A stretch of 64,000 bases of DNA from an uncultured Lachnospiraceae bacterium. GTDB taxonomy: Bacteria > Bacillota > Clostridia > Lachnospirales > Lachnospiraceae. The position numbers and the translations under genes are program-made. The stretch is taken from assembly GCA_900314445.1 (NCBI GenBank), contig OMVA01000059.1, forward strand, positions 1 through 64,000, given 5' to 3'. Below the pieces are notes generated by a model that was not told the DNA's origin, did no database searches, and was given only the letters and a program-made list of their open reading frames with translations. Within the stretch, counting starts at the first letter, position 1. Every line of letters begins with the position of its first letter. Positions 1 through 64,000 of this stretch are shown one piece after another.

Positions 1-146
1 GGGCTCCCGATTTATTTCTGTGCTCAGATGCATTTATGCAGCTGAGGCTATTTAGCGAATGATCATCATTGAGATGGAGCGAAGCGGAATCGAGATGTGT
101 ATTATAAACTTTCCCTCTATTCAGTTATTCTTCCCCATAGCATGCA
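1..146. other. left window edge, no gene recognised
   Basis: All three forward frames meet stops within about the first 62 bases. The third frame is open to a TGA at 60-62 and could be the last 19 codons of an upstream gene, but the peptide is not recognisable. No RNA gene or promoter was identified. Confidence 0.4.
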
Positions 147-150
147 ACAA

Positions 151-187
151 AAAAGTCAGAGTGAAAAATTCACTCTGACTTTTTTAT
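151..187 (-). terminator. bidirectional intrinsic terminator
   Basis: A 15-bp perfect stem (151-165 with 169-183) closes a 3-nt loop, and A/T tracts on both sides make it work in either direction. It lies about 40 bases past the stop of the minus-strand ABC-F gene, so it most likely ends that transcript. Confidence 0.85.
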
Positions 188-224
188 TCAGCAGGAGTCT
201 GTAGTACTTCCTACTTACATAGAT

Positions 225-2198
225 TTATTCTGCAAGAGCCTGCAACTCTTCCCACTTTTCATATAATCCTTCCAGTTCCGCATTCAGTTCTTCCTGCTCT
301 TTGGCAAGTTTTGCCAGGAGAGCCACATTAGTTCCGTTCTCTGGAAGAGACATTTCTTCGTCAATTTCATTGATACGCGTTTCGTCAGCATCAATCTTTT
401 TTTCAACTCGTTTAATCTCATTTTCACGCTTACGCTGGGCAGCATAGGATTCCTTAGAAGCCTGGTATTCTTCTTTACCAGATTTTTTTGTTTCGGATGC
501 ATATGCTTCAGTGGATACGACGGTGAATCCAGCCTTGGTGGTGGACTGATTGGTATCTGCATTTTCATTATTTCCGTTCTGTAACTGATAGAGCTGTTCC
601 TTATGCTCTTCATAGAAATCATAATTGCCCTTGTAGACAGTCAGAACTTTATTGCGAAGTTCGATGATACGAGTGGCAGTCTGGTTGATAAAGTATCTGT
701 CATGGCTGACCATAAGGATAGTACCTTCGTAGGAACGAATGGCATCCTCCAGGATTTCCTTGGAAGGAATATCCAGATGGTTGGTAGGCTCATCCAGAAT
801 CAGGAAATTGGCAGGGGAGAGCATAAGCTTAGCCAAGGACAGACGCCCCTTTTCACCACCTGATAAATCACCAATCTTCTTGAACACATCTTCCCCAGTG
901 AAGAGGAAGGCAGCCAGTACATTTCTGATCTTTGTATTATTCATATCCGGATAAGAATCGGACATTTCATCAAAAATGGATTTGTTTGGATCCAGATCCT
1001 GATGTTCCTGGTCAAAGTAACCAATCTGAACGTGACTACCGATGGTAACTGTTCCCTCATCCCGGGCCATCATACGATTCAGAATCTTTAAAATGGTTGT
1101 TTTACCGGTACCATTACCACCAATCAGAGCAACGTGCTCACCACGCTTAATATCCATAGCGATATCACGGAAGAGAACATTGTCGCCAAATGATTTTGTC
1201 ATATGTTCAACAGTCAGAACATCCTCACCTGATTCCTGTGAAGGAGTAAGGCGAAGCCGCATTTCTGCGTTAACTTCTGTAGGCTTTTCCATAACTTCAA
1301 TCTTATCCAGTCTTTTCTCACGGCTTTCAGCACGCTTGATAGACTTCTCACGATTGAACTGCTTTAACTTTGCGATAACAGCTTCTTCATGTTTAATTTC
1401 ATCCTGCTGCTTCATATAGGCTTTGATTCGAGCCGTTCGTATCTTGGCACGTTCTTCTCTATAGAAAGAGTAAGAACCATGGAAGACAGAAGAGTTACCA
1501 GCATCAATCTCCACAATCTGGGTAGCCACATGATCAATGAAATAACGATCATGGCTGACAACAATCACTGCACCTGGATAGGAAGACAAAAATCCCTGAA
1601 GCCATTCAATGGATGGCATGTCCAGATGGTTGGTGGGTTCATCCAAAAGAATTAAGTCAGGGTGCTGAAGCAGAATCTGACCCAAAGCAATACGCATCTT
1701 CTGACCACCGGATAAAGAATTAACATGACGGTCATAGTCAGCAGTAGAAAATCCCAGACCCTTCAGAACACCGGTGATTTCACTTTCGTAGGCATAACCA
1801 TTTTCACGGTCATACTTGGTCTGGAGACGGTTATAGGATTCGAGAATGGACTCCAGTTGGTCCCCCTCAGCGTGCTGCATAAGACCTTCCAGGGAACGAA
1901 TCTTTTCCTGCATCTCAATGATATACTTCTTTGCTTCCTGCATGGCTTCCATAACCGTACAATCAAAAGAAATATCCTGATGCTGGGAGAGATATCCAAG
2001 GCGAATATCTTTGGCAAGAACCACCTTACCCTCATCCGCTTCTTCCTGACCCAGAATGATTTTCAAAAGAGTAGATTTACCTGCACCATTGATACCAACA
2101 ATGGCACATTTTTCTTTATCTTCAATATGGAAATTGACATTTCGAAGTACCGTTTTATCTGCAAAGGACTTTGAAATATTTTGACATGCAAGAATCAT
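225..2198 (-). CDS. ABC-F family ATPase (YdiF-like)
   Basis: Soluble twin-ATPase of the ABC-F class, whose members act on the ribosome (translation factors or antibiotic protection) rather than in transport. Seen: first Walker A GINGAGKST at residues 35-43, LSGGQ at 162-166, LDEPTNHLD at 185-193; a charged interdomain linker about 245-315; second Walker A GGNGTGKTT at 360-368, then LSGGE and a second LDEPTNHLD; and a charged C-terminal coiled coil. There are no membrane segments. The start is the ATG at 2198, preceded by GGAG six bases upstream; the ATG 18 bases further out has no Shine-Dalgarno sequence and abuts a repeat. The two-domain order with a C-terminal coil matches YdiF/Uup-like proteins. 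Whether it gives antibiotic resistance cannot be told from sequence. It is monocistronic. Confidence 0.9.
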   Translation of the reverse strand: MILACQNISKSFADKTVLRNVNFHIEDKEKCAIVGINGAGKSTLLKIILGQEEADEGKVVLAKDIRLGYLSQHQDISFDCTVMEAMQEAKKYIIEMQEKIRSLEGLMQHAEGDQLESILESYNRLQTKYDRENGYAYESEITGVLKGLGFSTADYDRHVNSLSGGQKMRIALGQILLQHPDLILLDEPTNHLDMPSIEWLQGFLSSYPGAVIVVSHDRYFIDHVATQIVEIDAGNSSVFHGSYSFYREERAKIRTARIKAYMKQQDEIKHEEAVIAKLKQFNREKSIKRAESREKRLDKIEVMEKPTEVNAEMRLRLTPSQESGEDVLTVEHMTKSFGDNVLFRDIAMDIKRGEHVALIGGNGTGKTTILKILNRMMARDEGTVTIGSHVQIGYFDQEHQDLDPNKSIFDEMSDSYPDMNNTKIRNVLAAFLFTGEDVFKKIGDLSGGEKGRLSLAKLMLSPANFLILDEPTNHLDIPSKEILEDAIRSYEGTILMVSHDRYFINQTATRIIELRNKVLTVYKGNYDFYEEHKEQLYQLQNGNNENADTNQSTTKAGFTVVSTEAYASETKKSGKEEYQASKESYAAQRKRENEIKRVEKKIDADETRINEIDEEMSLPENGTNVALLAKLAKEQEELNAELEGLYEKWEELQALAE

Positions 2199-2218
2199 AT
2201 AAACTCCATTATTCATCA

Positions 2219-2233
2219 GGCAAATGAACTGCC
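2219..2233. repeat. GCAAATG/CATTTGC palindromic element
   Basis: Sequence GGCAAATGAACTGCC, an imperfect inverted repeat with GGCA/TGCC ends, in the leader of the ABC-F gene. Its reverse complement matches copies at 39261, 44275 and 3939. Confidence 0.6.
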
Positions 2234-2256
2234 CATAAATTTCTCTTATTTCTTAA

Positions 2257-2283
2257 TTTATACTACTGTAAAATCCACGTCAA
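2257..2283 (-). promoter_or_regulatory. sigma-A type promoter for the ABC-F gene
   Basis: On the minus strand TTGACG (2283-2278) is followed after 15 bp by TATAAA (2262-2257); TAAATT at 17 bp is an alternative. Position and orientation fit the ABC-F gene. Confidence 0.5.
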
Positions 2284-2294
2284 ATTCATTTGCC
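2279..2294. repeat. GCAAATG/CATTTGC palindromic element
   Basis: GTCAAATTCATTTGCC, a near-palindromic copy overlapping the presumed -35 region of the ABC-F promoter, in the divergent gap before the beta-glucosidase gene. Confidence 0.5.
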
Positions 2295-2462
2295 ATGGGA
2301 TTTTAATCTTGTCGATTCTACCAAATCACAACATATAATTCAAACTGTCTAACAATATCGACAAAATATTTAGTATAAAATGCAAATTCTTGGTCGAAAT
2401 AAACAAATTGCTCACTTAAAATGTTATACACACAGATAAATTTGTCATGGAAGGAGATCATT

Positions 2463-3815
2463 ATGGGATTTAGTAATGATTTTATTTGGGGCGCTGCATC
2501 AGCTTCCTATCAGGTTGAAGGTGCATCGAAAGAACATGGTAAAGGTCTGAATATTTGGGACGTTACTTCGACTGTACCTGGTCGAGTAGCATACGATGAG
2601 AATGGTGATGTATCTACAGATCATTATCATCGTTTTAGGGAAGACGTGAAATTGTTTAAGGAGATGGGACTGAAAGCTTACCGCTTTTCCATTGCATGGG
2701 CTCGTGTTTTGCCAGAGGGGACTGGCGAAGTGAACGAGGAAGGCCTGCAGTTCTACAGTGATTTGGTAGATGCTCTCTTGGAAGAGGGGATTGAGCCAAT
2801 TATTACACTCTTTCATTGGGATTTGCCTTATAGCATCTATTTAAAAGGTGGCTATGGTAATCCTGATTTTCCATCCTGGTTTGCATATTTCACAAAGATT
2901 GTGGTGGATAGACTTTCTGATCGAGTTAAATACTGGATCACCATCAATGAACCACAGTGTATTTTTGGAAATGGTTATATTAATGGTACGCATGCACCTT
3001 TTCTTCAGGTGGATGATCGTACTGTTCTTATCATGGTTCACAATCTGCTGAAGGCGCATGGTAGAGCTGTGCAGACAATCCGTGCATTTGCAAAGACCAA
3101 GCCATTGATTGGTATTGCACCAATGGGACCAGTTGTTCTGCCAGAAAATGATAGTCCGGAAGCAATTGCGGAAGCTGAGTACAAAACATTTGCATTACCA
3201 GAGGATAGAAGATGGCGACTTTACAATATCGCTCTGTTTTCAGATCCAATGATTCTGGGACGTTATCCAGATGATTATGAAAGTGTCTATGGGGATGCAG
3301 CTGTGAACTACACCCAGGAAGATATGGAACTGATTAATCAGCCTTTGGATTTTTATGGGGACAATGTATATTTTACAGCCCCTGCTGGTATGAATGGTTC
3401 TTATCCAGTAGACCGTTTTCAGGGTGCTTCCCATTCCGATATGGATTGGCGCATTAATGAAGATTCCATCTACTGGTCAGCAAGATTTATGTATGATCGC
3501 TATCGCCTGCCACTTATGATTACAGAAAATGGAGTGGCGGTTCCTGATTGTGAGTTTATGGATGGTAAGGTACATGATCCCCTTCGTATCGATTATATGC
3601 ATCGCTATATTAAGAGACTCAGGGATGCAGCGGATGATGGCGTTCCTGTAATAGGTTATCTCTACTGGTCTGCTATGGATAACTATGAATGGGCATTGGG
3701 TTATGATAAACGCTTTGGCCTGATTTATGTAAATTATCAAACACTTCAGAGAACAATTAAGGATTCTGCATATTGGTACAGGCAGGTAATTGAAAGTAAT
3801 GGAGAAAACCTGTAA
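2463..3815 (+). CDS. bglA: GH1 beta-glucosidase
   Basis: Cytoplasmic family 1 glycoside hydrolase of about 450 residues, the usual family length, releasing glucose from beta-glucosides such as cellobiose. The acid/base Glu163 sits in TINEP and the nucleophile Glu355 in ITENG. The C-terminal NYEWALGYDKRFGL block with Glu-Trp is typical of true beta-glucosidases, not of 6-phospho-beta-glucosidases (family knowledge). There is no signal peptide. The start is the ATG at 2463, preceded by GGAAGGAGATC; an upstream in-frame ATG at 2421 lacks a ribosome site. The gene stands alone between the divergent ABC-F gene and nrdR and ends in a clear terminator. No PTS or sugar-transport gene is beside it. 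Confidence 0.93.
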   Translation: MGFSNDFIWGAASASYQVEGASKEHGKGLNIWDVTSTVPGRVAYDENGDVSTDHYHRFREDVKLFKEMGLKAYRFSIAWARVLPEGTGEVNEEGLQFYSDLVDALLEEGIEPIITLFHWDLPYSIYLKGGYGNPDFPSWFAYFTKIVVDRLSDRVKYWITINEPQCIFGNGYINGTHAPFLQVDDRTVLIMVHNLLKAHGRAVQTIRAFAKTKPLIGIAPMGPVVLPENDSPEAIAEAEYKTFALPEDRRWRLYNIALFSDPMILGRYPDDYESVYGDAAVNYTQEDMELINQPLDFYGDNVYFTAPAGMNGSYPVDRFQGASHSDMDWRINEDSIYWSARFMYDRYRLPLMITENGVAVPDCEFMDGKVHDPLRIDYMHRYIKRLRDAADDGVPVIGYLYWSAMDNYEWALGYDKRFGLIYVNYQTLQRTIKDSAYWYRQVIESNGENL

Positions 3816-3872
3816 GTGCCTAAAAATGGAGCTTAATAGATTGAAAAGGCATATGTTTTATGTTAATCTTAT

Positions 3873-3909
3873 ATCTCGGTGGGAGCGGTCCTGCCGAGAT
3901 TTTCTTTTT
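3873..3909 (+). terminator. intrinsic terminator after bglA
   Basis: Stem ATCTCGG (3873-3879) with CCGAGAT (3894-3900), followed by TTTCTTTTT. Confidence 0.85.
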
Positions 3910-3937
3910 ATGAAATTGTCTAGGAAAAATTTATATA

Positions 3938-3955
3938 TGGACAGTTCATTTGCAA
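3938..3955. repeat. GCAAATG/CATTTGC palindromic element
   Basis: GGACAGTTCATTTGCAAG in the short leader before nrdR; the CAGTTCATTTGC core is shared with copies at 39261 and 44275. Confidence 0.5.
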
Positions 3956-4000
3956 GAAGAAAGAATGAAGAACACAAATAAAATAGACTGAGGGAAAATT

Positions 4001-4450
4001 ATGAAGTGTCCATTTTGTGGAGAAGAAAATACAAGAGTAATTGATACAAGATCAGCAGAAGATGACAGATGCATTCGTCGTAGAAGACAGTGTGATGCCT
4101 GTGGTAAGCGATTCACAACCTATGAAAAGGTTGAATCTATTCCAATTATGGTAGTTAAGAAGGACAGAACTCGTGAGCCTTATGATCGTGCCAAGATTGA
4201 ACAGGGTATCATTCGTTCCTGCAATAAGCGCCCAGTTTCTATGGATAAGATTATTGCAACTGTGGATGCCATTGATGCGGTCATTGAAGGAATGGGACAG
4301 CGTGAAATTGAAAGTGCCAAGATTGGTGAGCTGGTAATGGATCATATTAAGACACTGGATGGCGTAGCTTATGTTCGTTTCGCATCTGTTTACCGTGAAT
4401 TCAAGGATGTAAACACATTTATGGACGAATTAAAAAAGGTTCTGAAATAA
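4001..4450 (+). CDS. nrdR: transcriptional repressor NrdR
   Basis: 149-residue NrdR, which binds NrdR boxes and represses ribonucleotide reductase genes in response to ATP/dATP. The zinc ribbon is formed by Cys3, Cys6, Cys31 and Cys34, and an ATP-cone domain occupies about residues 46-136, the standard architecture and length. The ATG follows GAGGGAAAATT. No nrd gene is in the window, so it acts in trans here. The next gene starts 11 bases downstream. Confidence 0.96.
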   Translation: MKCPFCGEENTRVIDTRSAEDDRCIRRRRQCDACGKRFTTYEKVESIPIMVVKKDRTREPYDRAKIEQGIIRSCNKRPVSMDKIIATVDAIDAVIEGMGQREIESAKIGELVMDHIKTLDGVAYVRFASVYREFKDVNTFMDELKKVLK

Positions 4451-4461
4451 GGTTCTAAAGT

Positions 4462-5073
4462 ATGTCAAAAATTTTTCATGCGACAAAGAGTGGTAACTCG
4501 GAAATCGTAATTAAAAAATCAATATTTATAGGACATGTTGAGGCGGTCACCAGTAAAGAAGAGACCGCCTTATTTTTGCGTGAGGAGAGAAAGAAATACT
4601 TCGACGCCAAACATATTTGCTATGCCTATCTGATTGAAAATGGGGAACAGAAATTCTCTGACGATGGGGAGCCAGGTGGTACGGCAGGACGCCCAATGAT
4701 GGATGTAATCACTGGCAAGGAAGCGACAAATGTACTTGTCATGGTTACCAGATATTTTGGAGGAGTGCTGCTGGGCACTGGTGGACTTGTGAGAGCCTAT
4801 ACGGAAGCAGCTAAGCTTGCTTTAGAAGATGCAGGCTTAAAGGAAGTATGTCTTCAGTCCAGACTTTTTATTCAGGTGCCATATGCGGATTGGGGAACCA
4901 TACAGTATATTCTGCAGCAGGCAGAAGTGGAATCCATGAAGGAAGAGTATGGAGCGGATGTATGCACAGAAATTCGTCTTCCAGTAGAAAAAGAAAAAGC
5001 TCTGGCAGACGCCATTCGTGAGAAGACGGCAGCCAGAGTTATGGTTGAAAAAATTGGGGAAGAAATCGCCTGA
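4462..5073 (+). CDS. YigZ/IMPACT family protein
   Basis: 203-residue member of the YigZ (UPF0029/IMPACT N-terminal) family. The glycine-rich signature FSDDGEPGGTAGRPM lies at about residues 64-78, followed by the family's second alpha/beta domain. E. coli YigZ and human IMPACT belong here; the bacterial function is not firmly established. It starts 11 bases after nrdR with only a weak ribosome site, so it is probably cotranscribed. Its stop lies one base from the stop of the convergent 93-residue gene. Confidence 0.88.
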   Translation: MSKIFHATKSGNSEIVIKKSIFIGHVEAVTSKEETALFLREERKKYFDAKHICYAYLIENGEQKFSDDGEPGGTAGRPMMDVITGKEATNVLVMVTRYFGGVLLGTGGLVRAYTEAAKLALEDAGLKEVCLQSRLFIQVPYADWGTIQYILQQAEVESMKEEYGADVCTEIRLPVEKEKALADAIREKTAARVMVEKIGEEIA

Positions 5074-5074
5074 T

Positions 5075-5356
5075 TTAATCCCAGAAATTATCTTCTTCGA
5101 TTACCTGAAATTCCAGATAATCAAAATCGATGGATTCAATAAAGGAATCCTTGTTAAATCTGGTTTTGGAAACCTTTAAAAATTCTTTTTTATTCTGATC
5201 CAGCCAGATAGGTACGGCCAGATTGAATTGATAACAAATCTCATCTAATGCTTTGTATACCTTATGAGTACGGGACATGTCTTTGTCGCTGATTTCCACT
5301 ACGGTGTCCTGCAAAAGGTGATTGTTTTGTATGATTTTACCCCAAACGCGAAACAT
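5075..5356 (-). CDS. conserved small protein, function unknown
   Basis: 93-residue minus-strand reading frame supported by AAAGGAG correctly spaced before ATG at 5356. It is acidic and aromatic-rich, with no signal peptide, membrane segment or zinc motif. It runs convergently into the YigZ gene with a single base between stops, so the two transcripts must overlap at their 3' ends. I do not recognise the family. A shadow ORF is unlikely because the frame does not lie opposite another gene and has its own ribosome site. Confidence 0.7.
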   Translation of the reverse strand: MFRVWGKIIQNNHLLQDTVVEISDKDMSRTHKVYKALDEICYQFNLAVPIWLDQNKKEFLKVSKTRFNKDSFIESIDFDYLEFQVIEEDNFWD

Positions 5357-5474
5357 TTGTGTCTCCTTTAATTTGTAAATTCAATAAAACAAAACAAGTA
5401 TAACACAGAAATATCACAAATAACTGTTAAATTGGTTTTCATAAAAGGAATACAAATTGAGAGGAGTGCTTCAT

Positions 5475-7130
5475 ATGGAAGAATATCAAGGAAAGTTTCA
5501 TGAAACAGAAGGTAGATATGATTCATCCAGCATCAATCCAAGTTCTAAGGTTGAGCGTGTGAATGAACCTTCTTACTCCGCCGGTCCAAGAGGCGAGGGT
5601 ACTTCCAGCCGAGGCCAGGCACAAACTACTGGCAACCAATTTACAGGTACTGGATTTACGAATCCAGCTTATCAGAATCCTGCTTATTCTAGTCAGAGTA
5701 ACCCTTCTGGAAAATATTACTATTCAAATCAGCAGAGTCAGCCTAACTATGGTCAGACAAATCCGAATTCTGCATCCAGCAATATGTACATGAATCAGGC
5801 ACCAAAGCAAAGGACGCCAAAGACACCGAAAAAGGGTGGATTTGGAAAAACTGCTTTAAAGACAGTTGCCGTGGCTTTGATTTTTGGTCTGGTTGGTGGA
5901 ACTGCTTTTGAGGGTGTCCATTTAGGTGCATCCAGACTCACAGCTTCCACAACAGAAAGTGCTACCGTGGCAACGGTTGCTGAGAAATCAGATAACGTAA
6001 AGACTGCAAGTGGCAGTTCGGATTCAAGTTCTTCATCAACACTGGATTATGATGTTTCTGATATTGTTAAGTCTGCTGAGCCTTCTATTGTATCCATTAC
6101 TACCAAGGTCACAACGAATTATCAGTACTTCTTCCAGAACTACGAACAGGAATCTACTGGTGCAGGTTCTGGTATTATCATTGGAAAGACAGATGATGTC
6201 TTATATATTGCCACAAACTACCATGTAGTTTCTGGGGCAAAGGAAATTAATGTTGGCTTTAATGATGGTGAAATGGTTACAGCATCTACACTGGGCTATG
6301 ATGAAGATCGTGATATTGCTGTTGTAGCTGTTGATTTCTCTGACATGAAAGCATCTACAACAGATGCCATTTCCATTGCGGCTATTGGTGATTCCGATGC
6401 CCTTCAGGTTGGTGAACCTGCAGTTGCCATTGGTAATGCACTTGGTTATGGACAGTCAGTAACAGTTGGTTATATCTCAGCTTTAAATCGTAGTATTGAA
6501 GGCAGTGAGGGCACATTCATTCAGACAGACGCTGCCATTAATCCTGGTAACTCTGGTGGTGCACTGATTAACTCTAAGGGTGAGGTAATTGGTATCAACT
6601 CCATTAAGTATGCAGATACACAGGTTGAAGGAATGGGATTCTCAATTCCTATCAATACAGCCATGAAGATTATTGATAATATCATTTCTGGTAAGCAGCA
6701 GGATGGTTCTCTTTATCTTGGTATTAGTGGTGCCAGCATTAGTAAGGACTATGCACAGATTTATGGATTCCCAGAAGGTGTATACGTGAAAGATGTAACC
6801 AAGGGTTCACCAGCAGAAAAGGCTGGACTCCATACAGGTGATATTATTGTATCCTTTGATGGTACAGACACACTGACAGTAGAAGAGTTGCAGAATGCCA
6901 TTGCTGATAAGAATGCAGGTGATCAGGTAACCCTGGGTGTTTATAGAGCAGATGCCATGGGTAACTATGCACAGGAAAAAATCAAAGTAACTCTGGAAAA
7001 TAAAGCAAATGCCATTACTTCTGACCAGGACAAGTCAGAGGGTCAGGATGAAGGCAATGCTTCCGGTGAGAATTCATCCAATGACAATTCATCTAATGAG
7101 AATTCTGCAGAAGATAATTCTGATGATTAA
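5475..7130 (+). CDS. htrA: HtrA/DegP-type membrane-anchored serine protease
   Basis: S1C protease of 551 residues for quality control of exported or damaged envelope proteins. Seen in order: about 120 residues of Gln/Asn/Ser/Pro-rich cytoplasmic segment; one membrane helix about 125-147; a Ser-rich spacer; a trypsin-like domain with His250 (NYHVV), Asp280 (RDIAVV) and Ser360 (NPGNSGG); one PDZ domain about 410-505; and an acidic Asn/Ser/Glu-rich tail. The start is the ATG at 5475, behind GAGAGGAG. The single N-terminal anchor with one PDZ domain is the usual Gram-positive layout. The gene is followed by a hairpin that separates it from tgt. Confidence 0.93.
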   Translation: MEEYQGKFHETEGRYDSSSINPSSKVERVNEPSYSAGPRGEGTSSRGQAQTTGNQFTGTGFTNPAYQNPAYSSQSNPSGKYYYSNQQSQPNYGQTNPNSASSNMYMNQAPKQRTPKTPKKGGFGKTALKTVAVALIFGLVGGTAFEGVHLGASRLTASTTESATVATVAEKSDNVKTASGSSDSSSSSTLDYDVSDIVKSAEPSIVSITTKVTTNYQYFFQNYEQESTGAGSGIIIGKTDDVLYIATNYHVVSGAKEINVGFNDGEMVTASTLGYDEDRDIAVVAVDFSDMKASTTDAISIAAIGDSDALQVGEPAVAIGNALGYGQSVTVGYISALNRSIEGSEGTFIQTDAAINPGNSGGALINSKGEVIGINSIKYADTQVEGMGFSIPINTAMKIIDNIISGKQQDGSLYLGISGASISKDYAQIYGFPEGVYVKDVTKGSPAEKAGLHTGDIIVSFDGTDTLTVEELQNAIADKNAGDQVTLGVYRADAMGNYAQEKIKVTLENKANAITSDQDKSEGQDEGNASGENSSNDNSSNENSAEDNSDD

Positions 7131-7184
7131 TTAATAGTTTCAGAAATGTAATATTTGTATAATATTTATAGCCAAATGCTGTGC

Positions 7185-7234
7185 AATATACGCCATGTAT
7201 TGTAAAATATGTGGCGTATATTAAATTTTGTTTT
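7185..7234 (+). terminator. hairpin between htrA and tgt
   Basis: AATATACGCCA (7185-7195) pairs with TGGCGTATATT (7212-7222), an 11-bp stem, followed by AAATTTTGTTTT. It probably terminates htrA. A TATAAT at 7158-7163 lies upstream of it, so a tgt transcript starting there would also have to cross the hairpin. Confidence 0.7.
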
Positions 7235-7247
7235 AAGGAAGAAAGTT

Positions 7248-8378
7248 ATGTATAAGTTAATCGCAAAAGACGGTTCAGCAAAGAGAGCGGATTTTGATAC
7301 ACCACATGGTGTTATTCATACTCCTTGTTTCATGAACGTTGGTACAGCAGCTGCCATTAAGGGAGCGGTATCTGCAGAAGATCTGGAAAGAATTGATACC
7401 CAGGTATTACTCTGCAACACATATCATTTGCATGTAAGACCTGGTGATGACGTAATTTACAACATGGGTGGTCTTCACCGTTTTACTACATGGAATAAGC
7501 CAATTCTTACAGATTCCGGTGGATTCCAGGTTTACTCCCTTTCTAAGATGAGAAATATCAAAGAAGAAGGAGTTACTTTCCATTCTCACATTGATGGACG
7601 TAAGCTCTTTATGGGACCTGAAGAGTCTATGCAGATTCAGTCACATCTTGGATCTACTATTGCGATGGCCTTTGATGAGTGTCCTCCATCAAAAGCGGAT
7701 GATCGCTATATTAGAAATTCAGTTGCTCGTACAGAAAGATGGCTGGAACGTTGTAAGAAGGAAATGGATCGACTCAATTCCCTTCCATCCACGATCAACC
7801 AGCAGCAGATGCTCTTTGGTATCAATCAGGGTGGTGTTGTAGATGATATCCGTATTGATAATGCCAAGAGAATCAGTGAACTGGATTTACCTGGTTATGC
7901 CGTTGGTGGTCTGGCCGTTGGTGAGAGTGCAGAAGAGATGTATCACATCCTGGATGTAACAGTACCTCATCTTCCGGAAGACAAGCCAACTTATCTTATG
8001 GGCGTAGGAACACCAGCAAACATTTTGGAAGCTGTAGATCGTGGTGTAGATTTCTTCGATTGTGTATATCCATCCCGTAACGGTAGACATGGTCATTGCT
8101 ATACAAATCATGGAAAATTAAATTTGATGAATGCAAGGTTTGCACTGGATGACAGACCAATTGAAGAAGGCTGTCAGTGCCCTACTTGTCAGCGTTATTC
8201 ACGCTCCTATGTGCACCACCTTTTAAAGCGTGGAGAAATGCTGGGCATGCGCTTCTCGGTCTTGCATAATTTATACTTTTATAATAAGATGTTACAGGAA
8301 ATTCGCGAGGCCATTGAAAAGCACGAATATCAGGCCTATAAGAAAGAAAAACTGGCCAAAGTTTCAGGTCAGATTTAG
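7248..8378 (+). CDS. tgt: tRNA-guanine transglycosylase
   Basis: 376-residue Tgt, which exchanges guanine-34 of GUN-anticodon tRNAs for preQ1 on the way to queuosine. Asp89 lies in the DSGGFQVYSL loop and the nucleophile Asp271 in DCVYPSRNGRHG; the zinc ligands are Cys309, Cys311, Cys314 and His340, all as in the family. The start at ATG 7248 follows AAGGAAG; a longer frame upstream has no ribosome site. yajC follows closely, the common tgt-yajC pairing. No other queuosine gene is in the window. Confidence 0.97.
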   Translation: MYKLIAKDGSAKRADFDTPHGVIHTPCFMNVGTAAAIKGAVSAEDLERIDTQVLLCNTYHLHVRPGDDVIYNMGGLHRFTTWNKPILTDSGGFQVYSLSKMRNIKEEGVTFHSHIDGRKLFMGPEESMQIQSHLGSTIAMAFDECPPSKADDRYIRNSVARTERWLERCKKEMDRLNSLPSTINQQQMLFGINQGGVVDDIRIDNAKRISELDLPGYAVGGLAVGESAEEMYHILDVTVPHLPEDKPTYLMGVGTPANILEAVDRGVDFFDCVYPSRNGRHGHCYTNHGKLNLMNARFALDDRPIEEGCQCPTCQRYSRSYVHHLLKRGEMLGMRFSVLHNLYFYNKMLQEIREAIEKHEYQAYKKEKLAKVSGQI

Positions 8379-8443
8379 GGTAAAATTTGCCCTTGCTTTT
8401 AACGAATTTTAGATAGCTATATCAAATGTTTAAGGAGAACAAA

Positions 8444-8845
8444 ATGGATTATTTAACACTGTTAACAAAAACTGGTAGCAATGGCACAACAGTTATTATC
8501 TTTTACGTAGTAATTCTTGTCGCTTTCTTCTACTTCATGATTATTCGTCCTCAGAAGAAGCAGAATGCTCAGCAGGAAGAACTGATGAAGGGCATTAAGC
8601 CAGGCGATTCTATCATGACAACAAGTGGTTTCTACGGCGTTGTAATCGACGTTACTGATGATGAAACAGTAATCGTTGAATTCGGTAACAACAAGAACTG
8701 CAGAATCCCAATGCACAAGAAGGCAATTGCTGAGGTTGAAAGCCCAGCTGATGCAGTGGTTACAAATGACGCTGAAGAAGAGAAAGTTGAAGAGACAACA
8801 AAGAAGAAGGGGCTTTTTGGTAAAGCAAAGAAGGATGATCAGTAA
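8444..8845 (+). CDS. yajC: preprotein translocase subunit YajC
   Basis: 133-residue Sec accessory protein. It has one N-terminal membrane helix (about 12-36) ending in the conserved FYFMIIRPQKK, then the soluble YajC domain (MKGIKPGDSIMTTSGFYGVV) and a lysine/glutamate-rich tail. The ATG at 8444 is preceded by AAGGAG; an in-frame ATG 18 bases upstream is less likely. Its TAA overlaps the ATG of the following lipoprotein gene by one base, implying translational coupling. Confidence 0.94.
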   Translation: MDYLTLLTKTGSNGTTVIIFYVVILVAFFYFMIIRPQKKQNAQQEELMKGIKPGDSIMTTSGFYGVVIDVTDDETVIVEFGNNKNCRIPMHKKAIAEVESPADAVVTNDAEEEKVEETTKKKGLFGKAKKDDQ

Positions 8846-9621
8846 TGAGATTTTCAAAGATTAGAGTAGCAGCTCTTTTAACAGGCCTGGTACTTGTATC
8901 TTCTCTTGCAGGTTGTAAGGGAAATCAGGAGGCGTCTACACAATATGCATCGCCTTCATTTGATAATCAGACAACAGAAATTCCTACGATGACAGACGCA
9001 AGTACTACAGATGCCAGTCTGACAGATGCCATTGCAGAAGCAGCATCCGCAAATGATGCAGCAAGTGCAGGGGATGCAGACCAGCTTCCAGCATCCCTTT
9101 CTGATGCACTTCCAATGGGTACTTATAGTGATGACCATCGTACTTATTACAATCCACTTGGAAACTTTAAGCTTTCCATGGCAGAGGATTGGAAGTTAAT
9201 GGATGCAGATTCCGTAGCATCCACAACAGACGCAAGTGTGGATGAAATCAGTAACCTTTGGTCTGGTTTAAAACAGCCTAAGGATTTTGAAACATCCTTC
9301 TGCGCCATCGCAAATCGTCAGTCTACAGGTTCCAATATTATTATTTCTTATCTTAGTCCTTCCGCATATTTAATGCCGGATTTGACAGCAGAAAAGTATT
9401 TGGGAATGTCTGTAAGCAGATATGAAAATGCATCGGTGGGAACGGTTAAGTTCCTGGGACAGGATTATTACTTCCTGGATATTCCAAAGAATGATTCATC
9501 CGTTGGTAGAAGAGTGCAGCTTGCCTCTGATCACGATGGCCTGATTCTCATTGTTACAATGACACTTCAGGAAGATGAAGAATTAACAGATGCATTCAAA
9601 TTATTTGATAAGATTTGGTAA
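8845..9621 (+). CDS. putative lipoprotein with Thr-Asp-Ala rich linker
   Basis: 258 residues. It has a type II signal peptide with lipobox LAGC, giving lipidated Cys24. Next comes a low-complexity segment (about 45-90) of repeated TDAS/TDAI/NDAA units, then a globular domain of about 150 residues that I cannot assign. It is translationally coupled to yajC by a one-base overlap, which hints at a membrane-surface role but does not define one. A comparable TDA-containing linker occurs in the C39-like protein at 34.4 kb. A terminator follows. Confidence 0.75.
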   Translation: MRFSKIRVAALLTGLVLVSSLAGCKGNQEASTQYASPSFDNQTTEIPTMTDASTTDASLTDAIAEAASANDAASAGDADQLPASLSDALPMGTYSDDHRTYYNPLGNFKLSMAEDWKLMDADSVASTTDASVDEISNLWSGLKQPKDFETSFCAIANRQSTGSNIIISYLSPSAYLMPDLTAEKYLGMSVSRYENASVGTVKFLGQDYYFLDIPKNDSSVGRRVQLASDHDGLILIVTMTLQEDEELTDAFKLFDKIW

Positions 9622-9632
9622 ATGAAAAATAG

Positions 9633-9675
9633 AAGTCTGAGTTAGATGAGTCTGGCTCAGACTTTTACTTTGTTT
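9633..9675 (+). terminator. intrinsic terminator after the lipoprotein gene
   Basis: AAGTCTGAG (9633-9641) pairs with CTCAGACTT (9656-9664), followed by TTACTTTGTTTAT. Confidence 0.75.
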
Positions 9676-9726
9676 ATAGACATATTAAAAATTTGGCATA
9701 AAAATTGGAGAAAGTCGTCGGATTGG

Positions 9727-9755
9727 TTGACCAAGTTGTTATGAAATAGTAAGAT
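9727..9755 (+). promoter_or_regulatory. putative sigma-A promoter
   Basis: TTGACC (9727-9732), 17 bp, TAAGAT (9750-9755), upstream of the six-helix membrane protein gene. Confidence 0.5.
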
Positions 9756-9822
9756 TAATATGTTTTGGTACAATTGATTTTCGAGGAAGAATCCATATAA
9801 GATTTGGATTGGTTTTGTCACC

Positions 9823-9840
9823 GCAAATGCTTGCATTTGC
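9823..9840. repeat. GCAAATG/CATTTGC palindrome over a gene start
   Basis: GCAAATGC-TT-GCATTTGC, an 18-base inverted repeat with a two-base centre. It overlaps the candidate ATG (9827) of the following membrane protein gene. Confidence 0.7.
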
Positions 9841-10597
9841 AGAATTAGGTGTGGAGAATTTGAAGAATAAAGGAAGAGTATTAAAGAATATTGATATTGG
9901 TATGCTGGGTGCAGCTTTACTTGTTATTGCACAGTGGCTTCTCCTTTCCTTTGGTGTAGGAAATCAGAAAAATGGTATTATCGAAAGCAACTGGGTTAAG
10001 ATGCCGATGAGCAGATTTGAGGCAGGCATCATAGTTACAGCCATCGGTGTTCCACTTTACTATATCGGCATTAAAGAAGTAATTAAATCCATTCGCGTTG
10101 TCAGAAGAAAAAGACAAATTATGGATTTAAGATTCGCTAAGATTTTTGAGTGTTCAGCTTATGCAAGTGTTATTGGTTTCTTATTCCTGCACACAGTGTT
10201 TGTAGTATTGCCAATCACTTATAAGCTTTTATACGAAACAACATTAATGGGCGCAGATATTTTTACGGTTGTTGAATCAATCTACTATTATCTGGCAGTT
10301 CCATTCTGGATTTATCTGATTATTTCGGTAGCAGGTATGTCCATATCATGGCTCTATTTTATGTGGACCAAGAGACTTCGTTGTTCTGTTCTGGGGTACA
10401 TTTGTAACCCATTATTTACATGTCTCCTTGGTTTCTTACTGAGCCTCATTAAGGTGCCAATTATTACAGATTTTGTTGCAGCGTCTGCAGCACTGGGATT
10501 GGTATTCATGTTTGCAGCTTCTATCAGTCATGTGGTTATGCTTCCTGATGACAGGGAACTTGCCAAAAGACGTGCCAGAAGGGCAGCAAGAAGATAA
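9827..10597 (+). CDS. six-helix membrane protein, function unknown
   Basis: About 256 residues with six hydrophobic segments (near residues 27-45, 67-85, 105-128, 140-168, 180-203 and 210-230) and short basic loops; the C-terminus is Arg-rich. I do not recognise the family. The start is uncertain: TTG 9809, ATG 9827 and GTG 9851 are all in frame and none has a well-placed Shine-Dalgarno. GAGGAAG at 9783-9789 would be correctly spaced only for a non-standard ATA at 9797. The ATG chosen lies inside a palindromic repeat. The SseB-domain gene follows after about 80 bases. Confidence 0.7.
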   Translation: MLAFAELGVENLKNKGRVLKNIDIGMLGAALLVIAQWLLLSFGVGNQKNGIIESNWVKMPMSRFEAGIIVTAIGVPLYYIGIKEVIKSIRVVRRKRQIMDLRFAKIFECSAYASVIGFLFLHTVFVVLPITYKLLYETTLMGADIFTVVESIYYYLAVPFWIYLIISVAGMSISWLYFMWTKRLRCSVLGYICNPLFTCLLGFLLSLIKVPIITDFVAASAALGLVFMFAASISHVVMLPDDRELAKRRARRAARR

Positions 10598-10679
10598 AGA
10601 ATTATGTGCGCTTTTGCACAGGAAGAAAATACAGGGGAATTGTACAAAGTACATAGACCTAGTTTGAGAGGATAAACAA

Positions 10680-11447
10680 TTGGATTTTTTCACATTTGTA
10701 GCAACAGATATCAAGGTTAATAAGACAACAGTAAGATATTCAGGTGTATATATGGGAACGCTTCCATTAAAGGGTGACAGTGTTGAGTTACTTGGCATTG
10801 ACAACGATTCTCATATGGTTAAGGTTACATCTGTAAAGGATAATGTGGATTCTATTCCTCATTCCAGAGGAGAGCAGACTGCAGAGATGAGTGTATCTCT
10901 TGTTAGTGGCGTAGATCCAAGTGAATTCGATGTACTCATAGTTCCTGTTGAAGAAAGTAAGGAAAAGACAGAAGAAGAGAAGGCTGAGAAGTTAGAAAAG
11001 ACAGATAAGGTTAAGTTGGATAACAGAAGACTGGAGTCTTTAATCTGGAAGTATCTTTCTGATCGTGATGTAAATACTTTAGGTGCCATTTCTCAGTATC
11101 TTACTTTTACAGGTATTTTCTATATTCCTGCTAAGCCAAGTAAGCATGAAGGAAAGTATAACTTCCCTACTGTTCAGAATGGAAGATTCCGTTACTATCC
11201 AATCTTCACAAACATGACAGAATTCTCAAAAAGAAATATTTTACAGGATGCAGTAGCAGCACCTGTTACTTTCAATGATCTTGTTAAGATTCTTCATAGA
11301 GATGTTTATGGACATGGTATTAAGATCAATCCATGGACAGTAGATTTAACATTCAATCGTCAGGATCTTGGTAAGTTAAAGAAGATGAAAGAAATGCTGC
11401 TGGCGGAAGCAGATGAAGAAGATGAAGAGGATTCTTCTGAAGAATAA
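10680..11447 (+). CDS. SseB-domain protein
   Basis: 255 residues starting at TTG 10680, eight bases behind GAGAGGA. The N-terminal ~85 residues look like a small beta-barrel of the kind seen in translation-factor domain 2 (GTLPLKGDSVELLG). A charged Glu/Lys linker (about 95-118) follows. The C-terminal ~120 residues match the SseB N-terminal domain pattern (FRYYPIFTNMTEF, GIKINPWTVDLTF). The tail is strongly acidic. The molecular function of SseB-type domains outside enterobacteria is unclear. Probably transcribed with the membrane protein upstream; ends at a terminator. Confidence 0.75.
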   Translation: MDFFTFVATDIKVNKTTVRYSGVYMGTLPLKGDSVELLGIDNDSHMVKVTSVKDNVDSIPHSRGEQTAEMSVSLVSGVDPSEFDVLIVPVEESKEKTEEEKAEKLEKTDKVKLDNRRLESLIWKYLSDRDVNTLGAISQYLTFTGIFYIPAKPSKHEGKYNFPTVQNGRFRYYPIFTNMTEFSKRNILQDAVAAPVTFNDLVKILHRDVYGHGIKINPWTVDLTFNRQDLGKLKKMKEMLLAEADEEDEEDSSEE

Positions 11448-11525
11448 TTGCTATTCTTCTGGAGACAACCTCCATTATTAGAAGATTATAGATTCGCATA
11501 GTGGAATTGTATGCATCATTACATG

Positions 11526-11560
11526 GGCAGGCTTTTGAGCTTGCCTATTTTTATTTCTTT
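11526..11560 (+). terminator. intrinsic terminator after the SseB-domain gene
   Basis: GGCAGGC (11526-11532) pairs with GCTTGCC (11539-11545) with one G-U pair, followed by TATTTTTATTTCTTT. Confidence 0.8.
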
Positions 11561-11579
11561 GCATTTATATCAAGATGGC

Positions 11580-11610
11580 AAAAGAAAAGAGACGTAGAAA
11601 TTTTTCTACG
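11580..11610 (-). terminator. intrinsic terminator for the minus-strand acyl-CoA synthetase
   Basis: CGTAGAAA (11593-11600) pairs with TTTCTACG (11603-11610); reading leftward the transcript continues into a U-rich stretch. Confidence 0.7.
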
Positions 11611-11633
11611 CCTCATACTATTTTTCTATCTTC

Positions 11634-11649
11634 GGCAAATGCATTTGCC
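11634..11649. repeat. GCAAATG/CATTTGC palindromic element
   Basis: GGCAAATGCATTTGCC, a perfect 16-bp palindrome in the 3' region of the acyl-CoA synthetase gene, between two convergent genes. Confidence 0.8.
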
Positions 11650-11661
11650 AGAAGGAGTTAA

Positions 11662-13359
11662 CTAGTTTTTCTTTGTTGTATTCTGTGCTACCCAGTCAAC
11701 AGCCTTGATAGCTGCACGACGAATCTTACCAGAAGATGTCTTTGGTAATTTATCACAGAACTCGATGTACTTAGGACGCTTGTAAGAAGCAATGTTTGCT
11801 TTCAGGAACTGCATCATTTCCTTCTTAAGGTCTTCTGTACCTTCCACGCCGTCTACAAGAACAACGGATGCCTTGATAGCCTGTCCACGAATCTTATCCG
11901 GAACAGAAGTAACAGCACATTCCAGAACATATGGAATCTTCATGATTTCGTTTTCAATTTCGAAAGGTCCGATACGGTAACCAGCAGACTTGATGATATC
12001 GTCTACACGACCAACATACCAAAGGAATCCATCCTTATCCATGAATGCTGTATCACCTGTGTGATAGTAGCCATCATGCCAGCTTTCGTTTGTCTTTTCT
12101 TCATCACGGTAGTAACCAAGGTAAAGTCCGCAAGGAACCTTCTCTGTCTTGATGGCAATTTCACCAGTTTCACCAGGATCAGCATCTGTGCCATCTGGGC
12201 GAAGGATGTGAATGTCATACTGTGCAGTAGGTGTACCCATGGAACCTGGATGAGGTTCTGTACCCTTCAGGTTACCAATAATCAAAGTAGTTTCTGTCTG
12301 ACCGAAACCTTCCATAATCTTTAAGCCGGTAGCTTTCTTGAACTTGTTATAGATTTCAGGGTTCAGAGCTTCACCAGCCGTTGTTACATTTTCAAGACTT
12401 GAAAGATCATACTTATCAAGATTTGCGTGAACCAGCATACGGTAAACAGTAGGAGGTGCGCAGAATGTTGTTATCTTATACTTAGTAATATAGTTCAGAA
12501 TTTCCTTAGCGAAGAATTCATTATAATCATAAGTGAAGATTGTAGCTTCGCAGAGCCACTGACCATACATCTTACCCCAAAGTGCTTTACCCCAACCTGT
12601 ATCAGAGATTGCCAGATGAACGCCATCTGGATTTACCTGATGCCAGTACTTAGCTGTTACATAGTGGCCAAGAGGGTAGAGGTAGGAATGAGTTGCCATC
12701 TTTGGATAAGAAGTTGTACCCGATGTGAAGAACATAAGCATTCTGTCATTTCCGCCTGCACACTCCTTTGGACGTGGATAGTGCTGAGAGAAGTAACGAA
12801 TGTCTCTGTTGTATGACTGCCAACCTGGACGGCTTCCACCAACAAGTACCTTAGTCTTAAGACCTTCATAACTCTTTTCAGCCTTGTTGATTTCCTTAGC
12901 GATATCGCCATCTGCTGAAGCAATAACTGCTGTAATGGAAGCAGACTTGAAACGATATTCGTAATCCTTCTTAGTTAAAAGGTAAGAAGCAGGGATTGCA
13001 ACAGCACCAATTTTGTGAAGGGCAATCATTGTGAACCAGAACTGATAATGTCTCTTTAATACAAGCATTACCTTATCGCCACGCTTAATACCTAAATATT
13101 TTAAATAATTTGCAGTTTTATTTGAGTAAATCTTCATATCCCGGAAGGTAATCTTACGTTCTTTACCCTCTGCATCGATATGAATCATTGCAATTTTATC
13201 AGGACACTTTTTAGCAAGAACATCAATAACGTCAAAACCAAAGTTAAAATGTTCTGTGTTTGTGAAATCAATCTTCTGAAGGCAGCCGTTTTCGTCTTCT
13301 ACTACAGATACATAGTTTGCGGCAACACCAGGTGCTTTCTTGAACTCAAAATCTGACAT
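11662..13359 (-). CDS. AMP-forming acyl-CoA synthetase
   Basis: 565-residue ANL-superfamily ligase joining a carboxylic acid to CoA through an acyl-AMP. The P-loop TSGTTSYPK, the YHTGDTAFMDKDGFLWYVGR block with hinge RVDDIIKSAGYRIGPFEIE, and the C-terminal catalytic lysine motif PKTSSGKIRR are all present. Overall it resembles the medium-chain/acetyl-CoA synthetase branch, so the substrate may be acetate, butyrate or a longer acid. ATG 13359 has GAGGTG eight bases upstream. It is divergent from acpP with a shared control region, which suggests a role in feeding exogenous fatty acids into lipid metabolism or in adjusting acyl pools. Confidence 0.88.
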   Translation of the reverse strand: MSDFEFKKAPGVAANYVSVVEDENGCLQKIDFTNTEHFNFGFDVIDVLAKKCPDKIAMIHIDAEGKERKITFRDMKIYSNKTANYLKYLGIKRGDKVMLVLKRHYQFWFTMIALHKIGAVAIPASYLLTKKDYEYRFKSASITAVIASADGDIAKEINKAEKSYEGLKTKVLVGGSRPGWQSYNRDIRYFSQHYPRPKECAGGNDRMLMFFTSGTTSYPKMATHSYLYPLGHYVTAKYWHQVNPDGVHLAISDTGWGKALWGKMYGQWLCEATIFTYDYNEFFAKEILNYITKYKITTFCAPPTVYRMLVHANLDKYDLSSLENVTTAGEALNPEIYNKFKKATGLKIMEGFGQTETTLIIGNLKGTEPHPGSMGTPTAQYDIHILRPDGTDADPGETGEIAIKTEKVPCGLYLGYYRDEEKTNESWHDGYYHTGDTAFMDKDGFLWYVGRVDDIIKSAGYRIGPFEIENEIMKIPYVLECAVTSVPDKIRGQAIKASVVLVDGVEGTEDLKKEMMQFLKANIASYKRPKYIEFCDKLPKTSSGKIRRAAIKAVDWVAQNTTKKN

Positions 13360-13398
13360 AAAATATCACCTCGTTAGTCTTTTTGAAAAACATGACAA

Positions 13399-13415
13399 GT
13401 AGTTTTAAAAACTAC
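13399..13415. promoter_or_regulatory. candidate operator at the acyl-CoA synthetase promoter
   Basis: Perfect 17-base palindrome GTAGTTTT-A-AAAACTAC lying just downstream of the minus-strand -10 box, around the predicted transcript start. TGAC/GTCA extend it with a two-base offset on one side. The position is that of a repressor site; the binding protein is unknown, and the MarR protein at 20.4 kb is a candidate. Confidence 0.55.
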
Positions 13416-13425
13416 GTCAAGTGGG

Positions 13426-13454
13426 ATTATATGATACAAGGATTAGGGTGTCAA
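13426..13454 (-). promoter_or_regulatory. sigma-A promoter for the acyl-CoA synthetase
   Basis: Minus strand: consensus TTGACA (13454-13449), 17 bp, consensus TATAAT (13431-13426). Confidence 0.85.
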
Positions 13455-13524
13455 CTTATTTTGGGACAGGGGCTTTCCCTAAATGTGAAAAAATTTGAAA
13501 AATGTTTGCAATACTTCCTTAATA

Positions 13525-13552
13525 TTGACAAAAATGCCAAAGGATTTATAAT
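13525..13552 (+). promoter_or_regulatory. sigma-A promoter of the acpP-fab operon
   Basis: Consensus TTGACA (13525-13530), 16 bp, TATAAT (13547-13552). It gives a leader of about 88 nt before acpP. Confidence 0.85.
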
Positions 13553-13575
13553 GTAAAAGGTTAAAGAATTTTAAG

Positions 13576-13603
13576 TAAATATTTTTAGTTAAATATCTTT
13601 AGC
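13576..13603. promoter_or_regulatory. 14-bp direct repeat in the acpP leader
   Basis: TAAATATTTTTAGT (13576-13589) is followed directly by TAAATATCTTTAGC (13590-13603). The pair lies about 18-45 bases past the predicted transcript start, a plausible roadblock operator. The resemblance to FabT-type sites is only loose. Confidence 0.35.
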
Positions 13604-13646
13604 CAATTGAAACATACTATTTTTTATTTAGAAGGAGATTTGAAAA

Positions 13647-13871
13647 ATGTTTGACAAGATTAAGGAAGTTATCGTTGACACATTAAGCTGTGATGAGGAT
13701 AAGGTTGTTGCAACAGCATCTCTTACAGATGATCTTGGTGCAGATTCTCTTGATGCAGTAGAACTTGGTATGGCTATCGAAGATGCAACAGGCGTAGCAA
13801 TCGCTGATGAAGATCTTCCAAAGCTTAAGACAGTTCAGGATTTAGTAGATTACGTAGAGAGCCATCAGTAA
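13647..13871 (+). CDS. acpP: acyl carrier protein
   Basis: 74-residue acidic ACP, the carrier of growing acyl chains in type II fatty acid synthesis. Ser34 in [10 protein letters not shown] is the phosphopantetheine site. The ATG follows AGAAGGAG. First gene of the fab operon, transcribed from the consensus promoter about 90 bases upstream; accD follows after 40 bases. Confidence 0.97.
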
Positions 13872-13911
13872 TATACGCTTTACATTATTAAAAGCGGAGG
13901 AATAGGTCACA

Positions 13912-14814
13912 ATGAAACTTTTTGGTAAACCAAAATATGTGAATGTTGAAAATACAGACGCAGCCCAAGAAGAAATTGAACTGATCAAGCCTTCCCATGA
14001 TGATTCAGACGATAAAGATGCGCCGGAAGCAGTATTTACCTGCTCCGGTTGCAAGTCTGAATTTCCTTTATCCATCGTCAAGAAAAATTTGTATGTTTGT
14101 CCTAAATGTGGAAAGCACGCAAAGATTTCCGCAAAGAGACGTATCTTAAGTCTTGCCGATTCAGGCACATTTCGAAAATTAAATGTTAAGGTCCCATTCA
14201 GAGACCCGCTTCAGTATCCAGATTATCAGGATAAGATTGAAGGCTTACAGGATAAAACGGGGCTTGATGAAGGTTGTCTTTCTGGTGTATGCGAGATCGA
14301 CGGTCACAAAGCAATCGTAGCTGTAATGGCAAGTGAATTTCTAATGGGAAGCATGGGTATGGCAGTCGGAGAGATTATCACTCGCTCATTTGAAGCAGCT
14401 GGTAAACTTCATCTGCCAATTATTATTTTTACAGCCAGTGGTGGTGCACGTATGCAGGAGGGAATTCTTTCTCTGATGCAGATGGCAAAGACATCTGCAG
14501 CTGTTAAACAGTTCAGTGATAATGGCGGCCTTTATATCTCTGTTCTGACACATCCAACAACAGGTGGTGTAAGCGCAAGCTTTGCAACACTTGCCGATAT
14601 CACACTGGCTGAACCAGGTGCATTAATTGGATTTGCAGGACCTCGTGTTATTGAACAGACTATCGGTCAGAAACTTCCTAAGGGATTCCAGAGAGCAGAG
14701 TATCTGCAGGAACATGGATTCGTAGACGGAATTGTTGCAAGATCCGATATGCGAGAAGAACTGAGCCACATCCTCAGACTTCATGAAGCAGGGAGGAAAT
14801 CATGGCAGAAATAA
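13912..14814 (+). CDS. accD: acetyl-CoA carboxylase carboxyltransferase beta subunit
   Basis: 300 residues. AccD with AccA transfers CO2 from carboxybiotin to acetyl-CoA to give malonyl-CoA. The N-terminal zinc ribbon is Cys44, Cys47, Cys63 and Cys66; the carboxyltransferase core has GGARMQEG and the GGVSASFA loop. The ATG has GGAGGAA upstream. The last 13 bases overlap accA, so the two subunits are translationally coupled. The partners accB and accC are not in this operon. Confidence 0.96.
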   Translation: MKLFGKPKYVNVENTDAAQEEIELIKPSHDDSDDKDAPEAVFTCSGCKSEFPLSIVKKNLYVCPKCGKHAKISAKRRILSLADSGTFRKLNVKVPFRDPLQYPDYQDKIEGLQDKTGLDEGCLSGVCEIDGHKAIVAVMASEFLMGSMGMAVGEIITRSFEAAGKLHLPIIIFTASGGARMQEGILSLMQMAKTSAAVKQFSDNGGLYISVLTHPTTGGVSASFATLADITLAEPGALIGFAGPRVIEQTIGQKLPKGFQRAEYLQEHGFVDGIVARSDMREELSHILRLHEAGRKSWQK

Positions 14815-15752
14815 GAGATATTGATCTGAAACTGACAGGTATTGAAGAAGAAATCAGGGAAGCTGAGAAGGCAGGCGCAAGCCTTGAAGAGTTAGATGAT
14901 CTGCATGCAGAGTATGATCTGACTGCTGAGGCTGCTGTTGATCTTACAGCTCATGACAAAATATATTTAGCAAGAAACGTAAGAAGACCAAAGATTGATG
15001 ATTATATTCAGGCTTTGTTCCAGGACTTCTTTGTACAGAGAGGAGATCTCTTAAATAAGGAAGATGCCAGTATTCTTGGTGGTATTGCTACTTTCCACGG
15101 TATGCCGGTTACTGTAATTGGTCACCGAAAGGGAAGAAATCTGGAAGAAAATCTTAAATACAATTTCGGTATGCCAGAGCCAGAAGGATACCGTAAGGCC
15201 CTTCGTCTTATGAAGCAGGCTGAGAAGTTTGGACGTCCAATCATTACTTTCATCGATACACCAGGTGCATATCCTGGTCTGGATGCAGAAGAGCATGGAC
15301 AGTCACAGGCTATCTCTATGAATCTGGCTGAGATGAGTGCACTGAAAGTGCCAGTCATTTCTATTGTAACTGGAGAAGGTTCTTCCGGTGGCGCACTGGC
15401 AATCGGTGTAGCTAACTCTGTATACATGCTGGAAAATGCGGTCTACTCTGTACTTTCACCAGAAGGATTTGCAACCATTCTCTGGAAGGATTCTTCAAAG
15501 GCACCAGAAGCTTCTGAACTGATGAAGCTTACAGCAAATGATCTTTACGATTTTGGTGTAATTGATGGCATCATTTCAGAACCTAAGGGTGGTATGCATC
15601 ACAATCCTACAGTTGTATATAACGAAATAGACGAAGTTTTGACAAAGGAATTAAAGAAATTCCGCAAGATGTCAGGGGCTGAAGTTGCAAAACAGCGTTA
15701 TATAAAATTCAGAAACATTGATCAGAGGGAACTCAAAAAGAACGAGGAATAG
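14802..15752 (+). CDS. accA: acetyl-CoA carboxylase carboxyltransferase alpha subunit
   Basis: 316-residue AccA, partner of AccD. It has an N-terminal helical segment, RRPKIDDYIQALFQDFF, the oxyanion loops FIDTPGAYPG and GEGSSGGALAIG, and LSPEGFATILWKD, all family landmarks. The start lies within the end of accD, behind GGGAGGAAATC. fabK starts three bases after its stop. Confidence 0.96.
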   Translation: MAEIRDIDLKLTGIEEEIREAEKAGASLEELDDLHAEYDLTAEAAVDLTAHDKIYLARNVRRPKIDDYIQALFQDFFVQRGDLLNKEDASILGGIATFHGMPVTVIGHRKGRNLEENLKYNFGMPEPEGYRKALRLMKQAEKFGRPIITFIDTPGAYPGLDAEEHGQSQAISMNLAEMSALKVPVISIVTGEGSSGGALAIGVANSVYMLENAVYSVLSPEGFATILWKDSSKAPEASELMKLTANDLYDFGVIDGIISEPKGGMHHNPTVVYNEIDEVLTKELKKFRKMSGAEVAKQRYIKFRNIDQRELKKNEE

Positions 15753-15755
15753 ACC

Positions 15756-16706
15756 ATGAAAAAAATGTTAAATGAAATTCTTGGAATTCAGTATCCAATA
15801 ATTCAGGGTGGTATGGCTAATATCGCTCTGGGAAAATTTGCAGCAGCAATCTCCAACGCCGGTGGCCTTGGTCTGATTGGTTCTGGTGGTTTTGATGCAG
15901 CCAGAATGGAAGAAGAAATCGCTGATGCAAGAAAGCATACAGATAAGCCATTTGGCGTGAATCTTATGCTTATGAATCCAGATGCTGATAATATTGCAGA
16001 CTTACTGGCACGTGAAAACATTAAGGTTATTACAACTGGTGCTGGTATGCCTGGTAAGTACATGGATAAGTGGAAAGAGTCGGGAGCTCTGGTTATTCCA
16101 GTTGTTGCTTCTACTGCACTTGCACGTCGTGTTGAAAAGCAGGGCGCTGACATGGTCATCGCGGAAGGTGGCGAGTCAGGTGGTCACGTTGGTGATATGA
16201 CAACAATGACACTTCTTCCACAGGTTATCGATAGCGTTAATATTCCAGTTATTGCAGCTGGTGGTATTGCAGATGGCAGACAGTTCGCTGCTGCTACGTG
16301 CATGGGCGCCATCGGTGTTCAGGTTGGTACATGTCTTCTGGTTTCAGAAGAGTGCCCAATTCATGAAAACTATAAGGCAGCTGTTATCAAGGCTAAGGAT
16401 AATTCCACGACTGTTACAGGTAGAAGCCTGGATGCACCTGTTCGTATCATCAAGAACGAAATGGCTCGTCAGTACCTGCAGCTTGAAAAAGAAGCAGCTA
16501 GCCGTGATGAGTTAGAGAAGATTACACTTGGTGGTCTTCGTCGAGCCGTATTTGAAGGCGACACAAAGATGGGTTCTCTTATGGCTGGTCAGACATGTGG
16601 ACAGTTGAAAGAAGTTCGCCCAGCAGCCGATATTCTGAAGGAAATCTACGAGGACGGAAAGAAGATTCTTGCAGAGAAGGCAGCAGAGGCATCTAGCTGG
16701 TTATAA
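15756..16706 (+). CDS. fabK: enoyl-ACP reductase II (FMN-dependent)
   Basis: 316-residue TIM-barrel flavoenzyme of the FabK/nitronate-monooxygenase family, completing each elongation cycle by reducing enoyl-ACP. Features: QYPIIQGGMANIA at the N-terminus, EGGESGGH in the middle, and the FMN-binding AAGGIADGRQ. Placement inside the fab operon argues for FabK rather than a nitronate monooxygenase. No FabI or FabL is in the window. The gene is followed by a 108-base gap with two inverted repeats. Confidence 0.93.
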   Translation: MKKMLNEILGIQYPIIQGGMANIALGKFAAAISNAGGLGLIGSGGFDAARMEEEIADARKHTDKPFGVNLMLMNPDADNIADLLARENIKVITTGAGMPGKYMDKWKESGALVIPVVASTALARRVEKQGADMVIAEGGESGGHVGDMTTMTLLPQVIDSVNIPVIAAGGIADGRQFAAATCMGAIGVQVGTCLLVSEECPIHENYKAAVIKAKDNSTTVTGRSLDAPVRIIKNEMARQYLQLEKEAASRDELEKITLGGLRRAVFEGDTKMGSLMAGQTCGQLKEVRPAADILKEIYEDGKKILAEKAAEASSWL

Positions 16707-16721
16707 GAAAAAGAGGAATCC

Positions 16722-16738
16722 TGCAAATGGAATTTGCA
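16722..16738. repeat. GCAAATG/CATTTGC palindromic element
   Basis: TGCAAAT-GGA-ATTTGCA, an inverted repeat with a 3-base centre in the fabK-fabD spacer. Confidence 0.75.
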
Positions 16739-16765
16739 CAGATTCCGGTGCGAATAAAATTATTT

Positions 16766-16793
16766 TCTGCGACGCATTTAGCTACGTCGCAGA
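16766..16793 (+). other. RNA hairpin in the fabK-fabD spacer
   Basis: TCTGCGACG (16766-16774) pairs with CGTCGCAGA (16785-16793) over a 10-base loop. The tail ATACTTTTG is too poor in U for a good terminator, so the hairpin may attenuate or protect mRNA segments within the operon. Confidence 0.6.
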
Positions 16794-16814
16794 TACTTTT
16801 GTAGAGGTAATGAT

Positions 16815-17756
16815 ATGAAACTTGGATTTTTATATGCTGGTCAGGGTGCTCAGGCAGTAGGCATGGGCAAGGACTTCTATGATGCAGACGCTACATTCAA
16901 AGCTTTATATGATGGATTAAATGTTGGCTTTGATGTGAAGACAATCTCATTTGAAGGACCAGAAGAAGTTCTGAATGAAACAAAGTACACACAGCCATGT
17001 ATGGTTGCTTTCCAGGTTGGTGTTACAGAAATTCTGAAAAGTAAGGGAATTGTTCCAGCAATGTCTGCAGGACTTTCTCTTGGTGAATATTCAGCTCTGT
17101 ATTCAGCAGGTGTTTTTGAAGCTTCTCAGGTTATTTCACTTGTGTCTTACAGAGGTGAAGTAATGGCAAAGGCTGCGGAAGGACGTGACTGCAAGATGAT
17201 CGCAGTACTTGGTCTTTCACAGGATCAGGTTAAGGAAGGCTGTGCTAAGGCTGCTGAAAAGTTCGCAGGTACAGGCCTTGTTGCAGAACCAGCTAACTTC
17301 AATATGCCGGGACAAATTACAGTTTCTGGAGATACAGAAGCTGTTGATTATGCAGCAGAAATTATGAAGGAACTTGGTGCTAAGAGATGCCTTCCAGTTA
17401 AGGTTTCTGGCCCATTCCATACATCACTTATGAAGCCGGCAGGAGATGCCCTGAAGGAGAGATTCGCTAGAGAAAACTTTGGCGAGATGACTCTTCCAGT
17501 CGTATTTAACTGCTTTGGTGCGGAAAAGAAGGCAGAGGATTCTATTCCGGAAATCCTTGAAAAGCAGGTTCAGTCCAGCGTTTATTTTGAAGATTCCCTT
17601 CTTGCAATGCAGGATGCGGGCGTTGAAGCATTCGTTGAAATCGGACCAGGAAATACACTTTCCAAGTTTGCAAAGAAGACATGTCCAGACATCCCTTGCT
17701 ACAATGTACAGAAGCCTGAAGATGTTGACGCACTTTTGGCAGCACTCAATAACTAA
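16815..17756 (+). CDS. fabD: malonyl-CoA:ACP transacylase
   Basis: 313 residues; loads malonyl groups onto ACP. The nucleophile Ser88 lies in AGLSLGEYSAL and the catalytic His202 in GPFHTSLM, with the oxyanion glutamine in the N-terminal GQGAQ. Length is typical. The ATG follows TAGAGGTAATGAT. Separated from fabG by a spacer that contains the longest palindrome in the window. Confidence 0.96.
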   Translation: MKLGFLYAGQGAQAVGMGKDFYDADATFKALYDGLNVGFDVKTISFEGPEEVLNETKYTQPCMVAFQVGVTEILKSKGIVPAMSAGLSLGEYSALYSAGVFEASQVISLVSYRGEVMAKAAEGRDCKMIAVLGLSQDQVKEGCAKAAEKFAGTGLVAEPANFNMPGQITVSGDTEAVDYAAEIMKELGAKRCLPVKVSGPFHTSLMKPAGDALKERFARENFGEMTLPVVFNCFGAEKKAEDSIPEILEKQVQSSVYFEDSLLAMQDAGVEAFVEIGPGNTLSKFAKKTCPDIPCYNVQKPEDVDALLAALNN

Positions 17757-17781
17757 TTAACTTGTGAAATCCAGACTTTAG

Positions 17782-17807
17782 CGCATTCCATTTGCAAATG
17801 GAATGCG
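17782..17807. repeat. 26-bp perfect palindrome of the GCAAATG family
   Basis: Both arms are CGCATTCCATTTG, read inward from each end, with centre TTTGCAAA and no mismatch over 26 bases. Lies 30 bases before the fabG start. Confidence 0.85.
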
Positions 17808-17836
17808 GGTGCTGGAAGAAAGTACAGAGGGTTACT

Positions 17837-18577
17837 ATGAAACTTGAAGGAAGAACAGCCATTGTCACAGGCGGAAGCCGTGGAATCGGTCGTGCAATCT
17901 GCATTAAGCTTGCGTCAGAAGGCGCAAATGTTGTTACTTGCTACCACAGCAAGGCAGCAGAGGCAGAAGCAGTAGTTGCTGAATGTGAAAAGTTTGGCGT
18001 AAAGGCTCTTGCTCTCCAGGCTGATATGAATTCGGAAGAAGATGTTGAAAAGCTCTTCACAGAAGCAGAAGCAATCACAGGCAAGATCGACATTCTTGTA
18101 AATAATGCAGGTGTTACAGCTGATAATTTAATCATTCGTATGAAGGATGAAGAGTTCGAAAAGGTTATTAACACAAACCTTCGTGGCGTATTCTACTGCC
18201 TGCGTGCAGCAGCAAAGCGCATGATGCGTAAGCGTTATGGCCGTATCGTAAACATCAGCTCCATTGTTGGTGTAACAGGTAATGCTGGTCAGGTAAATTA
18301 TGCAGCTGCTAAGGCTGGTGTAATTGGTATGACAAAGTCTATGGCTAAGGAATTGGGAAGCCGTGGTGTTACATGTAACGCCGTAGCTCCTGGTTTTATC
18401 AATACAGATATGACAGCAGTCCTTCCTGAGGCTGCGAAAGAAGCACTCGTAAAGAATATAGCACTTGGTCGCGCTGGCGAGCCAGAAGATATTGCCAATG
18501 CAGTAGCGTTCCTTGCTTCTGATGATGCATCTTATGTAACAGGACAGGTACTTGAAGTAACTGGTGGCATGCAGTAA
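17837..18577 (+). CDS. fabG: 3-oxoacyl-ACP reductase
   Basis: 246-residue short-chain dehydrogenase that reduces 3-ketoacyl-ACP with NADPH. Cofactor loop TGGSRGIG at 11-18, NNAG at 89-92, and catalytic Asn114, Ser142, Tyr155 and Lys159. The start is the ATG at 17837 (MKLEGRTAIVTGG); the longer upstream frame runs through the palindrome and lacks a ribosome site. The ribosome site GAGGG is close to optimal. Confidence 0.96.
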   Translation: MKLEGRTAIVTGGSRGIGRAICIKLASEGANVVTCYHSKAAEAEAVVAECEKFGVKALALQADMNSEEDVEKLFTEAEAITGKIDILVNNAGVTADNLIIRMKDEEFEKVINTNLRGVFYCLRAAAKRMMRKRYGRIVNISSIVGVTGNAGQVNYAAAKAGVIGMTKSMAKELGSRGVTCNAVAPGFINTDMTAVLPEAAKEALVKNIALGRAGEPEDIANAVAFLASDDASYVTGQVLEVTGGMQ

Positions 18578-18580
18578 TTT

Positions 18581-18622
18581 TTGCAAATGAACTGCGTAGG
18601 TTTAGTGGCAAGTCCATTTGCA
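18581..18622. repeat. pair of inverted GCAAATG elements
   Basis: TTGCAAATGAACTGCG (18581-18596) and GGCAAGTCCATTTGCA (18607-18622) lie head to head in the fabG-fabF gap. Together they can fold into one long imperfect hairpin. Confidence 0.75.
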
Positions 18623-18668
18623 GACTGTATATGACTTGCTTGTAATTTTGAAAGGGACGGATTTAACA

Positions 18669-19910
18669 ATGAGTAGAAGAGTAGTAATTACAGGTATGGG
18701 TACAATTAACCCAGTTGGACACAACCTTGAAGAAACTTGGGAAAACATTAAGGCTGGCGTTTGTGGTATTGACAAGATTTCACAGATCGATGTTAGCGGC
18801 TACAAGGTTCAGATGGCTGGTGAAGTTAAGGACTATGTTCCAGAAAACTTCCTGGACAAGAAGGAAGTTCGTAAGATGGATCGTTACACACAGTTCGGTA
18901 TGATCGCAGCTCGCGAAGCTCTTAAGGATTCTGGCCTTGATATGGAAAAGGAAGATGCTTTTCGTTGCGGTACAATCGTATCTTCTGGTATTGGTGGTCT
19001 TAAGACTATCGAAGAAAACTATGCAAGAGGTGTAGAAAGAGGATTCGAAAAGATTTCTCCATTCTTCATTCCTATGAGCATTTCTAATATGTGTGCTGGT
19101 GAAATCGCAATCATGTCCGGCTTCAAGGGTGTTTGTGAATCAATCGTTACAGCATGTGCATCTGGTAACAACGCGATTGGTGAGTCTTTCCACAAGATTC
19201 GTGATGGCTACCAGGATGTTATGATGGCTGGTGGTGCTGAAGGCTGTATCTGTGATCTTGGCGTAGGCGGATTCACAGTTATGAAGGCTCTTTCTACATC
19301 AACAGATAAGAATCGTGCATCAATCCCATTTGACGCTGAGCGTGGCGGATTTGTTATGGGTGAAGGCGCTGGTATCCTTATCCTTGAGGAACTTGAGCAT
19401 GCCAAGGCTCGTGGCGCTAAGATCTACGGTGAAGTTGTTGGTTATGGCGCATCTTGCGATGCTTACCATATTACTGCACCAGATCCAACAGGAGCAGGTG
19501 GAGCAGCTTGTATGAGAATGGCAGTAGAAGATGCAGGTATTGAACCAAAGGACGTTGACTATGTTAATGCTCATGGTACATCCACTCACCTGAATGATGC
19601 TGGTGAAACAGCTGCAATTAAGCAGGTATTTGGTGACCATGCTTATGAAATGATGGTTTCTTCAACAAAGTCTATGACAGGACACCTTATGGGTGCTGCT
19701 GCAGCTGTTGAAGCAATCTTCTCTACAATGGCTCTGAAGGACGGTTTTGTACCAGCTACAATTAACTATAAGACTCCAGATCCAGAATGTGACCTTGATA
19801 TCGTACCAAACGAAGGAAGAAAGGCAGACATTAAGTATGTAGCCTCTAACTCACTTGGTTTCGGTGGCCACAATGCTTGTTGCGTATTCAAGAAGTGGGA
19901 GGAGCAGTAA
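18669..19910 (+). CDS. fabF: 3-oxoacyl-ACP synthase II
   Basis: 413-residue condensing enzyme extending acyl-ACP with malonyl-ACP. Catalytic Cys163 (TACASG), His302 (NAHGTSTHLND) and His339 with Lys334 (STKSMTGHLMGAA). ATG 18669 begins MSRRVVITGMG, the canonical N-terminus; the in-frame upstream ATG at 18618 lies in the repeat-bearing spacer. Its stop directly abuts the fabZ start. It is the only ketosynthase seen; fabH is absent from the cluster. Confidence 0.96.
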   Translation: MSRRVVITGMGTINPVGHNLEETWENIKAGVCGIDKISQIDVSGYKVQMAGEVKDYVPENFLDKKEVRKMDRYTQFGMIAAREALKDSGLDMEKEDAFRCGTIVSSGIGGLKTIEENYARGVERGFEKISPFFIPMSISNMCAGEIAIMSGFKGVCESIVTACASGNNAIGESFHKIRDGYQDVMMAGGAEGCICDLGVGGFTVMKALSTSTDKNRASIPFDAERGGFVMGEGAGILILEELEHAKARGAKIYGEVVGYGASCDAYHITAPDPTGAGGAACMRMAVEDAGIEPKDVDYVNAHGTSTHLNDAGETAAIKQVFGDHAYEMMVSSTKSMTGHLMGAAAAVEAIFSTMALKDGFVPATINYKTPDPECDLDIVPNEGRKADIKYVASNSLGFGGHNACCVFKKWEEQ

Positions 19911-20345
19911 ATGGAACTGAATACAGATCAGATTCGTGAAATTCTGCCTCATCGTTTTCCTATGCTCTTAGTTGACCGTATCACTGACTTCGAAGCAGGA
20001 CAGTGGGCAGAGGGGATTAAGTGTGTTTCTGCAAATGAAGCATTCTTCCAGGGACATTTCCCTGATTATCCTGTAATGCCAGGCGTACTTATTATTGAAG
20101 CTCTTGCCCAGACAGGTGCTGTTGCCATTCTTTCTGAACCAGAGTTCAAGGGTAAGCTTGCTTTCTTTGGTGGAATTAAGAATGCTCGTTTCAAGCAGCA
20201 GGTTCGTCCAGGAGACGTCCTGAATCTTAGATGCGAGATTACAAATCGCCGTGGACCAGTTGGTTTCGGTAAGGCTGTAGCTACTGTTAATGGTAAGGTT
20301 GCATGTCAGGCGGAAATCTCATTTGCCATTGGTGATTCACAGTAA
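19911..20345 (+). CDS. fabZ: 3-hydroxyacyl-ACP dehydratase
   Basis: 144-residue hot-dog-fold FabZ that dehydrates 3-hydroxyacyl-ACP. His49 in [12 protein letters not shown] and Glu63 in EALAQ are the catalytic pair. The start is immediately after the fabF stop, with GGAGGAG in the last fabF codons serving as ribosome site. No FabA or FabM/FabN isomerase is visible, so the route to unsaturated chains, if any, is elsewhere. Confidence 0.95.
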
Positions 20346-20361
20346 GTAATACATTTTATTT

Positions 20362-20381
20362 CCGGCAAATGCATTTGCCGG
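20362..20381. repeat. 20-bp perfect palindrome of the GCAAATG family
   Basis: CCGGCAAATGCATTTGCCGG, fully self-complementary, in the fabZ-marR spacer; its core is identical to the copy at 11634. Confidence 0.85.
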
Positions 20382-20426
20382 GGATTTAAGCGTGAAGAAG
20401 TTTAGGAGAGAATAAGGAGTAGTACT

Positions 20427-20900
20427 GTGGAGAAAGAAAGAACTAAAAATCCGTTATCTGAGGTCTATTCCAAATTTAGACTGCATTATTATCGGGATGT
20501 CTTTGCCAGAATCAAATCTCGTGAGCTGAGTCTTACAACCACGGAGGCTTATTGCGTTGAGATTATTGGTGGACTGGGCAATCCTACTATTAATGAGTTT
20601 GCAAACTTTATTGGTATCTCATCGCCCAATGCGACTTATAAGGTGAATTCACTGATTAAGAAGGGATACGTAAAGAAAGTGCAGTCCAAAACCGACAAGC
20701 GAGAGTATCATCTTGCTGTCACAGACCGCTACTATAAATACTGGAATATTAATGAGAAGTATCTGGATCTTGTGGAGAAACGTCTAGAGTCCGTGCTGAC
20801 CGAGGACGAGTTTTCTGCATTCAATCAGATTCTGTGCAAGATTTCCAAGGAACTTATGCCGGAAATCAGTGTGGAAGAGGATAAGGATACCGAAGTATAA
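20427..20900 (+). CDS. MarR family regulator at the end of the fab operon
   Basis: 157-residue winged-helix protein starting at GTG 20427 behind AAGGAG. Residues about 35-110 carry the MarR DNA-binding core (TTTEAYCVEIIGGLGNPTI, then FANFIGISSPNATYKVNSL, then the wing KKVQSKTDKREYH). In streptococci and relatives a MarR protein, FabT, controls fab genes using acyl-ACP as corepressor. The location here makes a FabT-like role likely, but it sits last rather than first and its site is unknown. A strong terminator follows. Confidence 0.88.
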   Translation: MEKERTKNPLSEVYSKFRLHYYRDVFARIKSRELSLTTTEAYCVEIIGGLGNPTINEFANFIGISSPNATYKVNSLIKKGYVKKVQSKTDKREYHLAVTDRYYKYWNINEKYLDLVEKRLESVLTEDEFSAFNQILCKISKELMPEISVEEDKDTEV

Positions 20901-20911
20901 TATGAATTGTT

Positions 20912-20946
20912 TAGGGGACAGAACTTCTGTCCCCTATTAATTTTCC
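20912..20946 (+). terminator. terminator of the fab operon
   Basis: TAGGGGACAGAA (20912-20923) pairs with TTCTGTCCCCTA (20925-20936), followed by TTAATTTTCC. Confidence 0.8.
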
Positions 20947-21026
20947 AAATATTCACAAATATTTAAGGTAATTTTTAGGTTTTGTGGGTATGATAAAAGA
21001 TATGAAAAAAGATTTGCCTGGTTCCA

Positions 21027-21044
21027 TGCAAATGGGTTTGGCAT
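21027..21044. repeat. GCAAATG-type element
   Basis: ATGCAAATGGGTTTGGCAT, a partial inverted repeat in the leader of the first alarmone synthetase gene; a GATTTGCC lies 10 bases upstream. Confidence 0.45.
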
Positions 21045-21076
21045 AGAAATTTATAAAATGTGGATGAGGAAGATTA

Positions 21077-21685
21077 GTGGAAGAATCAATTTATGGAACA
21101 TATAAGGAAAGCATGGAAAAAATCATGCAGACCCTTGTAGAAGAATTAGAAAAGAAAAATAATCTTATTTTTCAGGAGACTGGTGAAAAGGGCTACGAGC
21201 ATATTACAGCCAGATTAAAGTCTGATCAAAGCATGCGGAAAAAACTTCTTGCCAGGAAATTACCAATAGATACCTATCATGCCCTGCGGAGTCTGCGGGA
21301 TTCCATTGGGCTTCGAATTATATGTTCTTTCCGGGATGACGTCTATAAGATGGTGGATGAGTTAAAGCAGATGCCAGAGGTGGAAGTGATTGAGGAAAAG
21401 GATTATATTAAGAAAGCGAAAGAAAACGGCTATCGTTCCTATCATATGATTCTGGAAATGACAGTTCCATATGAAGATGTGGATGGAAATTTGCCAGGAA
21501 AGTATTATGTGGAAATTCAGTTAAGAACCATTGCCATGGATACCTGGGCAGAATTGGAACATAAAATTCGATATAAAAAGGATGTAGCCAATCGAGAAGT
21601 CATAGCAAGTGAATTAAAGCGATGTGCAGATGAACTGGCTTCCTGTGATCTTTCCATGCAGACCATCCGAGATTTGATTCGATAG
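21077..21685 (+). CDS. small alarmone synthetase 1 (RelA/SpoT synthetase domain)
   Basis: 202-residue stand-alone (p)ppGpp synthetase with no HD hydrolase, TGS or ACT domain. It starts at GTG 21077 behind TGAGGAAG. Conserved blocks: HITARLKS near the N-terminus, RDSIGLRIICSF, KENGYRSYHMI, and VEIQLRTIAMDTWAELEH; all catalytic segments look intact. SAS-type enzymes transfer pyrophosphate from ATP to GDP or GTP. It is the first gene of a run with the response regulator and histidine kinase (14-base gap), an unusual partnership. A second homologue lies 3.2 kb downstream. Confidence 0.88.
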   Translation: MEESIYGTYKESMEKIMQTLVEELEKKNNLIFQETGEKGYEHITARLKSDQSMRKKLLARKLPIDTYHALRSLRDSIGLRIICSFRDDVYKMVDELKQMPEVEVIEEKDYIKKAKENGYRSYHMILEMTVPYEDVDGNLPGKYYVEIQLRTIAMDTWAELEHKIRYKKDVANREVIASELKRCADELASCDLSMQTIRDLIR

Positions 21686-21699
21686 AATAGGGGAAATAT

Positions 21700-22365
21700 A
21701 TGAAAATATTACTTGCAGAAGATGAGGTGGATTTATCCAAAGCTCTGGTGGCAATCCTTTCTCATAATGGTTATGAAGTTACAGCAGTATATGACGGCGA
21801 AGCAGCAGTGGAAGAGGCAAAATCCAAGGCCTTTGACTGTATGGTCTTTGATATCATGATGCCTAAAAAGGATGGTATTCAGGCTTTAACAGAAATTCGT
21901 GCTGGAGGGGATAATACACCAGCTCTTTTCCTAACCGCCAAGGCCGAAATGGATGACAAGATTCTGGGACTGAATGCCGGAGCAGATGATTATCTGACAA
22001 AACCCTTTGCCATGCAGGAATTACTGGCCAGACTTCGTTCTCTTATGAGAAGAAGTAATGCCTACCATTCTGATCAGATTACAGTAGGAAATCTTGTGCT
22101 GAATACTTCAGAGCAGGAACTGAAAAGCCAGAATGCCGTAAGACTTGCCGGTCCTGAAACAAAACTAATGGAGATTCTTATGAGAAATCCCAATAAGGAA
22201 TTCACCACAGAGGAACTCTTCGAAAAGGTTTGGAAGGATGAGCAGGAAAATATGGATATCGTTTGGGTGTATATCTCATATCTGAGAACCAAACTTGTGG
22301 CGGTAAGCGCAGACCTGGAAATTATTGGAGAAGAGAAGAAGTCCTTCTGCCTGAGACTGAAGTAA
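21700..22365 (+). CDS. OmpR-family response regulator
   Basis: 221 residues. Receiver domain with Asp51 as phosphoacceptor (FDIMMPKKDG), the conserved Thr in FLTAKAE and Lys in YLTKPF. A winged-helix C-terminal domain runs from about residue 125 to 220. The partner kinase follows 32 bases downstream. Regulated genes cannot be deduced; the flanking alarmone synthetases and AraC gene are natural candidates. Confidence 0.93.
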   Translation: MKILLAEDEVDLSKALVAILSHNGYEVTAVYDGEAAVEEAKSKAFDCMVFDIMMPKKDGIQALTEIRAGGDNTPALFLTAKAEMDDKILGLNAGADDYLTKPFAMQELLARLRSLMRRSNAYHSDQITVGNLVLNTSEQELKSQNAVRLAGPETKLMEILMRNPNKEFTTEELFEKVWKDEQENMDIVWVYISYLRTKLVAVSADLEIIGEEKKSFCLRLK

Positions 22366-22397
22366 GAAGGATAATTCCCTATATGCAGAGGAAAAAT

Positions 22398-23642
22398 ATG
22401 ATTCATAAATTAAAATGGAAATTTATAGGAATAGCCAACGCTTCCGTATTCCTGGTATTAATCATCGTGTTGCTGAATGTAAATTTGATTTCTTACCATA
22501 AGGTAACCACCGACGCCTACGCCTTGCTTGATTCCATCTATGAAAATGATGGCAGTATTCCAAGCCAGGATAAGCAGGGAGACTATAGTTATCAGCTGAC
22601 GCCAGAGACACGTTTCGAAACCAGATACTTTATCCTCACCTGTGAAAATGGACTGCTCACACTGATTGGTGATCATATCGCAGCCGTTGAGAGTGATGAT
22701 TTAGGTGATTTTGCCAACTTTATCAATGATAAAGAAGATGGCAATGGAATGGTTACCTGGAATAACATGAAATATGCTTATTTGAGGAAAACGAAGGATG
22801 ATGGCAGTGTGGAAATGATTTTTATGGATTGTACAAAGAGAATGTATGCATCTCATATGACTTCCGTCTATTCTATCTATATTGGCCTTTCCAGTATGCT
22901 TCTTTTCTTTCTCATTCTTACATTCTTCTCCAAGAAGGCAATTGCTCCTTTGGTTAGAAATATGGAAGCACAGAAACAGTTCATTACCAATGCCAGTCAT
23001 GAGCTGAAAACTCCACTGGCGGTTATTTCAGCCAATACAGAAGTTATGGAGATGATGGACGGTGGTAATGAATGGACTGAGAGTACCAAACGTCAGGTAA
23101 AGAGAATGTCGGAACTGGTGTCGCAACTGGTTATTCTTTCTAAGCTGGAAGAAAAGAAGGACATTGTTTTAACAGATGTGGACTTTAGTGCCCAGGTGGA
23201 AGAGTTAAGTGATTCCTTCCGGTCTTTGGCGGAAACAGATGGTATCACCTTGACGTCATCCATTGCTCCTTCTCTCCATGTATTAGCAGAGGAAAGGGGA
23301 AGTCATGAACTTGCTTCTATCTTAATGGATAATGCTCTTAAGTATTGTGATCAGGGTGGAAGCGTGGAAGTGAGTCTACAGGCAAAGGGAAAGCAGGTGC
23401 TTCTTGAAGTAACCAATGATTATTCCCAGGGAAAGGATGTGGATTATTCCAAATTCTTTGAGAGATTCTATCGGGAAGATCAATCCCATAATTCAGAGAA
23501 AAAAGGATTTGGTATCGGACTTTCCATGGCTTCATCTTTAACGAATCTTTTTAAGGGAAAAATAAATGTAAACTGGAAGGATGGAAAAATTAAGTTTTCA
23601 GTCTATTTACCAGCCTATATGAAAAAGGAAAAAGATGAGTAA
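22398..23642 (+). CDS. sensor histidine kinase
   Basis: 414 residues. Membrane helices at about 9-31 and 157-178 bracket an extracytoplasmic domain of about 125 residues that matches no family I recognise. The phosphoacceptor is His201 in FITNASHELKTPLAV, then an ATPase domain with N-box LASILMDNALKYCD and G-box KKGFGIGLSMA. There is no clear HAMP domain. The start at ATG 22398 follows AGAGGA; an ATG 15 bases upstream is possible. It pairs with the preceding response regulator. Confidence 0.92.
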   Translation: MIHKLKWKFIGIANASVFLVLIIVLLNVNLISYHKVTTDAYALLDSIYENDGSIPSQDKQGDYSYQLTPETRFETRYFILTCENGLLTLIGDHIAAVESDDLGDFANFINDKEDGNGMVTWNNMKYAYLRKTKDDGSVEMIFMDCTKRMYASHMTSVYSIYIGLSSMLLFFLILTFFSKKAIAPLVRNMEAQKQFITNASHELKTPLAVISANTEVMEMMDGGNEWTESTKRQVKRMSELVSQLVILSKLEEKKDIVLTDVDFSAQVEELSDSFRSLAETDGITLTSSIAPSLHVLAEERGSHELASILMDNALKYCDQGGSVEVSLQAKGKQVLLEVTNDYSQGKDVDYSKFFERFYREDQSHNSEKKGFGIGLSMASSLTNLFKGKINVNWKDGKIKFSVYLPAYMKKEKDE

Positions 23643-24121
23643 AACTCCTCCTTTTTTAATCCCAAAGTATCAAAATTTTGATTTTGCATTTCTAAAAATA
23701 TAATAGGTAACAAAATGATAGAATTTACACTTTTACATTCTGTATATACAAAGGGGTGACGCGAAATGATAGGAAACAAATAGCGTTAAAAATGGACAGG
23801 ATTGCGTAAAATTGAACTGTGAAAATTCTATGTAGAAGCCTTATTTCTGTTTACATTCATGACAGATTATTGCTATAATATCACAGATACGGCCTTACAA
23901 AGAGTAAGAGGACGAACTCCTAAGAATCCGTCCTCTTACCATTAGTGAAGGTTAAAAGTATTTATATGATTAAAGAAGATTAGGGAATCTTCTTTAACAG
24001 GGGGCTTGTTAAGATACTTGCTTTCCTGTATCTGCCATTATAATACTGCAAAGTAACTGATAATGATACAAGAAATTTGCATTTTATATTAATTTTTTTT
24101 TTGAAAAGTGGAGGAAATACT
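23643..24121 (+). ncRNA. long structured leader upstream of the AraC gene
   Basis: This 479-base gap contains a promoter at 23850-23879 and then three hairpins: GTAAGAGGACG (23904-23914) with CGTCCTCTTAC (23929-23939); TTAAAGAAGATT (23970-23981) with AATCTTCTTTAA (23986-23997); AGATAC (24012-24017) with GTATCT (24028-24033). None has a proper U tract. The RNA is either a leader of about 235 nt or a separate small RNA. No known riboswitch class was recognised. The 200 bases before the promoter hold nothing identifiable. Confidence 0.5.
23850..23879 (+). promoter_or_regulatory. sigma-A promoter of the structured leader
   Basis: TTTACA (23850-23855), 18 bp, consensus TATAAT (23874-23879). Confidence 0.65.
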
Positions 24122-24868
24122 ATGGCAAACATTGAACATGACATCACAAACAGCTTATTTACGGAACGGGAAAACGAAGATAAGCACCCAACTTACGATG
24201 CGGAGATGGCTTTTTACAACATGATCGCCGACGGTAAGACGGATGAAATGCTGAAAATTTGGAATTCAAAAGCGGTGCCTCGTTCAGATGCCACAGTACG
24301 TGGTGTTCTTTCAACGAACCCACTTAGAAATTCCATTTACCATTTCGTAGCAATGGTTTCTGTAGTTACTCGTGTATGTATTATCCATGGATTGGGACAG
24401 GATGTTGCATACAAGACTTCTGATGCATTTATTAACAGAGTAGATAAGCTTACACGTCCAGAAGATGTACATAAGTTACAGACAGAAATGATAATCTATT
24501 TCTCTAATCTGATGGCTTCTCAGGCTAAGTCAAAACCTCATTCTAAGCAGATTGTCCTTTGCATTGACTATATTAATCAAAATCTGCATAATAATATTAC
24601 AGTGTCAGAACTTGCTGAATATGTAAGCCTGAATGAGACTTATTTATCTAAGCTCTTTAAGAAGGAAATGGGCTGCACGGTCAGTGAATTTATTAGAGAT
24701 AAGAAGATTGAAGAAGCTTGCTGGCTCCTTCGTTTCACAGATAAGTCAAGTATCGAAATTGCTACAGATTTATCCTTCTCATCTCACTCATATTTCATCA
24801 GTGTATTTAAGAAAGTAATGACTATTACACCTAAGGAATATAGAAATCGTCAGTTCCGTTCACTGTAA
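24122..24868 (+). CDS. AraC family transcriptional regulator
   Basis: 248 residues with the two helix-turn-helix motifs of AraC/XylS proteins at about 145-245 (ITVSELAEYVSLNETYLSKL and SSIEIATDLSFSSHSYFISV). The N-terminal part (NPLRNSIYHFVAMVSVVTRV) resembles the helical sensor segment of other Firmicute AraC-type regulators; no cupin fold is evident and the ligand is unknown. The ATG follows GTGGAGGAAATACT. It lies behind the long structured leader, so its expression is probably controlled after transcription starts. The second alarmone synthetase starts 24 bases after its stop. Confidence 0.88.
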   Translation: MANIEHDITNSLFTERENEDKHPTYDAEMAFYNMIADGKTDEMLKIWNSKAVPRSDATVRGVLSTNPLRNSIYHFVAMVSVVTRVCIIHGLGQDVAYKTSDAFINRVDKLTRPEDVHKLQTEMIIYFSNLMASQAKSKPHSKQIVLCIDYINQNLHNNITVSELAEYVSLNETYLSKLFKKEMGCTVSEFIRDKKIEEACWLLRFTDKSSIEIATDLSFSSHSYFISVFKKVMTITPKEYRNRQFRSL

Positions 24869-24892
24869 ACCTAAAATTTGAGGTAAGTGAAA

Positions 24893-25558
24893 ATGGATAG
24901 TCCAGCATTGGACATGAACCGCGAAGAAGCGGAAGGAATTGCAAAGAATTTTGTAAGAAATAAAGATTTTATAAGGATGATGACACTCTACAAGTGTGCC
25001 ATCATGGAAGTAGAGACCAAACTCAATGTCCTCAATGAAGAGTTCTCTCTGCAATATGATCGTAATCCATTCGAGTCCATTGAGACTCGACTGAAATCTC
25101 CTGCCAGCATTATTGAAAAGTTGCAGTTACGCGGGATTCCAGTAACAGTGGAGAATATGCAGAGTAAACTTTATGATATTGCGGGCATCCGAGTGGTCTG
25201 CTCTTTTAAAGAGGATATCTATCGACTCGCAGATCTTTTGATCCAGCAGGATGATATCCTTCTTTTTTCTAAAAAAGACTATATCGAAAATCCAAAACCT
25301 AATGGATATCGATCCCTGCATATGATTTTGGATATTCCTATTTTCCTGGCAGAGGGTAAGCAGCATTTGAAGGTGGAAGTACAGTTCCGTACTATTGCTA
25401 TGGATTTTTGGGCTTCTGTTGATCATAAGCTTAAGTACAAGAAGCAGATTAATCATGCAGATGATGTACAGAGACGACTGAAGAGTGCCGCAGATACTTT
25501 AGCTATGATGGATGACGAAATGGAAAGTATTCGTCAGAACATTGATCGAATTGACTAG
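24893..25558 (+). CDS. small alarmone synthetase 2 (RelA/SpoT synthetase domain)
   Basis: 221-residue (p)ppGpp synthetase, single domain. Conserved blocks: SIETRLKSPASIIEKL, LYDIAGIRVVCSF, PNGYRSLHMI, and VEVQFRTIAMDFWASVDH. Compared with the first copy it has a longer N-terminal extension and Asp in place of Glu in the final EH motif. The start at ATG 24893 has GAGGT nine bases upstream; a GTG six bases earlier is too close to it. Downstream of AraC and 10 bases ahead of a Nudix gene. Confidence 0.87.
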   Translation: MDSPALDMNREEAEGIAKNFVRNKDFIRMMTLYKCAIMEVETKLNVLNEEFSLQYDRNPFESIETRLKSPASIIEKLQLRGIPVTVENMQSKLYDIAGIRVVCSFKEDIYRLADLLIQQDDILLFSKKDYIENPKPNGYRSLHMILDIPIFLAEGKQHLKVEVQFRTIAMDFWASVDHKLKYKKQINHADDVQRRLKSAADTLAMMDDEMESIRQNIDRID

Positions 25559-25568
25559 GTGAGTAGAT

Positions 25569-26129
25569 ATGGAATTTAAAGGAATTAAGAAATTAAGCGA
25601 AGGTCATTTCATTACCAGATATGATATCTCCTATGAGACGGTGGATGGTAAGGAAAAGAACTATGAAATTATCAGTCGTAATCACAACATTCAGGATTAT
25701 GAAGAATTACATGGTCCCAAAGCGGATGCAGTAGTTCTCATGATGCATTCCCTGGATGGTCAGAGACTTCTGATTAATCGGGAATTTCGTATGGCAGCAG
25801 GGATGTGGGTGATGAATTTTCCTGCAGGCCTTATTGATCCAGGAGAAACAGCAGATCAGGCGGCAGCCAGAGAATTAAGGGAAGAAACAGGTCTTAGACT
25901 GGTATCCATCGACGACAGGCTTGGCGAAAGCTATAGTGCCGTTGGATTTTCCAATGAACAAAATGTCTGTGTAATTGGTAAGGCAGATGGAGAAATTCTT
26001 CCAAGCAATTCCACAGTAGAGGAAATTGAAGCAAAGTGGTACACAAAGGCTGAAGTTAGAGAACTTTTAAAGACAGAAAAGTTCGCCGCAAGAACCCAGG
26101 CCTATTGTTATCTTTGGAGTAGGGAATAA
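25569..26129 (+). CDS. Nudix hydrolase (ADP-ribose pyrophosphatase-like)
   Basis: 186 residues with a complete Nudix box at 87-109 (G87, E93, REL-REETG at 101-108), which binds the metal and cleaves nucleoside-diphosphate-X bonds. The upstream NFPAG and overall length fit the ADP-ribose pyrophosphatase group. Adjacent to an alarmone synthetase; some Nudix enzymes hydrolyse ppGpp, so that activity is possible but only inferred. ATG behind TAGGTGAGTAGAT. Confidence 0.88.
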   Translation: MEFKGIKKLSEGHFITRYDISYETVDGKEKNYEIISRNHNIQDYEELHGPKADAVVLMMHSLDGQRLLINREFRMAAGMWVMNFPAGLIDPGETADQAAARELREETGLRLVSIDDRLGESYSAVGFSNEQNVCVIGKADGEILPSNSTVEEIEAKWYTKAEVRELLKTEKFAARTQAYCYLWSRE

Positions 26130-26177
26130 TTGCGAGTTTAACTGTCAATGAATAAATATTTATGGAGGGTAGAAGAA

Positions 26178-26708
26178 ATGGGGATTCTTTCAAGATTTAA
26201 GGATATTATGGCATCAAATATAAATTCTTGGCGAGACAGTAAGAAGCATTCAGAAAAGGAAATCAGAAAGCAGATTGAAGCCTTACAGAGAGATTTAGGA
26301 GCCATTGACGCAGAATTCAATGCTTATGAATCGGCTGCAATTCGTACAGAAAAGGCATATGCAGAAGCTAAGGCTGAAGTTGCCAAGTTTGAAAAATATG
26401 TAGCTAGGGCAACGGAAGAGGGAGATGCGGCTGCAGCTGCAGACTTTCAGGTAAAACTGGATGCAGCCAATAATGCCTTAGAAGCTGCTGGGGAAAAGGC
26501 AGAAAAAGCAGCAACTGAGTTTAATCAGATGAAGCAGATGAAGGCCAAGCGTACAAATGATATTGCCACATTACAGGGAGACCTGGGTGGAGAACTTGGT
26601 GAGCAGAAGCAGTATCTGGAGGACATCCAGAATGCAAAGGCTTCTCTTGGTAAGACGGAGGCTGATGAAGAACTTGAAAATTTAATGAAAAAGTATGATG
26701 AGCAGTAA
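26178..26708 (+). CDS. PspA/IM30 family protein (YdjF-like, short)
   Basis: 176 residues, almost wholly helical and coiled-coil after the amphipathic N-terminal GILSRFKDIMASNINSW, which would contact membrane. PspA/Vipp1 proteins oligomerise on stressed membranes. This copy is shorter than the roughly 220-residue PspA and may lack the last helices. ATG 26178 has GGAGGG eight bases upstream. It opens a set that mirrors the B. subtilis ydjFGHI operon, although a 162-base gap with a palindromic repeat separates it from the next gene. Confidence 0.85.
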   Translation: MGILSRFKDIMASNINSWRDSKKHSEKEIRKQIEALQRDLGAIDAEFNAYESAAIRTEKAYAEAKAEVAKFEKYVARATEEGDAAAAADFQVKLDAANNALEAAGEKAEKAATEFNQMKQMKAKRTNDIATLQGDLGGELGEQKQYLEDIQNAKASLGKTEADEELENLMKKYDEQ

Positions 26709-26799
26709 GGGAAAACTCATGTAAAAATTCATACTTTTATCATAGGTATTTTTACGAATAGGATTATAATAAAAAAGCGTTGTCTTAGTGAGGGTTGAG

Positions 26800-26814
26800 G
26801 CAAATTTCATTTGC
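26800..26814. repeat. GCAAATG/CATTTGC palindromic element
   Basis: GCAAAT-TTC-ATTTGC in the gap between the pspA-like gene and the zinc-ribbon gene. Confidence 0.7.
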
Positions 26815-26870
26815 ACAAAATGTGTGAAGCAGTTTCAATGACTATATTTATATAAAAAGGGGAAAAGGAA

Positions 26871-27929
26871 ATGACACTGCAGTTTAAATGCCCGAATTGT
26901 GGCGGGGACATGCAATTCGATGCGGCATCAGGCTACTTAAAATGTCCACACTGCGACCATTCTGAGAAAATCGAAGGGGCCGAGATGAGTGCAGAAATTC
27001 ATGTTTCACCAGATTTTCCGCATCAGGATCAGGTGGATGAAACCGGGGCACTTGTCAGATATCAATGTCAGAACTGTGGAGCAATGCTGGTAACAGAAAG
27101 AAATACCACAGCCACCACCTGTTCTTATTGTGGATCTCCAGTTGTACTCAGCGACAGATTAGAAGGAACCACAAAACCAGATTATGTAATTCCGTTTAAA
27201 ATTCCAAAGGAAAATGCGGATCAGGCTTTTCGGGATTGGTGTAAAAAACTGAGATATTCACCTAGTGACTTTAAGAACATGGTTAAGGTAAAGAAGGTGG
27301 AAGGACTCTACGCACCATTCTGGGTCTACAACGTAAGTGGTCAGGGTGAAGCACGTGCCCATGCCACAATTTCTCATTCTCATACAGAGGGTGATTATGA
27401 AGTTACAGAAACCGCCCACTACGATATTTACCGTTCGGTGGATACTTTCTACCGCGGCGTTCCTGCGGATGCATCCGAAAGACTGGCGGATAATTTAATG
27501 GATTTGATGGAACCATTTGATTACACACAAATGGTGCCTTTCAATGCTCCATATCTGACAGGATATATGGCAGAAAATTACGACTATAACGATACACAGG
27601 TTTTTCCTCGTGTACAGAAGAGAGTCTATAATTACATGGATGACTTTGTCAGAGATTCAATTCATGGCTATGATACAGTAACAATTACGGACCGAGACTA
27701 CATCGCAAATCGTTCTCAGTCTTCATACTGTCTCTTCCCGATCTGGATGAATTATGTGACATATAAGGGCAAGGATTATTCCTTTGCTCAAAATGGCGAA
27801 ACGGGTAAGATTGTGGGTAAGCCACCAATCTCCTTGGGAGCTGTGGCAGGCTATATTGCTGGCTGGACCTTTGGCATCTTCATTCTGCTCCGCATCATTT
27901 GTGTATTGATGGGAGGGCCATTATTATGA
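26871..27929 (+). CDS. double zinc-ribbon membrane protein (YdjG-like)
   Basis: 352 residues. Two zinc ribbons at the N-terminus (Cys7, Cys10, Cys25, Cys28, and Cys66, Cys69, Cys84, Cys87), a large cytoplasmic middle region, and one C-terminal membrane helix at about 328-350. This matches the architecture of YdjG in the B. subtilis ydjFGHI operon; its biochemical role is not known. The stop overlaps the start of the next gene (ATGA), indicating coupled translation. Confidence 0.82.
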   Translation: MTLQFKCPNCGGDMQFDAASGYLKCPHCDHSEKIEGAEMSAEIHVSPDFPHQDQVDETGALVRYQCQNCGAMLVTERNTTATTCSYCGSPVVLSDRLEGTTKPDYVIPFKIPKENADQAFRDWCKKLRYSPSDFKNMVKVKKVEGLYAPFWVYNVSGQGEARAHATISHSHTEGDYEVTETAHYDIYRSVDTFYRGVPADASERLADNLMDLMEPFDYTQMVPFNAPYLTGYMAENYDYNDTQVFPRVQKRVYNYMDDFVRDSIHGYDTVTITDRDYIANRSQSSYCLFPIWMNYVTYKGKDYSFAQNGETGKIVGKPPISLGAVAGYIAGWTFGIFILLRIICVLMGGPLL

Positions 27930-28762
27930 TGAATATGTTATTAAAGGCGAGAAAGAGACTTCTTGCCATGATGATTCCAATGGGTATGGCTCTGGGGCTT
28001 ATACTTTCACCAGTAATTGCTCATGCAGATTCTGATGACACAGATGTTTACGGGGTTCCCAATAAAATTACAGAATCTTCTGAGATCTTTGATCCGGATG
28101 ATGTAATTTCTTCCAGTGAGGAAAAGACGATTCTTAAGAAGTTCAAAGCCATTGATGAGAAATATGATGTCAATGTGTATGCGGTGATCACCTATGAAAT
28201 TGGTGGTTCAGGCAGAGTAGATGATTATCTGGAATATGATTTCTATAAGAAACTTCCAGATCTCAATGCGGTAGTTGTGGTAATAGGTCTGGAGGAGAAT
28301 AACCACTGGTTCCAGCTTCATTCCTATGGTAATGATGGAGAAACTTCAGCAGAGTGTCTGGATACAGACCGACTGAATTCCATTCAGGATAAAATGAAGG
28401 GATACTTATCCAGTGGAGAATATGCTCAGGCTTTGATTACCTATGCAGATGATATTTCCTATTATCTGGGTAAGGGAGATGCAAGCTTTGACTCCTTATT
28501 CTTCAAGGGTTGGTTCCAGTTCCTTCTGGTACTGGTAATCGTATCCATAGTCATTTGCATTAAGGCGTTTTCTTCCGGTCAGAAGGTTACTACAACACCA
28601 GCGACTTATCTGGATCAGAAACAGTCAAGAGTATTAAGACACTTTGATAGATACACACACACAACAGTAACAAGAACAAAGATTGAGTCTTCATCCAGCT
28701 CCGGGGGCGGAGGCGGAGGAGGCGGAGGAGGCGGAAGCTCCAGCTCTGGTTCTAGTTTCTAA
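27926..28762 (+). CDS. TPM-domain exported protein (YdjH-like)
   Basis: 278 residues. Signal sequence about 1-33 (ending IAHADSDD), a TPM (TLP18.3/Psb32/MOLO-1) domain about 50-170, one membrane helix about 195-215, and a short cytoplasmic tail ending in an uninterrupted run of 11 glycines flanked by serines. TPM domains occur in membrane-stress and photosystem-repair proteins. Two adjacent ATGs (27926, 27929) could serve; GGGAGGG lies upstream. The Gly/Ser tail is typical of these small-operon TPM proteins. Confidence 0.83.
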   Translation: MMNMLLKARKRLLAMMIPMGMALGLILSPVIAHADSDDTDVYGVPNKITESSEIFDPDDVISSSEEKTILKKFKAIDEKYDVNVYAVITYEIGGSGRVDDYLEYDFYKKLPDLNAVVVVIGLEENNHWFQLHSYGNDGETSAECLDTDRLNSIQDKMKGYLSSGEYAQALITYADDISYYLGKGDASFDSLFFKGWFQFLLVLVIVSIVICIKAFSSGQKVTTTPATYLDQKQSRVLRHFDRYTHTTVTRTKIESSSSSGGGGGGGGGGGSSSSGSSF

Positions 28763-28786
28763 GTAAAAATAATGGAGGGTAAGTAA

Positions 28787-29806
28787 ATGGGACTTTTTAC
28801 AAATCAGTTTGCCAATGTAGTTGAATGGGAAGAATGGCGTGAGGACATGATCTTCTGGAAGTGGACCAATCGCGAAATTAAGAAGGGTTCAAAACTTATT
28901 ATTAAGCCAGGCCAGGATGCAATCTTCCTTTACAATGGTAAGGTAGAGGGTATTTTTAAGGATGATGGTGAGTATGATATTGAGTCTCAGATCATTCCAT
29001 TCCTTTCAACATTAAAGGGATTCAAGTTTGGATTCAATTCCGGTATGCGTGCAGAAGTTCTTTTTGTGAATACAAAGGAATTTGTTGTTAAGTGGGGCAC
29101 AAAGGGACCTATCATGTTGCAGACACCAAGTCTGCCAGGTGGACTTCCAGTGCGTGCAAATGGTACTTGCAATGTTAAGGTCAGCGATTACATGACACTG
29201 ATTGAGAAGGTTGCTGGTGTAAAGCAGCAGTACTCAATTGATGATGTACGTATTCGTATTGTTACTGTTCTGGATCAGCTTCTTATGAAGTGGATTTCCA
29301 AGGAAGGTAAGGATATGTTTAATCTGCAGGCTTCTGCTTTCGATATCGCAAAGGGTATCAGGGAAGATCTGGATTATGAAACAAGCAAGGATGGTATTTC
29401 TGTAACAGGATTCTCCATTAACAGCTTCAATTATCCTGAAGAAATTCAGCAGGCTGTTAACCACAATGCTGCTCAGGCTATGGTTGGCAATGTTGGTAAG
29501 TACACACAGCTTCAGATGGCAGATGCCATGGCAAATGGCAAGCTTGGCGGTGGCAACTCAACAATGGGCAACATGGCTGAAATGATGATGGGCATGCAGA
29601 TGGCAGGCGCTATGATGAATCAGATGAACCAGAATGGCACAATGCCAGGTTCTCAGAATGCCAATCAGGGCCAGACTCCAGCCGGTGCGGCATCTGCAGG
29701 TGGTGCAGCTCCAGCAGGCGGTGCGGCACCAAAGTTCTGTCCTAACTGTGGACAGCCAACCCATGGTGCTAAGTTCTGTGCAAATTGCGGACAGAAGTTA
29801 ATCTAG
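28787..29806 (+). CDS. SPFH-related virion-core family protein (YdjI-like)
   Basis: 339 residues. The N-terminal ~230 residues match the YdjI/virion core family (KWTNREIKKGSKLIIKPGQDAIF; SPFH-like fold). A Met/Gly/Ala-rich linker follows, and a C-terminal zinc ribbon (FCPNCGQPTHGAKFCANCGQ). B. subtilis YdjI recruits the PspA homologue YdjF to membrane; by analogy it would anchor the complex here. ATG behind GGAGGGTAAGTAA. A terminator follows. Confidence 0.86.
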   Translation: MGLFTNQFANVVEWEEWREDMIFWKWTNREIKKGSKLIIKPGQDAIFLYNGKVEGIFKDDGEYDIESQIIPFLSTLKGFKFGFNSGMRAEVLFVNTKEFVVKWGTKGPIMLQTPSLPGGLPVRANGTCNVKVSDYMTLIEKVAGVKQQYSIDDVRIRIVTVLDQLLMKWISKEGKDMFNLQASAFDIAKGIREDLDYETSKDGISVTGFSINSFNYPEEIQQAVNHNAAQAMVGNVGKYTQLQMADAMANGKLGGGNSTMGNMAEMMMGMQMAGAMMNQMNQNGTMPGSQNANQGQTPAGAASAGGAAPAGGAAPKFCPNCGQPTHGAKFCANCGQKLI

Positions 29807-29810
29807 TCCT

Positions 29811-29826
29811 GCAAATGAAATGTGCA
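29811..29826. repeat. GCAAATG-type element
   Basis: GCAAATGAAATGTGCA directly after the ydjI-like stop codon, before the terminator. Confidence 0.55.
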
Positions 29827-29848
29827 TAGATTTGTGTTGAATCGATGA

Positions 29849-29882
29849 AGAGACTCGTTGAAAATACGGGTCTCTTTTTTTT
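29849..29882 (+). terminator. intrinsic terminator after the ydjFGHI-like set
   Basis: AGAGACTCGT (29849-29858) pairs with ACGGGTCTCT (29866-29875) with one G-U pair, followed by seven or more T. Confidence 0.9.
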
Positions 29883-29895
29883 ACATTTTTTTCAC

Positions 29896-29909
29896 AATTT
29901 CATTTGCAA
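29896..29909. repeat. CATTTGC half element
   Basis: AATTTCATTTGCAAA, a weaker copy immediately upstream of the clpB -35 box. Confidence 0.35.
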
Positions 29910-29915
29910 AGCTGA

Positions 29916-29944
29916 TTGACATAAAATTTAACCGGTGATATAAA
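29916..29944 (+). promoter_or_regulatory. sigma-A promoter of clpB
   Basis: TTGACA (29916-29921), 17 bp, TATAAA (29939-29944), immediately followed by the CIRCE operator. Confidence 0.85.
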
Positions 29945-29954
29945 TATAACAGAG

Positions 29955-29981
29955 TTAGCACTCAACGATAGAGAGTGCTAA
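29955..29981. promoter_or_regulatory. CIRCE operator (HrcA binding site)
   Basis: TTAGCACTC - 9 bases - GAGTGCTAA, identical to the canonical CIRCE inverted repeat and placed at the transcript start. HrcA would repress clpB here and release it on heat shock. hrcA itself is not in the window. Confidence 0.97.
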
Positions 29982-30070
29982 CAAAAAAGGCCGTAAGACG
30001 TCACAGTTTTCTTTGCAAAACGGCACTGCGGGAAAACCAGGACGAATTTAAATGGAAAGAAGTGAGAAAT

Positions 30071-32701
30071 ATGGATCAGGAAAAGTTTACAAAAAAGTCC
30101 TTAGAAGCAATTGAGAATATGCAGAAACTGGCTTACAAATACCAGCATCAGGAATTAATTTCTCTGCACCTTCTTTATAGCCTGCTGACTATAGATGATT
30201 CCTTAATAAAAGAACTTCTGCAAAAGATGAATGTGAATACCAGTGACTTTATCACAGCCACAGAAATTGCATTGGCAGGACGCCCAAAGGTTTCTGGGGA
30301 TACAGAAGATTTACATGTATCACAGGAAGTAAGCAGAGTGTTAATGTCTGCAGAAGACCAGGCTACAAAGATGGGAGATCAGTTTATTTCTGTGGAACAT
30401 CTTTTCTTAGGACTTCTGGAAAAGTCAGGTCCTGAGTGCAAGGATTTATTCCGTAAATACAACATTAATAAAAATGGTTTCGTGAAGGTTCTGAAAGAAG
30501 TAAGAGGCAATCAGACCGTACAGTCTGATAACCCAGAGGACACATATGATGCACTGAAGAAATATGGTGAGAACCTGGTTGAAAAGGCTAGAGCACAGAA
30601 ATTAGATCCAGTTATTGGACGTGATAATGAAATCAGAAATATTGTGAGAATTCTTTCCCGTAAGTCTAAGAATAACCCTGTTTTAATTGGTGATCCTGGT
30701 GTAGGTAAAACAGCAGTAGTAGAAGGACTTGCCCAAAGAATTGTAAGAGGAGATGTTCCAGATTCCCTGAAGAATAAGGAAATCTTCTCTCTGGATATGG
30801 GTTCCCTGATTGCAGGTGCCAAGTATCGTGGAGAATTTGAAGAAAGACTGAAGGCTGTTCTGGACCAGGTGAAGAAGTCTGATGGACAAATCATCATGTT
30901 TATCGATGAAATTCATACAATTGTTGGTGCAGGTAAAACAGATGGTTCCCTGGATGCAGGCAATATGCTGAAGCCTATGCTGGCAAGAGGTGAGCTCCAT
31001 TGTATTGGTGCCACAACCGTGGATGAATACAGAAAATATATTGAGAAGGATAAGGCACTGGAGCGTCGTTTCCAGCCAGTTATGATAGATGAGCCAACGG
31101 TGGAGGATACAATTTCCATTCTTCGTGGTATCAAGAATCGTTATGAGATTTTCCATGGAGTAAAGATTACCGATGGTGCTCTTGTTTCTGCAGCAACACT
31201 TTCGAATCGTTATATCTCAGACAGATTCCTGCCAGATAAGGCCATTGACCTGGTGGATGAAGCCTGTGCCATGATTAAGACAACATTAAATTCCATGCCA
31301 GTTGAACTGGATGAAATGAATCGTAAGATCATGCAGCTGGAAATTGAAGAACAGGCCCTTCGCAATGAAGATGACAGACTTTCTCAGGAAAGACTTGCCA
31401 GTCTCCAGAAGGAACTGGCTGAGTTAAAGGACAAAGCACGTGCCATGAAGGCAACCTGGGAAAATGAGAAGAAGGAAGTGGACCATGTTCATGATCTGAG
31501 AGAGCAGATAGAGGCAGTGAATGATGAAATGGCCATTGCGGAAAGAAAGGGTGACCTTGCCAAGGCGTCTGAACTGAAGTATGGCAAACTTCCTTCTTTG
31601 AAAAAGGAATTAGAAGATCTGGAACTTGCCATTGAAAATGGTGATCGTAAGCTGATTCATGAGACAGTTACCGAAGAAGAAATTTCAGGTATCGTTTCCA
31701 AGTGGACAGGTATTCCAGTGGATAAGCTTTCTGAGAGTGAAAGAAATAAGACATTACATTTGCCAGATCAGCTTCATGAAAGAGTTATTGGACAGGATAA
31801 TGCAGTGACTCTGGTATCTGACGCTATTATGCGTTCTAAGGCAGGTATTAAGGATCCAACAAAACCAATTGGTTCCTTCCTCTTCCTGGGACCTACTGGT
31901 GTTGGTAAGACAGAACTTGCCAAGTCTCTGGCAGAAGCTCTCTTTGATGATGAGAACAACATTGTTCGTATCGATATGTCCGAATATATGGAGAAGCATT
32001 CTGTGTCACGTCTGATTGGTGCGCCTCCAGGATATGTAGGATATGATGAGGGCGGTCAGTTGACAGAAGCAGTTCGTCGTCACCCATATTCCGTTGTGCT
32101 CTTTGATGAAATCGAGAAAGCACATCCAGATGTATTTAATATCATGCTTCAGATTCTGGATGATGGCCGTATTACAGACTCTAAGGGTAAGACAGTAGAC
32201 TTCAAAAATACCATTTTAATCATGACCTCCAATATTGGTTCTGATTACCTCCTGGAAGGTATTGATGAAGTAGATGGTTCCATTAAGCCAGAAGCTGAGG
32301 AAAAGGTACATGAGCTTCTGCGTATGCATTTCCGTCCTGAATTCCTGAATCGTCTGGATGAAATTATCATGTTTAAGCCACTAACTAAGGACAACATTGC
32401 CAACATCGTTGGACTTCTTATGAAAGACCTGAATAAGCGAGTTGCCGATAAGGATCTTAAAATTGAACTCACACCATCTGCCCGTGAATACATTATCACA
32501 AATGGTTATGATCCGAACTTCGGTGCAAGACCATTAAAGAGATATCTGCAGAAGAATGTGGAAACTCTGGTGGCAAGAGAAATCCTTAGCAACACCATTG
32601 GCATGGGAGATACCATTATGATTGATGCCGGTGCAGAAGGACTTAGCGTAGGAAAGAACGTAAAGAGTTTTCGCTATGAAAAGAAAAAGACGGATGAATA
32701 A
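30071..32701 (+). CDS. clpB: ATP-dependent disaggregase ClpB
   Basis: 876-residue AAA+ disaggregase that, with DnaK, rescues aggregated proteins. The order is an N-domain of about 1-145, first AAA with Walker A GDPGVGKT at 207-214, a long coiled-coil M domain about 395-525, second AAA with GPTGVGKT at 607-614, and a C-terminal D2 small domain. The long M domain distinguishes ClpB from ClpC. ATG 30071 follows AAAGAAGTGAG; an upstream frame extending into the CIRCE region is not coding. Under CIRCE control. Confidence 0.95.
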
Positions 32702-32801
32702 TAATCACGCTAACACACTAAAGCAATAAAATTTACGAAATAATAGTTTGTAAACCAAAAGATTTGCAAAAATATATTTGGTTAATTGAATAAATGGCTG
32801 A

Positions 32802-32850
32802 AAAAATGTCTGTGTATTTACGAATTTCTAGTAGGTATACAGACATTTTT
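32802..32850. terminator. bidirectional terminator after clpB
   Basis: AAAAATGTCTGT (32802-32813) pairs with ACAGACATTTTT (32839-32850), a 12-bp stem with A/T tails on both sides. Confidence 0.75.
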
Positions 32851-32888
32851 GTGTTACTATAAAAAAGTCGGAGGAGTCCGATAATCCT

Positions 32889-34235
32889 ATGGAGAAGGAT
32901 AAAAAATATAACTTGGAGGGTGTTACTTTGAAGAAATTTTTCCAGGAAGAATTAGAAACTATGGAGACCGCAAAAATTAAGGCGGTACAGGAAGAAAAGT
33001 TCTTAAAGCAGTTTAAATTCGTATATGGGAACAATGCTTATTATCGTAAGCTTTGTGATAAAAAGGGAGTAGGCCTTGATGATGTAAAATGCATGGCTGA
33101 TATTGCCAAGTTACCTTTCCTTACAAAGGCAGATCTTCGCGAAGCATATCCGGATGGACTTCTTTGCAAGCCTTTAGCTGACTGTGTTCGTATTCAGTCC
33201 ACATCTGGTACAACAGGAAAGAGAGTTGTAGCTTATTACACACAGCACGATGTTGATTTATGGGAAGAGTGTTGTGCAAGAGCAATTGTTGCTGCAGGTG
33301 GAACAAAGGAAGATGTTGTACAGGTAGCTTATGGTTATGGTCTTTTCACAGGTGGTGCAGGACTTCATGGTGGTTCTCACAAGTTAGGTTCCCTGACACT
33401 TCCAATGTCTTCTGGTAATACAGAGCGTCAGATTCAGTTCATGCAGGATCTTGGTTCTACAATCCTTTGCTGTACTCCTTCTTATGCTGCTTATATTGGT
33501 GAAAAGTTACATGAAATGGGATTTACTCCAGATGATATTAAGCTGAAAGCTGGTATCTTTGGTGCAGAACCTTGGACAGAAGAGATGAGACAGAATATTC
33601 AGAACTCTCTTGGTATCAAGGCATATGATATTTATGGTCTTACAGAAATTTCCGGTCCTGGTGTTGCCTTCGAATGTGAAGAGCAGACAGGTATGCATAT
33701 TAATGAAGATCACTTCTATGCAGAGACCATTGATCCAGAAACAGGAGAAGTTCTTCCAGAGGGTTCAGAAGGTGAACTTGTATTTACATCTCTGGATAAG
33801 GAAGCTTTCCCACTGCTTCGTTACAGAACTCGTGACCTTACTGTGCTGACTCGTGAAAAGTGCTCTTGTGGCCGTACCTTCGTTAAGATGAAGAAGCCAA
33901 AGGGACGTTCCGATGATATGCTGATTATCCGTGGTGTTAATGTATTCCCATCACAGATTGAAACAGTACTTCTTAAGCAGGGCTATACTCCAAACTATCA
34001 GATTATCGTTGACCGTATTGGCAATGAAGATACATTTGATATTAACGTTGAACTTTCCGAAGAACAGTTCCGTAAGATTGGCGATGATGTAGATATCGCA
34101 AACAAGAACCTGACAGCAGCCTTTGTTCAGATGCTGGGTATCAGACCTCGTGTACATCTGCTGGCTCCAAAGTCCGTTGTTCGTTCTGAGGGTAAGGCAG
34201 TTCGTGTAATTGATAAGAGAAAGTTACATGACTAA
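32889..34235 (+). CDS. phenylacetate-CoA ligase family protein
   Basis: 448-residue AMP-forming ligase of the PaaK family. It has the P-loop SGTTGKR, YGLTEISGPG, LRYRTRDLT and a C-terminal domain with RGVNVFPSQIE. The substrate is an aromatic or similar carboxylic acid; phenylacetate itself is not assured because no catabolic genes are adjacent, and gut Lachnospiraceae often carry such ligases alone. The start is ambiguous: ATG 32889 is 13 bases from GGAGGAG, while TTG 32928 sits eight bases behind GGAGGG and would remove 13 residues. Monocistronic between terminators. Confidence 0.87.
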   Translation: MEKDKKYNLEGVTLKKFFQEELETMETAKIKAVQEEKFLKQFKFVYGNNAYYRKLCDKKGVGLDDVKCMADIAKLPFLTKADLREAYPDGLLCKPLADCVRIQSTSGTTGKRVVAYYTQHDVDLWEECCARAIVAAGGTKEDVVQVAYGYGLFTGGAGLHGGSHKLGSLTLPMSSGNTERQIQFMQDLGSTILCCTPSYAAYIGEKLHEMGFTPDDIKLKAGIFGAEPWTEEMRQNIQNSLGIKAYDIYGLTEISGPGVAFECEEQTGMHINEDHFYAETIDPETGEVLPEGSEGELVFTSLDKEAFPLLRYRTRDLTVLTREKCSCGRTFVKMKKPKGRSDDMLIIRGVNVFPSQIETVLLKQGYTPNYQIIVDRIGNEDTFDINVELSEEQFRKIGDDVDIANKNLTAAFVQMLGIRPRVHLLAPKSVVRSEGKAVRVIDKRKLHD

Positions 34236-34271
34236 TGCAAAACTCATTAGCAGGGAGGACGAAAAACTTCT

Positions 34272-34287
34272 GGCAAATGGACTTGTC
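34272..34287. repeat. GCAAATG-type element
   Basis: GGCAAATGGACTTGTC in the 3' region of the PaaK-like gene; its reverse complement resembles the copy at 18607. Confidence 0.5.
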
Positions 34288-34299
34288 ATAAACAGTAAA

Positions 34300-34336
34300 A
34301 AATACCGGGCTTATGCAATGCATCTGCCCGGTATTT
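34300..34336. terminator. hairpin/terminator after the PaaK-like gene
   Basis: AAATACCGGGC (34300-34310) pairs with GCCCGGTATTT (34326-34336); the stem ends in A/T on both sides. Confidence 0.7.
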
Positions 34337-34394
34337 ATGTTACAATAAGGGCGTTGTAAGTTTACTTATACAGGTGAATACGGGGGAAAGAAGA

Positions 34395-35243
34395 ATGAAG
34401 AAAAATCAAGGGGCTTCAGATGGACCAATAACAATTATGACACTTCTTGAGAAGGTTGGGATTAAGGGTATCCTGATTGGACTTTTTGTCATGTTTGTTA
34501 TCCTTGAGATTATTACACTTGCCAAGGGCAAGAAGACAACAAAAGAAGTAGCAACACCAACGGATGCGGTGGCAACACTTACGGATGTTACAACGGAAGC
34601 ACCTGCAGTTCTGGACTTTGGTCTTGCAGATGACACACTGGTTGCAACCAGTGGAGATGCAGCCTATGCAACAGAAGGCAATGCAACGCTGGATCCATAC
34701 GCTTTAACAGCTGCAGAATATATGGCATATCATCCACTGCTTCTGCAGAAGGATTCCAGATGGAAGGATGCACCTTATGGTACAAGTACAGTGGGACAGT
34801 CAGGTTGTGCACCTACTTGTCTTTCCATGGCAATTATTGGTCTTACAGATTATAAATATGCAACACCACCTAAGGTTGCTGCTTTTAGTGCCAACAGCGG
34901 ATATTACATTCCAGGTCAGGGCACAACAGGAGATTTATTCCTGCTTGGCTCATCCTACTATGGACTGTCTTGTAAAGAAGTTGGCGTAAATGAGAATGAA
35001 ATTATCAGTGAGCTTTACCTTGGTAACTATGTAATCTTAAGTGTAAAGCAGGGTATCTTCACGGATACTGCTTCCGGTCATTACATTCTTGTATATGGTT
35101 ATAATGAAAATGGACTGCGCATCAATGATCCAAATTCCATTGATAATAGTCAGAAGGAATGGCCACTTTCAGAAATCATAAATGATGTACAGCGTGCATA
35201 CAGCCTGTCACCTATGGAAACAGAAGATACATCTGGTCAGTAA
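34395..35243 (+). CDS. membrane-anchored C39-like peptidase domain protein
   Basis: 282 residues. One N-terminal membrane helix (about 24-43), a Thr-Asp-Ala rich linker (50-100), and a papain-like C39_2-type domain: Cys138 in GQSGCAPTCLSMA, His229 in SGHYILVYG, and Asn/Asp in INDPNS (244-247). The domain would face outside and could cleave peptides or bind wall material; the substrate is unknown. ATG 34395 is preceded by GGGGGAAAG. Stands alone between terminators. Confidence 0.8.
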   Translation: MKKNQGASDGPITIMTLLEKVGIKGILIGLFVMFVILEIITLAKGKKTTKEVATPTDAVATLTDVTTEAPAVLDFGLADDTLVATSGDAAYATEGNATLDPYALTAAEYMAYHPLLLQKDSRWKDAPYGTSTVGQSGCAPTCLSMAIIGLTDYKYATPPKVAAFSANSGYYIPGQGTTGDLFLLGSSYYGLSCKEVGVNENEIISELYLGNYVILSVKQGIFTDTASGHYILVYGYNENGLRINDPNSIDNSQKEWPLSEIINDVQRAYSLSPMETEDTSGQ

Positions 35244-35265
35244 AGACAGAATGGTTTTATATAAT

Positions 35266-35278
35266 GCAAATGAATTGC
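35266..35278. repeat. GCAAATG-type element
   Basis: GCAAATGAATTGC, whose right end overlaps the stem of the following terminator. Confidence 0.5.
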
Positions 35279-35313
35279 TGGCGACAGAAAATTTAGTCGC
35301 CAGCTTTTATTTT
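35277..35313 (+). terminator. intrinsic terminator after the C39-like gene
   Basis: GCTGGCGAC (35277-35285) pairs with GTCGCCAGC (35296-35304), followed by TTTTATTTT. Confidence 0.9.
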
Positions 35314-35332
35314 AGAAAAAAGAGGTAGAAGG

Positions 35333-37069
35333 ATGTCAAAATGGACATTTGAAAATGAAGAATATTATTTGACGGGAGAAGAAGCCCAGAAGCTGGATAC
35401 CTATATGCAGACAGAACTTGGGATTCCAGGAATTATTCTTATGGAAAAGGCGGCAGAGGGTGCAAGAGATGTACTTCTGGATGAAATGGAGTCCGGCCTT
35501 TTAAAAGATTTTGATAAATTCTGTGATGGGATTCTTGTTATTACAGAAAACGGAAATAATGGAGGAGATGGTCTGGCTCTGGCTCGTCTTATGAAAGATG
35601 AGGGCTATGGAGTTCTGGTTTATGAAATCAATGGAATTTCTCATAAATCAAACTCTTACATACTTCAGCAAAAAATGTTGGAAGCAAATGGAATTGAAAG
35701 ACTCCAGAGCCTGGATGATCCAAGACTGAATGATTCGGCTATTAAAGAAAAACAGGATGCATTTGCAAATAGCCAAGGAGGATTTCACAAACTACTGATT
35801 GTGGATGCTATCTTTGGTGTTGGACTTCATCGACCGGTAACCGGAGTTCAGGCAGAGGTAATATCCTGGATCAATCAAAGGGTAGATGCCTTTGTGGTAA
35901 GTCTGGATATAGCCAGCGGAATCTGGGCAGATTCTGGGCAGATTCTGGGAAGTGCGGTGCAAGCAGATTTAACCATCACTTTCCAGGCTGTTAAGTATGG
36001 AGCCCTGCAGGGAGATGGAAGAATTTGCAGTGGCCAGATTCGTCTTGTTAAATTAGTGAAACATCCACACTATCATGCTGACAGATTCCTTTATCGTGGA
36101 ATTTCAGCAAGTAAGGACAAGAATCGAATTCCTGCAAAGCATGAGAATGATAATAAGGGAAGTGCTGGTAAGGTATTAATTATTGCTGGTAGTAAAACAG
36201 TTGGGGGAGCGGCGCTCTTTGCAGCAACGGCTGCCTATAACGCAGGAGCTGGGCTGGTTAATATCTTTACATCAGAACAGAATCGAAGTTTTATTAACAA
36301 GAACCTTCCAGAAGCTCTTATTAGCACTTATGATGATCAGGATGGAAATATGTTTCCAAACTGGAAAGAAGTTTTATCTGAGAAGATTAAGTGGGCAGAT
36401 GCAGTGGCCATTGGACCCGGAATTGGAACAGATTCCATTGGAGAAAGCCTGCTGAAATATACCATTTCTGAGAAGCCTGAACTTCTAGTTATGGATGCGG
36501 ATGCAATCACCCTGATGATGAATCCGGAAGTAAGGGCTATGTATGATCAAGTATTTGTAAAAGGAAATGAGAATAAGGGAAGAAGTCGTGTGGTATTTAC
36601 ACCCCATATGGCAGAAATGCAGAGACTGATTGCAGCCTATGGCTGGAATGTTAGCATGCATGATCTAAAACTGGACAGAAGAAATTTCCTGGATTGTATG
36701 TCCATGGAAAGCAATTCCACCATTGCCCTGAAAGATGCCAGAACACAGATTGCCACAGTAAGGAGCGGCCCAGAAGAAGTCAAAGGGCATTTTCTGAATG
36801 TTACCGGAAATATGGGAATGGCAAAGGGCGGTTCCGGAGATGTCTTAACTGGCATTCTTGCTTCTTTTCTTGCAGCGGCAGGAGTTCAAAAGAGACATGC
36901 AAATAGGCATTTAAGCCCAGATGATATTTTAGAACTGGTGGCAGAAGGGGTGCGAATTCATGGCCTGGCAGGAGACGCCGCAGCTGAAAAAATTGGGGTG
37001 TATGGAATGAAGGCAAGTGATATAATAGACCATATTCCGATTGTCATTCGTCGGGTGGAAGGAAGATAA
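35333..37069 (+). CDS. nnr: bifunctional NAD(P)HX epimerase/dehydratase
   Basis: 578-residue fusion repairing hydrated NAD(P)H. The N-terminal YjeF_N epimerase domain (1-250) has NGNNGGDGLALAR; the C-terminal ribokinase-like ADP-dependent dehydratase (about 265-575) has AIGPGIGTD and NMGMAKGGSGDVLTG. The fusion is the usual bacterial form. ATG 35333 with AGAGGTAGAAGG. alr follows four bases downstream, an arrangement frequent in bacteria. Confidence 0.93.
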   Translation: MSKWTFENEEYYLTGEEAQKLDTYMQTELGIPGIILMEKAAEGARDVLLDEMESGLLKDFDKFCDGILVITENGNNGGDGLALARLMKDEGYGVLVYEINGISHKSNSYILQQKMLEANGIERLQSLDDPRLNDSAIKEKQDAFANSQGGFHKLLIVDAIFGVGLHRPVTGVQAEVISWINQRVDAFVVSLDIASGIWADSGQILGSAVQADLTITFQAVKYGALQGDGRICSGQIRLVKLVKHPHYHADRFLYRGISASKDKNRIPAKHENDNKGSAGKVLIIAGSKTVGGAALFAATAAYNAGAGLVNIFTSEQNRSFINKNLPEALISTYDDQDGNMFPNWKEVLSEKIKWADAVAIGPGIGTDSIGESLLKYTISEKPELLVMDADAITLMMNPEVRAMYDQVFVKGNENKGRSRVVFTPHMAEMQRLIAAYGWNVSMHDLKLDRRNFLDCMSMESNSTIALKDARTQIATVRSGPEEVKGHFLNVTGNMGMAKGGSGDVLTGILASFLAAAGVQKRHANRHLSPDDILELVAEGVRIHGLAGDAAAEKIGVYGMKASDIIDHIPIVIRRVEGR

Positions 37070-37073
37070 ATAA

Positions 37074-38228
37074 ATGTTTAGAAGAATTGAAGCCGATATT
37101 AATCTGGATGCGATTCGTCATAATATCCAGGCCGTGCAGGCAGTGAATGAAGCAGGCAAGAATACTTTGCTTGTAATCAAGGCAGATGCATATGGACACG
37201 GTGCTGTAGAAGTAGCGAAAAAAATGGGAGACCTGGCTGATTACTTTGGCGTTGCCTGTATAGATGAAGCTCTGGAACTCCGAAACGCAGGAATTTGTAA
37301 ACCAATTTTAATTCTTGGCTATACGGATGAAACAGCCTTTGATGCATTAATCGAAAATGATGTAACAGCCGCCGTTTATGATTATGAAAAATGTAAGCTC
37401 CTTTCGGAAAGAGCCCTTGCTTTAGGCAAGAAGGCTAAGGTACACATTAAGGCTGATAGTGGCATGAGCCGAATCGGTTTCCAGTGTGACGAAAAGGGTA
37501 TAGAAGAAGCAAGCAGACTTCTGGGACTGCAGGGACTGGATGTGGAAGGTGTATTCACTCACTATGCCAAGGCAGATGAAAAAGATAAGACCGCAGCAAA
37601 GCAGCAGTATGAAAAGTTCCTCTACTTTACAAAGTCTCTGGAGGCAAATGGGTTTGCCTTCAAATTAAAGCATATTGATAACAGCGCCGGTGCCATGGAA
37701 CTCCATTCAGCAGGTTTCAATATGATGAGACTTGGAATAGTTATCTATGGTCTTTACCCATCGGATGAGGTGGAGAAATCAATTGAACTGATTCCAGCTA
37801 TGGCTCTTCGTAGCCGAATTATCCATATTAAAACATTAGAAGCAGGACGTGGTATTTCCTATGGTTGGACTTATTCCACCAAAGAAGCAACCCGTGTGGC
37901 TACCGTATCTGCTGGTTATGCAGATGGTTATCCAAGATCCCAGTCTGGCCTTGGCCATGTGCTGGTGCGCGGTAAAAAAGCACCAATTCTTGGCCGTGTT
38001 TGCATGGATCAGTTAATGATCGATGTGAGCCATATTCCAGAGGCAAAACTTCGTGATGCCGTTACCTTAATTGGAAGTGATGGAGAGGAAAGAATTTCTG
38101 TAGAAGAAGTTGCTTCTCCAGCCAATAGCTTTAATTACGAACTTGTATGTAATATCAGTCGCCGTGTGCCACGTGTATATTTTGAAAATGGCCAGGAGAC
38201 AGAAGAGGTAAATGATTTACTTTCCTAG
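37074..38228 (+). CDS. alr: alanine racemase
   Basis: 384 residues; PLP enzyme making D-alanine for peptidoglycan. Lys36 in VIKADAYGHGA binds PLP and Tyr263 in GISYGWTY is the second catalytic base. Coupled to nnr upstream. The last eight codons and stop (38202-38228) form the first copy of a 36-bp tandem repeat that continues past the gene, so the C-terminus EEVNDLLS may be recent or changeable. Core domains are intact. Confidence 0.95.
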   Translation: MFRRIEADINLDAIRHNIQAVQAVNEAGKNTLLVIKADAYGHGAVEVAKKMGDLADYFGVACIDEALELRNAGICKPILILGYTDETAFDALIENDVTAAVYDYEKCKLLSERALALGKKAKVHIKADSGMSRIGFQCDEKGIEEASRLLGLQGLDVEGVFTHYAKADEKDKTAAKQQYEKFLYFTKSLEANGFAFKLKHIDNSAGAMELHSAGFNMMRLGIVIYGLYPSDEVEKSIELIPAMALRSRIIHIKTLEAGRGISYGWTYSTKEATRVATVSAGYADGYPRSQSGLGHVLVRGKKAPILGRVCMDQLMIDVSHIPEAKLRDAVTLIGSDGEERISVEEVASPANSFNYELVCNISRRVPRVYFENGQETEEVNDLLS

Positions 38229-38376
38229 GCTGAAAAAGAAGAGGTAAATGATTTACTTTCCTAGGCTGAAAAAGAAGAGGTAAATGATTTACTTTCCTAG
38301 GCTGAAAAAGAAGAAGTAAATGTCTTACTTTCATAGACTGAGAAAAGAAGAAGGAAATAATTACTTTCCTAAAGAG
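38202..38376 (+). repeat. 36-bp tandem repeat overlapping the alr 3' end
   Basis: Three identical units at 38202-38237, 38238-38273 and 38274-38309, a fourth at 38310-38345 with six differences, and a degenerate partial fifth. Each perfect unit holds the palindrome GTAAATGATTTAC, the alr stop TAG in the alr frame, and in another frame a complete micro-ORF of 11 codons (MIYFPRLKKKR) whose TAA abuts the next ATG (38212, 38248, 38284, 38320). The decayed fifth unit supplies the ribosome site of the next gene. Confidence 0.95.
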
Positions 38377-38386
38377 AGGTTAATTT

Positions 38387-39202
38387 TTGTTTCAATTTAA
38401 GAAAAAAGAACAACATGTAGAAAAGGAAATCATGGGACTTGTGGAAGCAGGTCATGAAGAGGGCTTCATTCATGAAAATGAAGCAGACATGATTTCAAAT
38501 ATTCTGGACTTCAACGATAAGAAGGCAAGAGATATTCAAACCTGCAGAAATAAAATTTTTGCAGTGGCTTCCACAGATGTATTATCGGATATTCTTCCTA
38601 AGTGTCTGGAATCTGGCTTCTCCAGATATCCAGTTTACATAGAGGATATCGATCACATCACCGGTGTGCTTCACTTAAAGGATCTTGTGGCAGCCTATCT
38701 TGAAAAGCCGGATGATCTGGTATCCCATATTATGGATGACACCATGTTCATTCATCCTACCTATGAGCTTTATAAACTTCTGAAGAAAATGCAGAGGGAT
38801 AAAATTCATATGGCCATTGTACTGGATGAATATGGCCAGACGGATGGTATTGTCACATTGGAAGATATTATCGAGGAAATTGTTGGTAATATTCTGGATG
38901 AACATGATACAGAAGAGAAGGAAGTACATCATTTCGGAGAAGATGGCTATGTTGTAGAAGGCCATATGTCTCTCAATGATCTGGAAGAACTTATTGATGG
39001 TCTGGAATTCCCGGAGGGAGATATTGAAACTCTCAATGGATTTATGCTTTATAAACTGGGACATCTTCCACGTGAGGGAGAGAATATTATGATTTACTAC
39101 GGTGGTTATGCTTTCCATCCCCTGCTTGTTCGTAATCGTATGATTCAGACTGTTCGCATTACAAAAGTTGCTTCTTCAAAGGAAGGAGAAAGCAAGAAGT
39201 AA
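38387..39202 (+). CDS. CBS-pair/CorC-domain protein without membrane region
   Basis: 271 residues starting at TTG 38387 behind AGAGAGG. It has a short basic N-terminus, two CBS domains (about 55-180) and a CorC/HlyC C-terminal domain (about 190-265). Related hemolysin/CorC proteins usually carry an N-terminal DUF21 membrane domain, which is missing here; the E. coli CorC form is also soluble. It may regulate Mg/Co efflux or bind adenosine nucleotides. It lies directly behind the tandem repeat. Confidence 0.85.
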   Translation: MFQFKKKEQHVEKEIMGLVEAGHEEGFIHENEADMISNILDFNDKKARDIQTCRNKIFAVASTDVLSDILPKCLESGFSRYPVYIEDIDHITGVLHLKDLVAAYLEKPDDLVSHIMDDTMFIHPTYELYKLLKKMQRDKIHMAIVLDEYGQTDGIVTLEDIIEEIVGNILDEHDTEEKEVHHFGEDGYVVEGHMSLNDLEELIDGLEFPEGDIETLNGFMLYKLGHLPREGENIMIYYGGYAFHPLLVRNRMIQTVRITKVASSKEGESKK

Positions 39203-39260
39203 AACTTGCACTTTAGAATTTTAATTTAAACAAGAAATTGTATAAAATATTTAGACAAAT

Positions 39261-39275
39261 GGGCAGTTCATTTGC
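39261..39275. repeat. GCAAATG/CATTTGC element
   Basis: GGGCAGTTCATTTGC, preceded by CAAATG at 39256, in the yebC leader. Confidence 0.55.
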
Positions 39276-39357
39276 TAAAATAGTTTATTACAGAGGCAAA
39301 GTCTCTTAGTAATATAAAAATTTATGCTAGAAATAGCGGTAGTAAGGAGTTAATAAA

Positions 39358-40089
39358 ATGTCAGGACATTCAAAATTTGCCAATATCAAAATGAAGAAGG
39401 AAAAGAACGATGCTGCTAAGGGTAGAATTTTCACAGTCATCGGACGTGAAATTGCCGTAGCAGTTAAGGAAGGCGGCGCTAATCCAGAAAGTAACGCAAA
39501 GCTTCGTGATGTTATTGCAAAGGCTAAATCAAACAACATGCCTAACGATACAATTGAAAGAGGTATCAAGAAGGCAGCTGGTAACCTTGAGAACGTAAAC
39601 TACGTAACAAACGTATACGAAGGATATGGCCCTGCAGGTACAGCTATTATCGTTAAGACACTGACAGACAATAAGAACCGTACAGCAGCAAATGTTCGTG
39701 CTGCATTCGCAAAGGGTAGCGGCAACATCGGAACTACAGGTTGTGTATCTTACATGTTCGATGAGAAGGGTCTTATCGTTGTTGCCAAGGAAGATACAGA
39801 TATGTCAGCAGATGACATGATGATGTTCGCTCTGGAAGCTGGTGCAGAAGACTTCAGCGATGAAGAAGATAGCTATGAAATCACAACAACACCAGAAGAC
39901 TTCTCAACGGTTCGTGAAGCATTTGAAAAGGAAGGCATTGCTATGGCTAACGCTGAAGTAACAATGATTCCTCAGAACTATGTAACAATCACAGATGAAG
40001 AAGATAAGAAGAAGTTCCAGAGAATTCTTGATCTCCTTGATGTGGATGATGACGTACAGGATGTTTATACAAACTGCGAGGAAGACTAA
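39358..40089 (+). CDS. YebC/PmpR family regulator
   Basis: 243 residues of the YebC family ([36 protein letters not shown]). Members were described as transcription regulators, and more recent work links some to translation through proline-rich stretches. The ATG has AAGGAG eight bases upstream. Length and domain organisation are normal. Flanked by palindromic elements on both sides. Confidence 0.93.
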
Positions 40090-40122
40090 TTCCTATCTTT
40101 GATGGATTTGAGTTAAAGAAAA

Positions 40123-40139
40123 GGCAAATCCCATTTGCC
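40123..40139. repeat. GCAAATG/CATTTGC palindromic element
   Basis: GGCAAAT-CCC-ATTTGCC after yebC; 7-bp arms with a 3-base centre. Confidence 0.75.
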
Positions 40140-40258
40140 AGAATAATTTCATTAAAAATTACAGTTTAGCGGGTCATGTATATTGAAGGTGTACTTGTGT
40201 CACTTTCCTGTATTTATGTGAGTTAAAGTATTATGTGGTGATGAAAGGTGGGGTGCCG

Positions 40259-40864
40259 ATGAACAAGGTAGTCGTTACGATTGCAAGACAGTATGGCTCT
40301 GGAGGCCTGAAGGTCGGAAAGATGCTGGCAGAAGAATTGGGAATTTCCTGTTATGACAGTGAAATGTTCCGTCTTGTTTCTACCAATGCTGGAATGCATG
40401 ATCAAAACATTGCAACAGACGATCGAATCAAAGACACATCTCTTTATGATGTTGCGAAGGAACAGTATACAGGTGATTTACCATCCTTTACGGATGACCT
40501 GGTTTCTTTGCGGGATCTTTATGATTATCAATCACACATCATTGAGGCCCTGGCCTCTCGGGAGTCCTGCGTTATTGTAGGACGTTGCGCCAATTATATT
40601 TTGAAGGATCGTAAAGATGTATTGAGCGTGTTTATTCATGCTCCACTGGACTTTCGTATTAAGAGAGCTTCCACCATGCACTTTATGGACCATGAAGCAT
40701 TAAAGAATTATGTGACACAGATTGACCAGAAAAAAGCGGATTACTACCGTGATTACACGGGTGAAAAATGGGAAGATATAAAGGGCTATGAACTTTCTCT
40801 AGACACAAGCCGTTATGGAATTAGAGGTTGTGTAGAGAAGATTAGAAACTATATTAATCAATAA
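40259..40864 (+). CDS. cytidylate kinase-like family protein
   Basis: 201 residues with an N-terminal P-loop-like ARQYGSGGLKVGKMLA and the overall shape of the AAA_26/cytidylate-kinase-like family, which is widespread in Clostridia and distinct from the true Cmk. The phosphate acceptor is unknown. ATG 40259 follows AAGGTGGGG; an upstream in-frame ATG at 40235 is less well placed. glgA follows after about 85 bases. Confidence 0.83.
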   Translation: MNKVVVTIARQYGSGGLKVGKMLAEELGISCYDSEMFRLVSTNAGMHDQNIATDDRIKDTSLYDVAKEQYTGDLPSFTDDLVSLRDLYDYQSHIIEALASRESCVIVGRCANYILKDRKDVLSVFIHAPLDFRIKRASTMHFMDHEALKNYVTQIDQKKADYYRDYTGEKWEDIKGYELSLDTSRYGIRGCVEKIRNYINQ

Positions 40865-40948
40865 GTAGTGAATTGCCACGATTATAGGGGTGTAATCGCA
40901 GTTCAAATAATTGTCAGGGGTTCCTGATAAGCACCGGAGGGGTTGGCT

Positions 40949-42385
40949 ATGAAGAAGATTGCTTATATCGCATCAGAATGTGTTCCATTTATCAAAACAG
41001 GAGGACTTGCAGACGTTGTAGGTACTCTGCCAAAGAAGTTTGACAGAAGTAAATATGATGTTCGCATTATTATTCCGAATTACATGTGCCTGCCGGCCAA
41101 GTTTAAGAATAATATGAAGTATCTGATGCATTTCCATATGGATATTGGCTGGAAGCAGCAGTACGTTGGTGTTATGTATATGGAATACGAAGGTGTTCCA
41201 GTTTATTTCATCGATAATGAATACTATTTTAACGGCTTTAACATTTATGGGGATGTGAAGTGGGATATTGAAAAGTATTGTTACTTCTGTAAAGCAGCCC
41301 TTTCTATTCTGCCTGGTATTGGTTTCCGTCCAGATATTGTTCACTGCCATGACTGGCAGGCAGGACTGGTTCCAGTTTATTTAAAGACTTTATTTGCAAG
41401 CAATCCATTCTATCAGGGAATTAAGTCAATTATGACAATCCACAATCTGCAGTTCCAGGGCAGATGGGATATTAAGACAATTCAGGAATACTCAGGACTT
41501 CCTGCTGATGTATTCACACCGGATAAGCTGGAAATCATGAAGGATGCCAGTATGCTTAAGGGTGGCCTTGTCTATGCAGATAAGATTTCCACAGTATCTA
41601 ACACCTATGCCCATGAGATTCAGACACCTTACTACGGTGAGGGACTGGATGGCCTTCTTCGTGCAAGATGGCAGTCTCTCTGGGGTATTGTAAATGGTAT
41701 TGACTACGATATCTACAATCCACAGAAGGATCCAAAGATTGCTCAACATTATTCCATTAAGACCTTCAGGAAGAACAAGGTTAAGAATAAGCTTGCTCTG
41801 CAGAAGAAGCTGGGACTTCCAGAAGATCCAAATGTATTTATGATGGGTATCATTTCTCGTCTTACAGACCAGAAGGGTCTTGACCTGGTTGACCATGCCA
41901 TGAATGATATGATGACCGATGGTACACAGATGGTTGTACTGGGCACAGGGGATCATCGTTATGAAGATATGTTCCGCTACTATCAGGGAATTCATCCAGC
42001 AAAGCTTTCTGCAAATATCTACTTCAGTGATGATCTTTCTCATGAGATGTATGCAGGTTGTGATGCAATTCTTGTTCCATCCAGATTCGAACCTTGCGGC
42101 CTGACACAGCTTATGGCACTTCGCTATGGCTCACTGCCAATCGTTCGTGAGACAGGTGGACTGAAGGATACGGTTATTCCTTATAATGAATATGAAAGTT
42201 CCGGTACAGGCTTCTCATTTGCAAACTATGATGCAAATGAACTGCTGAATACCATTAACTATGCAAAGCAGGTTTACTATGAGCACCGTGATCAGTGGGA
42301 TAATATGGTTGCTCGTGCCATGGAGCAGAATTATTCATGGGATAACTCAGCTAAGATTTACGAAAAGCTTTATGATGAAATCTAA
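40949..42385 (+). CDS. glgA: glycogen synthase (GT5)
   Basis: 478-residue ADP-glucose:glucan glucosyltransferase. Lys16 in KTGGLADVVG binds ADP-glucose; HCHDWQAGLVP and the C-terminal PSRFEPCGLTQLMALRYGSLP are diagnostic. ATG 40949 lies seven bases after GGAGGGG. The other glycogen genes (glgB, C, D, P) are not in the window. Intragenic GCAAATG motifs at 42222-42246 encode FANYDANEL and are probably coincidental. Confidence 0.95.
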   Translation: MKKIAYIASECVPFIKTGGLADVVGTLPKKFDRSKYDVRIIIPNYMCLPAKFKNNMKYLMHFHMDIGWKQQYVGVMYMEYEGVPVYFIDNEYYFNGFNIYGDVKWDIEKYCYFCKAALSILPGIGFRPDIVHCHDWQAGLVPVYLKTLFASNPFYQGIKSIMTIHNLQFQGRWDIKTIQEYSGLPADVFTPDKLEIMKDASMLKGGLVYADKISTVSNTYAHEIQTPYYGEGLDGLLRARWQSLWGIVNGIDYDIYNPQKDPKIAQHYSIKTFRKNKVKNKLALQKKLGLPEDPNVFMMGIISRLTDQKGLDLVDHAMNDMMTDGTQMVVLGTGDHRYEDMFRYYQGIHPAKLSANIYFSDDLSHEMYAGCDAILVPSRFEPCGLTQLMALRYGSLPIVRETGGLKDTVIPYNEYESSGTGFSFANYDANELLNTINYAKQVYYEHRDQWDNMVARAMEQNYSWDNSAKIYEKLYDEI

Positions 42386-42445
42386 GATATTCCTAATGAA
42401 AGCATGAGTTTTTGCAATCATGCATAAAATGAATAAGAAATCAGG

Positions 42446-42476
42446 AGGCGAGTTCTTCTTAGGACTCGCCTTCTCT
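42446..42476 (+). terminator. probable terminator after glgA
   Basis: AGGCGAGT (42446-42453) pairs with ACTCGCCT (42464-42471), followed by TCTCTTATAA, a modest U tract only 22 bases before rqcH. Confidence 0.55.
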
Positions 42477-42492
42477 TATAAGGAGATTAGCC

Positions 42493-44262
42493 ATGGCATT
42501 TGATGGCGTAACACTTTCCGCAGTGCTTGCAGAGTGCAAGAGTAAACTGCTCAGTGGAAGAATTACAAAAATCCAGCAGCCTGAAAAGGAAGAAATCATG
42601 CTGGTAATCAAAAAAGAAAAAGAAACCAGTCGTCTTATGATGACAGCGGATGCAACACTGCCTCTCATATATCTGGCAGAGGACAATAAGCCTTCCCCGA
42701 TGACTGCGCCAAATTTCTGTATGCTTCTTCGTAAGTATATAGGTGGTGGTAAAATTGTAGGGATTACACAACCTGGCTTTGAGCGTATTGCGGACTTTGA
42801 AATCGAACATCTAAATGAAATGGGAGATGTGGAAAGCATTCATCTGAAATTCGAACTCATGGGACGCCATAGTAATATCATTCTGGTGGGTAGAGATAAT
42901 CGAATTCTGGATGCTATTAAGCATATTCCAGCAGATGTTTCTTCTGTACGTCTGGTTCTGCCTGGTCAGGAATATGAAATGCCTCCAGCACAGGATAAGA
43001 AAGAACCATTTGCTTATCAGGAAAGAGCAGAGTTCGACAAACTCTTTTTAGAGAATGTGGCAGTGGGGAAACTTTTCTCAATGAAGGTAACTGGTTTTTC
43101 CAAGCAGACAGGTCAGGAACTGGCAGCTCGTTTGGGACTGGATGAAAGACGAGAAGCCTCAAGTCTGAGTCAGGACGAAAGAGATGCCCTTTACAAGGAG
43201 TATCAGAAATTATTACATGCCATCCTGACAGGAAAGTTTGAAGCCACCATTATGTCAGAAGATGGTATCCCTAAGGAATATGCAGCCTATCCCTCTGCCC
43301 GTTTCCCAAAGGAAAATCAAAAGTCCTATGACTCCATGTCAAAGCTGCTTAAGGCCTTTTATGAAGAAAGAGAAAAGGCTAATATGATTCGCCAGAAGTC
43401 AGGGGATTTAAGACGTGTGCTGGATCATGCTGTGGAAAGAACGGCAAAGAAACTGAACTTACAGGAAAATCAGCTGGCGAGTACAGAGGACCGGGATGAT
43501 TTTCGTATTTATGGAGAACTGCTTAATACCTATGGTTATGGCCTAAAGGGTGGAGAAAAGAGTCTCACTTGCCTGAACTATTACACAAATGAAGATGTGG
43601 AAATACCTTTGGACCCAACAAAGTCTGCATCAGAAAACTCCAAGAGGTACTTTGCTAAATACAATAAGAAAAAGAGAACCTACGAAGCACTTACGAAACT
43701 TACAGAAGAAACAAGAGAAGAGTTGGCCTATCTTGAATCTGCCAAGCATGCCCTTTCCATGGCAGAAAGTGAAGCAGACTTAAAGGAACTTCGAAAGGAA
43801 CTTATAGCTGCAGGTGAAATTAAAACTGTGGTGAAGTCTTTAAAGGAAGAGAGAAGAAATAAGAGACAGGGAGAAACCAAGGCCAAACCTCTTCACTATG
43901 TTACAGAAGATGGATACGATCTTTATGTAGGTAAGAATAATCTGCAGAATGATACTCTGACCTTTACTCTGGCAGATGGACATGATATGTGGTTCCATGC
44001 CAAGCAGGTTCCAGGTTCCCATGTTATTGCTAAACGTCATGGAAAAGAAGAGTTCCCAGATCACGTATATGAGGCGGCAGCGGCTCTTGCGGCATATTAT
44101 TCCTCTAGCTCCAATGCAAAGAAAGTGGAGATTGACTACACAGAGAGAAAGAATCTGAAGAAACCACCAGCAGCAAAACCTGGATATGTAATTTATCATA
44201 CCAATTATTCCATGATGGCAGAGGCAGACATTAATCGCTTTGGCCTCACCCAGGTGGAATAA
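42493..44262 (+). CDS. rqcH: ribosome quality control factor RqcH (NFACT)
   Basis: 589-residue Rqc2/NEMF homologue that adds C-terminal Ala tails to nascent chains on obstructed 50S subunits; earlier annotated as fibronectin-binding protein. It has an NFACT-N domain (1-about 180), helix-hairpin-helix and coiled-coil middle, and an NFACT-R domain from about 455 (LYVGKNNLQNDTLTF, MWFHAKQVPGSHVI). ATG 42493 follows AAGGAGATTAGCC. Confidence 0.93.
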   Translation: MAFDGVTLSAVLAECKSKLLSGRITKIQQPEKEEIMLVIKKEKETSRLMMTADATLPLIYLAEDNKPSPMTAPNFCMLLRKYIGGGKIVGITQPGFERIADFEIEHLNEMGDVESIHLKFELMGRHSNIILVGRDNRILDAIKHIPADVSSVRLVLPGQEYEMPPAQDKKEPFAYQERAEFDKLFLENVAVGKLFSMKVTGFSKQTGQELAARLGLDERREASSLSQDERDALYKEYQKLLHAILTGKFEATIMSEDGIPKEYAAYPSARFPKENQKSYDSMSKLLKAFYEEREKANMIRQKSGDLRRVLDHAVERTAKKLNLQENQLASTEDRDDFRIYGELLNTYGYGLKGGEKSLTCLNYYTNEDVEIPLDPTKSASENSKRYFAKYNKKKRTYEALTKLTEETREELAYLESAKHALSMAESEADLKELRKELIAAGEIKTVVKSLKEERRNKRQGETKAKPLHYVTEDGYDLYVGKNNLQNDTLTFTLADGHDMWFHAKQVPGSHVIAKRHGKEEFPDHVYEAAAALAAYYSSSSNAKKVEIDYTERKNLKKPPAAKPGYVIYHTNYSMMAEADINRFGLTQVE

Positions 44263-44274
44263 AGGCTTAATTTA

Positions 44275-44292
44275 TGCACAGTTCATTTGCAG
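44275..44292. repeat. GCAAATG/CATTTGC element
   Basis: TGCACAGTTCATTTGCAG just after rqcH. Confidence 0.55.
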
Positions 44293-44311
44293 AAAGGGCC
44301 AAAAGTTAAGG

Positions 44312-44340
44312 TTGAATAAATCCATACCATCTCGTATAAT
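44312..44340 (+). promoter_or_regulatory. sigma-A promoter of the yicC-gmk-rpoZ operon
   Basis: TTGAAT (44312-44317), 17 bp, consensus TATAAT (44335-44340), 55 bases before the yicC start. Confidence 0.75.
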
Positions 44341-44395
44341 AACTTGTTGTATGCCCTTTTAATAGTGGGCAAAATAAAAACCAAAGAGGTTTAGA

Positions 44396-45274
44396 ATGGT
44401 TCATAGCATGACAGGATTCGGTCGCGCAGAATATGCGGATGCGGATCGTAAAATCACAGTAGAAATTAAGTCAGTAAATCATAGATATCTTGACCTTGGC
44501 GTGAAGATGCCTCGTTCGATTACGAGATTTGAACCAGAAATTCGTAACGTTTTAAAGGATTATATGGAACGTGGTAAGGTGGATTGCTATATCAATTACA
44601 CCAACCTGAAATCCACTGGTGCAGTTGTAAAATATGATTCTGACGTTGCAAGACAGTATGTGGATCATCTCTTAAACATGAAGGAAGACTTAGGCCTGTA
44701 TGAAGAATTAAAGCCTAGTATGATTGCTCGTTTCCCTGATGTGTTTACAGTAGATGAGAACTATGATATTGACGATGATGAATACATTTTCATTGAGAAG
44801 GTGGTAAGAGAGGCTGGCGAAAAGTTCGCTGAGGCTCGTGCAAAGGAAGGTGCAAACCTGACCAAGGACTTACTTGCCAAGGTTGATGAAATTGAAACAA
44901 TCGTTGGAAAGATTGAAGAATTTCAGCCTCAGATTATTGAGAATTACAAGGCAAAGCTTCACCAGAAGGTGGAAGATTTACTTGGAAATGCCAATATTGA
45001 TGAGAACAGACTGATTGAAGAAGTTACAATTTATGCCGATCGCGTTGCCATCGATGAAGAAATGGTACGTCTCAAGAGCCATGTTAAGGCTGTTCGTGAT
45101 ATGCTGCAGTCAGGGGCTGCCATCGGTAGAAAGCTTGACTTCATCATTCAGGAGATGAATAGAGAAGCAAACACAACACTTTCTAAGTCAGATACACTTT
45201 CCGTTACTGACTTTGGTATTGACTTAAAGACATGTATTGAAAAGGTACGTGAACAGGTACAGAATCTGGAGTAA
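44396..45274 (+). CDS. yicC: YicC/YloC family endoribonuclease
   Basis: 292 residues, starting MVHSMTGFGRAE as in the family, with VEIKSVNHRYLDL and the C-terminal GRKLDFIIQEMNREANTTLSKS. YicC of E. coli is an endoribonuclease acting on small RNAs. First gene of the string that leads to gmk and rpoZ; remA, often located here in Firmicutes, is absent. A repeat pair separates it from gmk. Confidence 0.93.
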   Translation: MVHSMTGFGRAEYADADRKITVEIKSVNHRYLDLGVKMPRSITRFEPEIRNVLKDYMERGKVDCYINYTNLKSTGAVVKYDSDVARQYVDHLLNMKEDLGLYEELKPSMIARFPDVFTVDENYDIDDDEYIFIEKVVREAGEKFAEARAKEGANLTKDLLAKVDEIETIVGKIEEFQPQIIENYKAKLHQKVEDLLGNANIDENRLIEEVTIYADRVAIDEEMVRLKSHVKAVRDMLQSGAAIGRKLDFIIQEMNREANTTLSKSDTLSVTDFGIDLKTCIEKVREQVQNLE

Positions 45275-45300
45275 GTTCATTTGCAAAATGAAAGCAAATG
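45274..45300. repeat. inverted pair of CATTTGC half elements
   Basis: GTTCATTTGC (45274-45283) and AAGCAAATGC (45291-45300) form an inverted pair in the yicC-gmk gap; it begins at the yicC stop codon. Confidence 0.65.
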
Positions 45301-45330
45301 CTTCCTTCTAATTAAAAAAATGGAGAATTT

Positions 45331-45954
45331 ATGAATAAAAAGGGAAAGCTTATTGTGCTTTCGGGATTCTCTGGTGCTGGTAAGGGAACACTTGTTAAGG
45401 CAATGATTCAGAAGTATGGCTACAGCCTGTCTGTTTCAGCAACCACAAGAGATCCTAGACCAGGAGAAGTAGATGGACGTGATTATTATTTCAAGTCTGT
45501 TGAGGAATTCCGGAATCTGATTGATTATAATGGATTTATTGAGTGGGCTCAGTATGTGGATAATTACTACGGAACTCCACGTAAGTTTGTGGAAGATGAG
45601 CTGGCAGCTGGTCGCGATGTTATCCTTGAAATTGAAGTAAGGGGTGCCATGAATATTAAGGAACAGTATCCAGATGCAGTTCTGATCTTCATTACAACAA
45701 AGGATGCTACTACACTTCATGACAGACTGAAAGGCCGTGGTAGTGAGACAGATGACGTAATTGCCAAGCGTATGTCACGTGCTGGCGAGGAAGCAGATCT
45801 CATTTCCAATTATGAGTATGTTGTAGTCAACGATGATTTAGATGAATGTGTAGATACAGTTCATGGAATCATTGAAAGCAAGAAATGTGAATTAGAAAAT
45901 CAGATGGATTTTGTGAAAGAAATCCGTCAGGAATTATTAGATTTTTATGGCTGA
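45331..45954 (+). CDS. gmk: guanylate kinase
   Basis: 207 residues; phosphorylates GMP to GDP. P-loop SGFSGAGKGT at 11-20 and the GMP-binding SATTRDPRPGEVDGRDYYF block. Normal length. ATG 45331 follows ATGGAGAATTT. rpoZ follows 20 bases downstream. (p)ppGpp inhibits this enzyme in Firmicutes, a link to the alarmone synthetases at 21-25 kb (family knowledge). Confidence 0.97.
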   Translation: MNKKGKLIVLSGFSGAGKGTLVKAMIQKYGYSLSVSATTRDPRPGEVDGRDYYFKSVEEFRNLIDYNGFIEWAQYVDNYYGTPRKFVEDELAAGRDVILEIEVRGAMNIKEQYPDAVLIFITTKDATTLHDRLKGRGSETDDVIAKRMSRAGEEADLISNYEYVVVNDDLDECVDTVHGIIESKKCELENQMDFVKEIRQELLDFYG

Positions 45955-45974
45955 GTAGCCGAAAGGAGAATATT

Positions 45975-46214
45975 ATGATACATCCATCTTACCAGGAACT
46001 TATGGAGGTTATTAATACTGATGTTGAGCCAGGCGAGCAGCCAGTAGTACAGAGCCGTTATTCAGTAGTACTTGCTACAGCTAAGCGCGCTAGACAGCTC
46101 ATCGACGGTGAAGAGCCATTAATCGAAGAATCAATCGGCAAGAAGCCTCTTTCCATCGCAGTTGATGAACTGAAATCTGGAGAATTAAAAATCCTTGCTG
46201 ACGACGAGCAGTAA
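45975..46214 (+). CDS. rpoZ: RNA polymerase omega subunit
   Basis: 79 residues with the omega core (SRYSVVLATAKRARQLIDG) and C-terminal KPLSIAVDELKSGELKI; helps assemble RNA polymerase. ATG behind AAAGGAGAATATT. The strong terminator just after it ends the yicC-gmk-rpoZ transcript before murE. Confidence 0.94.
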   Translation: MIHPSYQELMEVINTDVEPGEQPVVQSRYSVVLATAKRARQLIDGEEPLIEESIGKKPLSIAVDELKSGELKILADDEQ

Positions 46215-46226
46215 TAGAAGTTAAAA

Positions 46227-46266
46227 TTAAAGCGAACATTTCTGGATGTTCGCTTTAAATTTTTTA
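46227..46266 (+). terminator. intrinsic terminator after rpoZ
   Basis: TTAAAGCGAACAT (46227-46239) pairs with ATGTTCGCTTTAA (46246-46258), followed by ATTTTTTT. Confidence 0.93.
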
Positions 46267-46270
46267 TAAG

Positions 46271-46286
46271 AGAAAATCCCATTTGG
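46271..46286. repeat. degenerate GCAAATG-type element
   Basis: AGAAAATCCCATTTGG, resembling the copy at 40123 with decayed ends, in the short murE leader. Confidence 0.3.
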
Positions 46287-46302
46287 ATTTAGGAGGGGCG
46301 GT

Positions 46303-47823
46303 ATGAAATTAAGTGAAATACTTGGGGCATACCCACATAGAAATTTAACAAGTGTAGACGATATTGAAATTACAGCGATTACAAATGATTCCCGTAAGGC
46401 GGATTCGGGCTCTCTTTATTTTGCAATCCCAGGTGCCAGAGTAAATGGTGCCTCCTTTATTCCCCAGACACTGGCTGCAGGCGTTTCTGCCATTGTTACA
46501 GAGTGTTCCGTGGATGAACTGAACGAATTCCTGGCTGGTACAAGTCTTACCAGTCTTAACATTCCTGTTGTGCAGGTGGATTCTGCAAGAAATGCCATGG
46601 GGCTCATGTCTTCCAGGTTCTACGGAGAACCATCCAAGAAGCTGACCATGATTGGTATCACAGGTACAAAGGGAAAAACAACAACTTCCTACATGGTACG
46701 TGAAATGCTGGAAAGTGCTGGCATTCCAACCGGCCTGGTTGGCACCATTGAGATTTGTGATGGTAAAAATGTAATCCCTGCTGCCAATACAACACCAGAG
46801 TCCATCATCCTTCAGGAAAAGTTAAAGGATATGGTGGCAAATGGATTGCGGGCCTGCGTAATGGAAGTATCTTCCCAGGCTCTTAAGCTTGACCGTATTG
46901 CCGGTGTGGATTTTGATTTCGGTATCTTTACAAACCTTTCACCAGACCACATTGGTCCAGATGAACATGATTCCTATGAGGAATATCGTGACTGTAAGAA
47001 GAGACTCTTCAATCTTGCAAAGAAGGGTATCTTCAATGTAGATGATGAAGAAAGCTCCTACATGATGGAGAATGTTTCCTGCCAAAAGCTTACCTATGGT
47101 AAAAAGGAAGGTGCTGACTTTAGAGCAGCTGGCCATGAACTCTATACACAGGATGGCATTCTGGGAATTCGTTTTGACCTGACAGGAAAAACAGAAGGCA
47201 AGATTGAAGTAGATCTTCCTGGTGAATTTAGTATACATAATTCTCTGGCAGCCATTGCGGTTGCTACAGAAATGGGAGTCCCATTTGAAAAGGTTCAGGA
47301 AATTCTTCGTACCATTAAGGTAAGAGGAAGAGTAGAGATGGTATCAATCTCTAGTTTATTTACATTCATGATTGACTACGCTCATAATGGAATGAGCTTA
47401 AAATCTCTTCTTCTTGCAATCAAGGAATATAATCCAAAACGAATTGTTACCATCTTTGGATGTGGTGGCAACAGAGCGAAATCTCGTCGTTATGAGATGG
47501 GCGAGATGTCTGGTAAGTATGCAGATTTATCCATTATTACCAGCGATAATCCACGTTTTGAAGAACCTCAGGATATCTTAAATGATATTAAGACAGGTCT
47601 TGCCAGGACAGATGGAAAGTATGTAGAAATTATTGATCGTAAAGAAGCGGTTCGCTATGCCATTATGCATGCAGAACCAGGTGACATTATTATCCTTGCT
47701 GGTAAAGGCCACGAGGATTATCAGGAGATTCGCGGCGTCAAGTATCATATGGATGAGCGTGAGCTCGTGAAAGAAGTTTTGGAGGAAGAGGATGTCACAA
47801 AGATATGCGGATATCGTAATTGA
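46303..47823 (+). CDS. murE: UDP-MurNAc-tripeptide synthetase
   Basis: 506-residue Mur ligase adding the third amino acid to the peptidoglycan stem. ATP loop GITGTKGKTT near 115-124 and the substrate motif Asp415-Asn416-Pro417-Arg418, which in this family specifies meso-diaminopimelate rather than lysine. The ATG follows AGGAGGGGCGGT. Its end overlaps priA by 32 bases. coaBC usually occupies this slot in Firmicutes; here murE does. Confidence 0.94.
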   Translation: MKLSEILGAYPHRNLTSVDDIEITAITNDSRKADSGSLYFAIPGARVNGASFIPQTLAAGVSAIVTECSVDELNEFLAGTSLTSLNIPVVQVDSARNAMGLMSSRFYGEPSKKLTMIGITGTKGKTTTSYMVREMLESAGIPTGLVGTIEICDGKNVIPAANTTPESIILQEKLKDMVANGLRACVMEVSSQALKLDRIAGVDFDFGIFTNLSPDHIGPDEHDSYEEYRDCKKRLFNLAKKGIFNVDDEESSYMMENVSCQKLTYGKKEGADFRAAGHELYTQDGILGIRFDLTGKTEGKIEVDLPGEFSIHNSLAAIAVATEMGVPFEKVQEILRTIKVRGRVEMVSISSLFTFMIDYAHNGMSLKSLLLAIKEYNPKRIVTIFGCGGNRAKSRRYEMGEMSGKYADLSIITSDNPRFEEPQDILNDIKTGLARTDGKYVEIIDRKEAVRYAIMHAEPGDIIILAGKGHEDYQEIRGVKYHMDERELVKEVLEEEDVTKICGYRN

Positions 47824-49810
47824 CTTATCCCATGAGGCAGTGGACCGACCATTTTCCTATCGGATCCCTGATGAACTTAGCAGCCGAGCCGGTATTGGTT
47901 CGGCTGTTTATGTTCCGTTTGGCAATGGAAATAAGAAGCGTCTGGGTTATATTATCGATATTACAGATAAGCCCAAATGGGATCCGGCAAAGACCAAATC
48001 CATTTTGGAAATTCCAGATTCTCATCTGGCAGTAGAGACCAGGATGATTCGTCTGGCTTTCTGGATGAAGGAGCATTATGGCTCCACCATGATTGCTGCT
48101 TTGAAAACCGTAATGCCAGTAAAAGAAAGAGTGGGTAAGAAAAAGACAGAGATAGATCTGTCGGATTTTGAGCCAGACTTTTCAGCCATTGATAATTTGA
48201 ATGAGGAACAGCAGCGAATCCTGGATGATTTCTCAAAGGATTTCCGGGAAGGCAGAAGAGAAACTTATCTGCTTAAGGGAATTACTGGTAGTGGAAAAAC
48301 AGAGGTTTACATCCGCATGGCTGAGTATGTGATCAGTCAGGGAAAGGATGTTATTGTTCTGGTACCAGAGATTGCTCTGACTTACCAGACCATTGCCAGA
48401 TTTAAGACTCGTTTTGGAGAGCAGATTTCCATCTTAAATTCCCGCCTCAGTAAGGGTGAGAAGTATAGAGAGTTTGAGAAAGCAAAGTCTGGACAGACTC
48501 GTATTATGATTGGACCTCGTTCTGCTCTCTTTGCGCCTTTTCAGAATCTGGGACTCATTATTATCGATGAAGAGCATGACAATGCTTATAAGAGCGAAAA
48601 GACACCAAAGTATCATGCCAGAGAAACGGCAATTCAGCGTGCCAGTATGGAAGGAGCGTCAGTAGTGCTGGGATCTGCAACACCCTCTCTGGAAAGCTTT
48701 TATAAAGCCCAGCAGGGCCTGTATAAGCTTTATAAGCTGGAGAAGAGAGCAACAGGTTCTTCCCTTGCAAATGTGATTGTGGCGGATATGAGAGATGAAT
48801 TACATAAGGGAAATACTTCCATCTTTTCTCACCCACTTTACAATGCCATGAAGGAAGCTTTTGAAGCAGGAAATCAGGTAATGTTATTCCTGAACAGACG
48901 AGGTTATAACACTTCTGTATTTTGCAGAGACTGCGGTAAGGCTATTCAGTGTCCTCATTGTGACGTATCCCTTTCTTTGCATAAGGGTGGAAAACTGATG
49001 TGTCACTATTGTGGTTTTTCCCAGCCTATGCCAAATGAATGCCCGCATTGTCATTCGAAGATGATTGATGGAGCAGGAGTGGGCACTCAGCTTGTGGAAA
49101 GACAGGTGAAGAAGTTCTTCCCAGAGGCAAGAACTCTTCGTATGGATAAGGATACCACCCGGAATAAGGATGACCATGGTAAGATTATTGAGGCTTTCCG
49201 TAAACATGAGGCCGATTGTCTCATTGGAACCCAGATGATTGTAAAGGGCCATGATTTTCCTAATGTAACCGTGGTGGGAGCAATCCTTGCGGATCTTGGT
49301 CTTTTTGATAGTGATTTTCAGTCAGGGGAGAGAACTTTTGATCTGCTTACCCAGGCAGTGGGACGTGCAGGTAGAGCCAGCAAAGCCGGTACAGCAGTTA
49401 TTCAGACCTATCAGCCTGACCATTATGCCATTGAAACAGCGGCAAGACAGGATTATGACGCTTTCTATCAGCAGGAAATCAGCTACCGAAAACTCCTGCA
49501 TTATCCTCCTGTGGATCATATGCTTTGTGTCCAGATCCAGGCCAAGGCTGAGGAAGTGGCAATTGACCTTTCTGCACGGATTGCAGGCTATCTGAAGAGA
49601 GAATTTGAGACTTGTGATATAATAGGTCCGTCAGATGCCTTGATTTACCGAATGAATGACATCTATCGACGAGTTATTTACATGAAGAGTTCGGAATATG
49701 CTGACCTTTCCAGGGCGGCTGAACTTGTATTAAATGGCTGTCGAATTATTGATATTGGAAAAATGAATGCAGAGGTAAGCTTTGACTTCAATCCTTTGCA
49801 TCTAAGCTGA
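47792..49810 (+). CDS. priA: primosomal protein N' (PriA helicase)
   Basis: 672-residue replication-restart helicase, somewhat short for PriA. Helicase motifs GITGSGKTE and DEEHDNAYKSE, and the eight-cysteine zinc region from CRDCGKAIQCPHC to CPHCHSKM. The ATG at 47792 lies inside the end of murE behind GGAGGAAGAGG, so translation is coupled. def follows. Confidence 0.95.
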   Translation: MSQRYADIVIDLSHEAVDRPFSYRIPDELSSRAGIGSAVYVPFGNGNKKRLGYIIDITDKPKWDPAKTKSILEIPDSHLAVETRMIRLAFWMKEHYGSTMIAALKTVMPVKERVGKKKTEIDLSDFEPDFSAIDNLNEEQQRILDDFSKDFREGRRETYLLKGITGSGKTEVYIRMAEYVISQGKDVIVLVPEIALTYQTIARFKTRFGEQISILNSRLSKGEKYREFEKAKSGQTRIMIGPRSALFAPFQNLGLIIIDEEHDNAYKSEKTPKYHARETAIQRASMEGASVVLGSATPSLESFYKAQQGLYKLYKLEKRATGSSLANVIVADMRDELHKGNTSIFSHPLYNAMKEAFEAGNQVMLFLNRRGYNTSVFCRDCGKAIQCPHCDVSLSLHKGGKLMCHYCGFSQPMPNECPHCHSKMIDGAGVGTQLVERQVKKFFPEARTLRMDKDTTRNKDDHGKIIEAFRKHEADCLIGTQMIVKGHDFPNVTVVGAILADLGLFDSDFQSGERTFDLLTQAVGRAGRASKAGTAVIQTYQPDHYAIETAARQDYDAFYQQEISYRKLLHYPPVDHMLCVQIQAKAEEVAIDLSARIAGYLKREFETCDIIGPSDALIYRMNDIYRRVIYMKSSEYADLSRAAELVLNGCRIIDIGKMNAEVSFDFNPLHLS

Positions 49811-49830
49811 CAATTAATGACTGTTCCTGT

Positions 49831-49847
49831 GCGCAGTCCATTTGCAG
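49831..49847. repeat. GCAAATG/CATTTGC element
   Basis: GCGCAGTCCATTTGCAG in the priA-def gap, upstream of the chosen def start. Confidence 0.5.
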
Positions 49848-49882
49848 GCTGGGCCGGACACAAAATGAAAGGAGAATTCCCT

Positions 49883-50371
49883 GTGGCAATTCGTAATATT
49901 AGAGTAGAGGGTGACGATGTTTTAAGAAAGAAGTGTAAGCCGGTTATGGAGATGACTCACCGCCTTTCTGAGCTGATTGATGATATGTTCGATACAATGT
50001 ATGAGGCAAATGGCGTTGGCCTTGCTGCACCTCAGGTTGGCGTGCTTCGCCGTATCGTTGTAATCGATGTTATGGATGGCAATCCACTTTGTCTTGTAAA
50101 TCCTGAAATCGTTGAAACAAGTGGTGAGCAGCGTGGACTGGAAGGATGTCTTTCTCTGCCAGGACTTGAGGGAGAAGTTTCTCGTCCAGATCACGTTGTT
50201 TGTAAGGCACTTGATCGCAATATGCAGCCAATCACAGTTAAGGGAGATGGCCTGCTGGCACGTTGCATCTGTCATGAATTAGACCACCTGGATGGTGTGC
50301 TTTACCGTGATAAGGCAGATGGAGACCTCTTTAAGGTTGAACCTATGGTTGACGGAGAAAAGGAAGAATAA
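49883..50371 (+). CDS. def: peptide deformylase
   Basis: 162-residue metalloenzyme removing N-formyl groups from nascent proteins. Motif 1 GVGLAAPQVG (44-53), motif 2 EGCLSLPG with Cys89, and motif 3 HELDH with His131, Glu132 and His135. The start GTG 49883 (VAIRNIR) has AAGGAG eight bases upstream; a longer frame from 49817 would translate the repeat element and lacks a ribosome site. fmt follows, as is usual. Confidence 0.95.
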   Translation: MAIRNIRVEGDDVLRKKCKPVMEMTHRLSELIDDMFDTMYEANGVGLAAPQVGVLRRIVVIDVMDGNPLCLVNPEIVETSGEQRGLEGCLSLPGLEGEVSRPDHVVCKALDRNMQPITVKGDGLLARCICHELDHLDGVLYRDKADGDLFKVEPMVDGEKEE

Positions 50372-50374
50372 TTT

Positions 50375-50407
50375 TGTAAATGAGATTGCCGGCGGAATTT
50401 TTGCCGG
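50375..50407. repeat. degenerate GCAAATG-type element and hairpin
   Basis: TGTAAATGAGATTGCC followed by CCGGC (50389-50393) pairing with GCCGG (50403-50407) in the def-fmt gap. Confidence 0.35.
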
Positions 50408-50426
50408 AGATAAATGGAGAACTAGC

Positions 50427-51389
50427 TTGAAAATCGTTTATATGGGAACACCAGATTTCGCAGTTGCCCCAATGCTGGCTATTGCGAAGAAACATGAAGT
50501 ACTTGCTGTATTTACACAGCCAGACAGAGAAAGTGGACGTGGTAGAAAAATTCAGAAGTCAGACGTAAAGGTGGCTGCTGAAACCTTAGGCTGCCCAATT
50601 TATCAGCCAGACAGACTGCGTGACCAGGAGAATATTGATATTCTGAAAGAACTTAATCCTGACCTTATCGTAGTTGCTGCCTACGGACAGATTCTGTCTG
50701 AAGAAATTCTAAATATTCCAAAGTATGGATGCATTAACATTCATGCATCCATTCTTCCGAAGTATCGTGGAGCTTCTCCAATTGAGGCATCTATCCTTAA
50801 CGGGGATGAAGAGACTGGCGTTACCATTATGTATATGGCAAAGGGACTGGATACAGGTGATATCATTTCCATTGCTACTACAGAAATTCGTGATGAGGAT
50901 AATACAGAAACTCTTACAGCCAGACTCTCTACCATGGGAGCTGAACTTGTAGTAAAGACAATTCCAACTTTAGAGGATGGTACAGCAAGTCGTACTCTGC
51001 AGAAGGATGAAGAATCCTGCTATGCAGGTAAGCTGACTAAGGAAATGGGAAGAGTTGACTTTAATGACTCTGCCAGGATGGTGAATCGTAAGATTCATGC
51101 TTTTTATCCTTGGCCATGTGCTGTTACAAGTTTAAGAGAAAAAACATGCAAGCTCTTAGATGCAAGAGCTTTGGATGAAAAAAAGGTTTCCGCAATGCTT
51201 ACAGATCTGGGAATTTCTGATGTGAAGCCTGGACAGGCATTTGCCATCACTAAGAAGAAATTCTTTATCAGATGCAAAGAAGGCGCTCTTGAGATTTTAA
51301 AGTTACAGCCGGAATCAAAGAAGCCAATGGATACAGTAGCTTTCCTGAATGGTTTCCATTTAGAGGCTGGGGAAGAGTTCGGCAAGTAA
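50427..51389 (+). CDS. fmt: methionyl-tRNA formyltransferase
   Basis: 320 residues; formylates initiator Met-tRNA. N-terminal Rossmann part beginning KIVYMGTPDFA, catalytic loop NIHASILPKYRGASPI with His, and GLDTGDI. A C-terminal OB-like domain follows. TTG 50427 lies six bases behind GGAGA and gives the canonical N-terminus; the longer frame overlaps def. Partner of def in the formylation cycle. Confidence 0.95.
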   Translation: MKIVYMGTPDFAVAPMLAIAKKHEVLAVFTQPDRESGRGRKIQKSDVKVAAETLGCPIYQPDRLRDQENIDILKELNPDLIVVAAYGQILSEEILNIPKYGCINIHASILPKYRGASPIEASILNGDEETGVTIMYMAKGLDTGDIISIATTEIRDEDNTETLTARLSTMGAELVVKTIPTLEDGTASRTLQKDEESCYAGKLTKEMGRVDFNDSARMVNRKIHAFYPWPCAVTSLREKTCKLLDARALDEKKVSAMLTDLGISDVKPGQAFAITKKKFFIRCKEGALEILKLQPESKKPMDTVAFLNGFHLEAGEEFGK

Positions 51390-51431
51390 GTCGAATTTTT
51401 TGAAAGTAAGGAATCAATAGGAGTTTTCAAT

Positions 51432-52733
51432 TTGAAAATCAATGAAAGAGAAATCTGTTACGATATATTAAATCAATGGTCTTTGGATGAGACTTTATTT
51501 AGTGATATTTTAGAGACCAGCCTTCGTAAGGTTCAGTTTGAAGAGAAGAGCGTCCGTGCTTTTGTGACGCGTCTCTCCACTGGCGTGGTGGAACGAAAGA
51601 TTACCCTGGATCGTGCCATTCGCCTTTTTTCCACAACTAAATTTGAAAAGATTAAGCCAGAAGTATTAACCATTCTTCGTATGGGAATCTACCAGATTCT
51701 TTTTATGGACAGCGTGCCAGATCGTGCTGCCATTTTTGAGTCAGTAGAACTTGCAAAAGCCCATCATTTCAATGGACTTGCTGGCTTTATGAATGCGGTT
51801 TTAAGAGCTGTGAGCCGTGACGTTCAGGAAGGACAGCTTGCTAAACTCTGTGAAGAAAATCCATCTGTGAAATATTCTGTACCTAAGTGGCTGGTGGATT
51901 TATTGGTTGAAACCTTTGGAAAGGATTTAGCCTTTACTATTCTGGAAGATCAGTTTGTCAATCATGCAACCTCCATTCGTGTAAACCGGAGCAGAAGCAC
52001 AGTGGAAGAAGTAAAAGAAATCCTGAATGCCCGTGGTGTTAAGGTAGAAGAAGGTTCTTATTCCAAGCAGGCCTTAAAGATTTCACAATATGACTTTATT
52101 CGAAGACTTTCTGGCTTTGCAGAAGGTTTCTTTACCGTTCAGGATGAGTCCTCCATGATGGCTGTGGAAGCTATCGGTATTCAGCCAGGAGACCTGGTGT
52201 TTGATCTTTGTGCGGCACCTGGTGGTAAGACCACCTATGCAGCAGAACTGACGGGACCAGAAGGTAGAGTTATCAGCCGTGATGTGTCAAAGGATAAGAC
52301 AGATCTCATCAGAGAAAATGTGGAAAGACTGATTCTTCCGAATGTTGTAATGGAAGAAAGAAGTGCTCTGGATCCAGACACAGAAAATTATGATAAAGCA
52401 GATGTAGTAATTTGCGATGTGCCTTGTTCTGGCCTTGGTGTTATGAGCCGTAAGACAGATATTAAGTATCATGTAAAGAAGGACTCAGCAAAGGTACTGA
52501 GCCAGCAGGGACTGGAAATCTTAAAGAAGGGCGCGTCTCTCGTAAAGAAGGGCGGAAAGCTTCTTTTCTCAACCTGTACCATTCTTCCTGAAGAGAATCA
52601 GGAAAATAGAGAACGCTTCATGAACTGGGCAAATGAAATCGGCATGCCTTTTGAACTTGTGGATGAGAAACAGTACATTCAGGGAAGAGATAATTGTGAC
52701 GGTTTCTATTATGCAGTGATGAGAAAACTTTAA
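51432..52733 (+). CDS. rsmB: 16S rRNA m5C967 methyltransferase
   Basis: 433 residues. N-terminal NusB-like domain (about 1-130), then an AdoMet methyltransferase with FDLCAAPGGKT, DVPCSGLGV and the catalytic cysteine in FSTCTILPEEN. Starts at TTG 51432 behind AGGAG. Part of the def-fmt-rsmB-rlmN series conserved in Firmicutes. Confidence 0.94.
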   Translation: MKINEREICYDILNQWSLDETLFSDILETSLRKVQFEEKSVRAFVTRLSTGVVERKITLDRAIRLFSTTKFEKIKPEVLTILRMGIYQILFMDSVPDRAAIFESVELAKAHHFNGLAGFMNAVLRAVSRDVQEGQLAKLCEENPSVKYSVPKWLVDLLVETFGKDLAFTILEDQFVNHATSIRVNRSRSTVEEVKEILNARGVKVEEGSYSKQALKISQYDFIRRLSGFAEGFFTVQDESSMMAVEAIGIQPGDLVFDLCAAPGGKTTYAAELTGPEGRVISRDVSKDKTDLIRENVERLILPNVVMEERSALDPDTENYDKADVVICDVPCSGLGVMSRKTDIKYHVKKDSAKVLSQQGLEILKKGASLVKKGGKLLFSTCTILPEENQENRERFMNWANEIGMPFELVDEKQYIQGRDNCDGFYYAVMRKL

Positions 52734-52819
52734 GGCGTGAATTGAAAAAAATCTTGATAATTCTTAATTGAGAAATGATAAATCAGTAAATTTATAAACT
52801 TGAGAAGTAAACAAAATAT

Positions 52820-53956
52820 ATGAATACACAAAACGAAAATAATACGGATGCATTAAATCCATATAATACGATTTCCAAAGCCGAGTTTGAGTCTCGAATG
52901 GCTACTCAGGAAATGGATAAGGAACTGGTAACATCAAAAGCGGATATTGGCTCTATGGATATGGAAGAGCTTACAGCCTACGTACTGGAAAAGGGCTGGC
53001 CTAAGTTCCGTGCCAAGCAGATTTATGACTGGTTGCATAAGAAATTTGTGGCCAATGCTGAGGAAATGAAGAATCTGCCTAAGGATATGAGGGAAACTCT
53101 GGATGGGGATATATTACGTGTCAGAATGGAAACCAAGCAGGAATCCAAGTCTGATGGTACGATTAAGTTCCTCTTTGCCATGGAAGATGGACAGATGATT
53201 GAAACTGTTTTTATGCGTTATAAGTATGGCAATTCCATTTGCATTTCTTCCCAGGCAGGATGCCCCATGGGATGTGCTTTCTGTGCTTCCACCATCGGTG
53301 GATGGAAGAGAAATCTGAGACCGTCGGAAATGCTGGGGCAGATTTATGAAGCCATGAGACTGACAGGAGAACGTATTTCCAATGTGGTTGTCATGGGGAC
53401 AGGAGAGCCTTTCCGAAATTTTGATCATTTGATTCAGGCAATTAGACTACTTACTTCCCAGCAGGGTTATAACTTAAGCGGAAGAAATATCACAGTATCT
53501 ACCTGTGGTGTAGTGCCTCGCATTTATGAGCTGGCAGAAACGGGAATTCCAATTACTCTGGCTTTATCTCTGCATGCACCAACGGATGAGAAGAGAAAGA
53601 CTTTGATGCCGGTTGCACATCTCTATACCATTCAGGAAACTCTGGATGCCTGCTCTCAATATTTTGAGAAGACAGGACGTCGTGTGTCCTGTGAGTACAG
53701 CCTTATGTCTGGCATTAATGATGGACCAGAAGATGCCAAACTTTTGGGTCAGTTACTGGCCAAGAGAAACTTCCATGTTAACCTGATTCCCATCAATCCG
53801 GTTAGTGAAAGAGACTTCAAAGCAACCAGTAATGACGCGGTTTTAGGCTTCAAAAATACTCTTGAAAAATATCATATAAATGTTACTATTAGAAGAAGTT
53901 TGGGCGGAGATATTGACGCCGCCTGTGGTCAGTTAAGGAGAAAGTACGAGGGTTAG
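52820..53956 (+). CDS. rlmN: dual-specificity rRNA/tRNA m2A methyltransferase
   Basis: 378-residue radical-SAM enzyme methylating A2503 of 23S rRNA. The Cys148, Cys152, Cys155 cluster ligands are in CPMGCAFCAS, and the C-terminal cysteine is in AACGQLR. The N-terminus carries about 45 residues of Asn/Glu-rich extension before the conserved DMEELTAYVLEKGWPKFRA; a later start is possible but no better ribosome site is evident. prpC starts two bases after its stop. Confidence 0.94.
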   Translation: MNTQNENNTDALNPYNTISKAEFESRMATQEMDKELVTSKADIGSMDMEELTAYVLEKGWPKFRAKQIYDWLHKKFVANAEEMKNLPKDMRETLDGDILRVRMETKQESKSDGTIKFLFAMEDGQMIETVFMRYKYGNSICISSQAGCPMGCAFCASTIGGWKRNLRPSEMLGQIYEAMRLTGERISNVVVMGTGEPFRNFDHLIQAIRLLTSQQGYNLSGRNITVSTCGVVPRIYELAETGIPITLALSLHAPTDEKRKTLMPVAHLYTIQETLDACSQYFEKTGRRVSCEYSLMSGINDGPEDAKLLGQLLAKRNFHVNLIPINPVSERDFKATSNDAVLGFKNTLEKYHINVTIRRSLGGDIDAACGQLRRKYEG

Positions 53957-53958
53957 AT

Positions 53959-54678
53959 TTGGAAGCGTACGGTAAGACGGATACGGGAAAACAGAGGAGT
54001 ACGAATCAGGACTCTATCTTCATTTCCACAAAACCGATTGGACCTCTGCCAAATCTTTTCATTGTTGCCGATGGAATGGGTGGTCATGCCGCTGGTGATT
54101 TTGCATCACGGTATGCGATTAATGTTGTCACAAAGTTTGTGAGGGGCTCTACAATTAAGAGCCCAATTTCTCTGTTAAAGAGAGCCTTCATTCTGGCGAG
54201 CCACAAGTTATTTGAAGAGGCGGAGAAAGATAAAGATAAATATGGTATGGGCACAACCATGGTGGCAGCTGTTATCGTGGATGGCGAGCTCTTTGTCGCC
54301 AATATCGGGGACAGCAGACTCTATGTGCTGAAAGATGATATCCAGCAGGTTACGATGGATCATTCTCTTGTGGAAGAAATGATTCGAAATGGACAGCTGG
54401 ACCGTAAGAATGGACGAAATCATCCAGAGAAGAATATTATCACAAAGGCCATGGGGTCTCGTGACGAGGCCATGCCTGATTTCTTTGAGCTGACACTTGA
54501 TCAGGGTGACAAAATTCTGATGTGTTCAGACGGATTGTCAAATATGGTTGAAGATGACGAAATTTGTGATATTTTGTTAGATAGTGAGAACGACGAGAAG
54601 GCGGTATCCTCATTAATTGATAAAGCCAATTACTATGGTGGTAACGATAACATTTCCACGATTGTAATAACCGTGTAG
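53959..54678 (+). CDS. prpC: PP2C-type Ser/Thr protein phosphatase
   Basis: 239-residue phosphatase reversing PrkC phosphorylation. Metal-binding aspartates in RSTNQDS, VADGMGGHAAGD, CSDGLSN and GGNDNIST. Start TTG 53959, with GAGGG overlapping the rlmN end, implying coupling. prkC follows 14 bases downstream, the conserved pair. Confidence 0.95.
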   Translation: MEAYGKTDTGKQRSTNQDSIFISTKPIGPLPNLFIVADGMGGHAAGDFASRYAINVVTKFVRGSTIKSPISLLKRAFILASHKLFEEAEKDKDKYGMGTTMVAAVIVDGELFVANIGDSRLYVLKDDIQQVTMDHSLVEEMIRNGQLDRKNGRNHPEKNIITKAMGSRDEAMPDFFELTLDQGDKILMCSDGLSNMVEDDEICDILLDSENDEKAVSSLIDKANYYGGNDNISTIVITV

Positions 54679-54692
54679 AGAGGTGTAAATAA

Positions 54693-56966
54693 ATGTTAAA
54701 TCCGGGAACGATTTTAGATGATCGGTACGAAATTGTAGACGTAGTCGGCGCCGGCGGCATGTCTACTGTATATAGAGCAAAGGATGAAAGACTTAAGAGA
54801 TACGTTGCAGTAAAGGTACTCAAGTCTGATTATGCACAGGATGCTACCTTTGTATCAAAATTCAGAGTAGAAGCTCAGTCCTCAGCTGGACTGACTCATC
54901 CTAATATTGTAAGTGTTTATGATGTATGCGAAGACCAGGGGCTCTATTTTATTGTTATGGAGCTGGTGGAAGGTATTACATTAAAACAATACATCAATCT
55001 CAATGGCCGCTTAAGAATGGATCAGGCTATTACATTCTCAATACAGATTGCATCAGCCTTAGAAGCAGCCCATGAACATCATGTAATTCACCGTGATATC
55101 AAACCTCAGAATATTATTGTATCTAAATCAGGAAATATTAAGGTGACTGACTTTGGTATTGCAAAGGCTGCTACCTCTACAACTATGTCTACAACAGGTA
55201 TTGGCTCTGTACATTACATTTCCCCAGAGCAGGCTCGTGGTGGCTATAGTGATGAGAGATCAGATATTTATTCCCTTGGTATTACTATGTATGAGATGGT
55301 TACAGGCCGTGTTCCTTTTGAGGGTGACACCAATGTAGCAATAGCTCTTATGCATATTCAGAATGAAATTACTCCACCAAGAGAATTATATCCTGATATC
55401 TATCCATCTTTTGAAAAGATTATTATGAAGTGTACCCAGAAGAAGCCTGAAAGAAGATACCTTACTTCTGCTGCACTGATTGCGGATTTAAACCGTGTTA
55501 AGGAAAATCCGAATATCGATATCGTGGTTGCACCTACTGGTGTTTCCAACGCACCTACTCAGATGTTCTCTGCAGATGATATGCAGAAGATTAAGGAGCA
55601 GAGTGCCCAGAAGCCTGTTGCAGACGACACAATCGTGGCAGGTGTAAAAGCAAATCCTGTAAGTGATGCACAGCCTTCTTTGGAACCAGATCGTTCCAGA
55701 CTGGATCAGTTGATTCAGGATTCTGATGAAGATGATTTCTTCGATGATGACGATGATGCCTACCAGCGTGATGAAGAACCTGTAGTAAGTCAGCCAAAGG
55801 GCGGTGGACTGAAGAAGGTTGATGATTATGATTCCTATTCAGATTACGAAGATGAAGAGGATATTGATTATGCAAAGCATGATGAGGAAGATGTAGATCC
55901 AAAGCTTGCAAAGGCTGTTACAATCGGCGGTATTGCAGCTGCTCTCATCATTGTGGTAATTATCTTTGTGGTAATCGGTAATATCGCTGGTTGGTTCCAT
56001 TTCGGAAAGAAAACAACAGAAGATACGACAGCTGAAGTTGTTTCTGAAGAATTGAAGCTTCCAAATATTGTGGGGTTATCTGAAGATGCTGCCGTCAAGA
56101 CATTAACAAATTCTGGATTCACAGAGGCAATGTACTCTATTGAGAAGGTTGCTTCCACGGATGTAAAGGAAGGTTATGTCATTTCAACTAGCCCAGAGGC
56201 TGGCACAATGGTAGCAACAAATTCTACACCTGTTATTGTTACAGTTTCAGCAGGACCAGAAGATAAAGAAGTTCCAGATGTTACAAACAGGACAGAAGAT
56301 GAAGCTAAGGCCCTTCTTGAAGAAGCAGGCTTTAAGGCTACAAGTAAGTTTGACTTCAGTGATGATGTTGATGAAAAACTTGTAATGACACAGTCACCAG
56401 CTGCTTATGAAAAGGCTGCAGAGGGAACAACTGTTGTACTTACCATTAGTAATGGTCCTAAGGTAAAGGAAACAACAGTTCCTGATGTTAGAAATCAGGA
56501 TGTAGCTACTGCCAAGAAAGCAATCGAAGATGCTAACCTTGTAGTTGGCGACGTAAATGAAGTATACAACTCAGATGTAGCGCAGGGTCAGGTTATCGAC
56601 CAGACAATCGCTGGTGGTACTGAGACGAAGGAAGGCACAAAGGTTGGTCTTACTGTTAGTAAGGGACCTGAAACAAAGACATATAATGGTTCTGTAACTG
56701 GTACAATCACAGTAAATGATGGTGCCAATCTTGTGGGACCTACTTATACAGTAACTGCATATATTAGTGATGAAAGTGGCCTTCACAAGGCGACAACAGT
56801 ACAGGTCGATGCAGCGTCTGCTACATCTATTACACTGGCTGGTTCTGTTGGTGGACTTGCTTCTGATACAGGTACTGTATATTTCTCTGTAATTAACGAT
56901 GCTACACAGGAAGATATTTCTCAGTATTATTCTTCAAACTTAACAGTTAACTATCGTCAGGAGTAA
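54693..56966 (+). CDS. prkC: PASTA-domain Ser/Thr protein kinase
   Basis: 757-residue transmembrane kinase sensing wall fragments. Kinase domain 1-about 275 with Lys41, HRD Asp135 and DFGIAKAA; an acidic juxtamembrane stretch about 340-400; one helix about 407-432; and three PASTA repeats (about 450-655). About 100 further residues form a Thr/Ser-rich beta domain of unknown role after the last PASTA. Partner of prpC. The end of the gene carries the ribosome site used by rsgA. Confidence 0.95.
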   Translation: MLNPGTILDDRYEIVDVVGAGGMSTVYRAKDERLKRYVAVKVLKSDYAQDATFVSKFRVEAQSSAGLTHPNIVSVYDVCEDQGLYFIVMELVEGITLKQYINLNGRLRMDQAITFSIQIASALEAAHEHHVIHRDIKPQNIIVSKSGNIKVTDFGIAKAATSTTMSTTGIGSVHYISPEQARGGYSDERSDIYSLGITMYEMVTGRVPFEGDTNVAIALMHIQNEITPPRELYPDIYPSFEKIIMKCTQKKPERRYLTSAALIADLNRVKENPNIDIVVAPTGVSNAPTQMFSADDMQKIKEQSAQKPVADDTIVAGVKANPVSDAQPSLEPDRSRLDQLIQDSDEDDFFDDDDDAYQRDEEPVVSQPKGGGLKKVDDYDSYSDYEDEEDIDYAKHDEEDVDPKLAKAVTIGGIAAALIIVVIIFVVIGNIAGWFHFGKKTTEDTTAEVVSEELKLPNIVGLSEDAAVKTLTNSGFTEAMYSIEKVASTDVKEGYVISTSPEAGTMVATNSTPVIVTVSAGPEDKEVPDVTNRTEDEAKALLEEAGFKATSKFDFSDDVDEKLVMTQSPAAYEKAAEGTTVVLTISNGPKVKETTVPDVRNQDVATAKKAIEDANLVVGDVNEVYNSDVAQGQVIDQTIAGGTETKEGTKVGLTVSKGPETKTYNGSVTGTITVNDGANLVGPTYTVTAYISDESGLHKATTVQVDAASATSITLAGSVGGLASDTGTVYFSVINDATQEDISQYYSSNLTVNYRQE

Positions 56967-56971
56967 TTACA

Positions 56972-57877
56972 ATTAAAACAGGACTTATAAGAAAAGGTGT
57001 CGGCGGCTTCTACTATGTGGATGCCGCAGATGCCTTTTTTACGCAGACACAAAATCAAATATATGAATGCAAGGCCAGAGGCGTTTTTCGTAATAAGAAA
57101 ATCAAGCCTCTTGTTGGTGACTTTGTAGAAATCGAAGTATTGGATGAAGAAAAGAAACTGGCTAATATTGAAAAAATTCTGGAGAGAAAGAATGCCTTAA
57201 TCAGACCGGCTGCTGCCAACGTGGATCAGGTTGTGATGATTTTTGCTGTAAAGAATCCAGAACCAAATCTGGGTCTGGTGGATCGTTTCCTTCTCAATAT
57301 GGAAGCCCAGGAAACCAAGGTTATTTTGGTGCTTTCAAAAATTGATTTGGATGAGGATGGTTCAATCCGTAAAAAGATTTCTGAAATCTATCAGAAGGCA
57401 GGCTATGAATCTTATCCAATTTCAACCAAGACCGGAGAGGGGATGGATGAACTTCGCTCTGTACTGGAGGGAAAGACCAGTGTCTTATCTGGACCAAGTG
57501 GAGTTGGAAAGTCATCCCTTATTAATGTTTTGAAGCCGGGCTTTGAGGCAGAAGTAGGATCCCTCAGTGAAAAAATCAGTAGAGGAAAGAATACGACTCG
57601 CCATACGGAGCTCTTAGATCTTTCAGAGGGAACTCGTATTATGGATACACCGGGCTATTCATCCATTGAACTCATCACCCAGGAAGAAAAGGATTTGCAA
57701 TATGACTTTAGGGAATTCCTGCCTCATGTTGGAAATTGTAAATTTACTGGATGTATGCATATGGCGGAGCCAGGTTGTGCGGTAAAGGCGGCAGTGGAAG
57801 ATGGCCTGATCGCAAAGGAAAGATATGAAAATTACAAGAAATTATATGAAGCCTTAAAGGACAGGAGGAAATGGTAA
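56972..57877 (+). CDS. rsgA: ribosome small subunit-dependent GTPase RsgA, non-canonical ATT start
   Basis: About 301 residues. Circularly permuted GTPase of 30S maturation: OB-fold N-terminus, NxxD-type motif SKID, then GPSGVGKSS and DTPGYSS, and a zinc site (CKFTGCMHMAEPGC). The conserved N-terminal GLIRKGVGGFYYV is encoded from about 56981 on, yet no ATG, GTG or TTG exists in frame between the TAA at 56948-56950 and GTG 57017, which lies beyond that block. ATT 56972, seven bases after CAGGAG, is the best start; ATT 56966 is an alternative. Overlaps rpe by one base. Confidence 0.9.
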   Translation: MKTGLIRKGVGGFYYVDAADAFFTQTQNQIYECKARGVFRNKKIKPLVGDFVEIEVLDEEKKLANIEKILERKNALIRPAAANVDQVVMIFAVKNPEPNLGLVDRFLLNMEAQETKVILVLSKIDLDEDGSIRKKISEIYQKAGYESYPISTKTGEGMDELRSVLEGKTSVLSGPSGVGKSSLINVLKPGFEAEVGSLSEKISRGKNTTRHTELLDLSEGTRIMDTPGYSSIELITQEEKDLQYDFREFLPHVGNCKFTGCMHMAEPGCAVKAAVEDGLIAKERYENYKKLYEALKDRRKW

Positions 57878-58545
57878 TGCGTGATAGAATTTTATCTCCA
57901 TCAATGCTTAGCGTTGATTTTTGTAATATGGAAAGAGAACTAAAAAATGTAGTGAATGCTGGTGCACAGTGGATGCATGTGGATGTAATGGATGGTACTT
58001 TTGTTCCAAACATCTCATTTGGCGCACCTGTTATGAAGTATGTCCGTAAGGCTCTGCCTGATACTTTCCTGGATGTTCATTTGATGGTGGAAGAACCAAT
58101 CCGTTACCTGAACGACTGGAAGGCAAATGGGGCTGATATTCTTTGCATTCATGCAGAAGCAGTAAAGCATTTACATAGCGCTGTCATGGAGATTAGGAAA
58201 GCTGGTCTTAAGGTGGGAGTTGCCCTGAATCCAGCAACTCCTGTTTCCGTTTTGGAATATGTCATGAATGATATTGATATGGTACTTGTTATGAGTGTGA
58301 ATCCTGGATTTGGTGGACAGAAGTTCATTCCTTCTGCTCTTCGTAAAATCAAGGAAGTTCGCCAGATGGAAGAGCGCCTTGGCGCCAGTGTCGACGTAGA
58401 AGTTGATGGTGGTGTAAATCTGGATAATGTGGATGATGTACTGGCAGCTGGTGCAAATGTAATTGTTGCAGGTTCTGCTGTATTTGGTGGAGATTCCGAA
58501 GAGAATGTGAAGAAGTTCCTGGAACACTTTGCAAGTGCGAATTAG
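57877..58545 (+). CDS. rpe: ribulose-phosphate 3-epimerase
   Basis: 222 residues; interconverts ribulose- and xylulose-5-phosphate. TIM barrel with SPSMLSVDF, HVDVMDGTFVPN, DVHLMV and DGGVN, the metal and catalytic landmarks. ATG 57877 is eight bases after AGGAGG; an ATG six bases upstream is too close. Position after rsgA is conserved in Firmicutes. Confidence 0.96.
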   Translation: MRDRILSPSMLSVDFCNMERELKNVVNAGAQWMHVDVMDGTFVPNISFGAPVMKYVRKALPDTFLDVHLMVEEPIRYLNDWKANGADILCIHAEAVKHLHSAVMEIRKAGLKVGVALNPATPVSVLEYVMNDIDMVLVMSVNPGFGGQKFIPSALRKIKEVRQMEERLGASVDVEVDGGVNLDNVDDVLAAGANVIVAGSAVFGGDSEENVKKFLEHFASAN

Positions 58546-58579
58546 ATTTTAGATAATATTCGAAAGAAAGAGTAAATTT

Positions 58580-59233
58580 ATGCAGGCTGAAGGAAAGTCA
58601 ATTATCATTGTTGCCGGTGGCAGTCTTGATATGAGTCAGGTGAAAGAAAAGATTGAAGAGACCAAAAATCCCTTCGTCATAGGTGCGGACAGAGGTGCTA
58701 TTTTTCTACTGGACGCAGGCATCATACCTTCTCTTGCTGTGGGGGATTTTGACTCCATCACAGTGGATGAAAAGGAAAGACTTTCTGATGTAAAGAGTGT
58801 GGAAACTTTGAATCCTATTAAGGATGACACGGACTTTGAGCATGCATTAAGAAGGGCTATAGATATGAAGCCTGAGAGGATTACCATATTTGGTGTAACA
58901 GGCAGCAGACTGGATCAGACTATGGCCTCTATCAATCTTTTGGCTTTATGCCTGGAGGCAAATATTCCGGCATTAATTCAGGATAGAACCAATCGTATTC
59001 GTATGATTAATGGCGATTTTTCTATTCAGAAGAAGGATGCTTTTGGAAAGTATTTTTCTATACTCCCATTTGATTCCCTGGTTGAGGATATTTCTTTAAA
59101 GGGATTTGCTTACGAAGTGGATCATCTGACCCTGAAAAAAGAAATTAGTCGCGGTGTCAGTAATGAGATTAAAGACGATTTAGCTTTTGTTTCCTGCAAG
59201 GGGCGTCTATTAATCATGGAAACAATGGATTAA
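58580..59233 (+). CDS. thiN: thiamine pyrophosphokinase
   Basis: 217 residues making thiamine diphosphate from thiamine and ATP. GADRGAIFLLDAGIIPSLAV, GDFDSI and KDDTDFEHAL in the N-terminal catalytic domain, and the C-terminal thiamine-binding domain with SRGVSNE. Ends the conserved rsgA-rpe-thiN series. A weak ribosome site (AAGAAAGAG) precedes ATG 58580. Confidence 0.93.
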   Translation: MQAEGKSIIIVAGGSLDMSQVKEKIEETKNPFVIGADRGAIFLLDAGIIPSLAVGDFDSITVDEKERLSDVKSVETLNPIKDDTDFEHALRRAIDMKPERITIFGVTGSRLDQTMASINLLALCLEANIPALIQDRTNRIRMINGDFSIQKKDAFGKYFSILPFDSLVEDISLKGFAYEVDHLTLKKEISRGVSNEIKDDLAFVSCKGRLLIMETMD

Positions 59234-59262
59234 ATTTTGAGGAATTTAGGTAAGGGTTAGAC

Positions 59263-60738
59263 ATGAAAAAACATGAAACACAGGAACTGAATATTCTTAC
59301 CTTCTGTAGCGGAAAGAATGCTCTTAATGTGGGGCTGGCTCTTTCCTCTACAATTTTTATGTGTGGCTTCCCAGCTCTTATTATCCTGCCATTTTACATC
59401 TATCTATTTGGTGCAGGAATGATTTGGCTTGTTCTGGGGGCCTTTCTTTCTATGCTTTTAATTTGGTATTACGCATCCTACAGACTGATGCGCTATTCCC
59501 GTAAGGCAGAGGGGCTATATACCATTCCGGGTTATCTTAGATTCCGCTTTTCTGGTGGTAAGGGATATCCGGGACTTGTGGCAGCTCTGGAAATTACCAT
59601 GCTGACACTGATTTGTCTGTCTCTGATTCTCAATGAAGCAGGACTGATTGTGGAGAGAATTTTCCGTATTCCAACCGCTTTGTCCAATGCACTGATTTTG
59701 GTAATCATACTGATTCCTCTTGCAAAGAGAGGCTTTGCTTATATTACAAACTCTGCCATTGTCAAAGCATTCATTCTTTTACTCTGTCTTCTTATTTGCA
59801 CACTGCATATCTATACATCCATGAATATTAAAGAAATTGTGGAAAATACAATGCGCAGTGGTATTAAGGGCAGTGTTAGTGTTTATATCAATATTCTTTT
59901 CCTGGATAATAAGGTGATGGGACCTACAGATTATTTATCCAACATTTCTTTGGGATTTTTGATTATTGGATGTCCAAGTGTACTTATGGGCTTTCTCTTT
60001 GGAAAAGATGGTCAGAAGTTAAATGCGGGAAAGAGATTATCTTTACTCTTTTTTGTCATCTTTACAGGGGTTGCTGCCTTCTTTGGCGGTTCTCTTCGCG
60101 GGTATATGTATCCAATTGGGGTAACAAAATCTTTATCTGAATTTATAATGAATCTTTTCCAGGCTTTTATTAAAAATGGTAGCTGGGGAATTGTTGCGGG
60201 CATCTCATTTGCCATTGCGGTGGTGGTGGCTTGTATGATTCTTGTGGAGACTTGCATTTATCTACTTATTGCCACGGTGGCAAAGGATATTTTGCAGGAT
60301 GGAAGATTGGTGAGACTGCCTAAGGAACATGATGCCAAGGCTCTTTATATTACTGAGGTGTGTGTGGCAATCCTGGCATTCTTTTTGACCTTTATGGTGA
60401 GAGAACTTCGCATGGAGGGAGTGCTTATTATCCTGGCGATTCTTTCTTGTTCCATGGGTCCGGTGGTTATGATTTCGCTTCTGTGGAAGAGAATGAATTC
60501 TGTTGGTTGTCTGGTGGGACTTATGAGTGGATTCTTCTCTGTTCCTTTTTACAAGTTTGTACCACTGATTGAAGTGGCAGGAGAGAAGGTCAGCATTTGT
60601 ACTGCCATGGACGTAAATGCTATTCTTTTATCCATGGCTACAGGAAGTGTGTTGATTTTGTTGACTTCACTAATTAGCCCGAAGCCAAATGAGAAACAGA
60701 TTCAGGACTTCATGGATGTTAAAAATCGACTGGTTTAA
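59263..60738 (+). CDS. SSS-family sodium/solute symporter
   Basis: 491 residues with about 12-13 membrane helices and the general pattern of sodium:solute symporters. The segment GFLIIGCPSVLMGFLFGKDG sits where PutP-like proteins have their GYPGQPH signature, which here is modified. The substrate cannot be named. It is followed by two hairpins and then the ATP-grasp/phosphohistidine protein. ATG behind TTTAGGTAAGGGTTAGAC. Confidence 0.8.
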   Translation: MKKHETQELNILTFCSGKNALNVGLALSSTIFMCGFPALIILPFYIYLFGAGMIWLVLGAFLSMLLIWYYASYRLMRYSRKAEGLYTIPGYLRFRFSGGKGYPGLVAALEITMLTLICLSLILNEAGLIVERIFRIPTALSNALILVIILIPLAKRGFAYITNSAIVKAFILLLCLLICTLHIYTSMNIKEIVENTMRSGIKGSVSVYINILFLDNKVMGPTDYLSNISLGFLIIGCPSVLMGFLFGKDGQKLNAGKRLSLLFFVIFTGVAAFFGGSLRGYMYPIGVTKSLSEFIMNLFQAFIKNGSWGIVAGISFAIAVVVACMILVETCIYLLIATVAKDILQDGRLVRLPKEHDAKALYITEVCVAILAFFLTFMVRELRMEGVLIILAILSCSMGPVVMISLLWKRMNSVGCLVGLMSGFFSVPFYKFVPLIEVAGEKVSICTAMDVNAILLSMATGSVLILLTSLISPKPNEKQIQDFMDVKNRLV

Positions 60739-60771
60739 GCTCATCACATGAAAGGTAATGAGCTAGAAGTA

Positions 60772-60810
60772 TAAAAAATACAGGCCTTCAGTTCCGAACC
60801 TGAAGGCCTG
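60772..60810 (-). terminator. intrinsic terminator in minus-strand orientation
   Basis: CAGGCCTTCAG (60781-60791) pairs with CTGAAGGCCTG (60800-60810). The T tract lies only on the minus-strand side (A run at 60773-60778); the plus-strand side has none. No minus-strand gene is known here. A smaller hairpin, AGCTCAT (60738-60744) with ATGAGCT (60758-60764), overlaps the symporter stop. Confidence 0.7.
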
Positions 60811-60966
60811 CTAGACGATACACTATTCATAAGGTGAGAGAGTTATGAAATATTGCGTGCTATTTATGTAACTAACTATACCCTATAAATATGAACAAAG
60901 TATTAACAAATACAAAAGTTACTGTAAAAAATCGATACTTATATCAAAAATATGGTGAAAATTTAG

Positions 60967-63321
60967 ATGTTTAGAGAAAATGAGTCAATCATAAGTAAGG
61001 CAGATGTGCTGAAATATCTGTATTCCAAACTTCCAATCGGTGCGGTTGAGAGAGTGGGCTTTGTGCGGGCTGGTGATTTTAAGGCAGATCCGGATACTGC
61101 AATCAAAAGAGTGCAGAAAGAATTTCCAAGTGGTTCCATTGTGGTACGTTCTTCTTCTGTAAAAGAAGATTCCTACCTTACTTCCAATGCAGGTCACTTT
61201 GACAGTGTTCTTCATGTGGATGCCAGCTCCAAGGAAGAAGTGGGCAAGGCTATTGAGCATGTACTGGCTTCCTACCTGGAAGGGGAAGAAGAATATGAGG
61301 GATTTCTGGATGAGCAGGTTTTGATTCAGACAGAATCGGAAAATGTAATTTGCGCCGGCGTAATTTTTACCAGAGATATTCGTCAGAATCGCCCTTACTT
61401 TACAATCAATTATTCAGAGGATGGCACCACAGATGCTGTTACTTCCGGTAGAGGCGGTAAGGTGCTTCATATTGCAAGAGATATTGATGAAGAAATGGTG
61501 CATGGTATGTTCCGGCCACTGATTCATCTGGTTCGAAGAATCCTGGAACTTACCAGCATTGATAATCTGGATATTGAATTTGGTATTCGCAAAAATGGAA
61601 CCGTAGTAATTTTCCAGTGCAGACCTCTTGCTGCTGTTATTGGGAAAGAAGTATTGGCCAGTGATGAAGAAATATTTCAAGCTCGTCAGGATGCGCATTC
61701 CATTTACCAGAATTTAAATGACATCCTGTCGGATATGGCGTTCTGGAATCCGTCCGAGATTATTGGAGATAATCCATTCCCTCTGGATTACAGTCTTTAT
61801 CGGGAGATTATTACTGCCTATATCTGGAGTGCGGGAATTTCTTCTATGGGCTACCACTATGTGAATGGGGATCTTATGTATCAGTTGGGCAATAAGCCTT
61901 ATATTTCTGTGGATAAATCCTTTGAGGGATTAATTCCGGAGGCTTTGCCACCAAGACTGCAGAAGAAGTTAAAGACTTACTATATAAATAGACTGATCGA
62001 TGATCCTTCGGCTCACGATAAGATTGAATTTGAAATTGTTTTCTCTGTTTATGATTTCTGCACAGATGAAAATCTGGATAAGCTTCTGGATTATGGCTTT
62101 ACAAAAAATGAGATTATGCAGATTCGTCGTAGTCTCTTTTCTATTACAGAGCTGGCTGTTCGTTCTTACTCAGAAATTTATCAGGAGGATATGCAGTCCC
62201 TGGAAAATATGAGAGTGCTTCGTCATGATATCCGTCATGCGGGAGGACTTACCAGCACGGATCCAAAGCTGCTTTTGGACTTTGTGGGCCAGTTACTGGA
62301 ATCGATTAAATCCGATGGTACACCACAGTTCTCTCGTATGGCACGACTTGCCTTTATTGCAAAGTCCTTTACCAAGACTTTGGTTTCCAAGGGCTATGTT
62401 TCCAATGAGAGAATGGATCTTTTCAATCGTTCCATTAATACCGTGGCCTCAGACTTTGAACGTGATTTCGATGCCCTGAGTGCAGGGGAACTGTCAAAGG
62501 AAAAGTTCAATGATAAGTATGGCCATTTAAGACTGGGAACTTATAATATCCGAACAGATTGTTATTCAGATATGTACTTTGAACAGACGGAAACCCCTGC
62601 GGTATCTGTTCATAAGGAAAAGATTGTTACAGACTTTACTCCACATCTGGAGGCTGTACAGAGAGCTCTGGATGATTATGAAATGGATTTTGATGCGGAG
62701 GTCTTACTGGATTACATTCGGAAGACCACAGAGAATCGAGAGTTTTTCAAGTTTGAATTCACCAAGTCTTTGAGTCTGCTCTTAAATATTCTTATTCATT
62801 TTGGTAAAGTCACAGGAATTGAACGAAATGATCTTTCTTATCTCACCATTACAGATTTCTTTATGTATAGTGAAATGGAAGACCTGCTTCCATATTTGAA
62901 GGAAAGAATTCAAATGAATAAGAAAATCTTTGAGATTAATTCCTGCCTTATGCTGCCGGAAATAATATTTGCGGAACAGGATATTGATGAGATTGCAGAA
63001 GCTGCTTCTCGTCCAAACTTTATTACATCAGCCAATGTAACAGCGCCTGTGGTATTGCTGGATCAGGCGGGTAGTGACGTGGATATCGATGGTAAGATCG
63101 TAGTTATTACCAAGGCAGATCCTGGTTATGACTGGATTTTCACAAGAAATATTGCGGGCTTTATTTCCAGATATGGTGGTGCGGCATCCCATATGGCTAT
63201 TCGATGTGCAGAGTTTAATGTGCCTGCTGCCATTGGTTGCGGAGAACGTATTTTTCATGATGTATGTCAGATGCAGATGGTTCGTCTGGATTGTCAAAAG
63301 CATCAGATTTCAGAACCTTAA
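60967..63321 (+). CDS. ATP-grasp plus phosphohistidine-domain protein (rifampin-phosphotransferase-like architecture)
   Basis: 784 residues. The N-terminal ~235 form a PEP-synthase-type ATP-binding domain (SIVVRSSSVKEDS, NLDIEFGIRKNGTVVIFQCRP). A middle ~450 residues match nothing I know. The C-terminal ~90 residues are the PEP-utiliser mobile domain with His742 in YGGAASHMAIRCAEFNVPA. There is no PEP/pyruvate TIM barrel, so it is neither PpsA nor PpdK. ATP-grasp/unknown/His order is that of rifampin phosphotransferase; the acceptor here is unknown. ATG behind GGTGAAAATTTAG. Confidence 0.85.
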   Translation: MFRENESIISKADVLKYLYSKLPIGAVERVGFVRAGDFKADPDTAIKRVQKEFPSGSIVVRSSSVKEDSYLTSNAGHFDSVLHVDASSKEEVGKAIEHVLASYLEGEEEYEGFLDEQVLIQTESENVICAGVIFTRDIRQNRPYFTINYSEDGTTDAVTSGRGGKVLHIARDIDEEMVHGMFRPLIHLVRRILELTSIDNLDIEFGIRKNGTVVIFQCRPLAAVIGKEVLASDEEIFQARQDAHSIYQNLNDILSDMAFWNPSEIIGDNPFPLDYSLYREIITAYIWSAGISSMGYHYVNGDLMYQLGNKPYISVDKSFEGLIPEALPPRLQKKLKTYYINRLIDDPSAHDKIEFEIVFSVYDFCTDENLDKLLDYGFTKNEIMQIRRSLFSITELAVRSYSEIYQEDMQSLENMRVLRHDIRHAGGLTSTDPKLLLDFVGQLLESIKSDGTPQFSRMARLAFIAKSFTKTLVSKGYVSNERMDLFNRSINTVASDFERDFDALSAGELSKEKFNDKYGHLRLGTYNIRTDCYSDMYFEQTETPAVSVHKEKIVTDFTPHLEAVQRALDDYEMDFDAEVLLDYIRKTTENREFFKFEFTKSLSLLLNILIHFGKVTGIERNDLSYLTITDFFMYSEMEDLLPYLKERIQMNKKIFEINSCLMLPEIIFAEQDIDEIAEAASRPNFITSANVTAPVVLLDQAGSDVDIDGKIVVITKADPGYDWIFTRNIAGFISRYGGAASHMAIRCAEFNVPAAIGCGERIFHDVCQMQMVRLDCQKHQISEP

Positions 63322-63425
63322 GTTTGAGAAAAATCACATCAAATTTACTGAAAATTTGAATGCTCTATGATATACTTGAACAGATTGAAAAACTTATTCG
63401 ACGAGAGTCGCAGAAAGAGGAATTC

Positions 63426-64000
63426 ATGGAATTGAATCGTATTTTATTAAAACTTAGTGGAGAAGCACTTGCAGGAAATGCAGGAAAGGGTTTCTCTGAA
63501 GACGAAGTTATGAGAGTTGCTTCTGAAGTTAAGAAGGTTACAGATCTTGGCATTCAGGTTTGTGTGGTAATCGGTGGTGGAAACTTCTGGAGAGGTCGTT
63601 CCTCAAATGATATGGACCGCGTAAAGGCTGATCAGATTGGTATGCTTGCCACAGTTATGAACTGTATTTATGCAGCAGATGCCTTCCGTAGAGCAGGAAT
63701 GAAGACTCGTATTATGACACCATTTGTATGTGGTGATGTTGCTGAACTTTACGTAAGAGACAAGGCCATTGAAGCCATGGAAAATGGAGAAGTTGTATTC
63801 TTCGCGGGTGGTTCTGGACACCCTTATTTCTCAACAGATATGCCAGCAGTACTTCGTGCTGTTGAAACAAAGTGCGATGCTGTTCTTTCAGCAAAGGCAA
63901 TTGATGGCGTATATGATTCTGATCCAAAAATCAATCCAGATGCAAAGAAGTTCGAAGAAATGGAAATGTCTGATATCGTTGATAAGAAGCTTGGAGTTAT
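63426..64000 (+). CDS. pyrH: UMP kinase, 3' end outside window
   Basis: First 191 codons of a PyrH-type uridylate kinase: RILLKLSGEALAG at the N-terminus, GGGNFWRGR, RMTP-like RIMTPFVCGDVAE and the nucleotide-binding AKAIDGVYDSDPK. The normal length is about 240, so some 50 codons are missing beyond the edge. The ATG follows AAAGAGGAATTC. It usually precedes frr in Firmicutes. Confidence 0.94.
   Translation, partial: MELNRILLKLSGEALAGNAGKGFSEDEVMRVASEVKKVTDLGIQVCVVIGGGNFWRGRSSNDMDRVKADQIGMLATVMNCIYAADAFRRAGMKTRIMTPFVCGDVAELYVRDKAIEAMENGEVVFFAGGSGHPYFSTDMPAVLRAVETKCDAVLSAKAIDGVYDSDPKINPDAKKFEEMEMSDIVDKKLGV

Follow-up and report, generated by a model that had tools for sequence, protein, structure and literature searches.

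Gene context and structure of the array

The window examined in this work is a stretch of 64,000 nucleotides from one contig of a 2.1-Mb draft genome in 108 contigs. Within it an alanine racemase gene (alr) is followed by a tandem repeat and then, in the same orientation, by a gene whose product carries a CBS pair and a CorC_HlyC domain (hereafter the CBS gene), which a YebC-family gene adjoins downstream (Table 1). A TRF scan of the window places the array at 38201-38371, with a period of 36, 4.8 copies and a score of 270, and no other array there scores above 64. The run over which every base equals the base 36 positions further on extends for 78 bases, compared with 9-11 in shuffles of the surrounding 16 kb, and the array is therefore not a product of chance.

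Alignment of the copies bears out the original prediction of three identical 36-base units followed by decaying copies (identities in Table 1). Unit 5 still aligns with a score of 35, where none of 2000 shuffles exceeded 19, and its equivalent of the stop codon, a TAA at 38370-38372, stands exactly 144 bases (4 x 36) after the alr stop. Read in codons, unit 1 starts GAA GAG GTA AAT GAT TTA CTT TCC TAG, which confirms that it opens with the last eight alr codons and the stop. A palindrome had also been assigned to each unit; a symmetric stretch does exist, but it is of odd length with a central G. Having head-to-tail copies of a 36-bp unit, 4.8 in number, at a single locus between alr and the CBS gene, the array fits the description of an intergenic minisatellite. 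A CRISPR array is ruled out, since CRISPR repeats need unique spacers and the units here are contiguous, with none between them.

Together with a short leader the array fills an alr-CBS spacer of 158 nt. The CBS gene has its ribosome site, AGAGAGG (38373-38379), just after unit 5 and not within the decayed last unit, where it had been placed; the strength of this site is in line with that of the window's genes (median -8.7). Excising the 144 bases leaves a 14-nt spacer, AGAGAGGTTAATTT-TTG, which is normal for the genus and has an ordinary ribosome site.

Table 1. Features of the alr-CBS locus (window coordinates) and gene-end arrays found elsewhere in the same genome (coordinates within the named stretch). 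SD, Shine-Dalgarno.
Feature	Coordinates	Strand	Remarks
alr, alanine racemase, 384 aa	37074..38228	+	NCBIfam TIGR00492, 378 bits vs cut-off 168
alr native stop TAG	38226-38228	+	C-terminus aligns with genus relatives
Unit 1	38201..38236	+	last alr codons and stop inside
Unit 2	38237..38272	+	identical to unit 1
Unit 3	38273..38308	+	identical to unit 1
Unit 4	38309..38345	+	decayed; 31/37 identical, one gap; SD-like stretch weakened to AAGAAG
Unit 5	38346..38372	+	decayed, partial; 23/28 identical, one gap
Three in-frame micro-ORFs (span 38212..38319)	38212-38247, 38248-38283, 38284-38319	+	predicted; each 11 codons and TAA
26-codon frame from unit 4 ATG	38320..38400	+	predicted; ends 14 nt past CBS start
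14-nt leader with CBS-gene ribosome site AGAGAGG	38373..38386	+	anti-SD duplex energy -9.4
CBS-pair and CorC_HlyC domain protein, TTG start	38387..39202	+	Pfam PF00571, PF03471
Gene-end array behind glycerophosphotransferase (Pfam)	L144:2510-2727		period 36
Gene-end array behind Ham1 (Pfam)	L132:2231-2335		period 33
Gene-end array behind M50 protease (Pfam)	L164:11765-11863		period 24

Origin of the repeat unit

Relatives were compared through 29 fetched loci of the same genus, in the closest of which alr shares 72% amino-acid identity or less with the gene described here. The C-terminus of alr in these loci mostly reads E[VI]NYL[RK]-stop or ends within a few residues of it. The check proposed at the outset, whether the alr C-terminus differs in relatives, thus returned the same end point in nearly all of them, and because alr ends alike across the genus, the native stop is that of unit 1, behind which units 2 to 5 were added. 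The CBS/CorC_HlyC gene adjoins alr in 27 of the 29 loci, with spacers that range from -8 to 111 nt around a middle value near 30; two spacers of 404 and 489 nt (L039 and L040) were set aside, as they come from another collection and have no clear alr-CBS neighbours. The closest relative by alr (L010, 72%) carries a YebC-family gene directly after alr, with no CBS gene between them.

TRF detected no array at the alr end in any of the fetched same-genus loci. A search for the unit itself recovered no second copy in its own genome. The 60 congeners searched yielded only short matches at chance level, none of them a real counterpart, and in 298 further members of the family nothing came within 3 mismatches of it. 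Confinement to one locus, with no counterpart in the genus or family, rules out a dispersed repeat as the source of the unit. Since the array is absent from the other genus members examined and its first three copies are identical, the predicted expansion from the end of alr in this lineage is supported.

Gene-end arrays elsewhere in the genome

The alr array has counterparts in form at other loci. We surveyed 669 kb of the genome with TRF (about a third of it, sampled as stretches partly biased to contig ends; period >=20, >=2.5 copies, score >=100) and obtained 24 arrays, 10 of them intergenic; in four, alr included, the stop of the upstream gene lies in the first copy. Six congeners (1107 kb) gave 22 arrays, of which 5 are intergenic and 1 has a stop inside. 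The excess over congeners is borderline (p = 0.048 overall, 0.030 for intergenic arrays), and given this and the bias to contig ends, the counts support a common process and not a proven excess. The three other gene-end arrays (Table 1) resemble the alr array in that the upstream stop is in the first copy and the units fill the intergenic gap, but they differ from it in sequence, with periods of 36, 33 and 24. The one behind the glycerophosphotransferase gene has six 36-bp units, each made of the last codons of the gene, TAG and the palindrome GCAAATGAAATTTGC.

The original prediction had pointed out that 36 is a multiple of three. This says little, as the intergenic arrays of the genome have periods of 20, 22, 24, 32, 33, 36, 36, 37, 40 and 41, a variety in which reading frame plays no visible part. 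Small tandem repeats, perfect or near-perfect according to TRF, also occur in the window at 28702-28735 (GGAGGCGGA x3) and 35922-35949 (TCTGGGCAGAT x2.5).

A probable near-neutral product of slippage

We put at roughly 80% the probability that the array is an ordinary gene-end minisatellite, specific to this lineage, generated by slippage and mostly near-neutral. An ancestral tandem duplication would have taken in the last 27 bases of alr (the eight codons and the stop) together with 9 further bases, after which slippage during replication, or unequal recombination among the copies, could have raised their number to about five, the three copies nearest alr probably being the youngest or the most recently homogenised. 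From the identity of these copies we infer some turnover in copy number. Copy 1 retains the native stop and the CBS ribosome site lies beyond the last copy, so that both proteins and their initiation sites are intact. The insert is therefore likely to be tolerated and, for the most part, near-neutral; the most it would do is loosen any translational coupling between alr and the CBS gene, the spacer having grown from about 14 to 158 nt. A duplication that spares the upstream protein and the next ribosome site would also account for the survival of such arrays in general. The alr array illustrates cleanly where a minisatellite can be tolerated, in that a stop within the duplicated unit lets the first copy protect the upstream protein, while an end before the ribosome site spares the downstream gene. 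It may also serve as a strain-typing marker.

The closest published parallel is the rnc-fpg1 repeats (ETR-F/VNTR3239) of the Mycobacterium tuberculosis complex, a 37-bp unit in five identical copies that occupies a spacer only a few bases long in most other mycobacteria; strains differ in the number of copies, which correlates with expression (PMC2734929). As at alr, a short, lineage-restricted repeat fills the spacer of two co-oriented genes; unlike the alr array, which includes the upstream stop, the rnc-fpg1 array starts 40 bp past the rnc stop and is composite. Mycobacterial MIRUs offer a second comparison; in H37Rv, senX3 and regX3 are separated by three identical 77-bp units. They are dispersed, apparently mobile elements that insert at start codons with a -4 nt spacing (PMC12548453; PMC4213456). 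MIRUs share with the alr array the placing of tandem units between co-oriented genes, and a small ORF in the MIRU unit can couple to its neighbour, but the alr unit is derived from the local gene end. Membership among the MIRUs is rejected on two grounds: they require many dispersed loci, whereas the alr unit is at one locus only, and they require -4 nt coupling, whereas the last frame of the alr array overlaps the CBS start by 14 nt.

Possible effects on expression of the CBS gene

Although we consider it unlikely, the array could act as a spacer of variable copy number that tunes expression of the CBS gene through decoupling, mRNA stability or a weak promoter, without any translation of micro-ORFs. 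The spacer of 158 nt is longer than that of any of the 27 congeners (at most 111 nt), coupling is known to fall sharply past about 20 nt (PMC10666635), and in M. tuberculosis longer rnc-fpg1 arrays go with higher fpg1 mRNA (PMC2734929). However, congener spacers already range from -8 to 111 nt, so that spacing is not tightly held, and promoter-like sites in the array are no more numerous than in shuffles. An effect of copy number on CBS expression is possible, and were it to occur, the operon would possess a spacer tunable by slippage.

Other signals in the array were sought as well. No forward terminator was found in it and, with promoter-like sites at shuffle level, a terminator or promoter is rejected. 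A structured RNA is likewise rejected, as folding of the array transcript is not significant (z -1.69; 15 of 200 shuffles fold as well) and Rfam gives no credible match above its gathering score.

The micro-ORF chain

The original prediction also described a chain of micro-ORFs, one to each unit. As letters it is present in units 1 to 3: the frame reads MIYFPRLKKKR* in units 1 and 2, each TAA touching the following ATG, and MIYFPRLKKKK* in unit 3, ending in KKKK*; but unit 4 opens a 26-codon frame and unit 5 has lost its start codon. The Shine-Dalgarno-like stretch described for each unit fares similarly, being recognisable in units 2 and 3 at -8.1 kcal/mol, inside the range of genes, but with AGAGG only 3 nt ahead of the ATG and with the signal lost in unit 4 (-3.6).

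Such chains arise readily by repetition, since repeating frames are a property of every unit length divisible by three. When random 36-mers from the window are repeated, 27% have a frame with an ATG and a stop, and in 5% the stop immediately precedes the ATG; for the shuffled unit these values are 47% and 8%. The TAAATG junction itself derives from the alr codons GTA AAT GAT, in a region whose E-V/I-N part is conserved in the genus. Taken together, the chance rate, the origin in alr codons, the decayed signals and a first hop of 19 nt from the alr stop to the ATG of unit 2 give no sign of selection keeping the chain. As a selected feature it is rejected by the chance estimates and by the decay of Shine-Dalgarno, start or stop in the older copies; a function for the micro-ORFs is not supported, and the sequence gives no good sign that the short reading frames of the unit would be used.

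It is correspondingly improbable that the micro-ORFs form a relay in which ribosomes leaving alr reinitiate at the TAA-ATG junctions and pass through the frame of unit 4 towards the CBS start. The contact between TAA and ATG, the end of the unit 4 frame just past the CBS start and the gene-like Shine-Dalgarno energy of units 2 and 3 would suit such a relay, and MIRU elements offer a precedent for coupling between a gene and an ORF carried by a repeat (PMC12548453). However, junctions of this kind are expected by chance in 5-8% of cases, the Shine-Dalgarno to ATG gap is short, the signals fail in units 4 and 5, and the CBS gene owns a good ribosome site. The distance from the alr stop to the unit 2 ATG is also poor for reinitiation, which requires overlaps or very short gaps (PMC10666635). 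A shade less credible again is the stronger version, in which duplication of the gene end would have produced, in the string of TAA-ATG micro-ORFs, a self-made device for taking ribosomes over a gap otherwise expected to break coupling to the next gene.

Least probable of all is that the number of units is an artefact of assembly: a draft in 108 contigs is probably built from short reads, for which repeats are a known weak point, but the contig crosses the array with long unique flanks, the decayed units 4 and 5 cannot arise by assembly, and a short k-mer would usually collapse a 78-base exact repeat and not inflate it, so that three identical units are more likely a lower bound.

A dispersed motif in the same genome

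Separately from the array, this genome contains 662 copies of a roughly palindromic motif of 15 nt, GCAAATGRRHTKNBC (strict palindromic form GCAAATGnnATTTGC), whereas any one of 60 congeners has 0-10; the reversed control is absent from this genome. Examples in the window lie at 2220-2234 and 16723-16737 on the + strand and at 26800-26814, 39261-39275, 40124-40138, 44276-44290 and 49831-49845 on the - strand. Of the 223 copies in the 669 kb surveyed, 141 (about 63%) fall outside predicted genes, although these account for 88% of that sequence. Copies between co-oriented genes point either way equally often (58 and 56) and stand a median of 44 nt behind the upstream stop.

The alr unit does not belong to this motif: its GTAAATGATTTAC differs in letters and spacing class, and the pattern has no match at 38201-38372. 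A link between the motif and the palindrome of the unit is rejected on the difference in letters and spacing. A RAYT/Y1 transposase behind the motif is rejected, the genome having no PF01797 match, and the literature, searched for comparable interspersed motifs confined to one species, returned nothing. Three intergenic arrays (L160:10160-10305, L137:8021-8144 and L165:510-616, with periods of 32, 37 and 40) contain the motif in their units, and it may therefore seed minisatellites in this genome. The motif looks more interesting than the alr array and merits a separate study.

Follow-up and report, generated by a model that had tools for sequence, protein, structure and literature searches.

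The window, i.e., the whole stretch of 64,000 nucleotides of Lachnospiraceae DNA that was analysed, encodes a dikinase of the PRK05849 family that is probably a stand-alone L-glutamine (amide-N) kinase, a reading in which the reaction as well as the substrate are inferred. A swivelling mechanism of the dikinase type is much more certain than glutamine as the acceptor, and is well supported by homology since both the fold and the aligned catalytic residues are conserved. The family and the fold were already known; what sets the window's kinase apart is that it is kept alone without the usual partner enzymes.

Family membership, fold and catalytic residues

The open reading frame of the kinase (Table 1) starts with ATG, is complete, and encodes 784 amino acids without internal stops. 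Although its product had originally been regarded as an orphan, it belongs, over its full length, to PRK05849 (NCBIfam model NF004508, labelled only as "hypothetical protein"), scoring 725.1 bits against a cut-off of 501 and matching with its residues 8–782 to positions 11–786 of the 789-position model. Since 60 invariant columns are common to 58 aligned homologues, and a close pair from the same clade (L026/L027) displays a dN/dS of 0.028, the protein is not a chance reading frame. The window's genome (G000) contains a single copy of the kinase, and PRK05849 members scoring over the cut-off were found in 3 of the 61 relatives searched (G000, G032, and G046), in 2 of the 37 searched genomes of the genus, and in 1 of the 398 genomes of a phylum sample (i.e., the window's own). 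A single-sequence scan of GTDB genome contigs yielded no relatives; when the query was an alignment of three rows, 196 were obtained from the GTDB genomes. A different type of protein was seen in another genome of the genus (L117, on G018:C39), where an 801-aa frame matches PRK05849 at its two ends only (71.3 and 34.6 bits) and represents a further dikinase for small molecules whose middle part differs. Furthermore, a 43%-identical kinase is present on an unannotated record of 9540 bases from human faeces (L152:661–3009; MT837632.1, "Bacteriophage sp."), the DNA of which may be bacterial.

Table 1. Positions of the kinase gene, its domains and catalytic residues, and adjacent features in the window
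Feature	Position	Strand	Basis
SSS-family symporter, neighbour	59263..60738	+	Genus-wide fixture after thiN, outside the kinase system
Stem-loop of 12 pairs in the symporter–kinase gap	60780..60811	.	Inverted repeat; T-run on the - strand only, where no gene is assigned
PRK05849-family dikinase, putative stand-alone L-glutamine (amide-N) kinase	60967..63321	+	ORF; NF004508; model
ATP-grasp (PPDK_N-type) domain, residues about 1–225	60967..61641	+	Pfam PPDK_N; PEP synthase 2ols Z 17.8, PPDK 1dik Z 17.3
Arg61, aligned with RPH-Lm Arg117	61147..61149	+	Profile alignment; invariant in 58 rows
Asp202-Ile203-Glu204; Glu204 aligned with RPH-Lm Glu297	61570..61578	+	Profile alignment; D202 and E204 invariant
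Predicted acceptor (substrate) domain, residues 226–690, RPH rifampin-binding fold	61642..63036	+	Separate model, pLDDT 92.8; fold matches
Arg591-Glu592-Phe-Phe-Lys595, aligned with RPH-Lm Arg666-Glu667-x-x-Lys670	62737..62751	+	R591, E592, and K595 invariant in 58 rows
Swivel phosphohistidine domain, residues 691–784	63037..63318	+	Pfam PEP-utilizers; fold matches
His742, predicted phosphate-carrying histidine	63190..63192	+	Swivel motif GGAASHMAIR aligned with the RPH-Lm His825 motif

The domain order of the original prediction, i.e., an ATP-grasp domain, a middle region (ca. 465 residues), and a C-terminal phosphohistidine domain, was confirmed by Pfam, by structure modelling, and by fold alignments. 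Pfam recognised PPDK_N (best stretch at residues 45–150, 40.8 bits vs. a cut-off of 27) and PEP-utilizers (residues 708–778, 47.2 bits vs. a cut-off of 23.1), and gave nothing over cut-off for residues 226–690, the only other match in the protein being a sub-threshold and chance-like one to Dsc3_C (14.6 bits vs. a cut-off of 25). The phosphohistidine domain indeed comes last, with the chain ending 42 residues past His742, and the predicted absence of a PEP/pyruvate barrel was borne out, as no Pfam barrel model matched the protein and its middle domain is of the rifampin phosphotransferase (RPH) type.

An AlphaFold2 model of the protein, built with 58 homologues, reached a mean pLDDT of 90.4 and a pTM of 0.87. 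When this full model was used in Foldseek, a rifampin phosphotransferase ranked first (5hv1, E-value of 3.3e-18), and VIA-align matched it to 5fbt over 591 residues (Z 21.0) with an rmsd of 10.3, which we attribute to the domains sitting in different relative positions. The middle region had been considered unidentifiable, but when residues 226–690 were modelled separately, they folded like the rifampin-binding domain, with Z-scores of 13.9–17.8 against six RPH entries (338–367 residues, rmsd 4.5–4.9), the best match (Z 17.8, 350 aligned residues, rmsd 4.5) standing far above the next non-RPH match (Z 6.8). Structure prediction and fold search thus revealed an RPH-type middle, and neither a standard PEP-synthase middle nor a C-terminal barrel. 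Judging from the model, the middle domain is homologous to the rifampin-binding domain, both in fold and, in its C-terminal half, by sequence. About 100 residues of the swivel domain aligned with enzyme I and pyruvate kinase domains (Z 11.7–15.0), and HpeI was also among the fold matches of the model. The two-component dikinase HpeHI is, like the window protein, a small-molecule dikinase of the RPH type, and is described as being split over two proteins and acting on hydroxyphenylethanones or phenolic substrates (PMC12167813).

With the rifampin phosphotransferase RPH-Lm (5fbs, 5fbt, 5fbu, and 5hv1-3), the window protein shares the domain order, the fold of all three domains, the Arg-Glu-x-x-Lys motif, and the swivel histidine motif. 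A family profile aligned to RPH-Lm (residues numbered by counting along the printed alignment) placed the window residues opposite residues of described function. In RPH-Lm, Arg117 is described as touching the alpha-phosphate of the nucleotide, Glu297 as binding Mg, and Arg666 and Glu667 as critical for the second phosphotransfer, with the Arg-Glu and Lys reported to be kept by even the remotest homologues (PMC4844700). Eight positions (R61, D202, E204, Q217, R591, E592, K595, and H742) were invariant in 58 of 58 rows. Moreover, 89 positions show a conservation of at least 95% among the 51 rows that do not belong to the window's clade, and the window protein retains 88 of them, including 41 of 41 in the middle domain, although the latter may be mostly structural.

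Gene neighbourhoods of relatives and the proposed reaction

The genes surrounding the kinase were typed in 81 kinase loci, leaving 79 distinct ones after removal of L115 (duplicate of L042) and L116 (duplicate of L025); L062, whose kinase match was not contained in any one ORF, was left out. Since only the best 80 of the 196 relatives were retained (as 79 loci), this typing favours sequences near the window. A hydrolase and a nucleotidyltransferase were both neighbours of the kinase in 36 of the 79 distinct loci, and in 23 of those 36 (24 before removal of L115) an extra CTP-transferase-like domain was fused to the N-terminus of the kinase. In a further 25 loci the hydrolase was fused to the C-terminus of the kinase, without a nucleotidyltransferase nearby, and in eight the hydrolase was a neighbour without a detected neighbouring nucleotidyltransferase, some of these lying near contig ends and one (L097) having a nucleotidyltransferase-like part fused to the kinase. 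Seven loci, including the window, had neither partner and an SSS symporter upstream (referred to as the orphan type). Three of the 79 were partial (L077, L081, and L094).

The neighbouring hydrolases are class-I amidotransferase-like, and NF045546 (gamma-glutamyl-CDP-amidate hydrolase) was the best NCBIfam match for all six separate hydrolases scanned (L002, 93.6 bits; L092, 90.4; L091, 103.8; L085, 117.6; L121, 75.4; L120, 125.8), and it ranked second for the hydrolase-like domain of the L041 fusion protein (67.0 bits). Because all of these scores are below the equivalog cut-off of 250, the scanned hydrolases are relatives and not proven equivalents. On a plasmid of a Deltaproteobacterium, the kinase is followed by a hydrolase, a nucleotidyltransferase, an unknown gene, a methyltransferase, and an APS-kinase-type kinase, a run that by its gene content recalls Cj1415–Cj1418 of Campylobacter jejuni; on a Vibrio plasmid, the order is kinase, hydrolase, nucleotidyltransferase, and a CDP-glycerol glycerophosphotransferase-like gene.

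The 25 fusion loci comprise L028, L029, L031, L033–L036, L038–L041, and 14 others. The hydrolase Cys (CRGMQ) and His/Glu (HPE) motifs were intact in 7 of 7 fusions aligned, and no dedicated nucleotidyltransferase was found in any of the five fusion-carrying genomes searched, so that each of these kinase-hydrolase fusions is a candidate for producing free phosphoramidate as a single protein. Two of them have an SSS-family symporter directly downstream (L041:5412–7001 and L048:3815–5356), which in L041 is PutP-like (508.8 bits vs. a cut-off of 515.5). Directly upstream of the orphan-type kinase of L026 lies a Cof-type HAD phosphatase (L026:7161–7970), with an ORF of the same size at that place in L027; this phosphatase could act on the phosphorylated product.

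In C. jejuni, Cj1415–Cj1418 are reported to convert glutamine, ATP, and CTP to CDP-phosphoramidate 3′-phosphate (PMC11800397), in which Cj1418 is described as the L-glutamine kinase, formerly annotated as PEP synthase or PPDK (PMC10971088, PMC6429109). The L-glutamine kinase reading of the window protein follows from its relatives adjoining, or being fused with, relatives of the Cj1418 partners (the hydrolase and usually the nucleotidyltransferase), and from these neighbours Cj1418 itself (EC 2.7.3.13, of the O-methyl phosphoramidate pathway) would be the same type of dikinase. Presumably, Cj1418 belongs to PRK05849, and the individual partner activities are here assigned to Cj1415, Cj1416, and Cj1417 on the same footing of assumption. 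PRK05849 as a whole would then be a glutamine kinase family, a reading based on gene neighbourhoods. Neither a Lachnospiraceae nor a fused glutamine kinase was named in the titles and abstracts found in the open-licence literature.

Mechanistically, ATP would be bound by the N-terminal ATP-grasp domain, and its beta-phosphate would be attacked by His742 of the C-terminal swivel domain, with the gamma-phosphate being released as Pi and AMP leaving. The phosphohistidine would then swivel, and its phosphate would be passed on to the acceptor that the middle domain holds. Because the downstream nucleotidyltransferase and hydrolase are absent in the window's bacterium, some other activity would there have to use the product or turn it over.

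The orphan-type clade and its missing partners

Members of PRK05849 share the structure of the window protein, and it is in the clade of the window that pathway neighbours are lacking. In a tree built from 58 of the typed kinases (made with a quick method and a midpoint root, with composition warnings on 21 rows and one long branch, L075), the seven rows with an SSS symporter and without partners formed one group (support 99). This group adjoins the fusion group (support 99) and kinase-hydrolase pairs without a nucleotidyltransferase, all of them nested among pathway-linked rows; as the tree was quick and midpoint-rooted, the "loss" of partners rests on this nesting and not on a tested root.

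Partners elsewhere in the genome were sought with profile searches of 15 genomes (the completeness of assemblies G481–G485 being unknown). Dedicated hydrolase genes scored 230.6–325.1 bits in the eight genomes having one, and six of the seven orphan-type genomes reached just 45.5–52.4 bits; the seventh (G485) has an amidotransferase match of 100.3 bits, similar to the second matches (82–108 bits) in four other genomes. For the window's own genome, the best match to the Cj1417-type hydrolase was a 537-aa frame (50.1 bits) which by its length we take to be CTP synthase-like, the best match to NF045546 scored 33.7 bits (vs. a cut-off of 250), and the best match to the Cj1416-type nucleotidyltransferase scored 43.8 bits (vs. 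410.2 and 451.5 in two control genomes). No dedicated nucleotidyltransferase was found in the orphan-type genomes (at most 68.0 bits in seven) or in the hydrolase-only genomes (at most 91.6 bits in six). The N-terminal CTP-transferase-like domain was absent from G000 and G032, and found in G046. A search of three genomes, run without a positive control genome, gave no match to an APS-kinase-type (Cj1415-type) CDP-amidate kinase. In contrast to the Cj1418 setting, the window's genome thus lacks a dedicated hydrolase and nucleotidyltransferase, and its kinase sits among housekeeping genes instead of in a capsule cluster. Given the conserved positions and the dN/dS of 0.028 despite these absent partners, the kinase is maintained, catalytic residues included, without its pathway.

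The loss of all partner genes in this clade could accompany a change of substrate, and the foremost alternative to glutamine phosphorylation is that the same dikinase machine has drifted towards a different small metabolite, amino acid, or amide, which would explain why the clade gave up the nucleotidyltransferase and hydrolase. Such a drift would fit with the well-supported orphan clade being devoid of both dedicated partners in the genomes searched, and with related folds accepting molecules as different as rifampin and phenols. Nevertheless, all 41 middle-domain positions that the pathway-linked and fused relatives conserve are unaltered in the window protein, and the fusions and kinase-hydrolase pairs without a nucleotidyltransferase bridge the full pathway to the orphan type, so that we regard substrate drift as rather unlikely, albeit a serious contender. 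Under the preferred reading as a glutamine kinase, a bolder scenario is possible, if tentative: some Lachnospiraceae would have pared the capsule phosphoramidate pathway down to its first enzyme, with the glutamine kinase retained on its own in fully conserved form and free N-phospho-L-glutamine serving as a regulator or final product (a phosphagen, a signal, or a modulator of glutamine-using enzymes), and the kinase-hydrolase fusions of sister lineages would yield free phosphoramidate, two phosphorus-nitrogen metabolites without a known role in these bacteria.

Genomic setting and further alternatives

The kinase is set in a housekeeping run that we take to be prkC-rsgA-rpe-thiN-SSS-[kinase]-[bactofilin]-pyrH-frr-uppS-cdsA-dxr-rseP-ispG, in which all names except those of the SSS symporter, bactofilin, and kinase are assigned from the sequences. 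In 59 of the 61 genomes of the genus, thiN is immediately followed by the SSS gene, the remaining two being without a thiN match, and the order thiN-SSS-bactofilin-pyrH was found at 8 of 10 fetched genus sites without a kinase; of the other two, one is cut off by the contig end at the SSS gene, and the other carries additional ORFs between the SSS and bactofilin genes. Because the thiN-SSS order holds without the kinase, the latter is an optional member of an otherwise fixed arrangement, and the substrate of the symporter says little about that of the kinase. The bactofilin gene is missing from the window (63322–63425), and present at all six remaining loci of the orphan type and at 9 of 10 kinase-less sites.

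The gap between the SSS and kinase genes measures 228 bases and contains the stem-loop of Table 1, while terminator-like sites (2 found vs. 1.9 expected) and promoters (7 found vs. 7.3 expected) were at chance level. Rfam, searched with a riboswitch in mind, turned up nothing at its gathering threshold in any of eight related loci; between positions 58000 and 64000 of the window, its only matches were to eukaryotic snRNA/snoRNA families, at chance level.

The original prediction had suggested that the substrates of the symporter and the kinase might be related, and a kinase that phosphorylates and thereby traps a solute imported by the adjacent symporter could be imagined, as an SSS gene lies upstream in all seven distinct orphan-type loci and the abovementioned symporters follow two kinase-hydrolase fusions (L041 and L048). 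This link did not hold up, however: the symporter is a near-constant of the genus and is retained at sites without the kinase, the kinase exceeds the cut-off in only 2 of the 37 genomes searched, and the two genes are separated by the stem-loop-containing gap. Transport coupling is therefore improbable.

Even less probable is a rifamycin phosphotransferase or other antibiotic kinase. Despite sharing its domain order and fold with RPH, the window protein scores just 26.4 bits with RIF_Ptrans_rph (cut-off 999), which upholds the earlier expectation of a substrate other than rifampin; its identity to RPH-Lm is 14–18% in the VIA-align alignments and 13–15% in the middle domain, and its family travels with phosphoramidate-type genes. 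Finally, a PEP synthase or pyruvate phosphate dikinase, with which the protein has the ATP-grasp and phosphohistidine domains in common and as which its plasmid relatives are publicly annotated ("PEP-utilizing enzyme", "PEP/pyruvate-binding domain-containing protein", or "pyruvate, phosphate dikinase"), was rejected since the domain layout contradicts it, i.e., the barrel is absent, the swivel domain is C-terminal and not central, and the middle is of the RPH type.

If true, the glutamine kinase reading would provide a probable function for a family with at least 196 loci across the GTDB genomes. It suggests that the phosphorus-nitrogen chemistry of the Campylobacter capsule also occurs in gut Lachnospiraceae in a pared-down form, as a kinase-hydrolase fusion or as the kinase alone, and raises the testable question of what role free N-phosphoglutamine or phosphoramidate may play in a cell.
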